The position numbers were made by a program, and so were the translations under genes. DNA of 64,000 nt from a virus. Positions 1-64,000 of this stretch are shown here, piece after piece. The DNA is taken from the IMG/VR virus record IMGVR_UViG_3300025727_000011, positions 1 through 64,000 of that record. The stretch is one strand, 5' to 3'. Under the pieces are notes generated by a model. That model was not told the DNA's origin. It did no database searches and saw nothing but the letters and a program-made list of their open reading frames with translations. How positions within the stretch are numbered: position 1 is the first letter of the stretch; every line of letters starts with the position of its first letter.

Positions 1-2
1 GG

Positions 3-2786
3 ACTGATCTCACGGCTAAAGACCCCGATACGCGGCTGACTGCATTGGCCGTGTGTTTGATGGACGAGACATACGAACGGGTTGGTAACGAGAAGTCTGC
101 CAAGGAAGGGCACTTTGGAGTCACTAGCTGGACGGTGGACCACGTCACGTTGTCCGACAAGGCTGCGACCATCAAGTACACCGGGAAGTCCGGGGTCAAG
201 CACGAAAAGAAGGTCACGAATTCCCGTGCGGTCGCGGCTCTCCGCAAGGCGATCAAAGGGAAGGGCAAAGGTGACAAGGTTCTCTGTGACGGGGATGAGT
301 GTGACATTCTCGCCAAGGACGTGAACGCCTACCTCAAACCCTACGAGATCACGGCGAAGGACATCCGAGGGCTGCACGCCAACGAGGAGATGAAGCACCA
401 TCTCAAGGCTCAACGCAAGGCGGGTCCGTCTGATCTCCCGAAGTCTCGGAAGGAGAAGGACAAGATTTTGAAAGCGGAGTTCAAGGCAGCATTGGAACTC
501 GCTGCTGCTGCCGTGGGTCATGAAGGGTCAACGCTGCGGAGTCAATATCTTGTGCCGAGTATGGAGTCCTCTTATGTCCATGACGGCACGGTGATCGACA
601 AGTTGGACAAGAAGGCCCGCCGTGCTTCATGGATGAAGGCCAAACGGTTCTTCCCTGGCGTTCGTAATCCCTTGTTCCATGCGACAACAGGCCCCCGAGC
701 CGCGAACATTGCCCTTCGGGGTGAGGGTATCAAGTCCAACAGCGGGTTCTCTAACTTCGGCCTGGGGAACGTAGATGCTTCTATTTCATTTAGTCGTGAC
801 CTCAACTTCCTTCTCAAAGGGGGTTTTGGTAACGTGGTTTTTGTCCTTGACCGGGATGAACTGAATCGGAAGTTCCCGGTGGTTCCACACGCTTACCACA
901 ATTGGGAGGATGAATATGAGGAGCGTGTGTTTACCGACAAGATCCCTGCCTCGATGATTCGGGGGGTCATTTTCCGGTACAAGCCTCTTCGATTTGAATT
1001 CGATGAATGGGAGAGCAAGGTGTCTTATCCTGTAGCTTACATTGATGGTCGGGAGTGGGGGCCTCGGACAGCAACCCTCTCGGACTCCGAGAAGGAGGAC
1101 CGCGAGTCAGCCCGTCTGGTACGGCAGTCCCCGAAGCTCAAACCGCCCCGCAAAGACAAAGAGCGCGGCAGGGTCAAGGATACGGATCCTGACACGGACC
1201 CGGACGAGACTCAGGACCGTAAAGACCGGTCCAACAACTTCAAAGACGCCTCGGCTCGCGTAGCCCTCCGATTCTTGTTGGGTGACCCCACGATCCGCCT
1301 CGCCGCCAACAAACGGCAACGCAAGAAAAACGAGAAGAACAGGAAGAAGAACCAACCCCCAGCACCGAAGCCCGCTCCGAAGTCCGCACCGAAGTCCGCA
1401 CCGAAGTCCGCACCGAAGCCCGCACCGAAGCCGACACCGAAGCCGACACCGAAAGAACAGGTTCCGATGTTCAATACGGAAGCCGACCGAGTGGTCATGG
1501 TGTCCCCCGCCACGGCTGAGGCGGAATCTTCCAAGTACAAGACACCTACAGAAGACCAATCGAAGGCTCACCAGGAGGTCAATAAGGCTCCCGGTGAAGC
1601 GAAGCCCGCGCCCGAAAACGCCCCCGCTGAAACGAAGCCCACGCCTGCGGCCCCCAAAGCTCCAACGAATAAGAAGCCTGCAAAGGACCCCAAGGCTGCC
1701 CGAAAGGAAGTTCTCGAAAAGATTGAGGTTTTCGGAGGGTCGGTACGAGGCTTGTCGGATCTTCCAGTTTCAGAACTCATGGAGATTTCGGATTTACTGG
1801 AAAATTCCGAGGAAGAGATTGCAGATGCGCTACTGATTTCATCAAAGCGTGCCTTGATCAAACAAAAAGAGGAGGTTGCAGTCAAGGTGTTGGATAGAGT
1901 TTCGGACGAGAAATCCCAAACACCCACTGCCTCCGAGATCGCAACTGCCATTATCAACAAGCGTATCAAGCAGATGGCCGAGGACCCATTGCTTCTCGAT
2001 CCCAGCCAACCGCTTGGTGACCGGAGCCTAGATCCGCTCTCTATTCCCGAAGGGGGGGAAGCAAAGTACCGGAATCAGATGGCTGATCTTAGCATTGAGG
2101 CAATGAACTCTTATGTGAGCATGGACTCCGAAACTCGATCTGCTCATCGGGAAAATCTCCTCGGCCATATTGCCGAATTGGAGGCGAACGGAAATAAAGA
2201 CACAGATCAGTACGCCGCATCCCAGGCTCAGATGCGAGGACTACAGGTGGCTTCCGCCTTGGGAGACGGTGAGGATGCTAAAGGCATCAACCCTGTATTC
2301 CAAAAAATGCTCCAGGCTGCCCAGAGCCAAGGTCGGCTGGAGGATTTTGCTCGACTGAACATCACAGGCGCGGCCACGGGAGATGAGGATGCTCAGGCTG
2401 AGTTCCGAAAGGTGATTGATGATGCAGATGACGAGGATCTAGCCGACATGCTTCCAGATGATCATCCTGGGCGTGTGTTCGCTGATGCTCTCAACAACGA
2501 AGAGTACACATCTACGATGACACCAGAATCCACGGATATGTTGCGCCGTCTTACAGGCGATATGATCGTCGGAGAGGTGTTGTTCACTGACGCGGATCTC
2601 GTTCAGAAAGGCAAGACGACAGGGCAGATCAAGAAGACCTGGAAAACCCGTACCCCCTCAAAACAAATGTCTGCCCTCTCTTCTTTTATGGAAGAACTCG
2701 AAAAGAAGCTGGGTTTGAAAAAGGGCAAGAAAGCCACCCTTTTACCCGAAGGGTGGGACTTTGCCCCTTGGGGGGCCGTACTTTGA
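3..2786 (+). CDS. DNA topoisomerase IB catalytic domain fused to an ADP-ribosyltransferase-like domain (5' end outside window)
   Basis: The frame is open from base 3 through the left edge, so the N-terminus is missing; the TTG at 45 is not a real start. Numbering from the codon at 3, the type IB topoisomerase catalytic set is visible: R26 (YERVGNE), K62 (GKSGV), R122 (TAKDIR), H173 and the nucleophile Y182, with the H-to-Y spacing of nine seen in the vaccinia enzyme. Residues about 222-345 read as an ADP-ribosyltransferase-like fold (LFHATTG with H226, SISFSRD, EERVF near 306). A Pro/Ala/Lys linker (PAPK/SAPK/TPK repeats, about 451-486) leads to a helical tail ending in a Lys-rich segment. 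Free-standing topoisomerases IB relax supercoils; here the fusion and the position before the protease-scaffold-capsid block suggest a virion-associated or injected protein. The topoisomerase call is firm, the second domain moderate. Confidence 0.8.
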   Translation, partial: TDLTAKDPDTRLTALAVCLMDETYERVGNEKSAKEGHFGVTSWTVDHVTLSDKAATIKYTGKSGVKHEKKVTNSRAVAALRKAIKGKGKGDKVLCDGDECDILAKDVNAYLKPYEITAKDIRGLHANEEMKHHLKAQRKAGPSDLPKSRKEKDKILKAEFKAALELAAAAVGHEGSTLRSQYLVPSMESSYVHDGTVIDKLDKKARRASWMKAKRFFPGVRNPLFHATTGPRAANIALRGEGIKSNSGFSNFGLGNVDASISFSRDLNFLLKGGFGNVVFVLDRDELNRKFPVVPHAYHNWEDEYEERVFTDKIPASMIRGVIFRYKPLRFEFDEWESKVSYPVAYIDGREWGPRTATLSDSEKEDRESARLVRQSPKLKPPRKDKERGRVKDTDPDTDPDETQDRKDRSNNFKDASARVALRFLLGDPTIRLAANKRQRKKNEKNRKKNQPPAPKPAPKSAPKSAPKSAPKPAPKPTPKPTPKEQVPMFNTEADRVVMVSPATAEAESSKYKTPTEDQSKAHQEVNKAPGEAKPAPENAPAETKPTPAAPKAPTNKKPAKDPKAARKEVLEKIEVFGGSVRGLSDLPVSELMEISDLLENSEEEIADALLISSKRALIKQKEEVAVKVLDRVSDEKSQTPTASEIATAIINKRIKQMAEDPLLLDPSQPLGDRSLDPLSIPEGGEAKYRNQMADLSIEAMNSYVSMDSETRSAHRENLLGHIAELEANGNKDTDQYAASQAQMRGLQVASALGDGEDAKGINPVFQKMLQAAQSQGRLEDFARLNITGAATGDEDAQAEFRKVIDDADDEDLADMLPDDHPGRVFADALNNEEYTSTMTPESTDMLRRLTGDMIVGEVLFTDADLVQKGKTTGQIKKTWKTRTPSKQMSALSSFMEELEKKLGLKKGKKATLLPEGWDFAPWGAVL

Positions 2787-2795
2787 GATTTCTCC

Positions 2796-2809
2796 GGTAG
2801 CCTTTCTAT
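2796..2809 (+). promoter_or_regulatory. late-promoter-like element (GGTAGCCTTTCTAT)
   Basis: This is an exact consensus copy of the 14-bp element found before many virion genes here. It lies 69 nt before the start at 2879. The leader just after it can form a short hairpin (TACCC pairing with GGGTA, about 2809-2827). Confidence 0.6.
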
Positions 2810-2878
2810 ACCCCGTACCTATGGGTAGACGTTCGGGCGTTGCCCTCGATCTTATCCTTCTTCCTTTTGGAGATACCC

Positions 2879-3274
2879 ATGAATAAGCTGACACGGCAGG
2901 GCGCACGCAATCTGACCGTCACCATCGACCGTATTGCATCGACCATCCAAGAAAACACTTCACTTTTGGGCATCGATCCGAAGATCGCCAAGGATTTCGC
3001 TTATCGTTGCGACCTGATTTCGGATGCTGTGGAGACTACCGCCGTGACCAACTTCCCGAAGTCGGCAACGGAGTTTCCCTCCTCGGAAATCGGTGAGGAG
3101 GAATCTGGACCGTTGGTTGACGGTGAGACGACGACTGATCTCGACGGCCAGTTCACTCAGAAAGAGTTCTCGGAGTTGACGGACGTGGCTGAGAAACTGG
3201 CGAAGGCGGCTTCCGCTCTTGCGGGATTGGCTCCAAAACCAGTTGAAGATCACGGATTTGATCTGACCATGTGA
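2879..3274 (+). CDS. hypothetical 131-residue protein
   Basis: The start is the ATG at 2879, with GGAGA five bases upstream; the upstream ATG at 2840 lacks a Shine-Dalgarno sequence. The protein is mainly helical and mildly acidic (DRIASTIQENTSLLGI, then a Glu/Thr-rich middle and an Ala-rich helix). It opens the head-gene operon behind a late element and precedes the prohead protease by one gene, so a head-assembly role is an inference. No family was recognised. Confidence 0.7.
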   Translation: MNKLTRQGARNLTVTIDRIASTIQENTSLLGIDPKIAKDFAYRCDLISDAVETTAVTNFPKSATEFPSSEIGEEESGPLVDGETTTDLDGQFTQKEFSELTDVAEKLAKAASALAGLAPKPVEDHGFDLTM

Positions 3275-3286
3275 TTTGGGGGTTTC

Positions 3287-3832
3287 TTGCGTCGAAAAGC
3301 CATGAACAACGTAAACTACCAAGAGCGTGCCAAAGAATTTTCCGTTGGGGATGTTGTAACACCCTTTGGTGATTGGGATGCTCAGGGTGGTCGTGTGACT
3401 GCTGTTTGGCCTGCCATTGGCATGGTCGATGTTGAGTTCAGCATTGGCAATCGTCGTTACCCTGTCGAGGATTTGCAGAGGATCGACGCAAACGGTAACG
3501 CTTCACCTCCCTACACCAACTCGGTGCCGGGAGGTCAACCAACCGTCCAAGTGCCCGGAGGTCCAAGCGAGTCACGGGTCGCTGTGGCTTTCGAGAAAAA
3601 ATCTCTGTATTGGGCGGCGAAGGATCGGCAGTATCGGATGACTCGTCCCGAGGCTGTTGATGGGTGTCCCAACTGTCCCAACTGTGGGCATGGGGTACCA
3701 CTCAAGAAAGCGATTTACAAAAGGCGTGACGGTTCCAGTGAGCGTCTAATGGGATGCCCTGACTGTATGTTTTTGATCAAAGATTCGGACATCATGAATT
3801 TCTTGCCTGTTGACGGAGGCGTCGAGGTCTGA
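3287..3832 (+). CDS. SH3/KOW-like and zinc-ribbon protein
   Basis: Residues 18-60 look like a small beta-barrel (VGDVVTPFGDWDAQGG, VTAVWPAIGMVDVEF), followed by a Pro/Gly linker and a C-terminal zinc ribbon with CPNCPNC (about 129-135) and a second knuckle GCPDC. The start may be the TTG at 3287, behind a G-rich stretch, or the ATG at 3302, which has no clear Shine-Dalgarno; both are in frame. The stop overlaps the start of the protease gene (TGATG), showing translational coupling. The exact role in head assembly is unknown. Confidence 0.7.
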   Translation: MRRKAMNNVNYQERAKEFSVGDVVTPFGDWDAQGGRVTAVWPAIGMVDVEFSIGNRRYPVEDLQRIDANGNASPPYTNSVPGGQPTVQVPGGPSESRVAVAFEKKSLYWAAKDRQYRMTRPEAVDGCPNCPNCGHGVPLKKAIYKRRDGSSERLMGCPDCMFLIKDSDIMNFLPVDGGVEV

Positions 3833-5268
3833 TGGCTTTTCTCAAGCGAGCCAATGCGATGGTCGTCCACCCTCGGATTTCATCTCGGGGATGGGGGGGT
3901 ATCCGTAAGGTTGCTTCGTCGGGTTCCAGTCGGAACTTGACTGATCAAGCTCATGAGATTCTCGGCACCAACCTTAATTCGGACACGCATCTCGTCACTC
4001 ACTGCACCATCGTCGCCTCGGTAGATGTAGATGATGTTGTTGGGGTGAAGCTAGGCAATGTCAAGGTTGGTTCCAAGATAGTCAATCGGAAGTGGGCTGA
4101 TTATCACATCAAGCCTCAGTGCTCGCAGTTTGTGAACAACAACGGTGACTCGTGGAGTCGTGACGTGCTCCGCATGGCGTACCCGACCTTCATTGGGGCG
4201 CACAACTTTCGTGAGCATGTCCAGATCGAGGACCAGTCGAAGGGCCGGATCATCGACGCCGCAGCACGCGACATCGGTGACTCCCTCTACATCGACATCC
4301 TCGTTGCCACCGACCGTAAACACGCGGCACTGGTGCAGGACATCGAGGCCGGGAAGATGGCAACCCTCTCGATGGGTTGCACGACCGACTTCAGTCTGTG
4401 TTCTCAGTGTGGGCACTTCGCTGTAGATGAAACACAACTTTGTGACCATATCAAGTACGCGAAGCTCAACACGTTCATGGATGACGCAGGACAGAAGCGC
4501 GTCATTGCAGAGTTGTGTGGCCATCAGACTTACGATGAGAATCCCGATGCCCCCGGTGGTGTTCGGTTCATCGAGGCTTCTTGGGTCGCAGTACCGGCTT
4601 TCCCTGGCGCTGTGATGCGGAACATTCTCGCTCCTGGTGAGGTATCGGGGGATCAGGTACGCAAGGTGCTTGCTTCACCTCCCCCTCAGTGGTCAGACAG
4701 CGCCATCGCCAAGGCCGCGAATCTATCTGTCCCCTCGCAGACGTATACTCGTTCTGCTTTTGGTTTTGATGAGGGTGATGATGAGGGTGGTGACGAGTCT
4801 GCTGCCCCTGATGCTCCTGCTGCCCCATTCCAAGATGTGGAAGATGCGATTTACGAGAACTTGAAGACACGGGTTCACGAGAGGATCAAGAAAGAGCTTG
4901 CCCAGAAGAACATTGAGGAAGCGATTGAGCCTGATTCCGCAATGGGTCCGAATGACAACCTGAACAAAGAAGCAAGTCTGCGATATGCGACAGCAATCAA
5001 TACTTTGGTTCGGGTTGCCTCCTCTCCTATTGCCCTCGTAGAGGGTGCTGCACGGATCAATGCTTCTTATGGCATTTCGGTCAGTCGAGGCTTGTACCGT
5101 GTTGCTCTGACAGCGGGCATTCCAACAAACCATTCATCTATTGATCGTTATCTGTTCGCTTGCCGAAAGGCTGCGGGCCGTGATCTTAATTCTGCCGAAG
5201 TCCGGGTTGTTGTCCGGGTCGGCACTCTGCTTGCCCAGTGGGCGAGCATCAACAACCCACCCACTTGA
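3832..5268 (+). CDS. prohead maturation protease with embedded zinc-finger-like insert
   Basis: Residues about 110-185 follow the pattern of herpesvirus/HK97-type prohead proteases: a His near AHNF (H124), a Gly-rich turn (KGRIIDAA), a strand pair (LYIDILVATDR), then G-K-M-A-T-L-S-M-G with candidate nucleophile S180. A Cys/His cluster follows (C190, C193, H195, C204, H206), which could bind zinc. The block FIEASWVAVPAFPGAVMRNIL is typical of the end of the protease core. The last 200 residues are acidic then helical and may act as a built-in scaffold. The gene starts on the preceding stop and is followed by the acidic scaffold-like gene, the usual protease-scaffold-capsid order. Confidence 0.75.
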   Translation: MAFLKRANAMVVHPRISSRGWGGIRKVASSGSSRNLTDQAHEILGTNLNSDTHLVTHCTIVASVDVDDVVGVKLGNVKVGSKIVNRKWADYHIKPQCSQFVNNNGDSWSRDVLRMAYPTFIGAHNFREHVQIEDQSKGRIIDAAARDIGDSLYIDILVATDRKHAALVQDIEAGKMATLSMGCTTDFSLCSQCGHFAVDETQLCDHIKYAKLNTFMDDAGQKRVIAELCGHQTYDENPDAPGGVRFIEASWVAVPAFPGAVMRNILAPGEVSGDQVRKVLASPPPQWSDSAIAKAANLSVPSQTYTRSAFGFDEGDDEGGDESAAPDAPAAPFQDVEDAIYENLKTRVHERIKKELAQKNIEEAIEPDSAMGPNDNLNKEASLRYATAINTLVRVASSPIALVEGAARINASYGISVSRGLYRVALTAGIPTNHSSIDRYLFACRKAAGRDLNSAEVRVVVRVGTLLAQWASINNPPT

Positions 5269-5283
5269 ACAACTGGAGACATC

Positions 5284-6420
5284 ATGCGTCGTCGTATGAC
5301 TTGGAATGACAGTGGGGTTCGGCAGCGTCGAGCCTCTTCAGAATTGGCTGGTCCTCCCAGCCCCCAACCCCCTGCGGATGCGTATGAGAACGGTGATCCG
5401 TCCTCATGGGCAGAAGATCCCCACCCTGGCCCCTACCTCAATTCGGAGCACCCCGCGTACCCCGATGAGGGCGCGGCTTCTCCCGCTGCCAAGGCAGCGT
5501 CTCTGGAACGGAAAGCGGCAAAGTGTATTCGACTCGCTTCGGCAATGCTCGGAGAGACTGCTTCGGTGGCCGCCATCGAAGATCAGGCTCTTGCTCTGAT
5601 GGACCTTCCCAACCGTTCGATCAAGGCCAGTCTTGCTCGACTGGCTGGTGATGATGACGCAGATGACGCAGATTCCGACGATGATGCGAAAGAAGCGGAG
5701 GAGGACCTTGCGGAGGAGTCCAAAAAGAAGGCATCTTCCCGTACCGAGCGTCGTTTGGCCCGGATGGAGCGTATCCTGACCAAACTCGCTGAGTCTGAGG
5801 ATCCCGGTGACGACGATACCGACGATTCCGACGATGACGATGACGACGATGATGAGGAGTCCAAGAAGAAGGCATCCTCCCGTACTCGCCGTACTCGCCG
5901 TACTCGCCGTGCTGAGTACATGGACGAGGTTGAGGAGATGGTGCTTGAGGAGATGATGCTTGAGGAAGGCATGATGTCCAAACCTGATGAGGCTATGGAC
6001 GAGGATGCCGCACTTGACGCAATGCTCATCGAAGAGGGCATGGGTCATGATGACGAAGCCGAGGCGATGGATGATTTGGTGGACGAAGCCGAAGTGATCA
6101 TTGATCCGATGGCGATGGCTGGCCCAGAAATGGGTGAGGACATGATGATCCTCGCCAAGCTGTTTGGTGAGCGTGGTGCTGCCGATGAGAAGGAGGAAGA
6201 CGCCGAGGCTGAAGCCGCCAAGACCATCCAAGAGGACAAAGAACATGCGGCTGAGGACAAGAAGGAGGAATCCAAAAAGAAGGCTTCCCTCCGTCCGCAA
6301 CCCAAGAAGGCCAGCCAAGGTGCCAAGACACTTGGTGGGGTCAGCAAGTCTGCTGCTTCGGAAGTCAACGACCTCTCCCAGTTGTGGGAAAGTGCTCCTG
6401 ATGTGAGCAAGTTCTTCTAG
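5284..6420 (+). CDS. acidic scaffold/prohead core-like protein
   Basis: This 378-residue protein is extremely acidic, with Asp/Glu runs (about 120-195 and 205-310) broken by KKKASSR segments, and it lacks predicted globular motifs. Such composition fits internal scaffold or core proteins that the prohead protease degrades. Position between the protease and the capsid gene supports this. The segment CIRLASAML near residue 80 resembles part of the N-terminal leader found on several late proteins here. A strong terminator follows. The role is inferred from composition and context, not homology. Confidence 0.6.
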   Translation: MRRRMTWNDSGVRQRRASSELAGPPSPQPPADAYENGDPSSWAEDPHPGPYLNSEHPAYPDEGAASPAAKAASLERKAAKCIRLASAMLGETASVAAIEDQALALMDLPNRSIKASLARLAGDDDADDADSDDDAKEAEEDLAEESKKKASSRTERRLARMERILTKLAESEDPGDDDTDDSDDDDDDDDEESKKKASSRTRRTRRTRRAEYMDEVEEMVLEEMMLEEGMMSKPDEAMDEDAALDAMLIEEGMGHDDEAEAMDDLVDEAEVIIDPMAMAGPEMGEDMMILAKLFGERGAADEKEEDAEAEAAKTIQEDKEHAAEDKKEESKKKASLRPQPKKASQGAKTLGGVSKSAASEVNDLSQLWESAPDVSKFF

Positions 6421-6441
6421 CTTTCCGCAGAACAAGAATAG

Positions 6442-6480
6442 AAAACCCCCCGTCAGTTTGACTTTGACGGGGGGTTTTTT
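6442..6480 (+). terminator. Rho-independent terminator after the scaffold gene
   Basis: A stem of about 14 bp (6442-6455 with 6465-6478) contains a run of six C paired to six G, a 9-nt loop, and ends in a T-run. It separates the protease/scaffold transcript from the capsid transcript. Confidence 0.9.
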
Positions 6481-6524
6481 CTGTTCGCTGGGAGTCGAGT
6501 TTCGGTTTCTTTGGTTCTTGTTTC

Positions 6525-6538
6525 GATAGTCGTTCTAT
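6525..6538 (+). promoter_or_regulatory. late-promoter-like element (GATAGTCGTTCTAT)
   Basis: This copy matches the 14-bp consensus at all but one key position. It is placed just after the terminator and 88 nt before the next start. The transcript leader would begin with a CCTACA/TGTAGG hairpin (6541-6558), as would suit a stable, abundant capsid mRNA. Confidence 0.6.
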
Positions 6539-6626
6539 ACCCTACACATATATGTAGGCGGATGGTCCGTCACATCATGAAATAAACCGCCCCTGTAAAC
6601 AGGGAGCAACTAGGTAGGAGAAAATC

Positions 6627-7238
6627 ATGCCTTTGCTTGGACAGGCGAGTGGTGGCTGGACTGAAAGTTCCTCGGCCTTGCGTCTTTTGCACGCTGGGAT
6701 TCGGAACACGGTTGGAGTCCTCACCGTCGATAGTTTTACCCAGACCAACCCTCCAACTGCTGTCATCGCTACCAGCACCAGTGCTGGTATGAATACCGCG
6801 ACTCTCGGAGTCCTTTCCGGGTCCGTGGCGTTCACTCGTGGTGATGCCGCTGGTGGGCCGAATGAAATCGGCGGTGTCGGCGCTACCGTCGCCGCTGCTG
6901 GCGTTACCGCGCTTGGAGTCTTCATTAACTCCGCTGCTGGTAACGATTTTGAGAACCAGCCCGCTGTTGCCAGCGGCAAGGGGCCGTATATGAGCGGTCA
7001 GGGCACTTATGCCAACAGTCTCTTTGAGACTGCTTGTGCGGCGGGTGCTTTTGCTGTCGGCTACACCACTGGTGACGCCCTTTTCGCTTCAGTGAATGGG
7101 TACCTCATCACGGGTATTGATGCCAACGTCGTTGCAGCCAACGACTTCTACAACGGTGCGAATGAAGTTCTCATGGGCATTCTCAAGATGCCTGCGGACG
7201 CCGTGCAGCCCGAAATCGTCTACGATCAGCGTCTCTGA
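6627..7238 (+). CDS. capsid-associated protein, possible decoration protein
   Basis: The 203-residue product is rich in Ala, Gly, Thr and Val and predicted to be mostly beta strand, with no charged clusters or membrane segments. It starts at an ATG behind AGGAG and sits between a late element and the major capsid gene, sharing that transcript. Head decoration proteins often hold this position. No specific family motif was recognised, so the decoration role is inference. Confidence 0.6.
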   Translation: MPLLGQASGGWTESSSALRLLHAGIRNTVGVLTVDSFTQTNPPTAVIATSTSAGMNTATLGVLSGSVAFTRGDAAGGPNEIGGVGATVAAAGVTALGVFINSAAGNDFENQPAVASGKGPYMSGQGTYANSLFETACAAGAFAVGYTTGDALFASVNGYLITGIDANVVAANDFYNGANEVLMGILKMPADAVQPEIVYDQRL

Positions 7239-7274
7239 TCCCACTTCAACCTTCATCCTTCTAGGAGACAAACT

Positions 7275-8147
7275 ATGTCTGTAACCAACGCAGTGAAGGC
7301 GAAGCTGATCAGTGACTACATCGGTAGTGCCGCTGGTCGTGCAAAGCTCGCCGCTTCAATGACTCAACCCCTCCGAATGCGCCGGGATTATCTGGCTGTC
7401 GGACGACGCACGTTCCTTGTGGAACAGTTGCCAGATGGTGCTTTGCCCATCTATGACAAAGACCCGGACGTGACCGCGTTCGTGGTTGGTGAGGAAGGTG
7501 AGAATATCATCGCCGTCACCAAGCCGCGTCGTGTGATCTTCCCCTTGTTTGAGATTGCGTCGAACCCCGAGATCCCCCTGACCCAGATAAAAGAGCGTCG
7601 ATTTGATTTGATCTCCAGGGCGCAGGATTTGGCTCGTGCCCAGATTCAAGCCGCAGAGGACGAGCGTGTATTCGCTACTCTCGATGCGGTGGCGGTCAAC
7701 GGCTTCGATAGCCTCGGCAACGTCAACGCCGACATCCCTGTGGTCGCTCCGATCTCCGGTGATGTTCTCGCTGATGCGTTCAGCCTGATCGAGCGCCATG
7801 ACCTGCGGGTTGCCCGCGTGTTCATGAACGCCCGTGACTACGCTGACCTCCGCAAGTTCGGTCGTGACATCCTCGACATCGAGAGCCAGCGTGATCTGCT
7901 GAAGACCGGTCTGATGGCTACCCTCTGGGGTGCCTCGATCATCGTCAGCCGTCTGGTTCCGGTTGGAACCGTGTACGTTTGTTGCGAGCCTGAGAACTTC
8001 GGTCGGATGCCTGTCCGCACGGAACTCACGGTCCTCAGCGCTGACGACCCCAAGGCGCGTACCATCGGCTTCTCGTGTTTCGAGAACCTGGGTATCGGGT
8101 GTTTCAACCCCCGTGGTCTGACTCGTCTGGTCATCACTCGTCCGTAG
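7275..8147 (+). CDS. major capsid protein candidate (HK97-like)
   Basis: The 290-residue protein has the features of a compact major capsid protein: a helical N-terminus, a beta-rich centre with YDKDPDVTAFVVGEEGE and PRRVIFPLFEIASNP, a long helix rich in Arg/Ala/Gln (LISRAQDLARAQIQAAEDERVF split over about 110-132), and a C-terminal domain with VFMNARDYADLRK and a closing Gly-rich strand. It follows protease, scaffold and an accessory protein, has a strong RBS (AGGAGA) and ends at a strong terminator. The assignment rests on these features and gene order. Confidence 0.75.
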   Translation: MSVTNAVKAKLISDYIGSAAGRAKLAASMTQPLRMRRDYLAVGRRTFLVEQLPDGALPIYDKDPDVTAFVVGEEGENIIAVTKPRRVIFPLFEIASNPEIPLTQIKERRFDLISRAQDLARAQIQAAEDERVFATLDAVAVNGFDSLGNVNADIPVVAPISGDVLADAFSLIERHDLRVARVFMNARDYADLRKFGRDILDIESQRDLLKTGLMATLWGASIIVSRLVPVGTVYVCCEPENFGRMPVRTELTVLSADDPKARTIGFSCFENLGIGCFNPRGLTRLVITRP

Positions 8148-8164
8148 TGCGAATACAGCAGGTA

Positions 8165-8183
8165 GATCCTACATAGTAGGGTC
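8165..8183 (+). other. short hairpin before the capsid terminator
   Basis: GATCCTAC pairs with GTAGGGTC across a 3-nt loop (eight pairs, one G-U). It lies 8 nt before the main terminator and may help protect the 3' end of the capsid mRNA. Confidence 0.45.
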
Positions 8184-8191
8184 GAACCTCT

Positions 8192-8224
8192 GAACCCCGG
8201 CATGGTAACGTGCCGGGGTTCTTT
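8192..8224 (+). terminator. Rho-independent terminator after the capsid gene
   Basis: An 11-bp perfect stem (8192-8202 with 8211-8221) with an 8-nt loop is followed by TTT. It isolates the head genes from the endonuclease gene downstream. Confidence 0.85.
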
Positions 8225-8311
8225 CGTTTAGGTGTGTGTATCAAGACGATGCCAACAACCCGGCGACGTGTCTTGGGTGTGGTTGAACATTTGCAGCGGA
8301 AGTGTTTACGT

Positions 8312-8340
8312 TTGTGGTCATATTCTGGAGGTGGTACAAT
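8312..8340 (+). promoter_or_regulatory. host-like promoter TTGTGG-N17-TACAAT
   Basis: The -35 (8312-8317) and -10 (8335-8340) hexamers are spaced by exactly 17 bp and end 6 nt before the ATG at 8347, so the mRNA could be nearly leaderless. The five bases after the -10 (ACGCC) are the same as after the promoter of the endonuclease gene at 36 kb. Confidence 0.5.
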
Positions 8341-8346
8341 ACGCCC

Positions 8347-10296
8347 ATGCCTGACCTCTCTGACCTCACGCCCGAAGTCCTCCGACGCCTCTATGCCAAT
8401 GACCTTCTCCCAGAGAACGTCATTGCGGAGAGGTACGGGACGTACCAAGTCAAGATCAACCGGCTTCGGAATAAGTGGGGGATCCCGACCATCGGGAAGA
8501 CAGGCCGACGCACGGCGGCGCTTCCGGCTCTAACTGGCCGACAGCGTGAACTGGTGTTGGGATCTCTTTTGGGGGATGGGTACATGAGCGCCCCGAGTCG
8601 CCACACCGCTCGTTTCAACGAGAGTCATTCGGTCAAGCAGTCTCCCTACCTTCACTGGAAAGGGGGTATCCTCGGACCCCATGTGTCCTCGTATGCTCCC
8701 ACAATCAAGCGGGACGGAGACAAGGTGTTCCACGGGGAACGATTGACGGGTGTTGCCAGTACCCACATGCGGGAGTGGTACGACCTGTTCTACCCGGCCC
8801 CTGAAAGGAAACGGGTATTCCCCTCGGACCTCTACAAGCGTCTGACTCCATTTGCTCTGGCTGTGTGGTTTATGGATGATGGGGGTGTAATGACTCATTA
8901 CCATCCTCGAATTACGTTCGGCCTTGATCTGTTGAGTCTAAAGAGAGCGGTTAGGGCGCTTCGGCGGCTGGGTTTGAAGCCCAAAGTACATGAGGATAAG
9001 TGTGGTACGCACACAATTACGTTCCCTGACCAAGACCGGGAGTTCTACCGTCTGATCTCCTCGCATGTTCCTGATTGCATGTCCTATAAACTGCCTTTAG
9101 AGGACACTTCACGTCGTAAGGCAGATAAGAATGCCAAGCAGTTGAAGCCTGACCGAGCGCGAAGGTTGTATGAGGGGGGTCTATCTTTGAATGATCTCGC
9201 CTCTCTGTACGGGGTCGGGAGGTCAACAGCCAAGCGGCGGGTGCTGGCAGGGGGTGGCACCCTCCGAAGCGCGGGCCGTAAGCCCCGCATTTACTCTCGG
9301 GAGGCTGCGGATGAGGTTCTGGCTCTATACACACCGAAGGTGTGGGCGTCACTTTCTGGTGTGGACAAAGCTCGATGGGTGGGGGAGGTTTTTGAGGTGC
9401 TCCGAGGCACGGGGTTTCCAGCACCTAGTCTTTTGTTAGACGAGACATTTAACCGTGACGTTGAGTTGGTTCAGTTGACTCAATACCGGATTGAGAACGA
9501 GACTTTGTTTCCGTGGTCAGTGTCGGGTAATCGAGCTTGTCTTCCATATTTCCCGAACCGATACAGGGCGGTATCTCGTGGGAAACGAACGGCTTACGAG
9601 GCATGGCATGACGATAAGGTGCTTCGGTGGGCGATCCGTTTCCAGTTGGATGCGGGTGACCCTGTGTTCCCGCACAGGGTACTGCGGGCTGTTACCATGC
9701 AACACCGGACCCCGAGTGTGTTTCGTCCTACCGTAGCAAGATGGGTGTATGAGACATATTGCCCGACTGGAGGTACGGTGTGGGATCCGTGTTCGGGTTA
9801 TGGGGGCAGGCTTCTTGGGGCACACGTCGCTGGGGTCCGCTACGTCGCTACCGACGTAGAACCGGAAACGGTGGCGGGGAATCAGGCTCTTGCTGACAGG
9901 CTCGCTTTCAAAAGTGCCGAGATCCATGAGTGTCCTGCGGAGCAGTTTGATCCCGGCTTTGTTGATCTTGTGTTCACGTCCCCTCCGTATTTTGACCGGG
10001 AGCAGTATTCTGATCGGAGCAGCCAATCGTGGGTGGCACACGGTTCCGGTTTCGACGGTTGGGTTGAGGGGTTTTTGCGTCCTGTCTTCGCAACCGCATA
10101 CCGCCGAGCACCGGTCATGGTGATCAACGTGGCCGACATCCGAAGTGGGGGGAGGTTGATACCTCTTGTAGATCGAACGATTCAGACAGCATTGGAGGAA
10201 GGATATACGTTCAGGGAACGTGTGTGGATGCCTCTTGCTCGACTGAACAGGCCGCCAGAGAAGGCACGAGAACCACTTTTGGTGTTCGTCCGATAA
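8347..10296 (+). CDS. LAGLIDADG homing endonuclease fused to a SPPY-type DNA methyltransferase
   Basis: The 649-residue protein has four parts. Residues 1-50 form a helix-turn-helix-like segment. Residues 69-250 carry two LAGLIDADG motifs (LGSLLGDGYM near 72, AVWFMDDGG near 172), enough for a single-chain endonuclease. Residues 265-300 form a second HTH (SLNDLASLYGVGRST). Residues 340-649 are a DNA amino-methyltransferase with motif I DPCSGYGGRLLGA (about 480) and motif IV TSPPYFD (about 543). SPPY is typical of N4-cytosine or N6-adenine enzymes. There is no intein splice junction, so this is a free-standing gene. It lies just after the capsid terminator with its own promoter. A role combining cutting and protecting is inferred. 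Confidence 0.85.
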   Translation: MPDLSDLTPEVLRRLYANDLLPENVIAERYGTYQVKINRLRNKWGIPTIGKTGRRTAALPALTGRQRELVLGSLLGDGYMSAPSRHTARFNESHSVKQSPYLHWKGGILGPHVSSYAPTIKRDGDKVFHGERLTGVASTHMREWYDLFYPAPERKRVFPSDLYKRLTPFALAVWFMDDGGVMTHYHPRITFGLDLLSLKRAVRALRRLGLKPKVHEDKCGTHTITFPDQDREFYRLISSHVPDCMSYKLPLEDTSRRKADKNAKQLKPDRARRLYEGGLSLNDLASLYGVGRSTAKRRVLAGGGTLRSAGRKPRIYSREAADEVLALYTPKVWASLSGVDKARWVGEVFEVLRGTGFPAPSLLLDETFNRDVELVQLTQYRIENETLFPWSVSGNRACLPYFPNRYRAVSRGKRTAYEAWHDDKVLRWAIRFQLDAGDPVFPHRVLRAVTMQHRTPSVFRPTVARWVYETYCPTGGTVWDPCSGYGGRLLGAHVAGVRYVATDVEPETVAGNQALADRLAFKSAEIHECPAEQFDPGFVDLVFTSPPYFDREQYSDRSSQSWVAHGSGFDGWVEGFLRPVFATAYRRAPVMVINVADIRSGGRLIPLVDRTIQTALEEGYTFRERVWMPLARLNRPPEKAREPLLVFVR

Positions 10297-10376
10297 ACAC
10301 CATGTATTCGCGTTTGGTGGTGGGCTTCATCAGCGGTTTTCTGGGGTATTGTACAGCCGATTAGGAGGACGGCTAT

Positions 10377-10997
10377 ATGCGGATTGCGGTGTCGGGAACT
10401 ATTGGAGCGGGGAAATCCACTCTCTGCCAACAACTCTCGGAAGCTATCCAGTACGAAGTTTTCTCCGAGCCTGTCACATCAAACCCGTACCTTGATGACT
10501 TCTACCTGGACCCTCACCGATGGGCTTTCGACGCTCAGGTGTTCATGATCTCACACCGATTTCGACGCCAGATGGAGGCGGTACACGCTGCGGAGGACAG
10601 GGGGTTCTTGCTCGACCGCTGCTTCCACGAGGACCGTGTGTTCGCGGAGATCAACCATGAGATCGGTCACATCAGCGACCGGGACTGGAACACCTACCTG
10701 CACCTGTACGAGTCCTTCTGCCGGATCGTCCCGCCACCTGATGTCGTGATCTACCTTCGCACTAGCCCCGAGGTCGCTATGATGCGGGTTCGGCAACGAG
10801 GCCGTCCCTCGGAACGCTCCATCACATGGGAGTACATGAACCGTCTCCACGATGCGTATGAACGGTGGTCGGAGGATATGTCCGGTAAGGTAAAAGTTTT
10901 TACCTTACAGTGGGACGACTTCGACAGTCCTGGTTGGAGGCATGTCCTTTCTCAGTTAGACTCTGATATTAGGACATCCAAGCAGGGACTTCGATGA
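10377..10997 (+). CDS. deoxynucleoside kinase
   Basis: The 206-residue protein fits the deoxynucleoside kinase family, which phosphorylates deoxynucleosides with ATP to feed dNTP synthesis. Visible are the P-loop GTIGAGKST (residues 7-15), the FSEP motif, an Asp-Arg pair (LLDRCFHEDRVF, about 79), and the lid region with RTSPEVAMMRVRQRGRPSER. It has a good RBS (AGGAGG, seven bases before the ATG). Its 3' end overlaps the minus-strand zinc-ribbon gene by 29 bp, tail to tail. Confidence 0.85.
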   Translation: MRIAVSGTIGAGKSTLCQQLSEAIQYEVFSEPVTSNPYLDDFYLDPHRWAFDAQVFMISHRFRRQMEAVHAAEDRGFLLDRCFHEDRVFAEINHEIGHISDRDWNTYLHLYESFCRIVPPPDVVIYLRTSPEVAMMRVRQRGRPSERSITWEYMNRLHDAYERWSEDMSGKVKVFTLQWDDFDSPGWRHVLSQLDSDIRTSKQGLR

Positions 10998-11307
10998 TTT
11001 TATACACCTCGTAGAACGCCACCTTTTCCACAGGTGTTTGTTGGTTGCAGATAGGACAGTAGATGGATGCGTTTATTTCCTCTCCTGTCTTGTAGGTGGG
11101 CCACACATATTCGCATTTTGGACATTTCGCAGCAATCCACGCCTCAAATAGGTTGTGTTCTATCAAGACTTCTAGTGTTCTGGTCGCTTGGTCTTTGGAT
11201 ATGTTGGTCTTTTTTATGAGTTGAGTCAAAGATATGAATCTCTCACCAGTCACGCGGGAGAGGTCACTGGGGTGAATGGGTTTTCCTGCTGTGTCGTAGT
11301 CGCTCAC
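10969..11307 (-). CDS. winged-helix and zinc-ribbon protein
   Basis: On the minus strand, the most likely start is the GTG at 11307, eight bases after the stop of the preceding gene; a longer reading from 11355 would overlap that gene. The product (about 112 residues) has a winged-helix-like segment (FISLTQLIKKTNISKDQATRT) followed by a zinc ribbon with CPKC and CPIC knuckles. A DNA-binding regulatory role is plausible but unproved. It is the last gene of the three-gene minus-strand operon. Confidence 0.7.
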   Translation of the reverse strand: MSDYDTAGKPIHPSDLSRVTGERFISLTQLIKKTNISKDQATRTLEVLIEHNLFEAWIAAKCPKCEYVWPTYKTGEEINASIYCPICNQQTPVEKVAFYEVYKIIEVPAWMS

Positions 11308-11315
11308 ATGGGGGC

Positions 11316-11669
11316 CTAGAACACGGGTTGAATGAACGACACGGTGAACCCACAAACCCCTGATGTCAGGTCAACTTCTTGTTGGATGACCGTTGTGTCA
11401 CCGCTACCTGGATCGATCCCCCGCATGGTGCCATACACTTGCTGAGCAGGGGTTAGGGTATCCGGTAAGGTCATGGTGTAGGTGTAGCGTCCAATGTCTC
11501 CTACGACACTGTTCATGTTTGTCCCTGCTACAGCGAGGCTAACTTTGACACCATCCGAGTCAAAGTAGAACACTTCCACGGTAGGATTCGGCGGCACAAA
11601 GGGCAGACCCCCGCTGTCGAGGAACAGAGCCACGAAAGTAAAAGGCAGTCCGATCACCGCTTGAGCCAT
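11316..11669 (-). CDS. beta-rich virion-like protein
   Basis: The 117-residue product is predicted to be a beta sandwich (TVEVFYFDSDGVKVSL, IGRYTYTMTLP) similar in texture to small tail or decoration proteins; it has no catalytic motif. The RBS AAAGGA lies seven bases before the ATG on the minus strand. It is the second gene of the minus-strand operon, whose first gene is preceded by a late element. Confidence 0.6.
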   Translation of the reverse strand: MAQAVIGLPFTFVALFLDSGGLPFVPPNPTVEVFYFDSDGVKVSLAVAGTNMNSVVGDIGRYTYTMTLPDTLTPAQQVYGTMRGIDPGSGDTTVIQQEVDLTSGVCGFTVSFIQPVF

Positions 11670-11672
11670 TGG

Positions 11673-11831
11673 TTATCCTTTGGTCTGACGAGATTCCCAT
11701 TCGGGTTTGGGAACCCACCTCAACCCATCCCAAACCTGACCGTCTTTTTCTTCGCCTATTTCCGGTTCGGTTCGGGAGATGGGTACAGCACGCGGAACGG
11801 TCACCGAGACCCCTGTTTTGCTAAACGCCAT
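11673..11831 (-). CDS. small hypothetical protein (52 residues)
   Basis: The start at 11831 is chosen because AGGAGG sits eight bases upstream on the minus strand; an earlier in-frame ATG at 11870 has no RBS and lies inside the promoter-like element. The protein (MAFSKTGVSVTVPRAVP...) ends in a Trp-rich segment (VWDGLRWVPKPEWESR). It is the first gene of the minus-strand operon. Function unknown. Confidence 0.65.
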   Translation of the reverse strand: MAFSKTGVSVTVPRAVPISRTEPEIGEEKDGQVWDGLRWVPKPEWESRQTKG

Positions 11832-11858
11832 GTTGTGGCCTCCTGTCTGAGGGTAGTG

Positions 11859-11872
11859 ATAGTCGAACAACC
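11859..11872 (-). promoter_or_regulatory. late-promoter-like element on the minus strand (GGTTGTTCGACTAT)
   Basis: Read on the minus strand, this matches the 14-bp element except for one base in GGTAG. It lies 27 nt before the minus-strand start at 11831, the spacing seen for many plus-strand copies. This orientation switch with the gene supports a true promoter role. Confidence 0.55.
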
Positions 11873-11889
11873 GAGTCCTCGGAGATCCT

Positions 11890-12213
11890 GTGACACTACC
11901 CTTCGTCTTACTGGCTGCTTATGGCATGTGTTTCGGGCTGGTGAATGAGAAGCTCCCCTGCCTCAACTGGGTGTTGTATCGTGTTCCTGTGCTTCGAGAT
12001 GTGGATCAAGGGACTAATCTTTTCAGTAGGTTGTTTGAATGCTCATTTTGCACGGGTTTTCACACGGGCTGGATGACTTGGTTTTTGTTTGCGTTTGGTG
12101 CGGGTAGATTGTCCCCGAATCACCTCGGGGAGGTTGTCTTGTTTGCTTTTGCTTCTGCGGCTTTCTGCTTCGGGTTAGATACCATCCTTCAATGGTTTGA
12201 AAAAAATACATGA
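11890..12213 (+). CDS. small integral membrane protein with CxxC-TGF motif (DUF1360-like)
   Basis: The 107-residue protein has three hydrophobic segments (about 2-20, 58-72, 80-98) and the motif FECSFCTGFHTGW between them, which resembles the DUF1360 family of small phage and bacterial membrane proteins. It starts at a GTG with GGAG five bases upstream. The next gene overlaps its stop by four bases (ATGA). The biochemical role is not known. Confidence 0.65.
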   Translation: MTLPFVLLAAYGMCFGLVNEKLPCLNWVLYRVPVLRDVDQGTNLFSRLFECSFCTGFHTGWMTWFLFAFGAGRLSPNHLGEVVLFAFASAAFCFGLDTILQWFEKNT

Positions 12214-12464
12214 GCAGCCCAACTACTCGTAATATCGCTTGTCCTGTCGAGACCCAGAACACTTACGGCGAGTACGCCAATGCTTTCCGTGTGATGGTGG
12301 ACGGGGCTGAGGTCATTCTCGATTTTTGTGTTTACTCGGAGCAGAACCATCGTGCTCAGGTAGTGTCACGGGTCCGAGTGCCTCCCACTTTTTTGCAGGT
12401 GATTTTGTCTCGTCTTCAAAATGCAGTAGAGGTGTCTGACCCCTCTACTATTTTCATTGAGTGA
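12210..12464 (+). CDS. DUF3467-like small protein
   Basis: The 84-residue protein carries YANAFRVMVDGAEVILDF followed by a hydrophilic turn and SRVRVPPTFLQVILSRLQNAV, the layout of the DUF3467 family, whose function is unknown. It is translationally coupled to the upstream membrane protein gene by an ATGA overlap. The family match is by memory of the pattern. Confidence 0.6.
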   Translation: MSSPTTRNIACPVETQNTYGEYANAFRVMVDGAEVILDFCVYSEQNHRAQVVSRVRVPPTFLQVILSRLQNAVEVSDPSTIFIE

Positions 12465-12479
12465 GTGGCTGGGTAAAAT
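12451..12479 (+). promoter_or_regulatory. host-like promoter TTTTCA-N17-TAAAAT
   Basis: The hexamers lie at 12451-12456 and 12474-12479 with 17-bp spacing, 22 nt before the start at 12502 and overlapping the end of the upstream gene. Four of six and five of six bases agree with the sigma-70 consensus. Confidence 0.4.
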
Positions 12480-12501
12480 GCGAAATAACAGGAGTCCTTC
12501 T

Positions 12502-13359
12502 ATGCAGTACACCAAAGGCGAGTTCCACACCTTCCGCACCATCACCAAAATCCATCTCGGTGCGATTTCAGAGAATTTGATGGAAGGTGAGGAAGTTGAT
12601 TTCGATGGGTTTACGATGCGGCGTGGTGGGGACACTCATTCGATGCACTCTCTTCGTGGAGCCGTCAAGGTAGGATGGTTGGTGCATCTGAACGCGGCTG
12701 AAACACAGTATGTCCCGCAACCGGCAGGGGTCGTGGTTCACAGGGCAGATGGTATGAATAACGATGAAATCGGGTTGACGATGCTTTCCGAGGAAAACGT
12801 GAATGTCGGCACGATTCAAGAGGTTCGTCCTCAAGGTGCTCCTCCGACACATCGAGCAACGAAGGCAGGGGAGCTACATACACAGGCCAATGACGCTGAG
12901 GGTGTTGTTGTTGCTCGGTTCAAGTCTGCTGCAAAGCAGGAAGCCGTGATGGTCGGTAAGGATGATCGAAGGGTGGTCCAGACGCTCGACAACAAATCTA
13001 AAGCCGAGGTTGAAAAGATCGCTCGTCCCGTGGCTACGGGTGATGTTCAGGAGCCTCTTGGTGGGGAGTCTTTGGAGGAGTTGTTGCCCGAAGCGGCATC
13101 TACAGGCACCCCCGATCCAGGTGTGGTCAAGGACGGGGAGCGGGTGGGGACAGCCAGTAAGACCATCATCCAGGCATCGAGCCTCGGTTTGATTCAGCAG
13201 TTCATTCCCGGTTTTGGGTGGGATCTCAACGTCCAGTGGCGTAAGCGGGCCAAAATCGCTGTGGATCAGTACAGTCAGATCCCCGCTGTGATCAACTACA
13301 TCATGTCGGTCGAGACGGATGCTGTAAAACGTGAGATTACCAAACGTCTCAATGCTTAG
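12502..13359 (+). CDS. hypothetical 285-residue protein, probably virion
   Basis: The ATG at 12502 has AGGAG seven bases upstream; an in-frame GTG at 12457 is less likely. The N-terminal 90 residues are well structured (TFRTITKIHLGAISENLMEG, FDGFTMRRGG), the middle is charged and repetitive, and the C-terminal 60 residues form helices (WRKRAKIAVDQYSQIPAVI). A stable N-domain, flexible linker and C-domain suggest a structural protein. No family name can be given. Confidence 0.65.
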   Translation: MQYTKGEFHTFRTITKIHLGAISENLMEGEEVDFDGFTMRRGGDTHSMHSLRGAVKVGWLVHLNAAETQYVPQPAGVVVHRADGMNNDEIGLTMLSEENVNVGTIQEVRPQGAPPTHRATKAGELHTQANDAEGVVVARFKSAAKQEAVMVGKDDRRVVQTLDNKSKAEVEKIARPVATGDVQEPLGGESLEELLPEAASTGTPDPGVVKDGERVGTASKTIIQASSLGLIQQFIPGFGWDLNVQWRKRAKIAVDQYSQIPAVINYIMSVETDAVKREITKRLNA

Positions 13360-13371
13360 TTCGTGGTTGGC

Positions 13372-13385
13372 GGTAGTCTGCCTAT
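13372..13385 (+). promoter_or_regulatory. late-promoter-like element (GGTAGTCTGCCTAT)
   Basis: Full consensus copy, 29 nt before the ATG at 13415 of a holin-like gene. Confidence 0.6.
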
Positions 13386-13414
13386 GGGCCTTGAGGGTCA
13401 AGGAGAAAAAGACT

Positions 13415-13951
13415 ATGCACTACTTCATATTTGCCCTGTGTTTGACCTTTGCTTCCCCTGTAATGGCGCAGGACGCTCCCGAGGCACCTTCCACTGAGGA
13501 AGCTGCCCCCGAAGCCACTGACGCCGCTGAAGCACCCGAGAAGGCACCCGAGAAGGCACCCGAGGCCACCGAAGCACCCGAGAAGGTCGCTGAGACGCCT
13601 ACCCCAGAGGACATTGACGCCGCTGTGGATGACGTTTCGATGTTGATCGATGCTGTGCAGAACAAGAACTGGGCACTTGTGTTCGGCCTCTTGCTCGCTC
13701 TGATGGTATCCGTCGCCAACAAGTTCGGCCTGAAGGCCAAGGTGGGCAGCAAAGCCCTTCCTTGGGTGACTTCTGGCCTGGCTGTGGCTGGCGCTGTTGG
13801 AGCCGCCCTTCTGGCTGGCATCCCTGTCATGGAGGCTCTGCCACAGGGTCTACTGGCAGGTGTGGCTGCAATCGGTGGTTGGGAGATGATTCTCAAGCAC
13901 TTTCTTGCCGCCAAGAAGGTCGAAGCAGACCCCGAACCTAAGACCGCGTAG
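13415..13951 (+). CDS. secreted/membrane protein, holin-like
   Basis: The 178-residue product starts with a signal peptide (MHYFIFALCLTFASPVMA, cleavage likely before Q19), then a Glu/Ala/Pro-rich extracytoplasmic segment with EAPEKAPEKAPEATEAPEK repeats, an amphipathic helix, and two or three membrane segments (WALVFGLLLALMVSVANKFG near 97, VTSGLAVAGAVGAALLAGI near 124, and a weaker third near 148). AAGGAG precedes the start. The layout is compatible with a holin or another envelope protein acting at lysis; a late element controls it. Lysis function is inference. Confidence 0.6.
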   Translation: MHYFIFALCLTFASPVMAQDAPEAPSTEEAAPEATDAAEAPEKAPEKAPEATEAPEKVAETPTPEDIDAAVDDVSMLIDAVQNKNWALVFGLLLALMVSVANKFGLKAKVGSKALPWVTSGLAVAGAVGAALLAGIPVMEALPQGLLAGVAAIGGWEMILKHFLAAKKVEADPEPKTA

Positions 13952-13966
13952 TCGGAGTACATTCAA

Positions 13967-14605
13967 ATGAGCATCAAGCAAGATCAGTTCAAACGGCCCG
14001 GTGAGTCAGCCACCTTCGGAATGCACCTTCCCCACGCTACGGTCCTGACGACCCCTGCGAAGGGAGAGTTGTTTATCGAGATGGTGGACGCATCCACTGG
14101 GGAGGTGCTCCATAAGGAGCATCGTAAGAACGTCATCACGCTTGATGCTGGTATTCTCGCTGCCATCTTGATTCGTGATCCCGCTTCGCGGACAAACGGC
14201 TTCAACATGCTTTCCGTGGGCACCGGGGCAACAGGGGCACTTCTGTCTCCTGACGCCCCGGACCCACGGCAACGCAAGTTGAACGCTGAGATTGCACGCA
14301 AGCCGTGGTCAAGCACTACGTTCCGAGATTCCGGGGGGAATGCAGTAGCGATTCCCACGAACATCGTGGACTTTACCTGCACCTTCGACGAGGGTGAGGC
14401 TGTGGGTCCGTTGAACGAGATGGGCATCCAGAGCACCATTTCAGCCAACCCGGCCACCCTCAACCAGAACCCCAACACGTTCCCCACACGGGACTTGACG
14501 GTGGACCTGAGTGCGCTGGATGTACTTGGAAATTACATTTCGTTGAAAGTAATTTCAAAGCCGAATACTGCACGGCTGACGGTGACCTGGCGTATAACCT
14601 TCTAA
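13967..14605 (+). CDS. virion structural protein (tail or baseplate type)
   Basis: The 212-residue protein has KNVITLDAGILAAILIRDP followed by MLSVGTGATG and PRQRKLNAEIARKPWSSTTF, a pattern I associate with small virion proteins of tailed phages, and ends in beta strands. It follows the holin-like gene after 15 bp and probably shares its late transcript. The exact structure it belongs to cannot be told. Confidence 0.6.
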   Translation: MSIKQDQFKRPGESATFGMHLPHATVLTTPAKGELFIEMVDASTGEVLHKEHRKNVITLDAGILAAILIRDPASRTNGFNMLSVGTGATGALLSPDAPDPRQRKLNAEIARKPWSSTTFRDSGGNAVAIPTNIVDFTCTFDEGEAVGPLNEMGIQSTISANPATLNQNPNTFPTRDLTVDLSALDVLGNYISLKVISKPNTARLTVTWRITF

Positions 14606-14632
14606 ACGAAGATTTGCATTAGGAGGTTTCTC

Positions 14633-14947
14633 TTGGTTCGTCCTGACCCTATCCGCGTGGCTCGTCGGTACGCGGGTATTTTTTCCCCCAAGTTTGATTA
14701 TGAGCAGGAGCGGATCATTGATGATTGGGTTCGCTCCAATAAATCTCGTTGGTCAAAGATGGTGGACCAAGCTCATTGGCTCAATGACGATAAATATCGT
14801 CAGCCCAGTTTCTTTTTCTGGAAGGACTTGCCGGAAGACTTGCAGGAAGCATTGGCTCCGAGTGGTCTGTTGCGGAAGTACCGAAAACCAGATCGACCCT
14901 TTATAAAGGCTGTCATCAATTACTTGACTCTCAAGGCGATGCAGTAG
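14633..14947 (+). CDS. hypothetical helical protein (TTG start)
   Basis: The start is a TTG at 14633 with a perfect GGAGG six bases upstream; no ATG is available nearby, which shows that TTG starts are used in this genome. The 104-residue product is basic and aromatic (WVRSNKSRWSKMVDQAHWL, PSFFFWKDLPEDLQEAL) and helical. No family was recognised. Confidence 0.65.
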   Translation: MVRPDPIRVARRYAGIFSPKFDYEQERIIDDWVRSNKSRWSKMVDQAHWLNDDKYRQPSFFFWKDLPEDLQEALAPSGLLRKYRKPDRPFIKAVINYLTLKAMQ

Positions 14948-14982
14948 TTTGGGTATGATGAGATCATCTTAGCGGGGACAGG

Positions 14983-15363
14983 ATGCCGACATACGCTTAC
15001 CACTGTGACGACTGTGATCTTGGGTTCGATAGGATCCTGCCGATTTCTAGGTATCAAGAACCACAAGATTGCCCAGAGTGTGGGCAAGGGCCAGCGAAAA
15101 AGAAGGTCACCTCTACTAATTTCATCCTTCGTGGTGATGGGTGGGCGGGTAAGAACAACCGGATCAGGGGCCAGATGCGGAAGAAAAACCAACGGCTCGA
15201 TGCGAAGCAGCATGAACGTAAACGAGATCAACCTAACGTGACTCTTGCGCCCAACGTCGAGGGTCAACGAGTTGAGTCATGGTCGGAAGCGTCAAAATTG
15301 GCCAGATCGAAAGGGAAAGACACCAGTGGGTATGATACGAGGGCTGCTAAGGAAAAGAAGTGA
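14983..15363 (+). CDS. FmdB-type zinc-ribbon protein
   Basis: The N-terminus MPTYAYHCDDCDLGFDRILP with a second CPEC knuckle at about 31-34 is the FmdB/putative regulatory zinc ribbon, common in phage late regions. The rest is basic and charged (KKNQRLDAKQHERKR), ending in Lys. A paralogue lies at 46964. The RBS is weak (GGGGACAGG). The role may be DNA or RNA binding or virion assembly; this cannot be settled here. Confidence 0.7.
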   Translation: MPTYAYHCDDCDLGFDRILPISRYQEPQDCPECGQGPAKKKVTSTNFILRGDGWAGKNNRIRGQMRKKNQRLDAKQHERKRDQPNVTLAPNVEGQRVESWSEASKLARSKGKDTSGYDTRAAKEKK

Positions 15364-15554
15364 TTGATCATGAGCCGGATGACTACACTCTTGTAGAGGC
15401 CGCGAAAGCTGATTTCAGTGCATCCTTTGTGAAGTCTTTTGTGCTCACCTTCATGTCCGCAGTCGTGCTCCTGCGTTTGGTTGTCGGTGTGAGACAACGC
15501 CTTGCTCAAGAACGGAACGTCATTGACGCGGGCGCGGATCCGTCTTCTCGGTAG
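15360..15554 (+). CDS. small single-pass membrane protein
   Basis: The 64-residue protein starts with a GTG that overlaps the preceding stop (GTGA). It has an acidic N-terminus, one hydrophobic helix (SFVLTFMSAVVLLRLVVGV, about 26-44) and a charged tail. It may be a membrane accessory such as a spanin or holin partner, but no signal or lipobox is present. Its TAG stop forms part of the late element that follows. Confidence 0.55.
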   Translation: MIDHEPDDYTLVEAAKADFSASFVKSFVLTFMSAVVLLRLVVGVRQRLAQERNVIDAGADPSSR

Positions 15555-15563
15555 CTCGTCTAT
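15550..15563 (+). promoter_or_regulatory. late-promoter-like element (GGTAGCTCGTCTAT)
   Basis: Consensus copy, 30 nt before the ATG at 15594. Its GGTAG supplies the TAG stop codon of the upstream gene. Confidence 0.6.
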
Positions 15564-15593
15564 CAGCTTACTTCGGGTGTAGGAGATCACAAG

Positions 15594-16271
15594 ATGGCTA
15601 CACCACATCTGGGAGAGCGTTCTGTTGGCGTGGCACAGTTCATCTTGATGAACCGTCCCAATATCGCTCGGTACGAGTATGGTGCCGCGAACACTCTGGA
15701 TGCTGCATTTGCTGGCGTGACTACCATGTTCACGATTCCGAAAGGGACGTGGTTCCGTAGTCCAACGCTTCAATCCAATTCGGTTAGTCTGGTGGGGGGA
15801 AACTTTCGGGGTCGAACCGTCGCTCAGGTCAACTTCGACGATTACGCATCAGCTACCATTCACGGCGATTCCGGGATCAATTTCGTGCGGGTGGTTGAGA
15901 TCGACCATTCTGGTGCGTCTTTACCTGTCGGACCCATCGTTGTAGTTCCACCCCCCTACTTTTTCACATCAGCAAGCCGTACTATCTCTTTGTCGGGCAC
16001 CGCTCCCGATGTGGCGGTTCTGGCTACAGGGCTACCGCCAACCGGATCGATGGTGGTTTCGTTTCCGCGAATGGTCGACAGTATTGAGGTGTCGAATAAC
16101 GATGCTGGTGATGATTTGTATTTCTCGTTGGGGGCAGGGATGCCCGAGGCGGTTTTGGCTGCTGGTGCGACACAGACCTTTGCTTTTGGCGGGACCGCTG
16201 TGTACCTGCACGGGGACGGTGGGGCTGTGGACTTCTCCCTGACTGCCACCGTGGTCAGCGGACTTCGGTAA
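15594..16271 (+). CDS. beta-rich virion protein
   Basis: The 225-residue product is dominated by beta strands and Gly/Ser/Thr/Val, with SASRTISLSGTAPDVAVLATGLPPTGSM-type strands split by turns, ending in two Gly-rich hairpins. It begins with AGGAGAT nine bases upstream. Tail, decoration or fibre-associated proteins have this texture. The stop overlaps the next late element. Confidence 0.55.
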   Translation: MATPHLGERSVGVAQFILMNRPNIARYEYGAANTLDAAFAGVTTMFTIPKGTWFRSPTLQSNSVSLVGGNFRGRTVAQVNFDDYASATIHGDSGINFVRVVEIDHSGASLPVGPIVVVPPPYFFTSASRTISLSGTAPDVAVLATGLPPTGSMVVSFPRMVDSIEVSNNDAGDDLYFSLGAGMPEAVLAAGATQTFAFGGTAVYLHGDGGAVDFSLTATVVSGLR

Positions 16272-16280
16272 TCATTCGAT
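16267..16280 (+). promoter_or_regulatory. late-promoter-like element (GGTAATCATTCGAT)
   Basis: A weaker copy (CGAT replaces CTAT) whose TAA serves as the stop of the upstream gene. It is followed at once by an 8-bp hairpin (16283-16303), as at two other strong late sites, and lies 55 nt before the next start. Confidence 0.45.
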
Positions 16281-16335
16281 ACGGCCCTCAATGAGTGAGG
16301 GTCCAACCTTTCATCTCACTTTCGGAGTACACATC

Positions 16336-16992
16336 ATGGCCAACGAAGCATATATCTGTCGGATTCGTACCGACCTTTCACACGGGATCGTTCAGATCAC
16401 GGACCTGAAGCCCAACACCTCTCGTCGGTCCTTGACTTACGACAAGGTTTCCCAGAGCGGATACCTCGGTGATCGCGTCGAAAACGCGACCCTCGCCGCC
16501 CTAGCCGCCAACGCCACCGTTGCCGAGTACACCGGCCTCGCGGCATACCTCATTGATCACGTCATTGATCAGGTCACTGGGGTGACCATCACCGTCACTG
16601 TCGCCAACGCTGCTGCCGTCGCTTTCATCGCTCAGGTTGACGCGGGTACGGCCATCGACATCAATGCTGCGATGGTGGTTACCGGTGGAGCCGGTGCCGC
16701 TACGACCCTGACCAACGCTGCGGGTTCCACCGGAACCACTCTGGAGCTTCTCCAGGTGTTGTCTGGAAACACCTACACGTTGCCTTCTGGATCAGTGGTC
16801 GGTGCTCTTGCTACTCCCCTGGAAGCGGGATCTTTTGACACTGATTACCGTCAGTTGTACCAAAGCGGAGCGTTCTCGATGTCCCTCGGTGGTGGTGATC
16901 TTGCTACCCTTACCGCTGCGACCTTCACCTACGGCACGGTTGCCGGTGCCGCAGCCGTCTGCTACGACGATACCGGCGCAATTCTCGCTTGA
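16336..16992 (+). CDS. virion structural protein
   Basis: The ATG at 16336 is chosen for its GGAG (10 bases upstream); a reading from 16291 would start inside the leader hairpin. The 218-residue product opens with YICRIRTDLSHGIVQITDLKPNTS and continues with long Ala/Thr/Val-rich beta stretches, ending SMSLGGGDLATLTAATFTYG. It has its own late element, leader hairpin and strong terminator, the layout of a highly expressed single-gene unit, so an abundant virion component is likely. Confidence 0.6.
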   Translation: MANEAYICRIRTDLSHGIVQITDLKPNTSRRSLTYDKVSQSGYLGDRVENATLAALAANATVAEYTGLAAYLIDHVIDQVTGVTITVTVANAAAVAFIAQVDAGTAIDINAAMVVTGGAGAATTLTNAAGSTGTTLELLQVLSGNTYTLPSGSVVGALATPLEAGSFDTDYRQLYQSGAFSMSLGGGDLATLTAATFTYGTVAGAAAVCYDDTGAILA

Positions 16993-17029
16993 TTTGATTG
17001 GGGTTGGTCCCTCAACCTTTTGTTGAAGG

Positions 17030-17063
17030 CTCCGGGTACGATCTTTTCGTGCCCGGAGTTTTT
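17030..17063 (+). terminator. Rho-independent terminator
   Basis: A 12-bp stem (17030-17041 with 17047-17058, one G-U) with a small loop is followed by TTTTT. It marks the boundary between virion genes and the replication block. Confidence 0.9.
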
Positions 17064-17068
17064 GCGTC

Positions 17069-17332
17069 TTGACTGCGTATCGAACATCTGATCTCTATTA
17101 CGCGGCGTACCTTCGGGTAGCTGGTGTCCCGTTTCTTGGTGTTGAAAGGGAGGGGAAGCGAGTCGTTTTTTTGTTTGAGTCAGAGCTTCACCCAAACACC
17201 TACTCGGATCTAAAACGGGGCTATTTTTCCGACAATGCTCGCGTTCCAGCGTTGTCTTACGTCCAGATGATCCGGGCCATGAAGGCTCTTGTCCATAAGA
17301 CACCGCAAACGGGGGGCGGTGAAGTTCCGTGA
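17069..17332 (+). CDS. DUF5659-like small protein
   Basis: The 87-residue product, starting at a TTG five bases after the terminator, has YRTSDLYYAAYLRVAGVPFLG, then KRVVFLFE and a C-terminal helix (YVQMIRAMKALVH), the layout of the DUF5659 family of unknown function. The only Shine-Dalgarno-like bases (GGAG) lie within the terminator stem, so read-through and translation may be linked. The start is tentative. Confidence 0.55.
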   Translation: MTAYRTSDLYYAAYLRVAGVPFLGVEREGKRVVFLFESELHPNTYSDLKRGYFSDNARVPALSYVQMIRAMKALVHKTPQTGGGEVP

Positions 17333-17348
17333 TCGGGTATCACGAGGC

Positions 17349-17942
17349 ATGGAACCACCTCGTACTCTTCATCACTCCTATCGGCTTCTCTTACTGGAAG
17401 GCATTTTCTCTCGAAAAGAGGGGGATATGGTCGTTTTGATGGAAGGTGTTCAACTCCGGGTTTCGGATTTGTTGGCTGAGTGGTCTGAGGTGTCGGTGGA
17501 GGCACACCTCCATCATTATCCTCCACAGCCTGTGGACAAAACCCTTCCCGGAGGAGGTTCCTGCCTATGGAATGGTCATTGTCCTCATGGGCATGAGAAA
17601 CGTCCTGGGTGGTTGTTCAACCAGAATCTCACCGGAACGGTGGCTCTTGACGAGCGGGGGTGGTGTGTGGGGAGCGTTCCATTTCGGTTTGACTTGATGG
17701 AGGGTCATTACGGACGGCTGATTGTTTTGAGTCTTTCCGTTTCTGATACACCTCCTGACTCAGGGCCGCCCCGATGCGCTGCCTGCAACGACAGCGGGTA
17801 CAGCGACAACCCCGGCATTCCCTGTGAAGCGGAAGGCTGCACAGCGATTCCGCCCAAGAACACATCTTCGGAGGGGTTGCTCGATGAAGCGGGGCAGATG
17901 GTCGCCTTCCTAGAGACACTCAAAGGAATCATCAATGACTGA
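17349..17942 (+). CDS. hypothetical protein with CxxC zinc site
   Basis: The start at 17349 (ATG with GAGG upstream) avoids overlap with the preceding gene; an in-frame GTG at 17322 is possible. The protein has a helical N-terminus, an all-beta middle (GWLFNQNLTGTVALDERGW) and a zinc-binding segment CAACNDSGY...CEAEGC near 140-160, like a single DnaJ-type knuckle. It overlaps the helicase start by eight bases, so co-expression with recombination functions is likely. Confidence 0.6.
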   Translation: MEPPRTLHHSYRLLLLEGIFSRKEGDMVVLMEGVQLRVSDLLAEWSEVSVEAHLHHYPPQPVDKTLPGGGSCLWNGHCPHGHEKRPGWLFNQNLTGTVALDERGWCVGSVPFRFDLMEGHYGRLIVLSLSVSDTPPDSGPPRCAACNDSGYSDNPGIPCEAEGCTAIPPKNTSSEGLLDEAGQMVAFLETLKGIIND

Positions 17943-20220
17943 GCAGTCCTACAGCGGTCGAGTCGCTGCGATCATTTATCAGAATGACGATTTTCGGATC
18001 GCCAAGGTCGTTCTCGATGGTGAGGCGACCACCTCCGTCACCGTCACGGGAGCGTTCCCGGCGCAGAATATCGTGGTGGGATCATGGGTGTCCTTTGCCG
18101 CCAAGTGGGTCACCCATCGGCAATATGGGAGGCAACTGTCTGTTACTCGCAGCCCTATCGCTATTCAACGATGGACCGAGGAAAGGGCTATCTCGGCCCT
18201 CTCCGCAAACGGGATCGGACCACAGCTTCGACTCCAGTTGTTGATCCACGCGGAGAGTAGAGGCATGAGCCTCGTAGAGATGCTTGATGCAGGTGATCTC
18301 ACGGGGTCTGGCCTAGACGAGATGTCCGCTCTGTTCGTGATCACTCGTTGGCGTGCGCTCAAAGCCCATCTTGATGCAGCCTTGTTCTTGTCCGAGGCTG
18401 GGGTTCCGGCCCGTGTGATCGGCAAGGTGTGGAGCACTCTTGGGGATGAGTTGGAGGAGAAGATTACGGAGGACCCGTGGGTTTTGGTTCGGGTGGCTGG
18501 GATCAGTTTTGCTGAAGCTGACGAGGTTGCTCGAAGGCTTAATGTCCCGCTGACTAATCCTGGTCGGCTGGGGGGTGCTGTTCTGACAGCTATACAGAAT
18601 GTAGCCAAGGAAGGCCATGTGTATGCCCTTACCGGGCAGGTGATCAGTGCGGTGAACAAGATGATCCCCGGCGCAGATATACCCCCGGTACAAATCGCTG
18701 CCGCGATCAAGCTCTTGTATGCGGAGAGGCAGGTGGTCGTGGACCGTGACAAGGAAGGTACGGTCTTGTTGTACGATCCTTGGTCCTACAGGATGGAGCT
18801 TGAGTGTGCGGAAATCCTGTCTCGACGTAACCTAGATGCAGGATCAGGACTGGTTGAGGAATATGCCAAAGAGGAATTGGATAAGTGGGCGCAAGGGCAT
18901 CAGGTCACGTTGACGGAGACGCAACGGCTGGCTGCTCATCGTGCTCTGACTTCTCCGATCAGCGTGCTCACGGGTCTCCCAGGTGCAGGGAAGACTACCA
19001 CGCTTCGTGCTGTGGTATCCGTTTTGAAGGATGCTAACGTGCCCTTCCTGTTGGTCGCTCCTACAGGAATCGCGGCGAAGCGTCTGGCATCCGTGACTGG
19101 AACAGATGCGGCGACGGTTCATAGAGCCTTTGGCGCAAAGGGGTGGAAAAAGGACGAGGAACGCGAATCGACCTACGTTGGCATTGTGGGGATGGAGCAG
19201 GAAAAATCGGAGGGAGACACCAAGAAGCAGCAGTGGGGTCACGGTCCCGAAAACCCACATCCAGCACAGGTCGTCATCGTCGATGAGTCCTCGATGGTGG
19301 ACCTACACATGCTGTACCGACTCCTGCAAGGAACGCTACCGACGTGTCGGTTGGTGTTTGTGGGTGACCCCTTTCAATTGCCAAGTGTGGGGGCTGGGGA
19401 CGTTTTGCGGGATCTTGCCGCCTCTGATGTGTTTCCTCACACTCACCTCCATGAGATTTTCCGTCAGGAAGGGACATCTGGGATCGTGGTGGCTGCACAT
19501 GATGTTCATGCCGGTAGGATGCCTGATCTGACACATTCTGACTTCAAGCTCATTGAGGCATACGACGACAAGATAGCTTCGCTGCTTGTCATGCAGATCG
19601 CCAAGAGGCTGTATGACAAGAGCGTCAACTTCCAGGTGCTCTCACCTCGCCACGCGGGTGACGCTGGGGTCACCAACCTCAATGAGATGCTGCGCTTGGC
19701 GATCAATCCCCCAAGCGGTTCCCGAGCGGAGAGAAATCTGGCAGGGTCCGTCGTCCGCGAAGGTGATCGGATCATGGTGGTCAAAAACGACTATGAGCGG
19801 GGGGTGTACAACGGCGATGTGGGGAAGGTGAATAGGATCAACCACAAAACCAAGGAACTCGTGATCCATGTCTTCGCCGAGCCGGGGCAACCCCGACAAG
19901 AGATTCGGTACAATCTGAAAGACGGATCGCCCCCTATCCGGCTCGCTTACGCACAGACCATCCACAAAAGCCAAGGGCAGGAGTACGACATTATCGTGGT
20001 GCCGATGCTCAAGTCTTTTGGGTGGCAGTTGCAGAGGAACCTCCTTTACACAGCGATTACCCGAGCGAAGCAGCGGGTGCTGATTGTGGGTGAGTCGGAG
20101 GCTGTCCGAAAGGCTGTCAAAAACGACAGAGCGAATAAACGCAACACTCATCTTTTGAGACGGTTGTGGGGGGGTCAGTCACTTGCCCTAGCGGGTACTC
20201 CGCATGTGGAGGCGTCATGA
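17935..20220 (+). CDS. RecD2-like SF1B DNA helicase
   Basis: The 761-residue protein has an N-terminal OB-like domain, helix-hairpin-helix repeats, and the full superfamily 1B motor: Walker A GLPGAGKTTT (about 347-356), Walker B VVIVDESSMVD (about 446), motif III FVGDPFQLPSVG (about 480), and motifs V-VI AQTIHKSQGQEYD (about 672) and LLYTAITRAKQRV (about 702). Length and layout match RecD2, a 5'-to-3' helicase. The ATG overlaps the upstream stop. It heads the recombination/replication operon. Confidence 0.9.
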   Translation: MTEQSYSGRVAAIIYQNDDFRIAKVVLDGEATTSVTVTGAFPAQNIVVGSWVSFAAKWVTHRQYGRQLSVTRSPIAIQRWTEERAISALSANGIGPQLRLQLLIHAESRGMSLVEMLDAGDLTGSGLDEMSALFVITRWRALKAHLDAALFLSEAGVPARVIGKVWSTLGDELEEKITEDPWVLVRVAGISFAEADEVARRLNVPLTNPGRLGGAVLTAIQNVAKEGHVYALTGQVISAVNKMIPGADIPPVQIAAAIKLLYAERQVVVDRDKEGTVLLYDPWSYRMELECAEILSRRNLDAGSGLVEEYAKEELDKWAQGHQVTLTETQRLAAHRALTSPISVLTGLPGAGKTTTLRAVVSVLKDANVPFLLVAPTGIAAKRLASVTGTDAATVHRAFGAKGWKKDEERESTYVGIVGMEQEKSEGDTKKQQWGHGPENPHPAQVVIVDESSMVDLHMLYRLLQGTLPTCRLVFVGDPFQLPSVGAGDVLRDLAASDVFPHTHLHEIFRQEGTSGIVVAAHDVHAGRMPDLTHSDFKLIEAYDDKIASLLVMQIAKRLYDKSVNFQVLSPRHAGDAGVTNLNEMLRLAINPPSGSRAERNLAGSVVREGDRIMVVKNDYERGVYNGDVGKVNRINHKTKELVIHVFAEPGQPRQEIRYNLKDGSPPIRLAYAQTIHKSQGQEYDIIVVPMLKSFGWQLQRNLLYTAITRAKQRVLIVGESEAVRKAVKNDRANKRNTHLLRRLWGGQSLALAGTPHVEAS

Positions 20221-21005
20221 CCGCTCATCCTGAATTGCCGGAAGTGTCTGTGGAAGTTGTTGATTCAATCTTCTCTATGCTCTCGGAGATGGCCGTCCAT
20301 CTGGATGATGACCCTCTCCAGTTTGGGCCGAAACGATTGAATGGGAAGATCGCGGAAGCGCGGGGGATGCTTACCGAGTGTGAGAGCATTTTCTTGAAGG
20401 TGAGTCAATGGCTCCAAAAGTACCGTCGTACTCATCGGACGTTGAACACGGAGATGGATCTTGCCAAGAAGGATCTCTATGCGAATGATCCCGAAGTCCG
20501 GGCAGGGAGAAATGTCGCTGATCGTGATGCTCTCGCAACAATGAAGTTGCGGGATCAAGCACAGCAGCTTGCTTTGGTAGCTCAATCTCAGGCTGATCTG
20601 GAGGCCGTCCTTACGGTGATCAAGGCGAAGCGGGCTGACCTCAAAGATGTTCAAGCGCGTATCCGAGATCAGATTAAGCTCTGCCATGATGAGATTGGTC
20701 TTGGTGCTCGGTGGGGGAGCAGACCTGACCCTGGCACTCAAGCTCCTGATCTCGATGCTTCTCCCAATGTGGACAAGCAGACCCTCAAGGATCTGCATGA
20801 GATGTTCACAGGTGATCGTTCTTTGGAGCCGGATCTGGCGGTAGTCGTTGGTTCCTCTGTGGAAGCAGTACATGAGGAGCCTCCTACACTGCCAGAGACG
20901 GAGGTAGACGATTCAGCCGCAGACGACCTTTTGAATGCTCTCCCGCAACCAAAAGAGGTTGTTTCACAGTCGATTGACGATCTTTTGGGGGATCTCGATC
21001 TTTAG
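20217..21005 (+). CDS. coiled-coil protein between helicase and SSB
   Basis: The start is the ATG that overlaps the helicase stop (ATGA). The 262-residue product is helical, with a long coiled coil (about 60-165, rich in Lys/Gln/Asp heptads), a Pro-rich linker and an acidic C-terminal tail ending DDLLGDLDL. The acidic tail resembles that of the following SSB-like protein. A helicase or recombinase accessory role is suggested by position only. Confidence 0.65.
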   Translation: MTAHPELPEVSVEVVDSIFSMLSEMAVHLDDDPLQFGPKRLNGKIAEARGMLTECESIFLKVSQWLQKYRRTHRTLNTEMDLAKKDLYANDPEVRAGRNVADRDALATMKLRDQAQQLALVAQSQADLEAVLTVIKAKRADLKDVQARIRDQIKLCHDEIGLGARWGSRPDPGTQAPDLDASPNVDKQTLKDLHEMFTGDRSLEPDLAVVVGSSVEAVHEEPPTLPETEVDDSAADDLLNALPQPKEVVSQSIDDLLGDLDL

Positions 21006-21110
21006 GGGGGGGGAGTTTTTGTCGTGGGCCGGTAATGGTCATCGACGCACTTCATTTCACCGCTCATGTTGAGCACTGACTTACACCTAGCGTCTTAGAG
21101 GAGCACAATA

Positions 21111-21830
21111 ATGGATGGTTTTTTGGATTTCACTTTCGGTGAAAATGACGAGAACATCGGAAAGCAGAGCAAGCGTTTCAAAGGGGAAACGGGCCGCTCG
21201 TACCGGGCCAGCTTGGTTTGGTTCACCGACTACAAAGAGGACGGCACTCCTGCCGACACCGCAAACATCAAGTTCACGGGTTGCGAGCGAATCTATAAGG
21301 ACGGGGTGGGGTATGTCATGATTGACAGCAGCAACCGCGTTGCGATGCTTGACTTGCTCAAGGAGCAGCCCAAGCAGCAGATTGCTACAGTCCTTTGTAT
21401 TTGGCCTTGCGCTAAGGACGGAGAACTTGATGTTGCCTCCTACAAGAATGGCAAGGGTTGGAAGGTTCAGCCTTGGACCCACTCCCCTGACAAGTACAAG
21501 ACGGTTGGCCAGAACAACAAGCGTTTCCCTCTGACCAAACATGATCTCACTATCAATTGCATTGACGGTAAATACCAGAAGATGACCTTCACGCCCGAGG
21601 GCGAGAGTCTTTTGCTCAAATACCTGGAAGCAAAAAATGAGGATTTGCGGGCGGTTGGTAGGAAGATCCTTGGGGAAGCCCGTCAGGTGGCAGGGGACAT
21701 CCACAATGTTCTTGCACGACGGTACACCGTGGACGAGGTCCGTGAGAAGCTGGGAGGCGAGCCTTCCAGCCCGACTGGTAACCATGCGTCGAAGGATGTG
21801 GATTCGATGTTGGACGACATTGGAATCTAG
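21111..21830 (+). CDS. single-stranded DNA-binding protein candidate
   Basis: The 239-residue protein has a basic, aromatic core (KRFKGETGRSYRASLVWFTDYK, NIKFTGCERIYKDGVGYVMI) compatible with an OB fold, and ends in a linker plus acidic tip DVDSMLDDIGI, similar to the partner-binding tail of bacterial SSB. It lies between the helicase and RuvC/RecA genes, has GAGGAG eight bases upstream, and stands alone after a 105-bp gap, as expected of an abundant product. Confidence 0.6.
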   Translation: MDGFLDFTFGENDENIGKQSKRFKGETGRSYRASLVWFTDYKEDGTPADTANIKFTGCERIYKDGVGYVMIDSSNRVAMLDLLKEQPKQQIATVLCIWPCAKDGELDVASYKNGKGWKVQPWTHSPDKYKTVGQNNKRFPLTKHDLTINCIDGKYQKMTFTPEGESLLLKYLEAKNEDLRAVGRKILGEARQVAGDIHNVLARRYTVDEVREKLGGEPSSPTGNHASKDVDSMLDDIGI

Positions 21831-21844
21831 TCCGATGGAGACTC

Positions 21845-21893
21845 AAACACCCCTGGATGATGCGCCTTTCCGGTGCCCCATTCGGGGGTGTTT
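21845..21893 (+). terminator. possible terminator or attenuator after the SSB-like gene
   Basis: AAACACCCC (21845-21853) can pair with GGGGTGTTT (21885-21893) around a 31-nt loop; within that loop a nearer CCCC (21876-21879) can pair with the same G-run. The two pairings exclude each other. There is only a short T-run, so termination strength is uncertain. Confidence 0.4.
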
Positions 21894-21905
21894 CGGTAGT
21901 TTGGC

Positions 21906-22589
21906 ATGAGAGTCCTCGGATTCGACCCTTCGTTGACGAACTTCGGGTGGGCCATCCACGACAACTCGTTCCCGGTGGGTGACCCCCGCCGATGCGAGGC
22001 TCGTGGGAGGTTTCAGACCAAGGCCAAGATGGAGTTCGTCACCCGCTACATGTTCATGCGCGACTCGCTGCGTGCTCTGATTCAAGAGCACAAACCCGAC
22101 CGGGTGGGGGTCGAGTACCCGATTATGAACGCCATGTATTCGGAAGGGATGTGGGGTCTGTTCCTTTATTCATGTGAAGCCTTCCGTGCCGAGTTCATGG
22201 ACGTGGTGTTCTGGTCCCCCCTGCAAGTCAAGGCCCATGCTCGTGACACCCTCGACCGCCCCAAAGGATGGCCGATGGACAAGGTGGACATGTGTGATGC
22301 AGCCAAGCTGGATGTGGGTGGTGGTCGATGGAACCACAACGAGGCTGACGCCTATTTGGTGGCCGTCCTTTCGGGGCGGTTTTGGGAGTTTTACGATGAG
22401 CGGGTTGCGGAGGGGGATTTGACTCCAACCGAAGCTCGGTATTTCACCAAGGTTCACACCTTCATCAGAGGGAAGCGGGCCGGAAAGACAATCAAGAAGG
22501 GTGTGATCCACCGAGAGTCGGATCGCTTCTTCGTGTGGTCCCGACTTCGGGACGAGGAGATCAACGATGGCGAGAGCGAAAAAGAGTGA
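21906..22589 (+). CDS. RuvC-like Holliday junction resolvase
   Basis: The 227-residue product begins MRVLGFDPSLTNFGWAI, with catalytic D7 in the RuvC strand, then VGVEYPIMN with a Glu near 76, and WNHNEADAYLVA with the C-terminal acidic pair. These match the RNase H-like RuvC fold, which resolves branched DNA before packaging. It overlaps the recA start by 23 bases. Confidence 0.8.
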   Translation: MRVLGFDPSLTNFGWAIHDNSFPVGDPRRCEARGRFQTKAKMEFVTRYMFMRDSLRALIQEHKPDRVGVEYPIMNAMYSEGMWGLFLYSCEAFRAEFMDVVFWSPLQVKAHARDTLDRPKGWPMDKVDMCDAAKLDVGGGRWNHNEADAYLVAVLSGRFWEFYDERVAEGDLTPTEARYFTKVHTFIRGKRAGKTIKKGVIHRESDRFFVWSRLRDEEINDGESEKE

Positions 22590-23811
22590 GGAGGGCGGCA
22601 GCGCAGCCCTTGCAGGAGCAGTCAGCCCTCTGGATGCTTGTACCGCATTCCTGAAGAAGAAGAAAGGTAAGGAGTTCACCGACATTATGGTGGCGATGGA
22701 CGATGACACGGTGAAAGAATCTCTGCCTCACATCTCCAGTGGCAGCATCGTCATCGACCACCTCATTGGAGGGGAGAAAAACACGTTCGGAGTCTCCCCC
22801 TGTCCGGGCTTCCCGCGATGCAAGGTCACACAAATCTGGGGGCATGAGTCGTCAGGCAAGACCACCCTGTGTCTGGAAGCAGTGGTTCAGTGCTGCGCCG
22901 ACGGAGGCACGGCAGTTTACATTGACTGGGAGAACGACATCGTTCCCGACTATGCCGCTGCTCTCGGCGTTCCCATCACGGACCCTTCAAAGTTCATATT
23001 GCTTCAGCCGGACACGTTGGAGGACGGGATCAAATACGCGATGGCTTACGCCACGGCGGGTGTGGATCTCATCATCTTCGACTCCGTGGGCGCGGCTGTC
23101 CCACGTCGCATCGCAGAGCGTGACGCTCTTGAGGTCGCGGAACAAGGCAAGGTCGCTGAACTTCAGAGCGTGTGGTCACAGGAACTCCCCAATATCAAGG
23201 GCACCATCGCCCGCAGTGGAAGCGCCGTCGTTGGGATCAGTCAGATTCGTTCAACGCTGGCGACGATGCCTGGAGCCAAAAAAACCCAACCTCAAGGCGG
23301 CAATGGCTGGAAGTTCTACTCCGCAGTGCGGCTGGAGTTGCGTCGTGTCAAGAACGAAAAGGCTCGTGAGCACAATGTCCTGACGCACAAGACAGACGAG
23401 CGCGTGGTTGGTGGGATCATCAAGGTCACAACTATGAAATGCAAGGTCAGTCGCTCACAGGGACGTGAAGAAATCTTCTACATCCGGTGGGGTGAGGGCA
23501 TCGACAACGTGCGGACGATCATCGAGATCGCCAAAGCGCACGGAATCATCAAGGGGTCTAGTTGGATGACGTGGGCGGATTGCCCGGACGGCCCTCTCAG
23601 AATCCAAGGCAATGAAAAAATGAGGAAGCACTTTCTGGAAAATAGGGAGCACTTTGAGGCGTTGTCGGCACGGGTAATGCCATTCCTTGGTGCGGGGACT
23701 ACCGACCACTTCGTTGATGAAGTTGACCCCGACGACTCTGAACTCGATGCCATCTTTGATGAGCCGAAAAAGTCGAAGGTGTCTGACCTCGATGGTGATT
23801 CTGATGGGTGA
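22567..23811 (+). CDS. recA: RecA-family recombinase
   Basis: The 414-residue protein carries the RecA ATPase core: Walker A GHESSGKTT (about 92-100), Walker B VDLIIFDSV (about 167), the catalytic-Glu strand VYIDWEND, and loop L1/L2 regions up to GGNGWKFYSAVRL. The tail is acidic (DEVDPDDSELDAIFDEPK). GAGGAG lies seven bases before the ATG. It performs strand exchange in phage recombination-dependent replication. RecA versus UvsX subtype cannot be settled without alignment. Confidence 0.9.
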   Translation: MARAKKSEEGGSAALAGAVSPLDACTAFLKKKKGKEFTDIMVAMDDDTVKESLPHISSGSIVIDHLIGGEKNTFGVSPCPGFPRCKVTQIWGHESSGKTTLCLEAVVQCCADGGTAVYIDWENDIVPDYAAALGVPITDPSKFILLQPDTLEDGIKYAMAYATAGVDLIIFDSVGAAVPRRIAERDALEVAEQGKVAELQSVWSQELPNIKGTIARSGSAVVGISQIRSTLATMPGAKKTQPQGGNGWKFYSAVRLELRRVKNEKAREHNVLTHKTDERVVGGIIKVTTMKCKVSRSQGREEIFYIRWGEGIDNVRTIIEIAKAHGIIKGSSWMTWADCPDGPLRIQGNEKMRKHFLENREHFEALSARVMPFLGAGTTDHFVDEVDPDDSELDAIFDEPKKSKVSDLDGDSDG

Positions 23812-24139
23812 AACGGTAGATGAACACCTCTGGCGAGAGTGCATTGATGGGCGTCGTTCGATCCGTGTCTTACGGTACGAGGAGCCAGAGATCATTGAAC
23901 CTTTGGCACTGGTCCGGGGCAAGACCTCTGTTTTCGTCCATTGTCGTCTCATAAAAGGAGATGGATTTACTTTTCGGAACTTTGGTCTTAGGTGTCAATT
24001 CAAACAGGTGGATGTGTTGGAGCCTGGCAGCCGATCCTCGCATCCGTGGGATTGGAAGGTGGGATCTTCTCCCGCTCCCGGCGTCACCGTGTTGTATACG
24101 GGGGTCAACGATCCTCCTGTTTCCGGTACATCGGAGTGA
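23804..24139 (+). CDS. hypothetical 111-residue protein
   Basis: The ATG at 23804 overlaps the recA stop by eight bases. The product has a WYL-like beta texture (RSIRVLRYEEPEIIEPLALVRGKTS, FTFRNFGLRCQFKQVDVLEP) but is too short for a firm call. It lies between recA and the Rad50 half and is probably co-translated with both. Confidence 0.55.
   Translation: MGETVDEHLWRECIDGRRSIRVLRYEEPEIIEPLALVRGKTSVFVHCRLIKGDGFTFRNFGLRCQFKQVDVLEPGSRSSHPWDWKVGSSPAPGVTVLYTGVNDPPVSGTSE
24125..24131 (+). promoter_or_regulatory. weak GGTACAT element
   Basis: GGTACAT preceded by TTCC lies 16 nt before the Rad50-half start. A very similar TTCCCGGTACAT lies before 25921. It may be part of an early or middle promoter; no -35 is evident. 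Confidence 0.3.
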
Positions 24140-24147
24140 GGTGATCT

Positions 24148-25368
24148 ATGGCCGTCAAAGTCCGAGTACAGAATTTTCAGTCCATTGAGGACGTTACCGT
24201 GGTGATTGACGGGCTGACCGTCATCACCGGGACGAATAATAGCGGCAAGACGGCGTTTATGCGGGCTGTCCGAGGAGTGTTCACTAACTCTCCGGCTGGT
24301 CCCTTGGTGCGTCATGGCTGTGCTCACCTTACGGTGACGTTGACCTTTGCTGATGGAACAGAGATCATTTGGGAAAAGGGTTGGGAGAAACCCGGTCAGA
24401 AAGGCAAGACTGTCAATCGCTACACCCTCAACGGCAAGCGACTTTCAGGCGTGGGTCGCGGTGTACCTCCTGAGATTGAGTCTTTAGGTGTGCGTGAGAT
24501 CCAAGCTGCTTCTGATCGTGTGTGGCCACAGATTGCAGATCAGTTTACCGGGTCGTTGTTTTTGGTGAATAGACCCGGCTCTGCGATTGCGGAGGCTCTT
24601 TCAGATGTGGAACGTGTGGGCAAGCTGTCGTCGGCGCTCAAAGCATCAGAGAAAGACCGACGATCAGCTAACGATGAACTCAAGATCCGTCGTAAGGACG
24701 TGGCGACACATGAGAAGTCAGTCGCAGTGTTTGATGGACTCGACACCGTGGCGGCCCAGGTTCGGGGTTTGGCAGACACCCGTGATGAGATCACGAAGCT
24801 GCTCCTAAAACAGAATGTCCTTACGGAGTTGAGGACTCGACTACAGACTACGAGGGACAACGCAGAAACCCTTGCAGGATTTGACCCAGATGTGATCCCA
24901 GATTCGGCCCGAGCGGAGAAGCTGGCGAAGGCAGTGGTCAAGGTCACGGGTTTTCGAGATCAATACGGTCATGCAAAAGAGGAGGTAGCAACCCTTGCTG
25001 GGTTCACCTCTGTCTCGGTGCCTGATGCCAGTGAAGTGCAAGGCCAACAGACCCGGCTTGAGGAAATTCGCAATCTGGATCGGAAGCGGAGGCGGCTACA
25101 AGATGCAGTGCAAACGTATTCGGGTCTGGGCGATCTTGACTTTCCCGATACCGCGAAGATTGTCAAGATTCAAGCCTGTATAGACAAGGTGAGGACTCTC
25201 CGTAGGCGGCGTCTCTCTGCCAACACGGACTTCACCACCGCCTCTACCGAGGCCAAGCACAACGCGAAGATGCTGGCCGAAGCAGAGGCAAACGTCATCC
25301 AACTCCTGGGGGACCGGGGGCTATGTCCGACCTGCAATACCATCCATGAGGGAGAAGCTCATGTCTAA
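24148..25368 (+). CDS. Rad50/SbcC N-terminal half (Walker A to zinc hook)
   Basis: The 406-residue protein begins VKVRVQNFQSIEDVTV with Walker A GTNNSGKT (28-35), then a Q-loop region, an antiparallel coiled-coil arm (about 150-385) and stops just past the zinc hook CPTC (393-396). The returning coil, ABC signature, Walker B and H-loop are absent here and are found instead in the separate gene at 32084. Mre11/Rad50 complexes process DNA ends; the SbcD partner is at 28617. This is a natural split at the hook, since both products are intact and have their own starts. Confidence 0.85.
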   Translation: MAVKVRVQNFQSIEDVTVVIDGLTVITGTNNSGKTAFMRAVRGVFTNSPAGPLVRHGCAHLTVTLTFADGTEIIWEKGWEKPGQKGKTVNRYTLNGKRLSGVGRGVPPEIESLGVREIQAASDRVWPQIADQFTGSLFLVNRPGSAIAEALSDVERVGKLSSALKASEKDRRSANDELKIRRKDVATHEKSVAVFDGLDTVAAQVRGLADTRDEITKLLLKQNVLTELRTRLQTTRDNAETLAGFDPDVIPDSARAEKLAKAVVKVTGFRDQYGHAKEEVATLAGFTSVSVPDASEVQGQQTRLEEIRNLDRKRRRLQDAVQTYSGLGDLDFPDTAKIVKIQACIDKVRTLRRRRLSANTDFTTASTEAKHNAKMLAEAEANVIQLLGDRGLCPTCNTIHEGEAHV

Positions 25369-25870
25369 CGACCAACCTAGCCTTTTTGATTTGTTCGGTG
25401 CTCGTGTACGGGGTCCTGTCGGCGCACCTTTCACCCCTGGATCAACAACATCTCGGGAGGCAGCCGAATCGGTGGCTGAGGTTGCGGGTCGGTTGCGGCG
25501 CAGGGTGTACGCACACATTGTGGAGTGTGGAGAGGCGGGCACCACAGATGATGCTGCCGAAGTGGTTTTGGATATGAAGCACACCACCTATACAGCACGT
25601 CGCGGTGAACTCGTGAAGCAAGGGTTGGTGCGTGACAGCGGCAACACAGCCAAGACACGCTCAGGTCGAAATGCTGTGTTGTGGGTCATGGTGCCAGGAG
25701 ATGAGATTGAAGCTGCCAAGAAAGCGTATCAGGCGCAGGAATCACGGCGGACTTTGATGCGAGCGGCGATGAGCAAGATCAAGGAGATGGCTGACGATGA
25801 GTTGGAGGATTTTATCTCTTCTGATGAAACCTCCGATGAAGATGCCTTTCTTGATTTGTTCGGGGAATAG
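25361..25870 (+). CDS. winged-helix DNA-binding protein with clamp-binding-like N-terminus
   Basis: The ATG at 25361 overlaps the stop of the Rad50 half by eight bases. The N-terminus MSNDQPSLFDLFG contains Q-P-S-L-F, a close match to the beta-clamp-binding motif, and the phage encodes a clamp. Residues 40-105 form a winged helix (TTDDAAEVVLDMKHTTYTARRGELVKQGLV, SGRNAVLWVM). The C-terminus is acidic and repeats an LDLFG tip. A replication-linked regulator is inferred. Confidence 0.65.
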   Translation: MSNDQPSLFDLFGARVRGPVGAPFTPGSTTSREAAESVAEVAGRLRRRVYAHIVECGEAGTTDDAAEVVLDMKHTTYTARRGELVKQGLVRDSGNTAKTRSGRNAVLWVMVPGDEIEAAKKAYQAQESRRTLMRAAMSKIKEMADDELEDFISSDETSDEDAFLDLFGE

Positions 25871-25894
25871 GGGGTCACTCCGCTACCCGTTCCC

Positions 25895-25901
25895 GGTACA
25901 T
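25895..25901 (+). promoter_or_regulatory. weak GGTACAT element
   Basis: TTCCCGGTACAT lies 19 nt before the ATG at 25921, matching the one before 24148. Confidence 0.3.
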
Positions 25902-25920
25902 AAGGGCACGGAGGCTTCAC

Positions 25921-26226
25921 ATGCTTGACCCGATCACTTGCCGGTTCTGCTCCTCGACCAACTGCGAGCACGGCGACCACTGCGAAGACTGCGGGTGCCC
26001 CAAGTGCGGGATGCCCGGTGCTCGCTTCACCGAATCCGACGGCAACGTCCGTGGCTTCTGCTACGACTGCGAGTGGGAAGCGGTGCTCGGTGCCTACAAG
26101 GCATGGAAGGCTCGGCAGCCGGTGAAGACGACGGAGCAGATGCGCCGTCAGGTGTTGGGTTGGCTGGGTGCTGACCTGCCCCCCGACGACGAGGTTGGCC
26201 CCATGATCATCGGGGGTGTGGAATGA
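25921..26226 (+). CDS. multi-cysteine zinc-ribbon protein
   Basis: The 101-residue protein has nine Cys residues in CRFC, CEHGDHCEDCGCPKC and CYDC patterns, enough for two zinc sites, followed by a short helical tail (MRRQVLGWLGADLPP). GGAGG precedes the start. It is the first of a chain of overlapping small genes. Function unknown. Confidence 0.65.
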   Translation: MLDPITCRFCSSTNCEHGDHCEDCGCPKCGMPGARFTESDGNVRGFCYDCEWEAVLGAYKAWKARQPVKTTEQMRRQVLGWLGADLPPDDEVGPMIIGGVE

Positions 26227-26273
26227 AACCACAAGTGCTACTCGACTTCTGGTCGGTCACTTGGATCAAGTGA
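26223..26273 (+). CDS. 16-residue mini-ORF MKPQVLLDFWSVTWIK
   Basis: The ATG overlaps the preceding stop (ATGA) and its own TGA abuts the ATG at 26274, so it fills the only gap in a chain of coupled genes. It may encode a micropeptide or only keep ribosomes moving between cistrons. Confidence 0.4.
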   Translation: MKPQVLLDFWSVTWIK

Positions 26274-26486
26274 ATGGCCCGGATCTACCACGATGAACAC
26301 AATGACAAGGGCGAGCGGGCATTGGTCTGGATCGTCTGCGATGACTGCGGCAAGAAAGCCAAGCCCGGTGACCCGGAGATGTTGGCGAACTGGATCAAGA
26401 TGGGCTTTCACAGCGGTCGCGCTGGCGATCCATCGAACCTAGACGAGTGGGTTTACTGCGGAACCTGCAAACAGGAGCACACATGA
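26274..26486 (+). CDS. small zinc-ribbon protein
   Basis: The 70-residue product has CDDC and CGTC knuckles around a helical insert (PEMLANWIKMGFHSG). It starts directly after the mini-ORF stop, and its own stop overlaps the next start (ATGA). Confidence 0.65.
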   Translation: MARIYHDEHNDKGERALVWIVCDDCGKKAKPGDPEMLANWIKMGFHSGRAGDPSNLDEWVYCGTCKQEHT

Positions 26487-26794
26487 GCAACCAACCCCTC
26501 AACATGGTCCGACTTCGACTTGACGTGGAGTCGATGCGGCACTCGGTCGTTCACGCTCTGATTGACCATCAGGGTGAGATTCAGAAGCAGGTCGAAGCAG
26601 AAATCACGGAACTCGTGACCAACGGCCACCTGGAGCACAAGATCAAGGAGTCGGTACGCCATCACCTCGACATGGCTATCAGCGAAGCCGTGAAGCACGC
26701 GATGTCGTCGTGGATCCGCGAGTCGCCCACGGTCAAGCAGGCGATTCAGAACGCCGTGACGGATGCTTTGTGGCAGACGGAGAAGAAACCATGA
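26483..26794 (+). CDS. hypothetical helical protein
   Basis: The 103-residue protein is almost wholly amphipathic helix (VESMRHSVVHALIDHQGEI, HKIKESVRHHLDMAI), with Glu/Val/His-rich heptads suggesting oligomerisation. AGGAG precedes the ATGA overlap start. Function unknown. Confidence 0.6.
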   Translation: MSNQPLNMVRLRLDVESMRHSVVHALIDHQGEIQKQVEAEITELVTNGHLEHKIKESVRHHLDMAISEAVKHAMSSWIRESPTVKQAIQNAVTDALWQTEKKP

Positions 26795-27222
26795 TGGACA
26801 CGAAGGCAGAGATGGATCTGATCCGCCAGAAGATCATGGCCGGACTCGGAGTTAGTGGGGAGATGCTGAACGGCCCGACGACCTATGCCACGTCGAGCAT
26901 CAGCGCGTGGATGGTCGAGGCGTCTAAGTCCAAGATGATTACTGGACAGTTGACCCGCGACGAGTACATCAAGGCGAACCTTGCTTCGGAGATGCGGAAG
27001 CATCGGGGCAAGAAGCGGCTCCGCAAGAAGAAAGCGAAGCGTGCCCTTCGGATGCGGTGGGGCTTCATGCAGATGGGTCGCTTGCTCGCTTCACGGAGGG
27101 TCAACTACTCGGAGATCGGTCGCAAGCTGGTCGTGGTCGATCCGCCGCCCATGTCTTCGAGCATAATCTACGACAGTGGCATCGACATTGCTGACGTGGT
27201 GACCGGGGGCAACGATGAATGA
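26791..27222 (+). CDS. hypothetical protein resembling a portal-protein segment
   Basis: The ATG overlaps the upstream stop (ATGATGG). The 143-residue product has IMAGLGVSGEMLNGPTTYAT followed by SSISAWMVEASKSKM, reminiscent of the stretch in large phage portal proteins where a Gly-containing loop precedes a long helix, then a very basic run (RKHRGKKRLRKKKAKR) and IGRKLVVVDPPPMSSSIIYD. It is far too short to be a portal. It may be a repurposed or relict fragment; the resemblance is weak. Confidence 0.5.
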   Translation: MMDTKAEMDLIRQKIMAGLGVSGEMLNGPTTYATSSISAWMVEASKSKMITGQLTRDEYIKANLASEMRKHRGKKRLRKKKAKRALRMRWGFMQMGRLLASRRVNYSEIGRKLVVVDPPPMSSSIIYDSGIDIADVVTGGNDE

Positions 27223-27240
27223 GACAACTAGGAGGCAAAC

Positions 27241-27489
27241 ATGCCCGGATTTTTCATGATCGACAAAGGCACCAACGTGGAGACGCTGAGGCGCACTCTA
27301 TGCCGCCTGCCAATGGTGGGGGAGGTCGCTATCTTCCCCTGCGACGAGACCGGGCTTCAGGTCGTTGGTGGCGCTGAAGCGGAGGCGCTACTTGTGCGGT
27401 GCGATGGAAACGCTGACTTCGCCAAGTTCGCCTGCGAATCGCAGGGTTATGCGCGGGTTCTCCCTTCACCTTGGGTGGGTGATGAGTGA
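27241..27489 (+). CDS. hypothetical 82-residue protein
   Basis: The product begins MPGFFMIDKGTNVETLRRTL and has an alpha/beta texture with no known motif. AGGAGG lies seven bases upstream. The next start overlaps its stop by eight bases. Confidence 0.55.
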   Translation: MPGFFMIDKGTNVETLRRTLCRLPMVGEVAIFPCDETGLQVVGGAEAEALLVRCDGNADFAKFACESQGYARVLPSPWVGDE

Positions 27490-27754
27490 CCCCGCATACC
27501 TCATCCTCAACGGCCCACATCGGGGTATGAAGCAGCAGGCCATCAATGGCCCAGTGCTACGTCTGGAGAATAACGGGATCGAGGACTTGTGGGAGATGCC
27601 CCGAGTCATCACCTACACGCTTCAGACGCTTGCCGTTGCAGACGACGGCACACAGAAGTCTCACTCTTTCTGGCTGACCGAGGACACGAAGCAGAGCGCC
27701 ATCACAATGGTTGACCTGCTGGTTGACCTTGCAGGGGAGGTGAACGATGGCTAA
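27482..27754 (+). CDS. hypothetical 90-residue protein
   Basis: The ATG overlaps the previous stop. The product starts MSDPAYLILNGPHRGMKQQA and contains a beta-hairpin pair (RVITYTLQTLAV, KSHSFWLTED), ending in an acidic helix. No family recognised; part of the coupled small-gene chain. Confidence 0.55.
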   Translation: MSDPAYLILNGPHRGMKQQAINGPVLRLENNGIEDLWEMPRVITYTLQTLAVADDGTQKSHSFWLTEDTKQSAITMVDLLVDLAGEVNDG

Positions 27755-28004
27755 TCGACTCAACAAGTGTCCAGCGTGCGGTGCCCTCCAGTACACGGAC
27801 ATCGTGGTGAAGGCCCACAACCCCGACACCACGGACATGAACATGCGGGCGACCCTCCGGTGCGGCGGTCCCGTTCCTGACGTGGTTTGGAAGGGCACGG
27901 TTCTGGAAGCCGCCCACGAGGTCGAAGGCTGCGGCCACGAGTGGGAGGGCCGGGTCACGTCCCCCCATCACCGCCGAGGACGCGAAAGAGGGGAATACAT
28001 CTGA
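27747..28004 (+). CDS. zinc-ribbon protein
   Basis: The 85-residue product has CPAC near residue 8 and a second pair (C40 and C63) that could complete a zinc site, plus a basic tail (HHRRGRERG). It overlaps both neighbours and belongs to the coupled chain. Confidence 0.55.
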   Translation: MANRLNKCPACGALQYTDIVVKAHNPDTTDMNMRATLRCGGPVPDVVWKGTVLEAAHEVEGCGHEWEGRVTSPHHRRGRERGEYI

Positions 28005-28192
28005 TGCGTAAGATTTTCATGAACGTCGAGGACTACCTCGACATCGTGATGTACGGCAACCCCGAATACGAAGGTCTGTCCGAAGAAGCCCCTCGCTCCC
28101 CCGGCAGTATCGCAGAACTCCTCCGAGAGTTGGAACAGGGGGGTCATCTTCCACTCGATTCCGGTAAAGAGGGGGAGGAGGAAACACCATGA
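28004..28192 (+). CDS. hypothetical 62-residue protein
   Basis: The ATG shares one base with the preceding TGA. The product (MRKIFMNVEDYLDIVMYG...) is acidic, with a predicted helix at IAELLRELEQG. The next gene overlaps its stop (ATGA). Function unknown. Confidence 0.5.
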   Translation: MRKIFMNVEDYLDIVMYGNPEYEGLSEEAPRSPGSIAELLRELEQGGHLPLDSGKEGEEETP

Positions 28193-28620
28193 GCATGAGC
28201 ATCAACGATGACGTATTCACCTTGTTTGGTGGTGACGATGGCCTCGGTGTTGAGATTCAACCCGTCACCCCTGTGCGAATGAAGGGCAGCAAGGAACAAG
28301 GGTTTGAGGCGTTCCACCTCGCCAACCCTCACGTCTACAAGTCCGTCGTCGCTGTCTCCCTTGACCTCAAGGAGCGAGGGTTCCGCAAGGGTGGCATGAA
28401 GATGGTCTTTGAGCGTCTGCGATGGCTCTACGCCATCCAGACGGTTGGGGAGGACTACAAACTCAACAACAACTACACGGCCTACTACGCCCGTCTCGTG
28501 ATGGAAACGGTGCCCGACCTCGATGGGTTCTTTGAGACGCGGTTGCGCCAAGGGCAGGATCCTTACGTCCCCGATCTTGAGACGTTGGGGTTCCCATCGA
28601 AGGGAGAGGAAACACCATGA
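28189..28620 (+). CDS. hypothetical phage protein (FEAFHLANPHVY family-like)
   Basis: The 143-residue product has GFEAFHLANPHVYKSVV, MVFERLRWLYAIQTV and LNNNYTAYYARLVMETVP, a recurring pattern in phage genomes where the function is unknown. It ends in an ATGA overlap with the SbcD gene, implying joint expression with DNA-end processing. Confidence 0.6.
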   Translation: MSMSINDDVFTLFGGDDGLGVEIQPVTPVRMKGSKEQGFEAFHLANPHVYKSVVAVSLDLKERGFRKGGMKMVFERLRWLYAIQTVGEDYKLNNNYTAYYARLVMETVPDLDGFFETRLRQGQDPYVPDLETLGFPSKGEETP

Positions 28621-29582
28621 GCATCAACCTCGTCTGGCGCACAGACGTTCACCTGTCCGACCGCGCACCGTCCTCAAGAACCGACGACTGGGCTGACACC
28701 GTGTTCGACAAGCTGGGGCAGGTCCGTGATCTCGCACGCGAGGTCAACGCCGCTGCGATCCTCGACGGCGGTGACTTCTTCCACATCAAGTCCCCGACCC
28801 GGAACAGCCACGCGCTCGTTCACCGGACGGCAGAGCACCACGCGGACTACCCGTGCCCGGTCTACTGCACGCCGGGGAACCACGACTCCGTGTACGGCGA
28901 CTACTCATTCCTGCCCCAGCAGCCGTTGGGCGTCCTGTTCTCAACAGGGGTCTACAAGCGGCTCTACGATGAGCACGAGGCTGTGTTCACCCACGAGGGG
29001 GTCACCGTCCGCGTAGTGGGCATTCCGTACCACGGCACCACCTACGACATGGAACGGTTCACCAGCATCGTGAAGGGCGACGAAGACGTTCTGATCTGCG
29101 TTGCTCATGTTCTCGCCAGCCACAGAGGCGGCACCATGTTTGAAGGCGAGGACATCGTGAAGTATGCCGACCTCGTGGACACAGCCCCCGACGTGTACAT
29201 GTTCGGCCACTGGCACAAGAACCAAGGCGTCGAGGAGATCGGCGGCAAGCAGTTCGTGAACATCGGCTCCCTGACCCGTGGCTCGCTCTCGCAGGACAAC
29301 CTCGACCGGGTGCCCGCTGCGGCGGTGCTTCGCTGCACCAGCGATGGGGTCAAGGTCGAGGTTGTGCCACTCAACGTCCGTCCCGCCGAGGACGTGTTCG
29401 ACGTGGAGGGCCGCGAGCGGCAGGTCAAGCGCCAAGTGGAGATGGATTCGTTCGTCACCGCGATCCGCGATGCGCTCCAACCTCCCGAGGACGGTGAGAC
29501 GCTGGCCGAAGCCGTGACGGGCATGGACAACGTGCCCAACGAGATCCGCGAGCGGGCGTTGGCCTACTTGGAGCAGGCGTGA
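28617..29582 (+). CDS. SbcD/Mre11-like nuclease subunit
   Basis: The 321-residue protein shows all metallophosphoesterase motifs: TDVH (D10, H12), DGGD (D53), GNHD (87-90), a later AH motif near 158, and FGHWH near 198. This is the two-metal nuclease of Mre11/SbcD complexes, which cuts DNA hairpins and blocked ends with the Rad50/SbcC ATPase. The ATPase halves lie apart at 24148 and 32084. Confidence 0.85.
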   Translation: MSINLVWRTDVHLSDRAPSSRTDDWADTVFDKLGQVRDLAREVNAAAILDGGDFFHIKSPTRNSHALVHRTAEHHADYPCPVYCTPGNHDSVYGDYSFLPQQPLGVLFSTGVYKRLYDEHEAVFTHEGVTVRVVGIPYHGTTYDMERFTSIVKGDEDVLICVAHVLASHRGGTMFEGEDIVKYADLVDTAPDVYMFGHWHKNQGVEEIGGKQFVNIGSLTRGSLSQDNLDRVPAAAVLRCTSDGVKVEVVPLNVRPAEDVFDVEGRERQVKRQVEMDSFVTAIRDALQPPEDGETLAEAVTGMDNVPNEIRERALAYLEQA

Positions 29583-30619
29583 AGCTGCGTCTGTTGCGCG
29601 GCAATCAGCTATTCGATGTGGGTGCGGCGGGAGAACCGACGCCAGCGGGTACGGTGCTCCCTGCAAAGGAACGCTCGATGAATAAGGACTCAACCCTCTA
29701 TTGGTCGCATCTCGCGGCCTACGAGAAATGCCCGCAGATGTTCCTGTGGAACAAGGGGTGGGATGGGATTGATCTCGGATACGGTCCTGGCTATCCAATG
29801 CCCCGCCCACAGGACGACTCCAAGCACCATGCCGTCATGGGCATCGCCATTCAGTACGCGGTCGAGAAGATGTACAACGACGAGTTGTACCGCGACCCGA
29901 AGAACCTCCTTACCGTCATGCTCCAGATTGGCGAGAAGGAGTTTGCTCGTCAGGAAGCGAAGCCCCGAAACAACATCGACTACGGTAAGGCCCGCATGGC
30001 CCGCGAGGACATGCTGGACATCGTTCGTGATGGGATCACGGGCTACCTCGCCACGATGAAGGCTCACAGATTTCTCGGACCTTATGCGAAGGCCGAGGTC
30101 AACTTGCTTGCTTGGATCGACAAGTGGAACCCCATCGGCGGTCGAGCCGACACCATCGTGCGCCGGGACGACACCGGGATCACGATCATCGACGGCAAGA
30201 ACACCAAGTGGAAGATGAAGTACACCGACCCAGATCAGTTGCGCTGGTATGCGCTGCTGTTCAAGTTGGCATACCGTCAGATGCCTGATCGGCTTGCTTA
30301 TGTCTGGTATCGGTTTCCCCACGGCAAGAAGTCTCACGCTGAGGACGGCTCCGAGTTCATTGAAACCGGGGTCGAGTGGGTCGAGTTTGATGAGGATGAT
30401 TTGAAGGGGTTGGCCCAGCGTGCTCTCGACGCCAAGAAGGCGATGTGGAAGGGCAAGTTCGCCCCTACGCCCAGCCCCAAGACCTGTCGGTTCTGTGATT
30501 TTGAGTCGATTTGTGATGCTCGAAAGGAGCAGAGGCAGGCGAACGCCGCGAAGCGTGGTCGGAAAAGTAAGATAGAAGCTATCACCGAAGGCGATGGCTT
30601 CGTTGATCTTACTCTTTGA
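29579..30619 (+). CDS. Cas4/RecB-like PD-(D/E)XK nuclease with iron-sulfur cysteines
   Basis: The 346-residue protein has an early Cys (YEKCPQMF, C51), a nuclease core with GGRADTIVRRDDTGITIIDGKNTKWK (DxK motif near 200), and a C-terminal cluster CRFCDFESIC, the Cys layout of Cas4 and AddB-like iron-sulfur nucleases. The GTG start overlaps the SbcD stop with GGAG upstream; an ATG at 29678 with AAAGGA is an alternative. It probably trims 5' ends during recombination. Confidence 0.8.
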   Translation: MKLRLLRGNQLFDVGAAGEPTPAGTVLPAKERSMNKDSTLYWSHLAAYEKCPQMFLWNKGWDGIDLGYGPGYPMPRPQDDSKHHAVMGIAIQYAVEKMYNDELYRDPKNLLTVMLQIGEKEFARQEAKPRNNIDYGKARMAREDMLDIVRDGITGYLATMKAHRFLGPYAKAEVNLLAWIDKWNPIGGRADTIVRRDDTGITIIDGKNTKWKMKYTDPDQLRWYALLFKLAYRQMPDRLAYVWYRFPHGKKSHAEDGSEFIETGVEWVEFDEDDLKGLAQRALDAKKAMWKGKFAPTPSPKTCRFCDFESICDARKEQRQANAAKRGRKSKIEAITEGDGFVDLTL

Positions 30620-30651
30620 GGCTTAACGGGGGGTGTTTGTTTGTTGTGTCG

Positions 30652-30658
30652 GGTACTT
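30652..30658 (+). promoter_or_regulatory. weak GGTACTT element
   Basis: GGGTACTT lies 23 nt before the start at 30682, similar in position to GGTACAT elements at 24125 and 25895. It is the only promoter-like sequence in this 62-bp gap. Confidence 0.25.
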
Positions 30659-30681
30659 CCTGACATTGAGAGGGAGCGCAC

Positions 30682-30954
30682 ATGAGTGATTTGGATGATC
30701 GGTTGAACAAAGCTGTGATTCTCCGTGATAGATTGGCCGGGGAAGCGCAACGTATTGCGGGTCGAAAAGAAGCTGCGGAAAAGGCTCTAAAAGAGGTCGA
30801 GGACGAAATCCGTTCCAAGAACCTTGATCCTGACACCCTTGATGCAACCCTCACTACTTTGACGGAAGCCTATGAGACTTCCGTGGCGGCTTTCATTGAT
30901 GAGGTCGCCAAAGCCAAAGAAGCTCTCTCACCTTTTACGGAGAACCAGCTATGA
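30682..30954 (+). CDS. small coiled-coil protein
   Basis: The 90-residue product is one long helix with heptads (DRLNKAVILRDRLAGEAQRI, AAEKALKEVEDEI). It overlaps the clamp start by four bases. Its place beside the clamp and the Rad50 C-half suggests an accessory of one of them, but nothing more can be read from the sequence. Confidence 0.6.
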   Translation: MSDLDDRLNKAVILRDRLAGEAQRIAGRKEAAEKALKEVEDEIRSKNLDPDTLDATLTTLTEAYETSVAAFIDEVAKAKEALSPFTENQL

Positions 30955-32096
30955 AAATCGAAGTCGCTAAGAGCGATCTTGAGGTCGCTCTCAAGGTCGT
31001 ATCCACTACAGTCGGATCAGGGTCCGACCTGTCCGCTCATTACCTTTTTCGCATCCATGAAGATCAGACCGAGGTGCTGTCCTCTTACATGCGTGTCTTT
31101 TCTCGGAGTTCCTTTACATCTAATACCGATGGTGAGGATGGTGATGCGTTCACCGTCGAGGCATGGCGGCTGGACAAATGGATCTCCTCTGTCGGGGACG
31201 GTGTTCTCACCCTTGCATCTGACGAGAATGGGGAAGTCATTGCCAAGGGTCCGCGCAGTCGGATCAAGCTGCGGTCCTTGGACTCTTCCAGGTTCCCTTT
31301 CTGGGATGGTCTTCTCTCCAATGCCGAGTCGATGGGTGAGATCGATCCCGGTGTTCTGCACCGAGCGATTAGCTTGAGCAAAAACTTCGTTTCGACCGAC
31401 GATACTCAGCGCCCCAATATCTGCCAGATCGAAGCAAACGAAGGCAATTTGATGGCCACTAACCGACAGGTTTTGTCTAGTGTGAGGGTTTGTGATCTCA
31501 GTAATTTGAGCCTTCGCATCCCTACACTGGACATCGGCACGGTGCTCAAGTTCCTGGGAGACAAGACTACACAGGAAGGGGTGGTTGACGTGTTGGAGGC
31601 TTCGCGCCCTGATGGGGGTGGGGAAGCGGCGTTGGTGGTAATGCGGCCTGACGGGTCGTATATCGGAGTGTCACGTCCTACATTGGCGATGCCTCGACTT
31701 CCCGTTGAAGTCGAGAGCACGGACATCACCCTCACACTGGATGTCGCTGAGTTCCGAGGAGCTATCGACGTACTGCTTGCTTCGGCACCCAAAGGCCATG
31801 AGATCGTGAGGTTCTCATCGGTGGATGATGCGTTGGTGCTCTCAATGTCGTCCGATGCAGGAGGCGAAGACGAGTATCCGTTGATCACTTCAACAGCGAC
31901 CGGTTTGGGGGATGTGACGTTTTCCTTGACTCATTCTTACATTGGTGCGATTTCAGACCATTTTGATCTCGACACCCTTTCTTTGGGTGTTCATCAAAGA
32001 GGTCAGGGTGGGTATGTTTCCTTTGTTCATCAAGACGAAGGTGCAACGGAGGATTCCGGTAATCATTACCATACGGTGATTGTGTGGAGAGCTTGA
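30951..32096 (+). CDS. DNA polymerase sliding clamp (beta-clamp-like)
   Basis: The 381-residue length and three repeated half-domains (about 1-120, 125-245, 250-381), each with the strand-helix-strand pattern of DnaN, support a beta clamp: MKIEVAKSDLEVALKVVSTTV, then GVLHRAISLSKNFVSTDDTQRPN, then LDVAEFRGAIDVLLASA. It tethers DNA polymerase and is loaded by the clamp-loader at 35 kb. Conservation is low, so the call rests on the domain pattern. Confidence 0.75.
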   Translation: MKIEVAKSDLEVALKVVSTTVGSGSDLSAHYLFRIHEDQTEVLSSYMRVFSRSSFTSNTDGEDGDAFTVEAWRLDKWISSVGDGVLTLASDENGEVIAKGPRSRIKLRSLDSSRFPFWDGLLSNAESMGEIDPGVLHRAISLSKNFVSTDDTQRPNICQIEANEGNLMATNRQVLSSVRVCDLSNLSLRIPTLDIGTVLKFLGDKTTQEGVVDVLEASRPDGGGEAALVVMRPDGSYIGVSRPTLAMPRLPVEVESTDITLTLDVAEFRGAIDVLLASAPKGHEIVRFSSVDDALVLSMSSDAGGEDEYPLITSTATGLGDVTFSLTHSYIGAISDHFDLDTLSLGVHQRGQGGYVSFVHQDEGATEDSGNHYHTVIVWRA

Positions 32097-32734
32097 CCCC
32101 CAGCTACGATGCTCTGTGCCTAGAGTTGGCACGAACGGAAGCCTTGCGCGACTCTGCTCAAAAGGCTCTGTCCGATGCTAACCGTCAGGTCATGGTCTTG
32201 GAGGTAGAGGTAGAGATACTCGACCGGGTAGCTGACCTGTTCCGCACGCTCATCGACCGGGAGGTGGTGGATAATGCCAAGACCGTCGAGAGTCTACTGA
32301 CCGAGGGGTTGCAAGCTATCTTCGATGACCTCGACCTCTCTGTGCGGTCAGAGATTGACATCCAGCGAGGCAAGGTCGCCGTGGACTTGATCACGGTGCA
32401 GAAGCAAGAGGACGGCACTACGACTGAAGGGTCCAGTACGGATGCTTACGGCGGTTCTGTGACTACGGTTCAGTCAGTCTTGCTTCGTATTGTTGTACTC
32501 AATCGACGTGGTTTGCGTCCGTTGCTCTTGCTGGACGAGTCTTTGGCGGCGGTGAGTGAGCACTACGTTCCTCGGGTCGGGCAGTTTCTCTCAACTCTCG
32601 CAGATAGGATGGGTCTGGATGTGTTGGCTGTGAGCCACAACCCGGCGTTGGTTGAAGCTGCAACCAACGCTTATCGAATCAACAAGAAGGACGGCAAAGC
32701 CTCTTTTCGGCAAATCGGGAAGGCGCAGCATTGA
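32084..32734 (+). CDS. Rad50/SbcC C-terminal half (coil, ABC signature, Walker B)
   Basis: The 216-residue product starts at a GTG inside the clamp gene. It has an N-terminal coil, then GGSVTTVQSVLLRI (ABC signature region), LLLLDESLAAVS (Walker B with catalytic Glu) and LAVSHNPALV (H-loop). It lacks a Walker A, which lies in the other half at 24148. Together the two would make one complete Rad50 head, with the coil meeting at the zinc hook. Confidence 0.85.
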   Translation: MESLTPSYDALCLELARTEALRDSAQKALSDANRQVMVLEVEVEILDRVADLFRTLIDREVVDNAKTVESLLTEGLQAIFDDLDLSVRSEIDIQRGKVAVDLITVQKQEDGTTTEGSSTDAYGGSVTTVQSVLLRIVVLNRRGLRPLLLLDESLAAVSEHYVPRVGQFLSTLADRMGLDVLAVSHNPALVEAATNAYRINKKDGKASFRQIGKAQH

Positions 32735-33147
32735 TGCGTGATATGGGTGCCATACGTCAGAAACTCAAACAGGCGCAGTATCGGCATCTGAAGCGGGTTC
32801 TCTGTGAGAGGTTCCCCTCCAATGAGGAGTGGCCTCGGGAAGAGGTTGAGAAAATCAAATCCGAGCACCGGACGTTTTTCGCTACTGCATCTCTTGCAGC
32901 CATTGCTAGAGACTTTCCTGATGTAGCGGCTCTGATGTGGGTGTTAGAGGACCAGCCAGATCAACCACTGGTGATCAATGGGACGTTGGTGGGCCGGATA
33001 GGTGGCGTTATGATTTGGGCTGACACGAATGAGGATGCAGATCATGCTCGGTGTCTGATTGACCGCATTGTAGATGCCGCAACCTCCCCCACGACACTCC
33101 CCGAGCCAATTCAAAAGTCTTGGTGGCAGAGGTGGTTGTTCGGATGA
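32734..33147 (+). CDS. hypothetical 137-residue protein
   Basis: The ATG at 32734 shares a base with the preceding TGA. The product has a basic N-helix (IRQKLKQAQYRHLKRVLCERF), FFATASLAAIARDFPDVAALMWVL, and ends in SWWQRWLFG. It overlaps the next gene by four bases, within the replication operon. Function unknown. Confidence 0.55.
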   Translation: MRDMGAIRQKLKQAQYRHLKRVLCERFPSNEEWPREEVEKIKSEHRTFFATASLAAIARDFPDVAALMWVLEDQPDQPLVINGTLVGRIGGVMIWADTNEDADHARCLIDRIVDAATSPTTLPEPIQKSWWQRWLFG

Positions 33148-33692
33148 ACCCCAACCTACTTACGGTAATTACCGTCGCAACCACTCGTATCCCCCTTATG
33201 ATGGATGGGGTTGCAGTACCCCGCAAAGAGGGGCCTTTCTTGATTACGTCAAGTAAGTCGCTCTTGTGGGTTGAAGATGCGTTTGGGGATGGGTTCTTAC
33301 GGTTGGCTGTGCGACAAGTGCCTCTTGTGGATTTGTTTCGGGCTTTGGTGGAATCCATCGCAGAGGTGGGTGCCAAGAGGTCTTGGGGGAATGTCCTACC
33401 TGCCACAAAAGAAGGGGTGTTGGAGGGGTTGTCTCACCTGCATTACTACGATCTCAGAGATGTGTCGCTGCTTTACGGGGCTGATTTTGACATCGGGGTG
33501 GCCGCTGATCTCCCTCGTGTTCCAGCAGATTGGCTCCCCCCCTCATGGGCGGTCCTCGTCCCTGACAGGGACTTCGTCGGAACCGCCTTCACCTTCAATG
33601 AAGGTCGTGTGGGAGCGGTTGTTCATAATCCTTCGCGGGGTGTAGTCGTACTTCGGTGTAAAGGGGGGTTGTTGGCTGATGTGGTCGGGTAA
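33144..33692 (+). CDS. hypothetical 182-residue protein
   Basis: The ATG overlaps the upstream stop (ATGA). The protein is alpha/beta with LITSSKSLLWVEDAFGDGFL and VAADLPRVPADWLPPSWAVL but no catalytic motif. It lies directly before the primase-like gene. Confidence 0.55.
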   Translation: MNPNLLTVITVATTRIPLMMDGVAVPRKEGPFLITSSKSLLWVEDAFGDGFLRLAVRQVPLVDLFRALVESIAEVGAKRSWGNVLPATKEGVLEGLSHLHYYDLRDVSLLYGADFDIGVAADLPRVPADWLPPSWAVLVPDRDFVGTAFTFNEGRVGAVVHNPSRGVVVLRCKGGLLADVVG

Positions 33693-33700
33693 ACCAACCC

Positions 33701-34432
33701 ATGAAAGACTGGCTTGCTTCTGCCCTGCTAGAGTCCGCTGACTCCATTCCCGAAGATGCCGAAGGGCATGTTCTGGGGCGTGGTTTGCCTTACGCTTTAG
33801 TTTCCGAGATGAGAGTGGGTGTGTGGAAGTGTCCACAAGACCCGTGCCCGGATGCTTCCTTTACCAAGAGGTATGGAGAGTTTGGTCAGCGGGTGGAGGG
33901 GTGGCTCAGCTTCCCGCTATGGTCCCCTCGGGGTCATATCATCGGTGTTGAGTTTCGGTCCTGGGAGTATGGGGATTCTCACGAACCTCAAAAGTTCTAC
34001 TTGCCAGACTCCGGGTGGTTGCCGGTATTCGTCGGCATGGTTCCTTCTGCTTTCCATCGGATTTGGGACGGAGGTGATGTCTGGTTGGTCGAGGGGTGGT
34101 CTGACCTAGCGGTGGCTCATGTGATTCCAGAGGAGGCTACGGGATTAGCGAATGGAGGGGCCAAGATCACTTCTCAGCAAGTTGCTTTTCTTTCGCGCTT
34201 CTTGTCACCGCGTGCCCGAGTACACGTCTGTTTCGATATGGATGAGACAGGTCAGAAAATGGCTCGTGGATACACTCATCCCGAGACAGGCAAACGGGTC
34301 TGGGGGGTTGTCGAACGACTTGAGCGGGCGGGAGTAAAGGCACGGGTAGTCGTTTACCGGGGAGGGAAAGACCCTGGAGAAATCTGGGAGAAATCCGGCA
34401 CTCCTGCATTACGGAATGCCTTGGCCCTGTGA
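33701..34432 (+). CDS. TOPRIM primase-like protein
   Basis: The 243-residue protein has a short N-domain with SFPLWSPRGHIIGVEFRSW (as in the DnaG core before TOPRIM), then TOPRIM motifs WLVEGWSD (Glu about 131) and VCFDMDETGQKM (D179, D181). It lacks a visible zinc-binding domain and a helicase-binding domain, so it is shorter than host DnaG. It would make primers for the phage replisome. Confidence 0.75.
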   Translation: MKDWLASALLESADSIPEDAEGHVLGRGLPYALVSEMRVGVWKCPQDPCPDASFTKRYGEFGQRVEGWLSFPLWSPRGHIIGVEFRSWEYGDSHEPQKFYLPDSGWLPVFVGMVPSAFHRIWDGGDVWLVEGWSDLAVAHVIPEEATGLANGGAKITSQQVAFLSRFLSPRARVHVCFDMDETGQKMARGYTHPETGKRVWGVVERLERAGVKARVVVYRGGKDPGEIWEKSGTPALRNALAL

Positions 34433-34489
34433 AGGGGGGTTCTAACCGTCCTTGGCGGGTATCACACAACACTAAAGAGAGGTTCTGAA

Positions 34490-34954
34490 ATGGCAGTCGA
34501 TATTTGGAAAGCCCCCGATGATGTCCACGACAAGGTGCGAGAGTTGATTGGGCAACACCACCCTGACCTCGCTCTCATTGTGGACGAGATCATCGTGGTG
34601 TTTCGTGGGAAGGCTGGCAAGTCTGGGGGGCAGGTTGTTCTCGGAAACAGCAAGAAGGTCGCGGCGTTGGCCAATGCTATAGGCAACACTGACTTCAAGT
34701 TTGTGTTGGAGGTCGCGGCAGATCAGTGGGATCAAGAGTTGACATCCAAGCAACGAGATGCCTTGTTGGACCATCTTCTCACTGCTTGTCGGTGTGAGGA
34801 AGACCCCAAGAGCGGCGATCTCAAGTGCTCGGTCGCAAAACCGGACATCATGGCTTTTCGTGAGAACATTGACCGGTACGGTATGTGGTTCCCCAGAGAA
34901 GAGAGTGAAGAGGACCCTTCACCGGTCGAGGAAATGTTCGGGACGGGTGAGTGA
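34490..34954 (+). CDS. phage metallopeptidase-like protein lacking the HExxH residues
   Basis: The 154-residue product follows the phage metallopeptidase family pattern: LALIVDEIIVVFRG, a small Gly-rich loop, DFKFVLEVAADQWDQEL, then QRDALLDHLLTACRCEEDP where members normally show DHELxHC. Here H95 is kept but the Glu and second His are Leu96 and Ala99. It is therefore probably not a peptidase and may serve as a binding protein. It has a GGTATCA-type element upstream and an AGAGAGG RBS. Confidence 0.6.
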   Translation: MAVDIWKAPDDVHDKVRELIGQHHPDLALIVDEIIVVFRGKAGKSGGQVVLGNSKKVAALANAIGNTDFKFVLEVAADQWDQELTSKQRDALLDHLLTACRCEEDPKSGDLKCSVAKPDIMAFRENIDRYGMWFPREESEEDPSPVEEMFGTGE

Positions 34955-35310
34955 TGTGGGGGTTGGATGTGATTCGCCATATCAATAGAAAAGCCGCTTC
35001 TCGGGCACAAACGCAAGAATTGGTGCCTTTTCGTGTAGTTTCGGAGAGTCAGATCCATAGTTGGCCTCCTTTCCCGTTCCCGCATCTTGGATATGCGTGC
35101 GAAGAGGTGGATTTTGACCACAAGCGTCTGGAAACGGTGTTTGTGGATTCATCCAGGTTCGGCGCAGAGGGTGAACCTGCTTTGACGGTGGATGCGTTCA
35201 AAGCACGGCTCTGTTCGTTGCTCCGTGAACACGGCCCCCTCCTCTGTGCAGTAGAGGAGCAGGGGCAATTCCAGGTGTACATTGCCGTCTGGAGATCCGG
35301 TGGCCTTTGA
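34954..35310 (+). CDS. hypothetical 118-residue protein
   Basis: The ATG shares a base with the preceding stop (GTGATG). The protein has an aromatic, Pro-rich centre (SWPPFPFPHLGYAC) and a C-terminal strand (QGQFQVYIAVWRSGG). It overlaps the clamp-loader start by 11 bases, so it is translated with the clamp loader. Function unknown. Confidence 0.5.
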   Translation: MWGLDVIRHINRKAASRAQTQELVPFRVVSESQIHSWPPFPFPHLGYACEEVDFDHKRLETVFVDSSRFGAEGEPALTVDAFKARLCSLLREHGPLLCAVEEQGQFQVYIAVWRSGGL

Positions 35311-35995
35311 TACCAAGTACCGACCTCAGACGTATGGAGACGTGCTTGGACAAGATGCGGCGGTTGCTGTGCTCCAGCAGTTTGTGGTTGAGGGTCGGGG
35401 TTATCACCAATCCTACGTCTTCTGCGGACAACACGGCTCTGGCAAGACCACCCTTGGGAGGATTCTTGCCAGAGCCTTGTTGTGCTCGTCTGCGGTGGAC
35501 GGGGCACCTTGCGATGAATGTGAGTCGTGTCTACTCCTCCTGCGTGGGGGAACGCACGAATGTTTTGTGGAGTTGGACGCCGCGACTAAGAGCGGCAAGT
35601 CCGATATCGCCCGTATCCTCGAAGACCTGTCCTACTCCACGGTGAGCGGGAAACGGCGCATCTATCTCTTTGATGAGTGCTTCACGGAGGACACTGTTCT
35701 CCTCACCCGCGATGGATTCCGGTCCATCCGTGATCTGGTTGAGGTGCGGTTCTCAGGTGAGGTGTTGTCCTTCGACACGGAATCCGGCCAGAGGGTCTGG
35801 CGTCCCGTGACGGACTGGTTCGACCTTGGGGATCGTGAGGTCATCACTCTGGAGTTCGACAACGGTGTGGAGATCACGGTCACCACGAATCAGGAGGTTT
35901 ACACGACCAACCGAGGCTGGGTGGAAGCCTGCCGGTTGACGGAGGACGATGATGTGGAGGAGGTTTGGTTCCAGCGGTTGATGGACGGGCTTTAG
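35300..35995 (+). CDS. clamp-loader (DnaX-like) N-half fused to split-intein N-fragment
   Basis: The GTG at 35300 with GGAG six bases upstream gives MAFDTKYRPQTYGDVLGQ, the classic DnaX opening. Walker A GQHGSGKTT (about 43-51) and a CDECESC zinc motif follow. At Walker B, the extein ends FDE and the intein begins with Cys127: CFTEDTVLLTRDGFRSIRDL (block A). The fragment is 105 residues, with strands up to VTTNQEVYTTNRGW (block B, where the usual His is Gln) and a TAG stop at 35993. No endonuclease domain is present. The partner C-fragment is encoded at 37206; trans-splicing would restore the AAA+ ATPase. Confidence 0.85.
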   Translation: MAFDTKYRPQTYGDVLGQDAAVAVLQQFVVEGRGYHQSYVFCGQHGSGKTTLGRILARALLCSSAVDGAPCDECESCLLLLRGGTHECFVELDAATKSGKSDIARILEDLSYSTVSGKRRIYLFDECFTEDTVLLTRDGFRSIRDLVEVRFSGEVLSFDTESGQRVWRPVTDWFDLGDREVITLEFDNGVEITVTTNQEVYTTNRGWVEACRLTEDDDVEEVWFQRLMDGL

Positions 35996-36006
35996 TCATG
36001 TATCAT
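35978..36006 (+). promoter_or_regulatory. host-like promoter TTGATG-N17-TATCAT
   Basis: The -35 (35978-35983) lies inside the end of the intein N-fragment and the -10 (36001-36006) just after its stop, with 17-bp spacing. ACGCC follows the -10, as in the promoter at 8312. It would give the endonuclease its own transcript. Confidence 0.55.
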
Positions 36007-36033
36007 ACGCCAGAACCCCAACCCGGTGTTATC

Positions 36034-37218
36034 ATGGTCGAAGGATCTCCTGAGATGGTCGAGTGCGCGTGTGGGTGTGGCACCCTCATCACCCGAAAGG
36101 GGAAGAACGGAAAGCCTCGCAAGTATTTACGGGGGCATCAGACCAGAGGCCGCAAGAAGGTAGACCGATCTTCTGAGGCATATTGGGAGAACCGGGTCCG
36201 GCGCATGAACACCTCTGCCCCCCTCTGCCGATGCGGTTGTGGTGACCCTGTTGCGGTCACTGTTTCTTGGCTCAGGCAGGCGTCGGAAAATGGAACTCGC
36301 CCTGTATGGCGACCGAAGTATGTGGAAGGCCACATGCCACAAGTCCCTTGCGGTTGCGGTTGTGGAACCCTTGTGGACATCCTCGATGTTCGGGGGCAAC
36401 CTCGGTCCTGTGTCCCCTCACATGCGGGAAGGCTGTCAACCCCACCTGAGAAGGTAGATTGGGAATCCCGCACCTCTGAGTGGAACCAGAACGCCCCAGA
36501 CTGCGCTTGCGGGTGTGAAAAACCTCTGGTTCGTACTGTGGGCCAAATGCGAGCATACCTTTCTGACCCTGGCTATCTGCCGGGGCATAACCAGAGGAAA
36601 GCGTGCGTCCTCCACATGACCCCAGAGGAGGAATCTTTCATCTATGGTTCCTTGCTGGGGGATGGTTGTCTGACCCGCCCTACCACAGGCACACCTCGAT
36701 TCATGTTCACACACGGGGCACCACAGAAGGCGTATGCCGAACACAAGATTGAAGTCTTGTCGAGGTTTGGTGCTTCGTTGAGTCGCGTGGAGAGTGCTGG
36801 GTTTGGTGACCTTTCATACCAAGGCCGCACCAGTTGTATGCCCATCTTTGAGGGTGTTTGGGACGTGGTGCGCCACGACGGCAAGAAGCAGGTCAACTCT
36901 GAATGGTTGTCCAAGGTGGACCCCCGAGGTTTGGCCTACTGGTTCATGGACGACGGGTCGGTGCAGCGAAACCGCCACAACAAGAACCGAGGTCAGGTTT
37001 ACAACGCGGCTCTCCATACGGAAGGGTTCTCGGAGCAGGAGAATCATCTCCTGTCTGATTTTCTGTTCGTTGAGTACGGGGTCGAGGCACAAGTGAAGCC
37101 GACCAGATGCTATTTCTACCTCTACATTCCCCGCAAGGGTGCTGACCGACTGCTGGAGATTGTGGGGCCTTACTTGCACGCTTCGATGGCATACAAGGGG
37201 GTCATGTGGCTCGACTGA
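36034..37218 (+). CDS. LAGLIDADG homing endonuclease within the fractured clamp-loader locus
   Basis: The 394-residue reading starts at the ATG 28 nt after the -10; an in-frame ATG at 35998 is possible. Residues 1-195 contain four Cys-rich repeats of the form CxCGCG...GH (about 9, 62, 108, 158), probably zinc-binding DNA-recognition units. Residues 200-394 carry two LAGLIDADG motifs (IYGSLLGDGC near 203, AYWFMDDGS near 302), a single-chain endonuclease. It is in a different frame from both intein fragments and has its own start and promoter, so it is free-standing. Its last 13 bases overlap the C-fragment gene. Confidence 0.85.
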   Translation: MVEGSPEMVECACGCGTLITRKGKNGKPRKYLRGHQTRGRKKVDRSSEAYWENRVRRMNTSAPLCRCGCGDPVAVTVSWLRQASENGTRPVWRPKYVEGHMPQVPCGCGCGTLVDILDVRGQPRSCVPSHAGRLSTPPEKVDWESRTSEWNQNAPDCACGCEKPLVRTVGQMRAYLSDPGYLPGHNQRKACVLHMTPEEESFIYGSLLGDGCLTRPTTGTPRFMFTHGAPQKAYAEHKIEVLSRFGASLSRVESAGFGDLSYQGRTSCMPIFEGVWDVVRHDGKKQVNSEWLSKVDPRGLAYWFMDDGSVQRNRHNKNRGQVYNAALHTEGFSEQENHLLSDFLFVEYGVEAQVKPTRCYFYLYIPRKGADRLLEIVGPYLHASMAYKGVMWLD

Positions 37219-38309
37219 TCCGAAAGTCCGAACCTTTCCGTGCTCCCGTGTACGATGTGGCCGTGGAGGGCACCCATTCCTTCTTCGCGGCGTCGGGTCC
37301 ATCCCCGGATCACGGCATCCTCGCTCACAACTGTCACCGCCTCAGTAAGAACGCTCTCGATGCTCTTTTGAAGCCAATGGAGGACAGCGTTCCCGGTTCC
37401 GAGGACAAGCGGTTGGTCTGCATTTTTTGCACGACCGAGCCGGAGAAGATGGTCAGCACTATCTTCTCTCGGTGTGCTCCTGCGTTTGTGATCCGGTCGG
37501 CCCCCCTGGAAGCTATCGCCGCACGGCTTGCGTTCATCTGTGGTCAGGAAAACATCTCATACGAGGACGATGCTTTGATGTTGGCTGCGGAGCAGTCAGG
37601 GTCGCATATTCGGGATGCGATCAAGATGGTTGAAGGCGTTTCAATGATGGGGGGCGTCACCCGAGAAAACGCCTCCAAGTACCTGCATCTTGATGCCAAT
37701 GACACTGTGCTTGATTTGTTGGAGGCATTGGAGTCTGATCTGCCACAGGCAGTGAGTCATGCAATGGCATTATCTCAAAAGATGAGTCCGTCAGGTGCTT
37801 ATGGTCGCTTAGCGGAAGCGGCCATGTTGATTTATCAGGTGCATCTTGGTGTCACCAAGGTTCCTATGAAGTGGGATACGGAGCGGGTTTCAACCCTTGC
37901 GTCTGAGGGAGCTACATGGCTCAATGTCGCCCAACGGTTTGCAGCCCCTCCACATCGACCGACGCATCAAACCTTGGTTCTGGACACAGCTACAGTTCAC
38001 CATCTCTACGGAATGGGCACACTGACAGCCCCACAAGTCGTGATTTCTGCGAAAAATGCGACCAACGGCTCCTCTTCATCAGAAGTGGGTATCATTCCGC
38101 ATGTTGATCCCCAACCGAAAGCATTGGCGCAATTTCATACTCGAAGCGGAGTATACGTTGATCCTCGTGCTATTGGTCAAGGCCCTCCTGATCGGAGCAT
38201 TGAAACTACCTCTACCGAAGAATCTATGTCTAACACGATTAGCCCAACAACCTTTCGTGAGTTGGTTCGTCATCATTTGCAGGGGTTGAGGAGTGGACGA
38301 ACGCGATGA
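37206..38309 (+). CDS. split-intein C-fragment fused to clamp-loader (DnaX-like) C-half
   Basis: The GTG at 37206, with AAGGGGG just upstream, begins a 42-residue intein C-fragment: VYDVAVEGTHSFFA (block F) and GILAHN before Cys43 (block G; penultimate His, terminal Asn and Cys+1 all present). The C-extein starts CHRLSKNALDALLKPMED, which directly continues the DnaX Walker B/sensor 1 region, with sensor motifs FCTTEPEKM and the DnaX collar after it (325 residues). The N- and C-exteins rejoin to about 450 residues, a normal phage clamp-loader size. Confidence 0.85.
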   Translation: MARLIRKSEPFRAPVYDVAVEGTHSFFAASGPSPDHGILAHNCHRLSKNALDALLKPMEDSVPGSEDKRLVCIFCTTEPEKMVSTIFSRCAPAFVIRSAPLEAIAARLAFICGQENISYEDDALMLAAEQSGSHIRDAIKMVEGVSMMGGVTRENASKYLHLDANDTVLDLLEALESDLPQAVSHAMALSQKMSPSGAYGRLAEAAMLIYQVHLGVTKVPMKWDTERVSTLASEGATWLNVAQRFAAPPHRPTHQTLVLDTATVHHLYGMGTLTAPQVVISAKNATNGSSSSEVGIIPHVDPQPKALAQFHTRSGVYVDPRAIGQGPPDRSIETTSTEESMSNTISPTTFRELVRHHLQGLRSGRTR

Positions 38310-38829
38310 ATTGACGTGGTTAGTAATGGAGTTGACTCCGCAGGGGGAGTCCGCAGCGGAGGAGGGCGTTCTTGCTTCGCTTTTGATGAACCAAAGTAAA
38401 ATCCCTTCGGACCATCCTATCTTTGTCCCATGTGTGACGTACACCCATAAAGGCTCACGCTCCGTGTTGTCAGTAATGGAGGGATATGCTTTTTTGGCTT
38501 CCGGTTTGGATGGTGCTTCTTTACGGAGTTTGAAAGGGAGTCCTTGGGTGAGGCGGCTCCTTACGCGAGGGAGTGGGATTCACCGGGCATTGGAAACGGT
38601 CCCGGATGCCAATGTTCGTGAGCTTCGTCATCGTCTTGGTCAGATGGTAGGGTCCGAAATTGAAGAAAAAATGAAAGTGCGTGTCGTTGCAGGTCCACTG
38701 CTTGGTATAGTCGGACAAGTAGTAGAGGTTGATGGTAACCAAGCCTCGGTTTTGGTTGAAATGAGATCGCTCCACGCGATCAAGGATTTTCCTCGCTTTC
38801 TGCTCCACCCGGTAGGTGACGATGAGTAG
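38293..38829 (+). CDS. NusG-like transcription factor
   Basis: The 178-residue product starts at a GTG overlapping the clamp-loader end. It reads as an NGN domain (LTWLVMELTPQGESAAEEGVL split across 8-28, IFVPCVTYTHKG, MEGYAFLASG) plus a C-terminal KOW-type barrel (RVVAGPLLGIVGQVVEVDG, about 130-150). NusG proteins bind RNA polymerase and control pausing and termination. It overlaps the sigma-like gene by eight bases, forming a two-gene transcription cassette. Confidence 0.75.
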   Translation: MDERDELTWLVMELTPQGESAAEEGVLASLLMNQSKIPSDHPIFVPCVTYTHKGSRSVLSVMEGYAFLASGLDGASLRSLKGSPWVRRLLTRGSGIHRALETVPDANVRELRHRLGQMVGSEIEEKMKVRVVAGPLLGIVGQVVEVDGNQASVLVEMRSLHAIKDFPRFLLHPVGDDE

Positions 38830-39433
38830 TTTTTATTGGTCCACCCATATTGTTTTGGACCCTTCTGATATGGAGCGCATGTTCTCCAACGAGGATGGGA
38901 TTTCTTTTTACCCTAGTGCCCACGAGGAGTTATCTGACGAATCAAAGGTCGAGATGGCTCATGTCAAGGGTATTTTGGACCGGATTCCGGCTCGTGAGGC
39001 TGATTTCATTGAGCTTTACTTTTTCAATCGGGTGCGGCAGACCACGATAGCGGAGCTTTTCAACATATCTCAGCCCACTGTTTGTTATCGACTTCAGCGT
39101 GCAGCGGAGCGGCTGAAATATCTGATTGACATGCCCGTCCATGATCCCTGGCTGATGGAGCAGGATCTTCGTGGTGTCCTAACGGATGAAAAGGACATCC
39201 ACATTATGATGGGGGTGGCCCGAACCACTTGTCAGTCTGAAGTGGCTCAGGAGCTTGGCGTCACACAGGGCTTCGTTCGACATCGGTATCTTCGCACCAT
39301 TGATCGTCTCAAACAGATGAGAGATATGGAAAGGTACGTCGCAGTTTTTGAGCACGTCGCCGCGAACTTGCAAATCCTCAAGGAGACACATCGCTCCAAG
39401 TGGTCTGATCCGGTTGTTTACGTCGTGGCTTGA
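38822..39433 (+). CDS. sigma-like protein with tandem region-4-type HTH domains
   Basis: The ATG at 38822 overlaps the NusG-like stop. The 203-residue protein has RIPAREADFIELYFFNR followed by TIAELFNISQPTVCYRLQRA (about 55-98), a sigma region 4 helix-turn-helix, and a second HTH with SEVAQELGVTQGFVRHRYL (about 140-158). There is no clear region 2, so it may work with host core as an alternative sigma or as a late activator. It is a candidate reader of the 14-bp late element. Confidence 0.75.
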   Translation: MSSFYWSTHIVLDPSDMERMFSNEDGISFYPSAHEELSDESKVEMAHVKGILDRIPAREADFIELYFFNRVRQTTIAELFNISQPTVCYRLQRAAERLKYLIDMPVHDPWLMEQDLRGVLTDEKDIHIMMGVARTTCQSEVAQELGVTQGFVRHRYLRTIDRLKQMRDMERYVAVFEHVAANLQILKETHRSKWSDPVVYVVA

Positions 39434-39440
39434 GTCGGTC

Positions 39441-39454
39441 GGTAATCGGTCTAT
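39441..39454 (+). promoter_or_regulatory. late-promoter-like element (GGTAATCGGTCTAT)
   Basis: Consensus copy, 31 nt before the ATG at 39486. It is the first element after the sigma-like gene and begins the late block. Confidence 0.6.
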
Positions 39455-39485
39455 TGTAGATTGAGGGTAGACCGGAGACTGTTCG

Positions 39486-39803
39486 ATGAGCAAACAGAAC
39501 CCATCCATCCGACGTGTTGTGATGGCTAAACGCCTTGCAGATAAATGGATTTCCGCACACTCTGCACCAGAGTACCGGTTGACGATCTATCGGGGGTCGG
39601 CCAAATCTGCGACCAACTTGCCCGGTCTACTCCGTTCATTTCGGGACGGGAAGCTGAAAATCGCATCGGCAGTACCGGTCCCTGATCTCGGTGTTCAACC
39701 CGAGTTCGACCATGTGGTTGTCCGGTCACGGGATTACGAAGCACTTTCGTCTCTGGACCTGGCTGTTCAGAAACTCGGGTGTGAAACGAGCGGGGTCTAT
39801 TGA
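39486..39803 (+). CDS. hypothetical late protein (105 residues)
   Basis: The basic N-terminus (MSKQNPSIRRVVMAKRLADKWI) slightly resembles the leader module of other late proteins. The rest is alpha/beta with DHVVVRSRDYEALSSLDLAVQ. It shares the late transcript with the next gene, which starts one base after its stop. Confidence 0.55.
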   Translation: MSKQNPSIRRVVMAKRLADKWISAHSAPEYRLTIYRGSAKSATNLPGLLRSFRDGKLKIASAVPVPDLGVQPEFDHVVVRSRDYEALSSLDLAVQKLGCETSGVY

Positions 39804-39804
39804 G

Positions 39805-40233
39805 ATGGCGGCTTCACTTGCCCAGTCGGAGTTCGTATATCGGTCGGGAACCAGCCCGGACATTTACACGTTCACCATCGTTTCCGATTTAATGGGGAAC
39901 ATCTCTGTTCGAGACATTCAAGACCCCTATGGTTTTGTTCTATCTCCTTACACCCTGATCCCACAGAGCGTGACGACCGACATCGACACCGCGATGGCCC
40001 AAGTGGAGACTATTTTGGCACTTACATCTGCCGTCAACGGCACTTTGGCGTTCGCCTCAGAGACAGAGAAATCGGTCACGTTTGCCTCAGCTTTTGCTGA
40101 CACTAACTATCGTGTCCAGACCACCTCTGATGTCTTTGCTCCTTTTCGCATCACCAACAAGACTGTGCTCGGGTTTACAATCCAAGCAGGGGCTACTGTG
40201 ACCGGCTCTGTCGGGTACGACGTGTTCGCCTAG
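39805..40233 (+). CDS. virion protein with fibre/lectin-like beta domain
   Basis: The ATG at 39805 follows the preceding TGA by one base. The C-terminal half reads KSVTFASAFADTNYRVQTTS, FRITNKTVLGFTIQAGA, TGSVGYDVFA, a pattern seen in H-type lectin-like and tail-fibre tip domains. The N-terminus has a beta segment (FTIVSDLMGNISVRDI). A role in adsorption is inferred. Confidence 0.55.
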   Translation: MAASLAQSEFVYRSGTSPDIYTFTIVSDLMGNISVRDIQDPYGFVLSPYTLIPQSVTTDIDTAMAQVETILALTSAVNGTLAFASETEKSVTFASAFADTNYRVQTTSDVFAPFRITNKTVLGFTIQAGATVTGSVGYDVFA

Positions 40234-40238
40234 CTCCC

Positions 40239-40252
40239 GGTATCCAGCCTAT
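40239..40252 (+). promoter_or_regulatory. late-promoter-like element (GGTATCCAGCCTAT)
   Basis: One base from consensus in GGTAG. It lies 32 nt before the ATG at 40285. Confidence 0.5.
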
Positions 40253-40284
40253 GCTCGGACAACGGGCAACAGGAGATTGATCTC

Positions 40285-42099
40285 ATGGACCTTCCCATCG
40301 AAACCGCCAAGATTGCTGGGTATCTCACCCTTGTTCCTGCATATGGGCGAGATTACAAATCGAAGCGTGAAGTTATAGAGGCGTGGGACGCCGGGAAGGA
40401 CTTCATCATTCAAGATATGTCGTCCCGTTGGGACGGTAAGCCGATCAACAAATCGGATGCCAAGTCTTCTGGGATCCAAAACGTCAATATCCGGTACAAA
40501 GGGATGCGGAGCGTAGCGGTGATCAAAGTCGCCAAGACTGCCTTTGGCGAGAAGATGAAGTCTGCGACTGAATCCGAGTTCCACATGGCTTTGCGAAATG
40601 CCCCTCATGCTCGTAAACGCCACATTGACGGTGGCCCACGCACGATGGATGTGGAGTGGAGCGACAGGGGCACTGTCGTAGCCAGTAAGACCATCATCTA
40701 TACGAGGGGCAAGGTGTCTCAAGAGATGTACATGGCCAACTCCGAGTACCTTCCTGGTGGAAGCATGGCACGTCAGGCGAGGTTCCCCGAAGGTGAGAAG
40801 ATGACCGTCGAGGAAGTGGCCGAGGTTGTCGGTCCCGAGTTCAAGGAGATGAATGAAGACCCGCCCGAGTCGGTCAAGGATCTCCGCGAGGATATGGAAG
40901 AGGCGATGGGTGCTGATGATCATCCGTGGGACCAAGGATACGAGTCAACATCGCGTTTGGCTTCCGGTTGTCTTCCCGTTGAACGGGCTGCGCTCATGAG
41001 GGTTGCAGAGGTTCGTCCCGGTCAGAAGTTCGTCATCGTGGAGACATCCGTTCCCGGTGGTCGTTGGATGGACGACATCATCTACGACGGCACCCGCGAG
41101 GCAGATCGCGTGGCCGACAAGATCCGCAAGAGCCGTCCCAAGGCGATGTGGGCCAAGTACCCCTACGACGCGGGGGTTCAAGTGATCGACGCCGTGTGGT
41201 TCGGACCTGCCGAGGCCAAGTTGCGGGCGTTGGGGATGCGTGCTGCTTCTGGTTTGTCTTGGGAACGACGCGCTTCCGAGCAGCGGGCCGAGAAGTTGGA
41301 AGCTGAAGCCGAGGCCAACGAGGCACAAGCTGATGCCGACCGCGAGAAGGCTGACGCCGCTCGTATGAAGGAGTCGGCGGGCGGTCTCTACGGCTACACG
41401 AAGGGCACCCAGCGTGATGTTGAGGTCACGATCCGCAAGGCTCAGCGTCATGCGTCCAAGTTGGCGAAGACCCTCCATGCACAGGACCATCAGGCGATTG
41501 ATTTTCTCAAAATACATGCCAAACGGTCCTACAGTAAGACTGCACGGCTGCTCATCGCCTTGATGGAGGAGTGTCCCAAAGTTGATCTCCTTCCTATCGA
41601 GCAGGTCAAGCAGGCAGAGGACATCCCTATGGGGATGTATGGCTACCCAACGCACACCGCTCGGTTGGCTCTCGATGCGTGCTCTGCTTTCCGGTCGGGC
41701 ATTGGTGAGGTTGCCTACAACCTCCACAGCCGCCACATGGCGAAGCACGGTCGGATCATGAGCTTCCTGAAGGAGCACAGCAAGACTACAAAGTGCGGCT
41801 ATACCCGGCTCCTTCTCGACACCTACCCCGAGGCTCCCCGGCTCGCGGCCAAAAAGAAACTCCCCGAGGAATTGGAGAAGCACCAGTTCACCTCCGAAGA
41901 CAACCCCAACCCGAAGGGGAACGACAAGGACGGCGACGGCGAGACTAACGAGCCGAGTCCTCTGAAGGACAAGAAGGCCGTCGATGGGGGTTTCACTTCC
42001 CCTCACCAGATGCTCCGCAAGGCGTTCGTCCCCGACTCGGTGGATGGCTGGCTGGAGTGGGGGGACGGCACCCGCACCGCTGTTTCCAAGAACTCCTGA
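40285..42099 (+). CDS. large late protein with tandem helical repeats
   Basis: The 604-residue protein has an N-domain (GYLTLVPAYGRDYKSKREV, DFIIQDMSSRWDGKPI, about 10-130), a middle domain with VRPGQKFVIVETSVPGGRW, a charged coiled coil rich in Ala/Glu (about 328-365), then two copies of a roughly 65-residue helical repeat (G-L/M-YGY ... H-x-K-x-S-x-x-x-x-R-L-L-x-x-x-x-x-P, about 370-435 and 448-515). The tail is acidic and flexible. An in-frame stretch of 28 codons follows its UGA. Late expression suggests a virion or internal protein. Confidence 0.6.
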   Translation: MDLPIETAKIAGYLTLVPAYGRDYKSKREVIEAWDAGKDFIIQDMSSRWDGKPINKSDAKSSGIQNVNIRYKGMRSVAVIKVAKTAFGEKMKSATESEFHMALRNAPHARKRHIDGGPRTMDVEWSDRGTVVASKTIIYTRGKVSQEMYMANSEYLPGGSMARQARFPEGEKMTVEEVAEVVGPEFKEMNEDPPESVKDLREDMEEAMGADDHPWDQGYESTSRLASGCLPVERAALMRVAEVRPGQKFVIVETSVPGGRWMDDIIYDGTREADRVADKIRKSRPKAMWAKYPYDAGVQVIDAVWFGPAEAKLRALGMRAASGLSWERRASEQRAEKLEAEAEANEAQADADREKADAARMKESAGGLYGYTKGTQRDVEVTIRKAQRHASKLAKTLHAQDHQAIDFLKIHAKRSYSKTARLLIALMEECPKVDLLPIEQVKQAEDIPMGMYGYPTHTARLALDACSAFRSGIGEVAYNLHSRHMAKHGRIMSFLKEHSKTTKCGYTRLLLDTYPEAPRLAAKKKLPEELEKHQFTSEDNPNPKGNDKDGDGETNEPSPLKDKKAVDGGFTSPHQMLRKAFVPDSVDGWLEWGDGTRTAVSKNS

Positions 42100-42187
42100 C
42101 AGGAGGATGAGGAGCGGTCGCTCCCTCACACCCATCCCCACCCCGAAGACATCGACGAATGGAATCCTGAGATTAACGAGAAGTAAA

Positions 42188-42748
42188 ATGAACAAGATCA
42201 GCAAACAAGATCGCAGCACCCTCATTCGGTTAGCTTCGTCCATGCCCGTAGGATCAGAGGAACGTCGTGCTGTACTCGTGGGGTTGAGCAAAACGTCTGG
42301 TCACCCTCTTGGTGACCGCGCTGCCGTGAATAAGGAAACCTACGAGTTGCTCGACATCGTGCTGTTTGTTGGTGTACGCGAATGGGAAAAGGCGGTAGGG
42401 AATTTCTATCTCAATGATTTGAGTAAGGCTTATGACCAACTCGGGGACTTTGAAAAGGCTCTGGGTCGGATGCGGAACGGCATCTGGGATCTTTACGGCG
42501 ACTACGTTTCGCACTCGGATTACGAGGACTTCTACGACGAACTGACAGACTCCGGCTTCTATGCTTTGGAAACCGCTATCGAGGAGGCCGAGCACGATCT
42601 GACCCAGATGATCGACCGTGGTTGGGCCGACGACGGTTATGAAGACATGGTGCAAGAGGAGATCGAGGACACCATTCTCCCTGCCTTGGAGGAGACTATG
42701 CTTGATTTCAAACGGGAGTATGGCAGACCTCCTCGGATTAGGGGTTGA
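42188..42748 (+). CDS. leader-bearing late protein
   Basis: The ATG at 42188 fits other leader proteins: MNKISKQDRSTLIRLASSMP then GSEERRAVLVGL. The body (about 45-186) is acidic and helical (FEKALGRMRNGIWDLYGDYV, DYEDFYDELTDSGFYALETA). An in-frame ATG at 42107 would add 27 residues but sits directly on an AGGAGG. No late element precedes it, so it is likely co-transcribed with the upstream gene. Confidence 0.65.
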   Translation: MNKISKQDRSTLIRLASSMPVGSEERRAVLVGLSKTSGHPLGDRAAVNKETYELLDIVLFVGVREWEKAVGNFYLNDLSKAYDQLGDFEKALGRMRNGIWDLYGDYVSHSDYEDFYDELTDSGFYALETAIEEAEHDLTQMIDRGWADDGYEDMVQEEIEDTILPALEETMLDFKREYGRPPRIRG

Positions 42749-42749
42749 G

Positions 42750-43793
42750 ATGAGCCAACGTGACAAACAGGCGTATATGAACGCCACCCCGATGCAACGG
42801 GAAGTGGTGCGACAACGCCTATGTGACGTGTTGGCTTGTCTGCGGGCTTCATACCTCTCGTACCAGACGAGCCATTGGCAGGTTGTCGGTCAGTCTTTCT
42901 ACGGCAACCACCTCCTGTTCCAACGACTTTATGAGTCGGTGCAGAAGCAGGTGGACGAGTTGGCGGAGAAGTTGGTCGGCTACCTCGGTCGTGAGGTTGT
43001 TGGCCTTGACCATCAAATGCAGCACATTTGGGGCTACACCCAGAAATGGTCACAGATCGACTGCCACCACAAGCGGGGTTTGCAGTCAGAGATCGATCTA
43101 CAAGCGGCGCTCAAGCGAGCCTACGACGGGATTAAGAAGATCAACGCCATGACCCTCGGTCTGGATGACTGGATCATGGCGACCGCCAACGCCCATGAGG
43201 AGAACGAGTACCTGTTGCAACAGGCTCTCGCGCCGATTCCGAAGCAAGCGGCCAAGAAGGCCAGCACTCCTATCTCTCCTTATTCTAATCGCCCCACCAA
43301 ACTCCTGGCGGAAACCCCACAATATGCGTTGTGGCAGATCAAGTATGGGTCCAAGACCATGTGGGAGATCTCGGACCATTCGGGGCAGATGGTTGATCCT
43401 TATGGGACGGGTTTCCGTAAGAAGCGTGATGCGATGGAGGCATGGGAAACCGTGAGCAAAACCGCATCCGGCGCACCGAGCGCCGAAGGGGACTTCTATA
43501 AGGCTCCCGACCAGAGTGCCGTGCTCGACTTCGCAAACTCCAACGCTATCTCTAACAGTGTTGAGGTAGTGGAAAGGGCATCACAAGAAGATCAGCTTGA
43601 TATTCCCGAAGCTGAAGCAGTCGCTGAAGCAAAGGAAGCCCCTCCTACACCCTCTGAGATTGCAAAAGAGCCGGGTGGGGAAGCGGTCAGCACCTTGAAT
43701 CAATACGTTATCAAATCGGAAGACCCGGTTGCCGAACAAGCGGTGAAGATGAACCGGGACCGCATGGCGGCATGGCTCCGCGAACTCGGTTGA
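42750..43793 (+). CDS. Dps-like miniferritin domain protein
   Basis: Residues about 18-160 match Dps: TSHWQVVGQSFYGNHLLFQRL then VDELAEKL. The four ferroxidase ligands H42, H54, D69 and E73 keep the exact spacing of bacterial Dps (12, 15 and 4). Dps oxidises ferrous iron with peroxide and protects DNA. A C-terminal region of about 180 residues is added: a beta domain (YALWQIKYGSKTMWEISDHSG), then a flexible acidic segment and a final helix. It begins one base after the preceding leader protein. Whether it is packaged in the head or acts in the host is unknown. Confidence 0.75.
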   Translation: MSQRDKQAYMNATPMQREVVRQRLCDVLACLRASYLSYQTSHWQVVGQSFYGNHLLFQRLYESVQKQVDELAEKLVGYLGREVVGLDHQMQHIWGYTQKWSQIDCHHKRGLQSEIDLQAALKRAYDGIKKINAMTLGLDDWIMATANAHEENEYLLQQALAPIPKQAAKKASTPISPYSNRPTKLLAETPQYALWQIKYGSKTMWEISDHSGQMVDPYGTGFRKKRDAMEAWETVSKTASGAPSAEGDFYKAPDQSAVLDFANSNAISNSVEVVERASQEDQLDIPEAEAVAEAKEAPPTPSEIAKEPGGEAVSTLNQYVIKSEDPVAEQAVKMNRDRMAAWLRELG

Positions 43794-43794
43794 C

Positions 43795-43808
43795 GGTATC
43801 TCTCCTAT
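43795..43808 (+). promoter_or_regulatory. late-promoter-like element (GGTATCTCTCCTAT)
   Basis: One change from consensus in GGTAG; 49 nt before the GTG at 43858. Confidence 0.5.
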
Positions 43809-43857
43809 CGGTCGCCCCACGGTAGAGTGACCCTCTCACTCACGGGAGGCTCCTGCC

Positions 43858-45087
43858 GTGTTCGCCAACCTTACCGAAGCCCTCAAACGGCGCATGATCC
43901 AAGAGATTCGGTACTTCTGGTCGAAAGACCCGCAGTATAAGGACACCCTGACTCCGAACATTCAAGGCCGATACTCGTTTGAGGAACGCCCTCAACAGGC
44001 GATCATCATGAAAGGGCAGTCAGCTTCCCCTTTCCAGTTGTCCGCTGATCACTTCCAAGGCACCATCGTTTCCTACTGCTACTTGACCAAGGTGTATGGG
44101 CAGCGTGGCACCAGTATCGAGTGGGTGCGGGAGAACGGCACAGCCATCCGAGCCAACAACGGCACCTTCCCATCCCCTCCCGGCGTCTACTACGTCGAGG
44201 TCCGAGTAGAGATAGTCGATGTTCGAGGGGTTCCCGAGGAACGGCTTGTGTTCTATGTGGATCCGTTGCTTGAGATCATTGACGAGACAGCAACCATGCT
44301 TGACCCACGGCTTTATGAGGTGGCCGCAGGTGATTTTCATCCTGGTAGTCTCCGAGTCTACGAGATGCCGGGAAACATCCCGTATTACGAAGGGGTCAAC
44401 TACTCGGCTGATCCTACGACAGGTCAGATCACTCTCGCTAACCCACTCCCCTCAAATACTTACTTGTCAGTGGATTATCGTTACACCACAGATAGTCGTG
44501 GACCTTTCCCGTTGCCCGAGAACGGGGCGAACGTCGAGGCCATTCCCGGTGTCGTGCTGGCATTCGGGCGCAGGGCTTATGACGGAGACATCATGGCGGT
44601 GGTCATAGGCGACCGGCGCGAGGATGTTGCTAGGGAATACGGCGGGCGATGGGAGATGAGCGTGGACATGGACATCATGGCTCGTGATGTGTATGCCCAA
44701 GGTGAGATAACAGACCGGACTCTGATGTTCCTCTACACCGAGGCCCGTGAACGCCTTTCCACCGAGGGTATCGAGATCACGACCGCTAGTATGGGCGGTG
44801 AGGCAGAAGAGGTCTATGACGAGAATGGTGACGACTACTTCTACACGGCTTCGATTTCACTGTCGGTGATGACAGACTGGGCTATCCGAGTACCTATTGG
44901 TCGGACGTTGACTCGTGTGGAGACGAACACGGTGTCCGAGACTGAGATGGTGGCTGGACTCACTGACGATCAGTTGGTCGAGATGGGTTCTCCGACCGGG
45001 TTGCAGTACACGGCTGACCTCGGACTCCGCGATCTCCGTGATCCGTGGTTCCGTGACAGGACGCGAAACTTCGATCTGATCCGGTAG
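43858..45087 (+). CDS. virion structural protein, head-tail or tail type
   Basis: The 409-residue product starts at a GTG (GGAGG upstream). It has a helical N-terminus (LTEALKRRMIQEIRYFWSKDP), two beta domains (VYYVEVRVEIVDVRGVPEERL, YLSVDYRYTTDSRG) and a C-terminal region with DGDIMAVVIGDRREDVAREYGG and WEMSVDMDIMARD, which recalls neck or tail-completion proteins. Its TAG stop is part of the next late element. Exact role uncertain. Confidence 0.6.
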   Translation: MFANLTEALKRRMIQEIRYFWSKDPQYKDTLTPNIQGRYSFEERPQQAIIMKGQSASPFQLSADHFQGTIVSYCYLTKVYGQRGTSIEWVRENGTAIRANNGTFPSPPGVYYVEVRVEIVDVRGVPEERLVFYVDPLLEIIDETATMLDPRLYEVAAGDFHPGSLRVYEMPGNIPYYEGVNYSADPTTGQITLANPLPSNTYLSVDYRYTTDSRGPFPLPENGANVEAIPGVVLAFGRRAYDGDIMAVVIGDRREDVAREYGGRWEMSVDMDIMARDVYAQGEITDRTLMFLYTEARERLSTEGIEITTASMGGEAEEVYDENGDDYFYTASISLSVMTDWAIRVPIGRTLTRVETNTVSETEMVAGLTDDQLVEMGSPTGLQYTADLGLRDLRDPWFRDRTRNFDLIR

Positions 45088-45096
45088 TGCGTCTAT
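45083..45096 (+). promoter_or_regulatory. late-promoter-like element (GGTAGTGCGTCTAT)
   Basis: Consensus copy supplying the upstream TAG stop; 37 nt before the ATG at 45134. Together with its flanks it is the same over more than 20 bases as the copy at 45561, a sign of duplication. Confidence 0.6.
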
Positions 45097-45133
45097 TACT
45101 ACAACTACATGTAAGTATCATTGGAGTGCTTTT

Positions 45134-45541
45134 ATGTCCCGCTCACTTACCGCCTCTGACCGTAAAGCTCTGATTCGATTGGCCTCAACTCTCCCGAAGG
45201 GTAGCGACGAACGGAGGGCTGTACTCGCTGGGTTAATGGATTTGGGTGGCACGGGTACGACGGCACAAGTACGGGAGGATATTGAGGAATTCCTTTCTTC
45301 TATCTTTGGTCACCAAATAAAAGTGATGAAGAGAGGGGACGTGATGGTGGTCCGTGAGGAGGGAAACGATCATGGCACGTCCATCGAGATGGCGATGGAC
45401 CTGGAAGGTCGTTGGACCATAAAGGCCCAGTTTGAAACTTCGGGAAAAGTGTCTCATATCCCTTATGAAGACCACGATGAATATGCTCGGGATTTTGTTA
45501 GAGAGAGACTTGGGCCAATAAAGCAATGGATAGAGGTCTGA
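45134..45541 (+). CDS. leader-bearing late protein
   Basis: The N-terminus MSRSLTASDRKALIRLAS then LPKGSDERRAVLAGL is the best example of the late leader. The remaining 95 residues are alpha/beta (EDIEEFLSSIFGHQIKVMKR, STSIEMAMDLEGRW-like) with no known motif. The gene has its own late element and sits in a run of similar leader genes. Confidence 0.65.
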   Translation: MSRSLTASDRKALIRLASTLPKGSDERRAVLAGLMDLGGTGTTAQVREDIEEFLSSIFGHQIKVMKRGDVMVVREEGNDHGTSIEMAMDLEGRWTIKAQFETSGKVSHIPYEDHDEYARDFVRERLGPIKQWIEV

Positions 45542-45560
45542 CCTCGGTTTGGTCTGATCC

Positions 45561-45574
45561 GGTAGTGCGTCTAT
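45561..45574 (+). promoter_or_regulatory. late-promoter-like element (GGTAGTGCGTCTAT)
   Basis: Consensus copy, 37 nt before the ATG at 45612, duplicate of the one at 45083. Confidence 0.6.
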
Positions 45575-45611
45575 TGTCCTCAACAAGCACCATGCTGTTG
45601 GGGGTTTAACG

Positions 45612-46436
45612 ATGCCATCGACCATTCGTGAAGGATCTCGCGGAAGCGATGTAATCCTCTGCCAAGACTCGCTCACGAAACATGGGTATCCATGTGACGC
45701 CGATGGGATTTTCGGATCCGGGACCGATGCAAAGGTCAAGTCCTTCCAAAAGGACAACGGTTTGGTGGTAGATGGCATCGTGGGATCAGGCACATGGGGC
45801 AAGCTCCTTGCAGATGCTCCCGAGGACGTGGGTATCGCCGCACCTGGACCTCTCCCTCCTGTAATCGTGCAAGCTCAAGCCCTTGGGCTTGAGACGTGGG
45901 GCACCCCTTGGCGGCTCTGGTTGTTTGGTGTTCGCTCTCCGAATCGGAACGCCAACTCCTACGACGATATGCTCGGTTGTGTTTATGTCGATGACGATGG
46001 GTTGTGGCAAGCACACTACTGGCCAGGAACCACAGACCCCGGCACATACTACTTGATCAACCCCATGAACTCGGCGGGTTGCGCCATCCTGGTTGCGGGG
46101 CAGTACCTCGACACTTGGATGATTGATTTGCACGGAGGCAAGTACGAAGCCTTGTGTCAAAGGGCTGGGGAAGTGTCCGTGTACCGGGATGACAGCGGAG
46201 ACGACAAGTTGGACCTCGATCCCCGCACCATCGCCACGGGCTACTTTGGGATCAATCTCCATGCCAGCACCCGTACCGAGGGTGCTACTTCGCAGTACGT
46301 CAATAAGTACAGCGCCGGATGCCAAGTTCACGCTTCGGCAGCGGGGTTCAAGAAAATGATGGAGTTGGCACACGCCCAGAAAAACAAGACGGGGAGAGAC
46401 ACGTTCTCGTATTCCTTGATGGACCAGTGGTGGTAA
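45612..46436 (+). CDS. endolysin candidate: peptidoglycan-binding domain plus SxGC-type catalytic domain
   Basis: Residues about 5-66 form a PG_binding_1 domain (IREGSRGSDVILCQDSLTKHG, SFQKDNGLVVDGIVGSGTWGKL). The C-terminal domain (85-274) has YFGINLHAST and YSAGCQVHAS, an H...S-x-G-C arrangement like L,D-transpeptidase-related or other Cys-dependent wall enzymes. This combination suits a wall-degrading enzyme, either lysin or tail-associated. It is controlled by a late element. Catalytic type is tentative. Confidence 0.65.
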   Translation: MPSTIREGSRGSDVILCQDSLTKHGYPCDADGIFGSGTDAKVKSFQKDNGLVVDGIVGSGTWGKLLADAPEDVGIAAPGPLPPVIVQAQALGLETWGTPWRLWLFGVRSPNRNANSYDDMLGCVYVDDDGLWQAHYWPGTTDPGTYYLINPMNSAGCAILVAGQYLDTWMIDLHGGKYEALCQRAGEVSVYRDDSGDDKLDLDPRTIATGYFGINLHASTRTEGATSQYVNKYSAGCQVHASAAGFKKMMELAHAQKNKTGRDTFSYSLMDQWW

Positions 46437-46769
46437 GTGTTCGATCTCCCCCCAATGAATGTCCGTGTTGCCATGAGGCATGTGGTCCGTAAGGTCGATG
46501 ACTTACGACCCCGAACGAAAACCAAACCTCGGTATATGCGGCTCATTGTCCATATGGAGCTTCCATCAAAGGATGAATACCTACAAAAGGTATTGTCTAC
46601 AGCGGCTCGGGCAACGGGATCAATCCCCTTTATCAGACGAACGGAGCTTGTTGAGACGGTTCTGGACCTGCCTACCAGCCTTGACCAACGTAGGAAAGCG
46701 GTGAAGGCCATCAAGAACCTCCCTTTTGTGACTTCGGTTTATGCTGTGATGGGTCCACCTATCCGGTGA
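46437..46769 (+). CDS. hypothetical 110-residue protein
   Basis: The GTG at 46437 directly follows the lysin stop; an ATG at 46455 is an alternative. The product is basic, with RVAMRHVVRKVDDLRPRTK and a helix-strand end (RRKAVKAIKNLPFVTSVYAV). It may work with the lysin, but nothing specific is visible. Confidence 0.5.
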   Translation: MFDLPPMNVRVAMRHVVRKVDDLRPRTKTKPRYMRLIVHMELPSKDEYLQKVLSTAARATGSIPFIRRTELVETVLDLPTSLDQRRKAVKAIKNLPFVTSVYAVMGPPIR

Positions 46770-46773
46770 TCTT

Positions 46774-46935
46774 ATGTTGGATGCCTACATCATTGATCGC
46801 ATCAGACGTGAGAGAGAGAAGGAGCGTCAACGACGCTCGGAAAAACGGCCTTCCATCCCCCTTCGGGAACCCCTTCACGAAACCCCTCCCTCTTCCCCTT
46901 CTCGGCGTGGGGGGGTGATTATAGAGTTGGAGTAG
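46774..46935 (+). CDS. 53-residue protein, MLDAYIIDRIRRER family-like
   Basis: This short gene lies between the 46437 and 46964 genes. It begins MLDAYIIDRIRRER, continues with a charged helix and a Pro/Ser-rich segment, and ends GGVIIELE. The opening and closing motifs recall a widespread family of short phage and bacterial proteins. There is no strong RBS, so expression may rely on coupling. Confidence 0.55.
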   Translation: MLDAYIIDRIRREREKERQRRSEKRPSIPLREPLHETPPSSPSRRGGVIIELE

Positions 46936-46963
46936 GGGGGTAGAGTGGGGGGCGGAGGTCATC

Positions 46964-47425
46964 GTGCCCATCTATGTTTTCACTTGTCAGTCGTGTGGGC
47001 TTCGGTTTGAGAAGCTGTATCGTCGTGTGTCTGACGATAGGGAGCACCCGTGTACGGAGTGTGGCGGCATAGGCACTCGACAGGTCACAGCAGCTTCCTT
47101 TTCCTTCAAACACCCGCAGAGTCAACTGAATGGGGCGCTACCTCCAAACACCGGCACATCAGATGACTTCAATTTCGACAAAGCCATCGGGCGTGACGCC
47201 GCCAAGAAGTGGGGCAAGATCCATGAGAACAACGCCCGCAAGGACACTATCATCCGCGATGAGGCCAATCAGGGTCGTGGAATCACACGGGACCACCTCG
47301 TGAAAAAACGCGAAGGTGGCTACCGGGTCATTGAAGATTCCGAACGCAACGCCGTAAACGAACGACGAGAGGCCGCTTTCAAGGTGTCGCAAGCGGCAAC
47401 TGAACAAGCGAAAGACAAGAAATAG
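46964..47425 (+). CDS. FmdB-type zinc-ribbon protein
   Basis: The GTG start has GGAGG eight bases upstream. The product opens MPIYVFTCQSCGLRFEKLY with a second CTEC knuckle (about 31-34), the FmdB ribbon, then a charged region (NARKDTIIRDEANQGRGI). It is a paralogue of the protein at 14983; both have late-region neighbours. Confidence 0.7.
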   Translation: MPIYVFTCQSCGLRFEKLYRRVSDDREHPCTECGGIGTRQVTAASFSFKHPQSQLNGALPPNTGTSDDFNFDKAIGRDAAKKWGKIHENNARKDTIIRDEANQGRGITRDHLVKKREGGYRVIEDSERNAVNERREAAFKVSQAATEQAKDKK

Positions 47426-47436
47426 GGGCGGCCTTC

Positions 47437-47450
47437 GATACCTTCTTTAT
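47437..47450 (+). promoter_or_regulatory. late-promoter-like element (GATACCTTCTTTAT)
   Basis: A weaker copy (GATAC, TTTAT), 32 nt before the ATG at 47483. Confidence 0.45.
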
Positions 47451-47482
47451 AGGACTCTTGGGGGCAAGAGCCTGGAGTGTCC

Positions 47483-48550
47483 ATGTCTACCCTTTCTGCA
47501 TCTGACCTCACCCATTTGACCCGTCTGGCGTCTTCGATGCCCGAAGGTAGCGTTCAACGAAGGGCTATCCTGACCGCACTTCGGGATCACAGAGCAGAAC
47601 CAAAAACTGCGGGTCTGAACAAGAAAGCCTCTCGCAACCGCATTGGGGCGATCCTCACACGGAAACGTATGTTGATCTCCGGGCGTGGTCGAACTGCCGC
47701 AATTCGTCTTGCTTCTATGATGCCGAAAGGCTCGGAGGAGCGACAAGTTCTTTTGAACGGGTTGCGGAAACGGGCGACGGTACGAACGGCGGCTGATCCG
47801 AAAGCGGCGGCTGCAAAGTGGGTTGAGGAAGCTCTGGTTGAGTTGGCCGAAGAGGAGGGTCTTGACGCAGATGACCTCAAGGTTCGCGGCAAGACCGGAT
47901 GGGGCTATGGGGTCAATGTTGAGGGGCGAGGGCGTGGTGACTCTGGTGAGTCGGAGTGGGCGCTCTTTGAGGATTGGGATGACGCCGAAAAGGAAGCCTA
48001 TGATTACGTCAGGAACATGTTGGAGGAGGAGCCAGAGATGTTCAACCAAGATTGGTTGGAGAACTACATGAGCGTCAGTTCGACCGATGCTCGGATCATC
48101 GGCGGTGAGGAGGCTGACAATCGTATTGACGGCATGGACGATGAGGATCTCCTTCGGAACGGTGACCTGGAAGATAAATGGCAAGACTTGGAAGACGAGA
48201 AAGATGAGATCGAGTACGGAGAAGCTCGTGATGCCGACGATGCCGACGATGCCGCCCTCGATAAGCGTGTCGCACAGATCGAAAAAGAGCAGTCCAAGTT
48301 GATCGACGAGGCTCGGGACGAGGTTCTCCTCAACTACGCGGCTGAAGTCGAAGACCAACTCAACCGCGACCCCCTTGAGTGGTACCGCGAGTTGACCGGG
48401 GAGCGCGACATCCCAGACTGGATCAGCGTAGACGTTGAGAAGGCCGCGAAGGCTGCCCTCCGAGATGATGGTGTTGCTCACTTCCTTGACAACTATGACG
48501 GAGACTCCACCGAACTCCCGTCTGGTGCAGTCGCCTTTGGCACCAACTAG
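47483..48550 (+). CDS. leader-bearing late protein with two leader copies
   Basis: The ATG at 47483 has GGAG five bases upstream. The protein starts MSTLSASDLTHLTRLASSMP then GSVQRRAILTAL, and carries a second copy at about 72-95 (AAIRLASMMPKGSEERQVLL). The rest (about 110-355) is strongly acidic and helical, with DADDADDADDAALDK and many Asp/Glu pairs. Two leaders in one protein suggest an internal duplication or a fusion of two leader proteins. Confidence 0.65.
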   Translation: MSTLSASDLTHLTRLASSMPEGSVQRRAILTALRDHRAEPKTAGLNKKASRNRIGAILTRKRMLISGRGRTAAIRLASMMPKGSEERQVLLNGLRKRATVRTAADPKAAAAKWVEEALVELAEEEGLDADDLKVRGKTGWGYGVNVEGRGRGDSGESEWALFEDWDDAEKEAYDYVRNMLEEEPEMFNQDWLENYMSVSSTDARIIGGEEADNRIDGMDDEDLLRNGDLEDKWQDLEDEKDEIEYGEARDADDADDAALDKRVAQIEKEQSKLIDEARDEVLLNYAAEVEDQLNRDPLEWYRELTGERDIPDWISVDVEKAAKAALRDDGVAHFLDNYDGDSTELPSGAVAFGTN

Positions 48551-48558
48551 AGGGAAAA

Positions 48559-48960
48559 ATGAAGACTCTCACCACATCTGATAGAAAAGCCTTGATTCGA
48601 CTAGCTTCTACAATGCCTGTAGGAAGTGCTGATCGAAAGACGATCCTCAAGGGACTGAGCCGGAGTCGGGCAGTCGCAGCAGGAACTACACTTCTTAATC
48701 TACCAGAGTATAGAGTTGATATAGGTCCAAGCGACACGACTGAAATGGTTGCTGCAAAGGCTTTGAAGGCCGCGAATCAAGGTAAACTTGTACGATTGAG
48801 TCCAATCGGGACAGGACGACACCACCGTTATGCGATTTGGGTCAAAAACTCCCACCTCGAATACCTCACGGGAGGTCGATGGGGCATTGAGCCTTTAGGC
48901 CAGGGTAACCAGAGGACCATCGAGAGGATTGTCAGAGAATGGGTCAGAGACCCCAGATAA
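48559..48960 (+). CDS. leader-bearing late protein
   Basis: The 133-residue product opens MKTLTTSDRKALIRLAS then MPVGSADRKTILKGL; the body is basic alpha/beta (HHRYAIWVKNSHLEYLTGGRW). Its leader DNA is 81/82 the same as that of the next gene. It follows the preceding gene by eight bases and likely shares its transcript. Confidence 0.65.
   Translation: MKTLTTSDRKALIRLASTMPVGSADRKTILKGLSRSRAVAAGTTLLNLPEYRVDIGPSDTTEMVAAKALKAANQGKLVRLSPIGTGRHHRYAIWVKNSHLEYLTGGRWGIEPLGQGNQRTIERIVREWVRDPR
48577..48658 (+). repeat. 82-bp direct repeat, copy 1
   Basis: Covers the leader codons of the gene at 48559. Copy 2 is at 48984-49065; only position 48583 (A versus C) differs. Confidence 0.9.
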
Positions 48961-48974
48961 CCACGGATAATGTT

Positions 48975-49460
48975 ATGCAACCTTCTGATCGAAAAGCCTT
49001 GATTCGACTAGCTTCTACAATGCCTGTAGGAAGTGCTGATCGAAAGACGATCCTCAAGGGACTGAAGGCTTCGGCAGACCGGTATGACACACCTGAAATG
49101 GATGTCGCACTGGACGTGCTTGGTGCTGCGTCACCGGGAATCCTCCGGTGGCTGAATGCCAATACCAATCTGGGATGGAAAGCTACATACGCGGATGGTG
49201 CTGCACGGGGAGCACATATCTCTTTTGGGTTGAAGGCGTCCCAAACCTACACCGCCCAAGTCCCTCGGTACAACGGAGGGGGCTGGTGGAAGGTTGTTGT
49301 CCATCTCGGAGCCGAAGATGGCAAAGTGAATGTAGAGGTAGGTACCCCATATGAGCCGCGTAGAGGACCGAGGACGGTTTTCCCCAAAGATATGGATGCG
49401 TCAGTCTTGCGTTCTCCCGGCAAGCTACTCGCTCGGGCAAATCTACCCCTCAAGAAATGA
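48975..49460 (+). CDS. leader-bearing late protein
   Basis: The 161-residue product starts MQPSDRKALIRLAS then MPVGSADRKTILKGL, followed by a Trp/Gly-rich body (FGLKASQTYTAQVPRYNGGGW) and an Arg/Pro-rich tail. The ATG lacks a good RBS; an in-frame GTG at 48939 overlaps the previous gene. Only the leader, not the body, matches the preceding gene. Confidence 0.6.
   Translation: MQPSDRKALIRLASTMPVGSADRKTILKGLKASADRYDTPEMDVALDVLGAASPGILRWLNANTNLGWKATYADGAARGAHISFGLKASQTYTAQVPRYNGGGWWKVVVHLGAEDGKVNVEVGTPYEPRRGPRTVFPKDMDASVLRSPGKLLARANLPLKK
48984..49065 (+). repeat. 82-bp direct repeat, copy 2
   Basis: Leader codons of the gene at 48975, offset 407 bp from copy 1. Confidence 0.9.
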
Positions 49461-49472
49461 GGCTGATTTCTC

Positions 49473-49486
49473 GGTAGCTGGTTTAT
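49473..49486 (+). promoter_or_regulatory. late-promoter-like element (GGTAGCTGGTTTAT)
   Basis: Consensus copy except TTTAT; 107 nt before the sheath start, leaving a long untranslated leader. Confidence 0.5.
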
Positions 49487-49593
49487 AGCCAGCGTCTTGT
49501 GATTACGGACGCCTTTACCGAGGCTCCGCAAAAGACACCCGCGCTTGCACCTACTCGGATTCAGTGCCGAGACAAGATCACGAGGCTTCTGAC

Positions 49594-52500
49594 ATGGCTA
49601 TCATTCCCGGCTCGATTTACGCACCTCCCGGTGTCTACACCCGCACCCTCTTTGAAGATCCTCTGCAAGGACTCGCAGCGTCCGTTCGTTTGCCCCTCAT
49701 CATGGGCACCGGCTCGGAGATCCTGTTCCAAGACTCTCTGGAGCTTGTCCGTGGGTCGTCCTCGTCTGTTGATCAGCGAGTGGTGCAGGAAGACGAAACC
49801 GGACGTGCCGTGGTCAGCATCAGCTTGGCTGGTGAGGTCACGCTGGGTGCCTTCGATGGTGTAATCAATCAGGTGCAGGTCAAGCACTTCCCCATCGTGA
49901 ACGGTAACGGCTCCGGTACGACCGCTACTGATGCGTCCAAGGTCAACGTCACCGTAAACGGTGAGCCGGTGGTGGTTCTCGCCATCAATGGTGCCAAGGG
50001 CATTCTGACCCTCTCTGTGACCCCCGAGGCCACCGATGAGGTCAAGGCCACCTATTTCTTCAACCGCACCGACACCCTGATCACGGACACGGTGAGCGAT
50101 CAGATCAGCGGCGATGCACCAGAAATCTTTGGCGAGGTCGGCCAGAACTACACCGTCATCACAGGCGTCAACGATGAGTTGGTGTTCACTGTCGATGACG
50201 CGAGCACGGTCAATGTCACGATCTCGGCATCCCCTCCCGTTGGTTGGACCGCTGCACAGGTGGCGGCGTTCATCAACAGTGCGGCTACGGGAACTTCCCT
50301 TGTCGCAGCAACCGCCGTAAACAACCTCGGGCTGACGGTACTTCATCTGACCGCAGACCGGGACATCACGGTAGGCAACGGGTCGGCAAACACTACCTTC
50401 GGTCTGTCAAGTGGTGCGACCACTGCTCGTAATAAGGTGTTCTACACGTTCCAGAACCCCATTGTGGACGGTTCCAACGGCGGCGTCACTACCACCGACC
50501 CCGCTGACGTGACTGTGAAGGTGAACGGCACTCAAATCATCCCGACTTCCGTGGATGGGCAGAGTGGTGCGGTGACCCTCCCCTTCGCTCCCGAGATTGG
50601 AGCCGTGGTCACCATCCAGTATTATTTCAACTCCTGGCAGGACACGTTCGACTACCTCGCCAACCGTGGTGTCACCGAAGTCACTCTCTGTGGCATCACC
50701 CCTGATCGTAACGACTACATCGACGGTGCTGACTTCGTGCTCAAGGACGACAAGATCCTATGGGGCACCGCAGTCACCATTGAGGGTGGTGAGTACACGG
50801 CGGGTGGCACCATCTTCGACGATACACAGGTCAGCGCGACTCTCGTGGACGTTCGCCAGTACCTTGCAGCTTGCTCCGCTGTGGTCAACACTGCGGTCAA
50901 TCCTCCGGTCGAGGGCCGAACGCAGTTCACCCTGCCGCTTCAGCCGACGACGGGCAACGGACGTAGCACCCCACTCGGTGCCGAGACGTACTCCGAAGTG
51001 GCCAACGGTCGCATCGACCTTCCCACGGATCGGCCTGATCTTGTGTTCGCCTACTGGGGATACTCGGTAGAGGACGCTCTGGAGCGCGGTCGCGTCACTG
51101 TGACCAAGGTGGACTCCGCAACGAGCACCATTACGTTGGCCGACGTGGTTCCGGTTGGAGCCTCGGTCTACGCCACCTTCTACTACAACACGTTGGTTGA
51201 CCAGGACTACTCGGTCGAGTGCATCACCGCTGGCGCTTCCGGCGTCGGCACCTACACCCTGAAGAACGAAGCCGGGACCGTCCTCCTGACTCCACAGTTC
51301 GGAAGCAAGGGCGCTGCTCTGGCCACCGTCACGGTCGAGTTCCCCAGCGGCTCCGAGCGCACCCCTGACCTTCGGTTTGAGGCTCCGTTCGACGCTACTG
51401 GGTTTACAGGTCCCGTCGAGGAGGATGTGACCATCACCTTCGCCTCGCAAGATGCGACCCTGGCGAAGTACGCGGTTCCGGGTTCCGGCCCCTACTACAC
51501 GATCAACGGGTCCAGCGACACGTTGGACATCGCGGTCAACGGTGCCACGATTTCTACGGACCTCGGTGATCCCACGGGAACGGGAACGGGTTTCTTGTCC
51601 ACCCTTACCGGTGACGAGGTTGCGTACACCGCAGCGAGCGGGAACACCACCTACGTCATTGACGCCACCAACAATGCGGTAGACCTCCAGATTGACGGGT
51701 TGCTCATCCAAGCCGTCGCCAATGCTGGAGCCACCCAGGACATCACGGACTACGGTGAGGCCATCAATCGCGCTGCCTTTGGTGAGTTCGCTACAGCCCA
51801 AGCCGCCACCATTGCCGCTGAGATCACCCTCGCGGCGGCTACATCTTCGGATGTGGACGATTACTACGTCGGCTGGGAGATCAAGATTTCGGCTGGAACC
51901 TCAGCCGGGGATAAGCGCACCATTACGGCTTACAACGGCACAACCAGGGTTGCTACAGTCAGTGTGCCCTTCGCAGCAGCCCCGGATGCCACTTCTACCT
52001 ACTACCTCTATGATCCTGCTACCCGTCCACAGATCGCAGGAGCCACACGCTTCCTGTCTCCTGTAGACCTGAACGGCGGCTTCGCTACATTGAATCTGTC
52101 CTATTCGGGCAACGTGACCGCACCGACTGCGTTGGTTTGCGCGGTTGCACCAGGCCCTCACGCCTCGGCAACAGCACTCGCCATAGCGGTCCAAGCTGGA
52201 GTAGACGCAGCCATCCTTGCCGCCTTTGCGTTCAATGACCGGTTGGAGATTGATGTTTCGGCTGACTCCAGTGGTCGCTTGGTGTTGACCCTTGGGGCAC
52301 ACCCGTTGGATACGACACTGGCCACCTTGGAGGTAGTCGCAGACGGAGTCCCCGCTGCGGACTTTGCGCTCCTCGCTGGATTCGACATCGCCACGACGGG
52401 CGGGGCGCAGGCCAAGCTCCAGAACCTCCCCATTGCCAGCACGTTCGCCTTCACCGGAGCGGTGACCGGCCAGAAGGTCTACGACCGACTGATCCTCACC

Positions 52501-54708
52501 AACCGCATCACCCCCGGTCAATCCACGGACGGACAGTTCGTGCTTGACCAGTGCCAGTTGAAAGTCCTCGGAGGCACAGGTTCCGTCCAGTCTGGACTCA
52601 CCGCCAACGAGGAAGCCGATGCAGGTATCCGTGCAACCGTCATGCAGCCCACCATCTTCGGTGAGGTTGGTTTGTCGGGCGGGCAGGATGCAGCGGGCAA
52701 CCCGGTCGTTACCTTCTTCGCAGACGGTGGCACGACCCCACAGAACAACGTGTTCAAGTTCACGTTTGAAGGCACCCCCGTTGTGGTCGTCTTCGCCCAG
52801 AGTGATGGCACGACAGCCATCACTCTGGGCGGCTCCGCAGATGTGCCCCTCACTGATCCCAGTGGCGCGGCAGCGGGTCCGATCATTACCCAGATCAATA
52901 CAGAGATGACGGCAGCCGGGATCGCTGTAACCGCGATCCAAGAGGGTGCCGGTATCCGATTCCGAGGTGCGTCGTCGGCTTCGTCCGCAACCATCGTGAT
53001 CGGAGACGGCAATGCCAACACCATCCTCGGCTTCTCTACGGGCGACATCGTGTACCGCACGGTTCTCTCTGTAGAAACTCTGGTGAGCGGTCTGATGGCC
53101 GCAACAGCCTTCACGGCTGTCGCTCTCGCCAAGACCAAGCGTGATGGCGCGAACGCCGAGTACCTGTTCATTCAGAGTCTCGGTACGGCGGGTGCAGGCA
53201 CCACGTCTAGCCTGGCCTTTGTGACCAGCACGGCGCTGCTTCCGGGCACTGGCCTCGGTGTCATCAACGGTGACGGCAACGTGGGCGAGACAGCGATCGA
53301 TGGCTACTTCGTTACCTCGTCTGATCCTGTCAATGGTTCGGGCACCTCCGATACGTCGGTACTCAACACGGGTACGGGACAAGACGGCATTGTCGGCCAG
53401 ACCTATCGGGATCTGGTGACTGGTTTGACCTTCTCCGTTCTCCCACGCACCGGAGGCACCGCCTACCCGGTCGGAGTCACGTCTACCGTGACGTTCACCG
53501 TGCGGGCGAATGTGACTACGGACAGCAACCTGCCAGTGAACACCGTTCCCGGCATTGAGTTGTATGTCTCCAACACCTCTGGGGTCACGGTTGGCGATAC
53601 CGCCATCGCGGCGACCTATGAGAAGGGAGGCAACCAACCGTCCGTTGGTGACGTGTACTACGCCAGCTACAACTACCTGAAGCAGGACTACACGACGCAG
53701 TTGTTCACCAAGCAGTCCTCGATTGAGGCAGCTTACGGTGCGGCTACTCCAGAAAACCCGGTCAGTCTCGCCTCCTATCTGGCGATCTTGAACGGCGCGG
53801 TCCTGCTTGCAGTTAAGCAGATCAAGAAGGACGTTGATCTGGATGCTGACGGCACGTTCGACACAGCCTCGACCAATGCGTACCTCGCAGCGATTGATGA
53901 AGTGGAAGGAGCCACCCCAGGCGGGCTGTTCCCTGACACCATCACCCCGCTCAAGGGTGATTCGCTTGAGTTGTTCCAGTACCTCGCACGGCACTGTGAC
54001 ATCCAGAGCAGCATCCGTTACCGCGCCGAGCGCACTGCAATCTGCGGTTACTCGGCAGGTACACAGCCGACTGATGCGGGCAACATCGCACAGGCGGTGG
54101 CTCGTAGCCGGATGCGGCTCCTGTACCCCGACATCATGACCCTCTCTCTGTCGCGGGCTGACGGCACCACAGATACCTACCTCGTGGACGGCACCTACTT
54201 CGCCTCTGCATGGGTCGGTAACCGTGCTGCCCCGACCATCGACGTTGCGACTCCGTGGACGCGGGGCCGGGTGTTCGGCTTTGATGAGTTGGCCCGCACG
54301 CTCGATGCGGTTCAGCAGAATCAGGTTGCGGTTCGCGGTGTGTCGGTATTCGCACAGCGGCAGTCGATTATCGAGTGTCGCCACGGTCTGACCACAGACA
54401 TGACCAACGTGCTGACCAAGACCCCGACCGTGACCACCATCGCAGACGAGGTGCAGCGTCAGGCCCGGTCAACACTGGATCGGTTCATCGGCAAGAAGTT
54501 CCTTTCCGCTGTCACCGGAGACATCGAAGGTCAGTTGTCCGTCACGCTCAAGAAGCTGGTCGCCGCACAGATCATCGCCGCCTTCACCGGAGTCTCGGCC
54601 AACGTGTCTCCCGATGATCCCACGGCTGCGGAAGTCGAGGCTTACTACCAGCCGATTTTTCCATTGTTATATATTATCGTGACATTCAACCTGCGTAGCA
54701 GTTTGTAG
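49594..54708 (+). CDS. tail sheath protein, very large
   Basis: The ATG at 49594 (MAIIPGSIYAPPGVYTRTLF) has GAGG eight bases upstream; an in-frame GTG at 49564 lacks one. At 1,704 residues it is far longer than typical sheath subunits of roughly 400-700. The N-terminus (PPGVYT) and the last 250 residues (RGRVFGFDELARTLDAVQQN, QRQSIIECRHGLTTDMTNV, and a C-terminal YYQPIFPLLYIIVTFNL strand) look like the conserved sheath core. The centre is a series of beta-rich, Gly/Thr/Ala segments that probably form surface domains. The protein contracts to drive the tail tube into the cell. Confidence 0.8.
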   Translation: MAIIPGSIYAPPGVYTRTLFEDPLQGLAASVRLPLIMGTGSEILFQDSLELVRGSSSSVDQRVVQEDETGRAVVSISLAGEVTLGAFDGVINQVQVKHFPIVNGNGSGTTATDASKVNVTVNGEPVVVLAINGAKGILTLSVTPEATDEVKATYFFNRTDTLITDTVSDQISGDAPEIFGEVGQNYTVITGVNDELVFTVDDASTVNVTISASPPVGWTAAQVAAFINSAATGTSLVAATAVNNLGLTVLHLTADRDITVGNGSANTTFGLSSGATTARNKVFYTFQNPIVDGSNGGVTTTDPADVTVKVNGTQIIPTSVDGQSGAVTLPFAPEIGAVVTIQYYFNSWQDTFDYLANRGVTEVTLCGITPDRNDYIDGADFVLKDDKILWGTAVTIEGGEYTAGGTIFDDTQVSATLVDVRQYLAACSAVVNTAVNPPVEGRTQFTLPLQPTTGNGRSTPLGAETYSEVANGRIDLPTDRPDLVFAYWGYSVEDALERGRVTVTKVDSATSTITLADVVPVGASVYATFYYNTLVDQDYSVECITAGASGVGTYTLKNEAGTVLLTPQFGSKGAALATVTVEFPSGSERTPDLRFEAPFDATGFTGPVEEDVTITFASQDATLAKYAVPGSGPYYTINGSSDTLDIAVNGATISTDLGDPTGTGTGFLSTLTGDEVAYTAASGNTTYVIDATNNAVDLQIDGLLIQAVANAGATQDITDYGEAINRAAFGEFATAQAATIAAEITLAAATSSDVDDYYVGWEIKISAGTSAGDKRTITAYNGTTRVATVSVPFAAAPDATSTYYLYDPATRPQIAGATRFLSPVDLNGGFATLNLSYSGNVTAPTALVCAVAPGPHASATALAIAVQAGVDAAILAAFAFNDRLEIDVSADSSGRLVLTLGAHPLDTTLATLEVVADGVPAADFALLAGFDIATTGGAQAKLQNLPIASTFAFTGAVTGQKVYDRLILTNRITPGQSTDGQFVLDQCQLKVLGGTGSVQSGLTANEEADAGIRATVMQPTIFGEVGLSGGQDAAGNPVVTFFADGGTTPQNNVFKFTFEGTPVVVVFAQSDGTTAITLGGSADVPLTDPSGAAAGPIITQINTEMTAAGIAVTAIQEGAGIRFRGASSASSATIVIGDGNANTILGFSTGDIVYRTVLSVETLVSGLMAATAFTAVALAKTKRDGANAEYLFIQSLGTAGAGTTSSLAFVTSTALLPGTGLGVINGDGNVGETAIDGYFVTSSDPVNGSGTSDTSVLNTGTGQDGIVGQTYRDLVTGLTFSVLPRTGGTAYPVGVTSTVTFTVRANVTTDSNLPVNTVPGIELYVSNTSGVTVGDTAIAATYEKGGNQPSVGDVYYASYNYLKQDYTTQLFTKQSSIEAAYGAATPENPVSLASYLAILNGAVLLAVKQIKKDVDLDADGTFDTASTNAYLAAIDEVEGATPGGLFPDTITPLKGDSLELFQYLARHCDIQSSIRYRAERTAICGYSAGTQPTDAGNIAQAVARSRMRLLYPDIMTLSLSRADGTTDTYLVDGTYFASAWVGNRAAPTIDVATPWTRGRVFGFDELARTLDAVQQNQVAVRGVSVFAQRQSIIECRHGLTTDMTNVLTKTPTVTTIADEVQRQARSTLDRFIGKKFLSAVTGDIEGQLSVTLKKLVAAQIIAAFTGVSANVSPDDPTAAEVEAYYQPIFPLLYIIVTFNLRSSL

Positions 54709-54727
54709 CCCCAAGACAATCGAGCAT

Positions 54728-54765
54728 AGAACCTACGCTTTCGACGAATCGAGGGTGTAGGTTCT
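54728..54765 (+). terminator. long hairpin after the sheath gene
   Basis: The whole segment folds into one hairpin of about 17 pairs (outer AGAACCTAC with GTAGGTTCT, inner CTTTCGA with TCGAGGG) and a CGAA tetraloop. It lacks a T-run, so it may block exonucleases or act as a Rho-type or processing signal rather than an intrinsic terminator. Confidence 0.55.
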
Positions 54766-54818
54766 AACCCTAAACGGGGCGGGTTTCACGAAAACGGTAG
54801 ATAGTAGCCCTCCACTCG

Positions 54819-54825
54819 GGTACAG
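54819..54825 (+). promoter_or_regulatory. weak GGTACAG element before an endonuclease gene
   Basis: GGGTACAG lies 21 nt before the ATG at 54847. It resembles other GGTA elements before non-late genes. No clear -35 is seen. Confidence 0.25.
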
Positions 54826-54846
54826 TCCGGGTGGAGGACTTCGTTT

Positions 54847-55935
54847 ATGGACTGTTCAATTTGTGGGTTCACCGTTGCCAACGTGCGCGGCCTCGCTTCT
54901 CATTTCCGGCACCAGTCGGACACCCATCCCGACTACGAGACGTGGAAGTCTGACCAGAAGTGGGCGGGCAAGATCGAGGACGAGGACTTCGTTCGTTGTC
55001 GGGAGTGCGGCTTTCGGTCTGCCAGCCTTGCACGGCACTTGAAGTCATCCCACGGATTCACGGCTGACGAGTACCGGGTCAAGCACGGGTCGGATGCCTT
55101 GACCCGCAATCGCCGCACGGAGGCAAAGCGTCGGGAGGGCATTAGGAACGCGAAGCAAGATCGGACGGGTACGAAGCAAGTGCCTTGCTCTACCTGTGGG
55201 GTGGAGATGACAGTCCACAAGCTGTCCCAGTCGAATCTCAAATGTGGTGTGTGTAAGCAGGTGGAGAAGGAAGCACGGTGGGAGGGTCTGGAGGACGGGT
55301 TCGACTATGTGACCTGTCTCGACTGTGGTTACCGGGCTGTGAACCTGACCTCGCACATGCAGAACGCTCACCCTGACTACCGGGAGCGTCACCCTGACGC
55401 GCAGATCAACGCGGAGGTTTCCCGCTCTCGTATCGGTGGGAGCGGGCAGAAGATCGACCTCACAGAAGCCGACCTGACCCCATACATGGACGGCAAGGGA
55501 TGTGTTGAGGTGGCGAAGGCCGCAGACCATCTTGGGTGTTCGTGGCCTGTTGTCCTGCGGACCTGCCGTGCTCTCGGCATCCCGACACGGAACAAGTTGG
55601 CGACCCAGAAGCGGGTGTTGGACATGGTGGCTCAGGTGTTGGGTGAGCCATACAAGTGGGAGTGGTCACACCCGGAAATCAAGAACCCGGAGACGGGGTA
55701 CACGCTGTTCTTCGATGGGTACTTCCCGAAGTCGAAGTTGATCTGCGAGTACCACGGTCGGCAGCACTTTGAGATGATCCCCTACTGGCACAAGACGGAG
55801 GAGGTCTTTCAGCGGCGTGTGGCACTGGAAGCCTACAAGGTTCAGCGTGCTCGTGATCTTGGGTATCGGATCATTGAAGTCCGTTTCGATGATCCGTTGA
55901 CCTCGGTGGATTTCTACCGGGGCTTGCTTCGGTGA
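54847..55935 (+). CDS. zinc-finger homing endonuclease with Vsr/EDxHD-like nuclease domain
   Basis: The 362-residue protein has four zinc-binding units: CSICGF, CRECGF with RHLKSSHG (Ros/MucR-like), CSTCG with CGVC, and CLDCGY with HMQNAHP. An HTH-like segment (VAKAADHLGCSWPVVLRT) follows. The C-terminal nuclease reads FFDGYFPKSKLICEYHGRQH, then a helix and YRIIEVRFDDPL, the Asp...Glu...His layout of Vsr-like or EDxHD homing endonucleases. It is placed directly after the sheath gene with its own weak promoter, typical of a free-standing endonuclease. Confidence 0.7.
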   Translation: MDCSICGFTVANVRGLASHFRHQSDTHPDYETWKSDQKWAGKIEDEDFVRCRECGFRSASLARHLKSSHGFTADEYRVKHGSDALTRNRRTEAKRREGIRNAKQDRTGTKQVPCSTCGVEMTVHKLSQSNLKCGVCKQVEKEARWEGLEDGFDYVTCLDCGYRAVNLTSHMQNAHPDYRERHPDAQINAEVSRSRIGGSGQKIDLTEADLTPYMDGKGCVEVAKAADHLGCSWPVVLRTCRALGIPTRNKLATQKRVLDMVAQVLGEPYKWEWSHPEIKNPETGYTLFFDGYFPKSKLICEYHGRQHFEMIPYWHKTEEVFQRRVALEAYKVQRARDLGYRIIEVRFDDPLTSVDFYRGLLR

Positions 55936-56194
55936 CTTCCCTGTGCTACCTTCTGTGGGCTGACTGATTCTGCTAGACGGAGTTGGGCAGCAGGCATCTT
56001 GGACCCTTCACCGGGTCGAGGGTGTTGGGGTGGGGTTGGTTCCTCACTCATCCCGCAAGGGATGCCCCGGTACAGGCAAGGCTCTGGTCTGTTCCACAGT
56101 GGCAAGGTCGGTCGGGCGCTTTACGCTCCCAAGACTGACCCGAGGCTTCGGCCTCTACAACATGCCGAAATAGTCAATCGTCCCGGTTGACTCC
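55936..56194 (+). other. non-coding stretch rich in short hairpins
   Basis: No convincing gene is present. Several small hairpins are visible, including CATCCC-GCAA-GGGATG (about 56056-56071) and GAGGC-TTCG-GCCTC (about 56142-56155), both with highly stable tetraloop types. The stretch could be a structured RNA or the 3' region of the endonuclease element. No tRNA cloverleaf was found. Confidence 0.4.
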
Positions 56195-56230
56195 CAAACC
56201 CCCAGTAAGGTCTCGTCCACTGGGGGTTTG
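56195..56230 (+). terminator. inverted repeat, probable terminator
   Basis: A 12-bp perfect stem (CAAACCCCCAGT with ACTGGGGGTTTG) has a 12-nt loop and is followed by a short GTCTAT. It closes the endonuclease unit 26 bp before the next late element. Confidence 0.7.
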
Positions 56231-56256
56231 GTCTATCTGGGGCTTGCTCCGTCGTC

Positions 56257-56270
56257 GGTAGCCTCTCTAT
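56257..56270 (+). promoter_or_regulatory. late-promoter-like element (GGTAGCCTCTCTAT)
   Basis: Full consensus copy, 37 nt before the ATG at 56308. Confidence 0.65.
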
Positions 56271-56307
56271 CGCTCCGGTAAGGTCAACAGATTCGGAGAA
56301 CCCTCTC

Positions 56308-57105
56308 ATGGCTAAGACCCTTACCGCTACCGACCGATCGGCTTTGATCCGGCTTGCTTCCACTATGGATAAGGGATCTCCCGAGCGAAAGGCGATCCTC
56401 GCTGGGTTGAAGAAGGCTTCCGGCGAATCAAACATCCCCGGCAAGCACATTCTCGACAACGCCAAGGTGTACGACGATGCCATCGTGAAAGACAAAGCCA
56501 AGGTGTCCGGCAATGCCAAGGTGTCCGGCAATGCCGAGGTGTCCGAATATGCCAAGGTTTATGGCAACGCCGTCGTGAGGGGCAATGCCCAGGTGGACGG
56601 CGATGCCTGGGTGTCCGGCAATGCCCAGGTGGACGGCGATGCCTGGGTGTTCGGCAATGCCAAGATGTTCGACAACGCCGAGGTGTCCGGCAATGCCGTG
56701 GTGTCCAGCAATGCCATCGTGAAAGACAAAGCCCAGGTGTCCGGCAATGCCCAGGTGTCCGGCAATGCCATCGTGAAAGACAAAGCCCAGGTGTCCGGCA
56801 ATGCCCAGGTGTCCGGCAATGCCGAGGTGTCCGAATATGCCAAGGTTTATGGCAACGCCGTCGTGAGGGGCAACGCCTGGGTGTCCGGCAACGCCCAGGT
56901 GTACGACAACGCCCAGGTGTACGGCGATGCCCATGTGCTCGACAACGCCAGGGTTGAAGGCAAGGCCGAGGTGTCCGGCAAGGCCAGGGTTGAAGGCAAG
57001 GCCGTGATTGGGGGTACTGCCGTTATTCTAGGAGGGAAGTGGAACGGATCGGAAGGTCCAATCATGGAAGGGACGTGGAAGTCCCCGACCGAGAGGATTC
57101 GTTAG
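56308..57105 (+). CDS. leader-bearing hexapeptide-repeat (left-handed beta-helix) protein
   Basis: After the leader (MAKTLTATDRSALIRLAS, then KGSPERKAILAGLKK) the protein consists of about 30 hexapeptides of the form x-V-S/Y/D-G-N-A (residues about 50-235), which would stack into a left-handed beta-helix, followed by a short Trp/Pro-rich end (GKWNGSEGPIMEGTW). Some blocks are repeated whole, e.g. EVSEYAKVYGNAVVRGN twice. Such rods occur in fibres and adhesins, and in enzymes, but no catalytic site is visible. Confidence 0.75.
   Translation: MAKTLTATDRSALIRLASTMDKGSPERKAILAGLKKASGESNIPGKHILDNAKVYDDAIVKDKAKVSGNAKVSGNAEVSEYAKVYGNAVVRGNAQVDGDAWVSGNAQVDGDAWVFGNAKMFDNAEVSGNAVVSSNAIVKDKAQVSGNAQVSGNAIVKDKAQVSGNAQVSGNAEVSEYAKVYGNAVVRGNAWVSGNAQVYDNAQVYGDAHVLDNARVEGKAEVSGKARVEGKAVIGGTAVILGGKWNGSEGPIMEGTWKSPTERIR
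56448..57010 (+). repeat. 18-bp degenerate tandem repeats coding hexapeptides
   Basis: About 30 units of roughly 18 bp (gtgtccggcaatgcc-like cores) encode the beta-helix. Longer segments are duplicated, notably around 56526-56590 and 56816-56875, so slippage or recombination may change the number of coils. Confidence 0.85.
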
Positions 57106-57117
57106 CCGCAGCAAAGC

Positions 57118-57131
57118 GGTAGCCTTCCTAT
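57118..57131 (+). promoter_or_regulatory. late-promoter-like element (GGTAGCCTTCCTAT)
   Basis: Full consensus copy; the nearest start is the mini-ORF at 57162, 30 nt downstream. Confidence 0.6.
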
Positions 57132-57161
57132 CGCTCCCGACAGGTATCAATCGGTACGCAG

Positions 57162-57233
57162 ATGTGGAACGAGCCGATGGGTCAGGTCGAGGAGCATGGT
57201 CGTGATGCTTGGACTCGGGAGTATTACCCCTGA
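57162..57233 (+). CDS. 23-residue mini-ORF with its own late element
   Basis: It begins MWNEPMGQVEEHGRD and ends REYYP. It has the usual spacing from the late element at 57118 but no clear RBS. It lies in the gap before the giant protein gene, which has a separate element at 57237. Expression is uncertain. Confidence 0.35.
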   Translation: MWNEPMGQVEEHGRDAWTREYYP

Positions 57234-57236
57234 TCC

Positions 57237-57250
57237 GTTACTCATCCTAT
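57237..57250 (+). promoter_or_regulatory. late-promoter-like element (GTTACTCATCCTAT)
   Basis: A weaker copy, 33 nt before the ATG at 57284, the normal spacing. Confidence 0.4.
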
Positions 57251-57283
57251 GGCGTTCCCAAGGTGTAGACCTACAGGAGCCTC

Positions 57284-60200
57284 ATGGGCCGCAAGCCTGA
57301 CATTCAGCGATTGCTGTTCCGTTATGCGGATCTGAACCCTCCGTTGGGGTATCCGGGTGGGTCTTGTCATTTACAAGACCGCATCCGACAAGAGGTATCC
57401 AACAAACGGAACCAAAACCTCTTGCTTGATCATCACTTGTCGGGTGGTGACAAGAAACCGAATGATCGCTATGAGCGGGCCATCTACGATTCGATAGATG
57501 AAGGTCCGGTGAAGGGCACGTCATTTCGTCGTGTGTTGGTCAGTGAGCACGCGCAGTATCGAATGGATCAGCGAGGTATCACGGTACCGGATCTTCGGTC
57601 AGCGTTGCGGGCTTTTCAGAAGGATTGGGGAAAGGAACGAAGTCGGGGGATCACGTCACTGACTCGACTGCTTCAACAGCCGAATGAGTTTCATTACGAC
57701 TACGACGGCATTCGTTTTTTCATGCGTCCTCTCAAGCTGTGGACACCCAAAGACAAGAAAGTAGATGTATGGATTCGGACTTTGTACGATCCAAGTGCGA
57801 GTCCACCACGCCCTGTTGCACCTGATGAGTGTAAGAACTTCCCTGGTTGGTCGAAAGAGTACCCGGAGCACGGTTTTGATCGGCTATTTCCGAAACGGGT
57901 GGCGCAAAGGTTTGCGGATCTAGCACCGCCTCTCGGATTTCCGGGGGGTTCCTGCCATCTGATTGAACGTGTTCATGATGAGGTGAACAACCCTCGTCTT
58001 CGAGATCGATTAGTCGATTCCGTGGAGGAGGGTCAGTCTCTCTCCAATGCTGATGCGTCCAAGGTGTACTCACCGGAAAGGGAGAGAGGCGTTTCGGGCA
58101 AGCGGCTCAATAAGATCATTCTTACTTCGCATGTTCAATATCGGATGGACTTGCGAGGGATCACGGTCCCTGAGATTCGTTTAGCCCTCAAGCAGTTTGC
58201 CAAGGCGTACCTTGATGAACGGTCCCGCAAGAGCTTGCAAGCTCGTTGGTGGGATGAGGCAATGGCATGGGGCGAGGAGATCAAATGGGAAGCCCCTATG
58301 GGGCTTGTGGTTGTTTTCACGTTGCCGTCGCAGGATACTGCCAACATCATCACAGCTTATTGGCCCGGTCAGTCAGACCCTCGGCCCAGAGATGAGACGG
58401 AATGTGGGTTTCCTTCTGCGGGTCGGGTTTCTGCTTTGAAGATGGCACCGGTTCCTGGTGTTCAGACGTTTGTTACCGAGAAGTCTCAGAAAGGCTTGCC
58501 CACGGATAGTGATCGTGAGAAACAAGTTGTTTTGCCTCCGGGATCCGCAACACCGGGCGGTGAGGGGCGTGAGATCGGGAAGTTTGAGTTCAACACTCCT
58601 GATGCTGATTCCGACATCAAGCCTCGGACATTAGGCATCCCTGGAGAGGAGTATGGGCATCCGTCGAACGATACTTACAACACGGTGAGTCGTCGAACGA
58701 TGACGGCTGGAAGCCCTTTGGTTTCGGAACCTGCTTATGGGGAGTCTGATGCAGCCCTTCCTCGTGGTGAGGAGGATGAAAAGACGGCATATGCAAAAGG
58801 TGACATTCGACCTTCTGGTACCCCAGGAGGTCAGGGGGGCGTCCCTCAACGAGAACAAGAGGTTGCTGAAAAACGTAAGCGTAAGCGCCGTCATGAACAG
58901 AATCGAGGGAGGGATAATCAGAAAGCCCTCAAGCGTTACCATGCCAAGTACAAGAAAAAACGTCAGATGGTGGAGCGCAAAGATAAATATCGTCAAAATC
59001 CTCGGAGATACAGACGCAAAACTCCACAAGAGTATGAGCGCCCGGACAAGACGGCGGTGGTGCAGCGGTACGCGACCCGTCTCTGGTATCACGGCTCCCC
59101 GAAGCGGTTTGAGGGCTTCAAGACCTACGAGGGTCACACCTTCGGCAAGGGTCCGTCCGAGGTGCCTTTGTTCTTCAGTCCCTCCAAGTCCTTCGCCAAG
59201 ATGTACGCCACGGGTCCAGAGGGGACGATCTACGCCGCCCGGTTGAAGTGGCGGAAGGTCTTTGACGGTGCAGACCTGTACCGGGAATCTCGGTACTGGC
59301 CCCCGGAGTATGAAGACCTGACTCCAGAGGGCAAGGCCCTGTACGACGATCTCGCTGACGGCAAGGTGTTCCCCGGTGTAGACGAGGACGACCTGCTTGA
59401 CGGCTACCCGAGCCTGTGGGCACAGGTTCTCCGCATGGACTACGACATCATCGAGGATGCAGCGTTCAAGTGGTGGCTCAAGAAAAACGGCTACGACGCC
59501 GCCTACGTCACGGGTGATGGGGTGCAGAACGTCTTTGTGGTCTCTCCGAGTCAGGTCGAGATCGTTGAGGTCGAGGGGCGCTGGGACAAGAAGGCTGGTG
59601 ACGTGATGCTGTACGACCAGCACAACCCAGCGAACAACGAGATCAAGCAACCCGGTAAGGATGTGAACTACCGGGCAGAGGGTCCGACGACCTACTCCAC
59701 GGAACCCGACGAGAAGCAAGGCATTGTGCCTGGGGGTCGTGTGCCGAGCCGTCAGTTGGACAACGCTCCTCCTGCATCGAGCCGTGTGATTCCAGACTCC
59801 ATGAAGCAGACCTTGGAGGATAGCTACACGAAGGCGGCAGCAGCTACCATTCCGACAATCCTCGATAACTGCGGTCCTGCTGTTACAGACCGCTCCAAGG
59901 GGATCAAAGTCAAACGTAAGCGGCTTTCTCCTAGCGGGATGTCTACATGGTCCGTTCAAGGGTCCAGTGGGGAAGTGTACACGGTTCGTGTCAAACCAAT
60001 CCGCAAGAACAAACGGTATAAAATCATCTCCAAGATGCCTGTCAAGGTGTCGTGCTCGTGTCAGTTCTGGAGATGGCAAGGGCCAGAGCATTGGGGAAAG
60101 ACCAACGATTTCTTGTACGGAAAGCCTCGCGGCACGGCCTCTGTTCCGGTTATTCGAGATCCCCTCGGAGAACACTGGGCCTGTAAACACCTCATAGCGG

Positions 60201-61504
60201 TCTTGCAGTACGTCAATAAATGGCGTTTCGCTGCCGATGCCGAGTGGTCGTATGAAGGGCCTTTCGCTCCTTTACCTGACGAGGGCCGGGTCGCTGCTCG
60301 GTACTTGGAGGCCAAGCGTCAACTTTGGTGGCATGGCACGTCTGGGAAGAACTTGCGAAGCGTCTTGAAGCAGGGGTTGATTCCGACCGGGGATCTGGTC
60401 TTCGATGTCGAGGTGGACCCCGACCGGGCTGGTGGGCGATCCATCAAGACCTTTGGAGGCATCTACTTCTCGTCTCAGTGGTTCACCGCGTACTCCTCTG
60501 CGGGGGGCGCGAATCGGAAGTCATTCGGAGTCATTTCGGGTCCAACGCCGTACTCTAGGGTCATCATTGGAGCCACGCTCGACAACCGCTCTCCCGGCAT
60601 CATGCTCGATGAGGATGACATGCTGGGAGGGGTTGAGCGTCTGATGGGGCGGGCCTTCGATGACGTGTCCCGTAAGGTACGGCTTCCTGAAGATTTGGTG
60701 GATCGGTGGTCAGGGGGTGTGAAGGCAGGGTTCTACGGTAAGAGTCACCGCTTCTTGTTGGAGGATGCTGACTACGGCGACCTGCCTGCGAAGTACCTTG
60801 ATCATATGGCGTCGAAGTACCCGAAGTTGGAAGGTCGGGTGAAGCGTCAACGGGGAGCATTGGAGTCCGCTATTCGGGATATGTTGGCGGGCTACTCGGT
60901 TCATCTTCTTGAGGTTTGGTATCACCGCTACAAGGATGACCAGACCAAGAAGATTCAGGGGTACATCGAAAGTGCTGGTCGTAGGGGTTCACCGGATCTG
61001 GTTCGTCAGCATGAAGACGAGTTGAAGCAGCACTTGGCCGACGAGCGGGAGGTCAAAGGGTCATTCCAGTTGCTCCAGAAGGCTACCAACCGTGTTGGCC
61101 AGATGATGCGTGAAGCGACCGAGATGCCCGAGGGTGCTTGGAGGCACAACATTCGAGTCATGCGTCCGGTGACCTACCGAGGCAAGGACCGAATTCTGAT
61201 GGTTGCTTCTATCACGGATAGGGACTCACAGGTCTGGAAGGATGCGGGTCACTTCTCATCCACCGCTGACATCATCTTCCACTACGGGGCGCAGCAGCGT
61301 AAGCCGTTCATCGACAAGTACGAGGATCGGGTGGGCGGCATCGCTCGTGTGCTCGATGCTTCGGGCAAGGTGCTGGAGATCATCGACAAGCGGGGACAGT
61401 TGGAGGAGCGTGGTTGGCCTACGGACCTCTGGGGTCCTGCTCCACAAGCCTACCGGGACGTTGCGGCTTCTGCTCTCACAACGGATTCTCCCTTCCGCCG
61501 TTAG
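57284..61504 (+). CDS. 1,406-residue multidomain virion/effector candidate
   Basis: Visible parts: two tandem domains, each opening RFADLxPPLGxPGGSCHL (RYADL in the first; about 13 and 209) and containing SEH/TSH-x-QYRMDxRGITVPE-like segments (DUF4258-like); a flexible Pro/Gly region; a very basic stretch (about 529-582, KRKRKRR and KYKKKR); an ADP-ribosyltransferase-like domain opening TRLWYHGSPKRF (about 599-770); a SWIM-type zinc site CSC...CKH (about 921-966); and a second ADP-ribosyltransferase-like domain opening LWWHGTSGKNL (about 1012-1300). This resembles packaged, injected phage proteins such as T4 Alt in concept. Enzyme activity is not proved. The TAG stop lies in the next late element. 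Confidence 0.65.
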   Translation: MGRKPDIQRLLFRYADLNPPLGYPGGSCHLQDRIRQEVSNKRNQNLLLDHHLSGGDKKPNDRYERAIYDSIDEGPVKGTSFRRVLVSEHAQYRMDQRGITVPDLRSALRAFQKDWGKERSRGITSLTRLLQQPNEFHYDYDGIRFFMRPLKLWTPKDKKVDVWIRTLYDPSASPPRPVAPDECKNFPGWSKEYPEHGFDRLFPKRVAQRFADLAPPLGFPGGSCHLIERVHDEVNNPRLRDRLVDSVEEGQSLSNADASKVYSPERERGVSGKRLNKIILTSHVQYRMDLRGITVPEIRLALKQFAKAYLDERSRKSLQARWWDEAMAWGEEIKWEAPMGLVVVFTLPSQDTANIITAYWPGQSDPRPRDETECGFPSAGRVSALKMAPVPGVQTFVTEKSQKGLPTDSDREKQVVLPPGSATPGGEGREIGKFEFNTPDADSDIKPRTLGIPGEEYGHPSNDTYNTVSRRTMTAGSPLVSEPAYGESDAALPRGEEDEKTAYAKGDIRPSGTPGGQGGVPQREQEVAEKRKRKRRHEQNRGRDNQKALKRYHAKYKKKRQMVERKDKYRQNPRRYRRKTPQEYERPDKTAVVQRYATRLWYHGSPKRFEGFKTYEGHTFGKGPSEVPLFFSPSKSFAKMYATGPEGTIYAARLKWRKVFDGADLYRESRYWPPEYEDLTPEGKALYDDLADGKVFPGVDEDDLLDGYPSLWAQVLRMDYDIIEDAAFKWWLKKNGYDAAYVTGDGVQNVFVVSPSQVEIVEVEGRWDKKAGDVMLYDQHNPANNEIKQPGKDVNYRAEGPTTYSTEPDEKQGIVPGGRVPSRQLDNAPPASSRVIPDSMKQTLEDSYTKAAAATIPTILDNCGPAVTDRSKGIKVKRKRLSPSGMSTWSVQGSSGEVYTVRVKPIRKNKRYKIISKMPVKVSCSCQFWRWQGPEHWGKTNDFLYGKPRGTASVPVIRDPLGEHWACKHLIAVLQYVNKWRFAADAEWSYEGPFAPLPDEGRVAARYLEAKRQLWWHGTSGKNLRSVLKQGLIPTGDLVFDVEVDPDRAGGRSIKTFGGIYFSSQWFTAYSSAGGANRKSFGVISGPTPYSRVIIGATLDNRSPGIMLDEDDMLGGVERLMGRAFDDVSRKVRLPEDLVDRWSGGVKAGFYGKSHRFLLEDADYGDLPAKYLDHMASKYPKLEGRVKRQRGALESAIRDMLAGYSVHLLEVWYHRYKDDQTKKIQGYIESAGRRGSPDLVRQHEDELKQHLADEREVKGSFQLLQKATNRVGQMMREATEMPEGAWRHNIRVMRPVTYRGKDRILMVASITDRDSQVWKDAGHFSSTADIIFHYGAQQRKPFIDKYEDRVGGIARVLDASGKVLEIIDKRGQLEERGWPTDLWGPAPQAYRDVAASALTTDSPFRR

Positions 61505-61513
61505 CCTGCCTAT
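61500..61513 (+). promoter_or_regulatory. late-promoter-like element (GTTAGCCTGCCTAT)
   Basis: One change in the first half; supplies the upstream stop; 48 nt before the ATG at 61562. Confidence 0.5.
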
Positions 61514-61561
61514 GACCCTTTGGTGGGTAGGGCGTACCCGCACCCTCGGAGGAGCCTTCGC

Positions 61562-63445
61562 ATGGCAGCACAGATCCGAAGCAGCATCCCCGCAAAACCC
61601 ACGGTGGATAATGCTAGTCGCGATGACCTCACCATCGGTGATGTCATCACCTTGGAAGCGGTGCCTCCCGCAGTCGGGGCGACTTTTCAGTGGACTCTTG
61701 TTTTCGTGCCAGAGGGTAGCGCGGCAGTTCTGACGCCTCCGGCGGCAGCGACCACTTCTGGCCCGGTAGATTTCACTGCCGATCTTGTTGGGCCTTATTT
61801 GGCTCGGCTTGTAGTGGATGCGGGTCTACCTACTGAGAGCACTCAGTACGTTCGACTCCGTGCGCTGACGACGTTGCTCAATCTCAAGCTGGTCGCAGCC
61901 GGTGAGCGTCGAGATTCCACAGGTATCATCCCGGTCGATGTGGACATTGAGGGGTGGGCCAACGAACAGAATGAGAACCTGTTGGCGTTGGAGGCTGCTA
62001 TAGGGGCGGCTACGGCACCCTTGTCGATTGTGTTGACGGTTGGTAACACTACGGGCGGCACAGACATCGAGGTCACTACGGGTGACTCTATCGTGGGTCA
62101 GACGAGCCTGACGATGAGTGCTTCGGCGGGCAACGTAGACCTCACCGCTACGGGCGCGGGAGCAGACATTGTGCTCAACCCTGACGCTGCCGGTGCGGTA
62201 GTAGTCAACGGCAAGCTGACCGTTACGGGACTCATCGATCCTACGGGACTCATTCTCACTGAGGCTGGGATCCCTGCAACGACCTCTAGCGAAGGTTCGT
62301 TGTTCGTGGCCAACGGGTCTACGACTGGATTGGAAGACAACGACCTTTATTATGTGAAGGGTTCACAGGTCTTGTCGGGTATCGGGGCGTATATCAACTT
62401 GAGTGCCACGACTGGGATTTCGCAGATGCTTCTGATCCCGGAGCAGTTGGAGGGCGATGGTATAGGTAACATCACTGGGGCAACAATCTTTTTGTTCGAC
62501 CCGAATAACCTTGTGAGCATACCTTCGGATGGCGCTGCTCTGGTTCTAAACAGCGGCTCTCTTACCGAAACGTATACCTTCCGCACAGTTCCAACCGTGG
62601 CCTTCGATGTTGAGATCGGCACGAATGTGCGAGAGACCTCTGAAAACCTTGCGGCTGCGATAAATACCGACAGTGATCCCTCAGACGGGTGGGTTGCTCG
62701 CTATTCGTTTGGGGCGTTTACGCGCCTTCACACCAGCAACATCAATCGAGGCTGTGTTGTTTTGATTGCGGCTCGGAAAAGCGTCGGAACACACCGGATG
62801 TACGGTGATGAGGCTGGCGGTTCTTTTGGTGCGTCCAAACCAGAACGGGCGCAGTTTACCCCGACGGATTGGGGGTATCAATTCGGCATTGCTACGAACG
62901 CAGCGCCCTTGCCTTTAGCTGATCCAGGGACCGATAACTTCGGCTATCGACAGACAGGTTTGCTCCAGCTTGGGGATGGTCAGCTTCGGTGTACTTTGTC
63001 TCCTCCAGGGACTTACTTGTTTCGGGCATTTATCCCGACAAATTCAAGTCGTTGGTATCGAATCGCCCCCACTTGTCAGAGTTACCAAGTGGATGTGCCT
63101 CCTGGTCCCAACACGACAGTTACTCAACGAGGATGGGCACCGTGTGGTGGTCGTATCTCCGTAATCCGGGTGTTCATGCAGACGGTGAACACACAAGGAA
63201 ACTACACCGTGGTCTTCTCCAAGGTCACGGGCACGTCTCCCGGCACTCTCCTGACTACCGCTAACTTCGACATGAACACGTTGGTTGCAGCGACAGTTAC
63301 CGATCTTCCCGTGACAACTTTCATCACGCGGCAATACTTCGATCAAGGAGATCAGTGGTCAGTGGAGTTCACTTCTGATGATCTCAATTTTGATGGTGAG
63401 AGCATTTACTTTGAGATTCTGTTCGATCCCGAGGAGATTCAGTGA
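61562..63445 (+). CDS. tail fibre-like protein
   Basis: The ATG at 61562 has GGAGGAG seven bases upstream; an upstream in-frame start lies in the leader. The N-terminus (SRDDLTIGDVITLEAVPPAVGATFQW) is shared with the next gene. The body is beta-rich with fibre-like Thr/Gly/Ala strands (VDLTATGAGADIVLNPDAAG) and a C-terminal domain (GRISVIRVFMQTVNTQGNYTVVF) typical of fibre or adhesin tips. Late element upstream. Fibre function is inferred. Confidence 0.65.
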   Translation: MAAQIRSSIPAKPTVDNASRDDLTIGDVITLEAVPPAVGATFQWTLVFVPEGSAAVLTPPAAATTSGPVDFTADLVGPYLARLVVDAGLPTESTQYVRLRALTTLLNLKLVAAGERRDSTGIIPVDVDIEGWANEQNENLLALEAAIGAATAPLSIVLTVGNTTGGTDIEVTTGDSIVGQTSLTMSASAGNVDLTATGAGADIVLNPDAAGAVVVNGKLTVTGLIDPTGLILTEAGIPATTSSEGSLFVANGSTTGLEDNDLYYVKGSQVLSGIGAYINLSATTGISQMLLIPEQLEGDGIGNITGATIFLFDPNNLVSIPSDGAALVLNSGSLTETYTFRTVPTVAFDVEIGTNVRETSENLAAAINTDSDPSDGWVARYSFGAFTRLHTSNINRGCVVLIAARKSVGTHRMYGDEAGGSFGASKPERAQFTPTDWGYQFGIATNAAPLPLADPGTDNFGYRQTGLLQLGDGQLRCTLSPPGTYLFRAFIPTNSSRWYRIAPTCQSYQVDVPPGPNTTVTQRGWAPCGGRISVIRVFMQTVNTQGNYTVVFSKVTGTSPGTLLTTANFDMNTLVAATVTDLPVTTFITRQYFDQGDQWSVEFTSDDLNFDGESIYFEILFDPEEIQ

Positions 63446-63453
63446 TGGATGCC

Positions 63454-63467
63454 CTTACTTTGTCTAT
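63454..63467 (+). promoter_or_regulatory. weak late-promoter-like element (CTTACTTTGTCTAT)
   Basis: Matches TA and TCTAT of the consensus only; 27 nt before the ATG at 63495. Confidence 0.35.
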
Positions 63468-63494
63468 CCGGCCTTTTAGGTGGGAGTCTAACTG

Positions 63495-64000
63495 ATGGCG
63501 ACGGCAAGTATTCTCAGTCGGGTCACCGCACCTGTTGTCAAGATCGACCGCATCGGGATCAGCCGTGATGATCTTACGATCAACGATGTTGTCGAACTTG
63601 AGTCGGTAAACGTCGGCACGGCTTATCAGTGGAATATCGCTTTCAAGCCCGAGGACCAGTTAGGCACCCCTTCAACGGCGGTGTTCACCTCGACGGGCAC
63701 AGAACAGGCGATCATCCAGAACCCCGGCACGTTCACTGTTGACCTTGATGGGCCTTACCTGCTTCGGTTGGCTTACACGACTCCCCAGATCACGCTGAAC
63801 ACGGTCCTCACGGCGGGCGTCACGTTCACCATCAATGGGATCCTCCTGACGGCGGTGGCGGGCGCTCGGACTCCAGGTAGCGATGATTTCTCCGTTGCCA
63901 GCGGAACCGCTGCGGGCATCGTCGCGGACATCGTGGCTGCGATCAACGACCCGCTCAATAGTTTTGTTGCCGCGAACCTCGCAGGAACGGATTCTTCTCC
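63495..64000 (+). CDS. tail fibre-like protein (3' end outside window)
   Basis: The frame is open from the ATG at 63495 to the right edge (168 codons visible). The N-terminus shows SRDDLTINDVVELESVNVGT with YQWNIAF, paralogous to the preceding gene, suggesting a shared attachment domain with a different distal part. Confidence 0.65.
   Translation, partial: MATASILSRVTAPVVKIDRIGISRDDLTINDVVELESVNVGTAYQWNIAFKPEDQLGTPSTAVFTSTGTEQAIIQNPGTFTVDLDGPYLLRLAYTTPQITLNTVLTAGVTFTINGILLTAVAGARTPGSDDFSVASGTAAGIVADIVAAINDPLNSFVAANLAGTDSS

What the first reader, a model, noticed from the sequence alone, without database searches (positions are those of the whole stretch)
35300..38309. Fractured clamp-loader gene: split intein with a LAGLIDADG gene between the halves
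The DnaX-like gene is cut at Walker B. The N-half ends in a 105-residue intein N-fragment with its own stop; the C-half begins with a 42-residue C-fragment with its own GTG and RBS, ending HN before Cys. Between them lies a separate LAGLIDADG endonuclease gene in a third frame. Fractured genes with split inteins and an endonuclease between the halves are known from environmental phage data, mostly with Vsr-like (EDxHD) enzymes. I know of no clamp-loader with a LAGLIDADG enzyme in that slot, though I could not search.
Basis: partly seen in the sequence, partly recalled or inferred. Interest (0 to 1): 0.92.

Follow-up and report, generated by a model that had tools for sequence, protein, structure and literature searches.

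The report
Split intein with homing endonuclease, clamp loader
In this phage the gene for a DNA-replication clamp loader is cut in two by a protein-splicing element whose halves lie on separate proteins, with the gene of a DNA-cutting enzyme that probably spreads the element between them; the same layout recurs in several other phages, so it is real, probably mobile, and an uncommon variant of a known arrangement.

Summary
The DnaX-like gene is interrupted exactly at Walker B (DE|C...HN|CHRLS) by a 1,654-bp insert, absent from a near relative (L001) whose neighbouring genes are in the same order. The insert encodes a 105-residue intein N-fragment with its own stop, a full PF03161 (LAGLIDADG_2) endonuclease gene in another frame, and a 42-residue C-fragment with its own GTG and a strong Shine-Dalgarno site that lies inside the endonuclease gene. 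It is not a frameshift artefact: three further phage lineages have the same split at the same site, with different frame relations, and one of these was assembled identically three times. A sister locus keeps the split although its endonuclease has decayed, and two more carry fused mini-inteins. Intein-bearing and empty alleles are scattered over the DnaX tree (six changes forced), as expected of a mobile element. Best explanation: a 'fractured gene' whose product is rejoined by trans-splicing and which spreads by homing; splicing and cleavage are untested. Fractured genes with split inteins are known. The clamp loader as host and LAGLIDADG_2 in the slot were not found described, but unannotated parallels exist, including a fractured helicase in two Escherichia phages. 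Oddity: the nearly invariant block-B histidine is glutamine here.

The parts
35300..35677 (+). DnaX N-extein, 126 aa, Walker A to the DE of Walker B; GTG start with SD-like TCTGGAGA
   Evidence: TIGR02397 1.7e-34; 90% aa identity to uninterrupted L059/L001; SD
35678..35995 (+). Intein N-fragment, 105 aa (CFTEDT...), own stop TAG 35993-35995; block B reads TTNQ in place of TxxH
   Evidence: profile hit to NrdJ-1 split intein 7.6e-14
35998..37218 (+). Homing endonuclease gene in its own frame (406 aa from ATG 35998; other in-frame starts TTG 35965, ATG 36034)
   Evidence: PF03161 1.1e-26; predicted fold matches I-WcaI and I-SceI
36064..36597 (+). Four CxCGC...GH repeats of the endonuclease, probable zinc-binding DNA-recognition region
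   Evidence: sequence; conserved in L056 and, without the first repeat, in L055; function inferred
36634..37197 (+). LAGLIDADG_2 catalytic domain, motifs GSLLGDG and AYWFMDDG intact
   Evidence: pLDDT mostly above 90
37195..37202 (+). Shine-Dalgarno-like AAGGGGGT for the C-half, inside the last codons of the endonuclease gene
   Evidence: -9.3 kcal/mol, spacing 3, beyond the 5% quantile of 573 start-like codons
37206..37331 (+). Intein C-fragment, 42 aa, GTG start overlapping the endonuclease stop by 13 nt, ends ILAHN
37332..38309 (+). DnaX C-extein beginning Cys+1 (CHRLSKN...)
   Evidence: TIGR02397 1.3e-24

Best explanation
This is a fractured gene: a clamp-loader gene interrupted at Walker B by a split intein with an independently translated homing endonuclease gene between the intein halves. 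The three genes run in one direction and the C-half is translated from a ribosome-binding site buried in the 3' end of the endonuclease gene. The two intein fragments assemble and trans-splice DnaX(1-126) to DnaX(127-end), restoring DE-CHRLS. The endonuclease, a monomeric I-SceI-like enzyme with a probable zinc-repeat DNA-binding region, cuts intein-less dnaX alleles at the Walker-B codons during mixed infection, and repair copies the whole 1.65-kb element. Shown: anatomy, exact insertion, recurrence of the split, intact active-site motifs (except block B), scattered presence. Inferred: trans-splicing, cleavage and homing.
For: Exact 1,654-bp insert against empty relatives with the same neighbouring gene order. 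Intein blocks A, F and G, Cys1, terminal Asn and Cys+1 conserved in six loci, while empty relatives have Ser, Ala or Cys at +1. Same split at the same site in L054, L055 (assembled three times) and L056. L054 keeps both intein fragments although its endonuclease is reduced to a 92-aa remnant, so the split is held for its own sake. N-frame stops inside the endonuclease gene at expectation, so no read-through is selected. C-half SD and start overlap. Intein-bearing alleles scattered among empties, six changes forced by well-supported branches. Endonuclease motifs and fold intact. Best solved relative of the intein is the trans-splicing NrdJ-1.
Against: No splicing or cleavage data. Block-B His, essential in many inteins, is Gln here and in L054, L055 and L057. 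The AlphaFold model of the contiguous relative is weak (pLDDT 62). The intein similarities broadly follow the extein clades, so old vertical descent with many losses is not excluded. No clear co-conversion tract around the site. The endonuclease start is uncertain. Read coverage of this contig was not available.
Confidence: 0.85

Rival explanations
1. The halves do not splice: the intein is worn out and the two clamp-loader pieces assemble non-covalently, as reported for the split NrdA of phage Aeh1 interrupted by mobE.
For: Block-B His replaced by Gln. Precedent for function without splicing when an endonuclease splits a phage gene: PMC2988022.
Against: All other splicing residues are kept over deep divergence. 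The Gln also occurs in L057, whose intein is contiguous in one ORF. The break lies within Walker B. Natural block-B-His-less inteins exist, and a bulky -1 residue can substitute for the His in an engineered intein (PMC6333167); -1 is Glu here.
Confidence: 0.1
2. An ordinary contiguous intein with an in-frame LAGLIDADG domain, broken in the data by sequencing or assembly errors.
For: Related LAGLIDADG_2 endonucleases do sit in frame in contiguous inteins (L108, L104, L089, L090 and others).
Against: Two indels would be needed here, and equivalent errors in L054, L055 and L056, which have different frame relations; L055 is identical over the three genes in three assemblies; a stop plus an SD and start at the right places.
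Confidence: 0.02
3. Not mobile now: an old, vertically inherited split intein with a fossil endonuclease, lost many times.
For: Intein pairs (W/L054, L055/L057, L056/L062) match extein clades.
Against: The endonuclease ORF and both catalytic motifs are intact in three lineages at about 45% identity, and every intein-bearing phage groups with empty relatives; repeated exact loss is hard to produce.
Confidence: 0.15

Closest known systems
Fractured genes with split inteins (Dassa et al. 2009, NAR 37:2560; paper not held, known from citations and memory)
   Same: Conserved enzyme gene split by intein halves with a separate endonuclease gene between them.
   Different: Host gene is the clamp loader and the endonuclease is LAGLIDADG_2 with CxCGC repeats; slot ORFs in 19 other fractured loci examined here gave no LAGLIDADG match.
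NrdJ-1 naturally split intein (PDB 8ubs)
   Same: Best sequence match of the intein family (7.6e-14) and a similar YTxNRG segment before the break.
   Different: NrdJ-1 keeps the block-B His; host gene differs.
Split PolB intein of Pseudomonas phage MIJ3 with an HNH gene between (PMC6892783)
   Same: Fractured replication gene in an isolated phage.
   Different: HNH in place of LAGLIDADG; polymerase in place of clamp loader.
Escherichia phages AN_ECEAS (PP944860) and ES (OR466728), fractured helicase
   Same: Split intein at Walker B (DE|C...HN|CH) with a LAGLIDADG_2 gene carrying a CxCGC repeat in another frame.
   Different: Superfamily-2-type helicase; annotated only as separate hypothetical proteins and helicase; block-B His present.
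Spl/Ssp DnaX intein (PDB 7cfv)
   Same: Intein in a DnaX protein, detectable similarity (1.1e-10).
   Different: Contiguous, cyanobacterial; whether the insertion site is the same was not tested.
I-WcaI and I-SceI endonucleases (PDB 6x1j, 1r7m)
   Same: Closest solved relatives of the endonuclease by sequence and by fold.
   Different: Those are intron-encoded and lack the N-terminal CxCGC repeats.

Membership tests
Fractured gene (split intein plus free-standing endonuclease) | Host gene interrupted at a conserved site relative to uninterrupted homologues | tested here: met
   Exact insert between DE and the +1 residue; empty alleles in about 40 relatives
Fractured gene (split intein plus free-standing endonuclease) | Intein halves on separate polypeptides, each with own start and stop | tested here: met
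   TAG 35993; GTG 37206 with SD
Fractured gene (split intein plus free-standing endonuclease) | Endonuclease gene between the halves, translated independently | tested here: met
   Third frame, PF03161; N-frame stops at expectation; translation itself not observed
Fractured gene (split intein plus free-standing endonuclease) | Protein trans-splicing of the halves | not testable with these tools
   Needs co-expression
Class 1 intein | Cys or Ser at position 1, terminal Asn, Cys/Ser/Thr at +1 | tested here: met
   C1, HN, C+1
Class 1 intein | Block-B TxxH histidine | tested here: not met
   TTNQ in window, TLGQ in L054, TTDQ in L055 and L057; His kept in L056 and L062. A small set of working inteins also lacks it (PMC6333167)
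LAGLIDADG_2 homing endonuclease (PF03161) | Profile match over nearly the whole domain with both catalytic motifs | tested here: met
   1.1e-26 over profile 2-166 of 168; GSLLGDG and AYWFMDDG
LAGLIDADG_2 homing endonuclease (PF03161) | Sequence-specific cutting of the intein-less allele | not testable with these tools
   Needs purified enzyme
DnaX clamp loader (gamma/tau) | AAA+ domain with Walker A, Walker B and lid in both halves | tested here: met
   TIGR02397 in both halves below the full-length cut-off, as expected for halves; PF22608 lid in the C-half, 3.6e-4

The most novel reading that the evidence does not exclude
LAGLIDADG_2 endonucleases occupy inteins as independent genes out of frame, either overlapping a contiguous intein whose own frame is kept open through them (FoX3, L100, L230) or splitting it (window, L055, L056, Escherichia phages). 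Losing that open frame would turn a cis-splicing intein into a split one, and the split can outlive the endonuclease (L054). These DnaX inteins would also be a natural family working without the block-B His, perhaps helped by Glu at -1.
Probability: 0.4. Interest if true: 0.75.

Novelty: new variant of a known kind. Interest (0 to 1): 0.62.

Why it matters
How naturally split inteins arise is open. This family shows, within one gene at one site, empty alleles, split inteins with an intact endonuclease, a split intein with a dead endonuclease, and fused mini-inteins. With the in-frame and overlapping-frame relatives, that makes the route from contiguous to split intein directly testable. It also adds the clamp loader to the genes that phages would rebuild by protein splicing, gives a natural His-less intein set for mechanism work, and offers new candidate split inteins and a meganuclease scaffold with an added DNA-binding region.

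Tried and rejected
Group I intron around the endonuclease: Rfam gave only one sub-threshold chance hit on the other strand, and the endonuclease stop overlaps the C-half start. Programmed frameshifting: frame relations differ between the loci. A bacterial source of the intein: the genome-contig scan found none; that scan rests on short patterns and is weak evidence. Co-conversion tract around the insertion: window against L001 falls from 0.93 just upstream to 0.73 just downstream, suggestive only. Selection by dN/dS: the intein pairs are too divergent, and the L055 copies are identical. The Dassa 2009 paper is not in the library. The intein AlphaFold model is low-confidence, so only its fold class was used.

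Full report
Observation. The window is part of a 69,665-base virus record. At 35300-38309 three ORFs follow each other on the + strand in three frames. The first is DnaX up to the DE of Walker B followed by 105 residues beginning CFTEDT and a TAG; the third begins at GTG 37206 with 42 residues ending ILAHN, then CHRLS and the rest of DnaX. Both halves match TIGR02397. The middle ORF is PF03161 LAGLIDADG_2.

Not an artefact. Searches of IMG/VR with either half found about 50 distinct relatives. Five contigs or groups share an intein at exactly this site. L055 and L056 are split like the window with an intact endonuclease of 355 and about 395 aa; L054 is split with only a 92-aa remnant that keeps the second catalytic motif; L057 and L062 carry contiguous mini-inteins of 154 and 167 residues. 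The remaining relatives are empty at this site, with Ser, Ala or Cys at +1; one of them (L025) has instead an ordinary large in-frame intein at the P-loop. Frame relations between N-half, endonuclease and C-half differ between loci, and the L055 arrangement occurs in three assemblies with no difference in the three genes. Against L001, with the same neighbouring gene order, the insert is exactly 35678-37331.

Independent genes. If a hidden joined frame were selected, the N-frame would be short of stops inside the endonuclease gene. Synonymous-codon shuffles give 7.9 expected and 7 observed for the window, and the same picture holds for L055, L056 and L178 (for L055, where N-half and endonuclease share a frame separated by a stop, the two other frames were tested). 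The C-half start has a strong Shine-Dalgarno match inside the last endonuclease codons, and C-half starts overlap the endonuclease stop in nearly all of the 21 fractured loci compared (a few starts, L133, L159 and L165, were set by eye and are approximate).

Mobility. On a tree of the DnaX exteins the six intein-bearing sequences need six changes, all forced by well-supported branches; the window's sister is the empty L001 and L056's is the empty L021. Intein similarity nevertheless follows extein clades (window-L054 73/76%, L055-L057 66/65%, L056-L062 68/66% for N- and C-fragment), so transfer was either among near relatives or mixed with descent and loss. The endonucleases of L055 and L056 are 42 and 47% identical to the window's, about as far apart as the inteins, which suggests that the endonuclease has been resident for long; L057 and L062 may have lost it and fused again (inference).

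Mechanism. The intein profile best matches the trans-splicing NrdJ-1 among solved proteins, and the predicted fold of the contiguous relative L057 matches inteins throughout, though at low confidence. The endonuclease model (pLDDT 82, catalytic domain mostly above 90) matches I-WcaI and I-SceI. Its N-terminal half holds four CxCGC...GH repeats, not seen in the free-standing or in-frame relatives inspected but present once in the Escherichia helicase endonuclease. Cys1, HN and Cys+1 are intact. The block-B histidine is glutamine in window, L054, L055 and L057 and histidine in L056 and L062; inteins lacking it are described as a very small subset, and bulky -1 residues can compensate in an engineered intein (PMC6333167). 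The -1 residue here is Glu, so a working His-less intein is plausible but unproven.

Context. The intein profile also found many other fractured loci. Of 19 intervening ORFs scanned, none matched LAGLIDADG; they matched GIY-YIG, NUMOD3, DUF559/MTES_1575, TnsA-like, weak HNH, or nothing. The sample was recruited by short patterns and is not random. Searching with the endonuclease found LAGLIDADG_2 in frame in a dozen or so contiguous inteins, in a fractured helicase of two Escherichia phages whose relatives have an uninterrupted helicase, and in an overlapping frame within three contiguous inteins whose own frame is kept free of stops (0 observed against 2.6, 12.4 and 4.7 expected; P 0.026, below 0.0002, 0.002).

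Literature. Fractured genes were described by Dassa et al. 2009, which is not held; MIJ3 PolB with an HNH gene is an isolate example (PMC6892783). Nine searches of the held papers returned no clamp-loader case and no LAGLIDADG in a split-intein slot; most subscription papers are not in that library, so absence is weak.

Verdict. A real, recurring, probably mobile fractured gene; a new variant of a known kind, with splicing and homing still to be shown.

Noticed in passing
L177 (Xanthomonas phage FoX3 MT161383) 2414-4780; L100 3271-6006; L230 1615-4419: Contiguous inteins whose reading frame stays open through a LAGLIDADG_2 gene encoded in an overlapping frame, with fewer stops than synonymous shuffles predict.
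   Followed up: partly
L178 2258-5392 (Escherichia phage AN_ECEAS) and L182 (Escherichia phage ES): Helicase split at Walker B by intein halves with a LAGLIDADG_2 gene between; annotated as unrelated separate genes.
   Followed up: partly
L160 and L168: Fractured genes whose intervening ORF lies on the opposite strand between the intein halves.
   Followed up: no
L025 3288-5000: A related DnaX with a large ordinary in-frame intein at the P-loop (GSGK|C...HN|T) instead of Walker B.
   Followed up: partly
window 8302-10296: One ORF with an N-terminal LAGLIDADG_2 domain (3.6e-20), a resolvase-like HTH and a C-terminal part that looks like a DNA methyltransferase by eye.
   Followed up: partly
window 54847-55935: Zinc-finger protein with a C-terminal EDxHD/Vsr-like endonuclease motif by eye (weak PHROG homing-endonuclease hit), next to a large tail-sheath-like gene.
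   Followed up: partly
L054 5379-7087: Split intein kept although its endonuclease is reduced to a remnant; the remnant's tail still carries the C-half ribosome-binding site.
   Followed up: yes
window 34951-35310: 119-aa ORF just upstream of dnaX, in a stretch of about 330 bp absent from L001.
   Followed up: no
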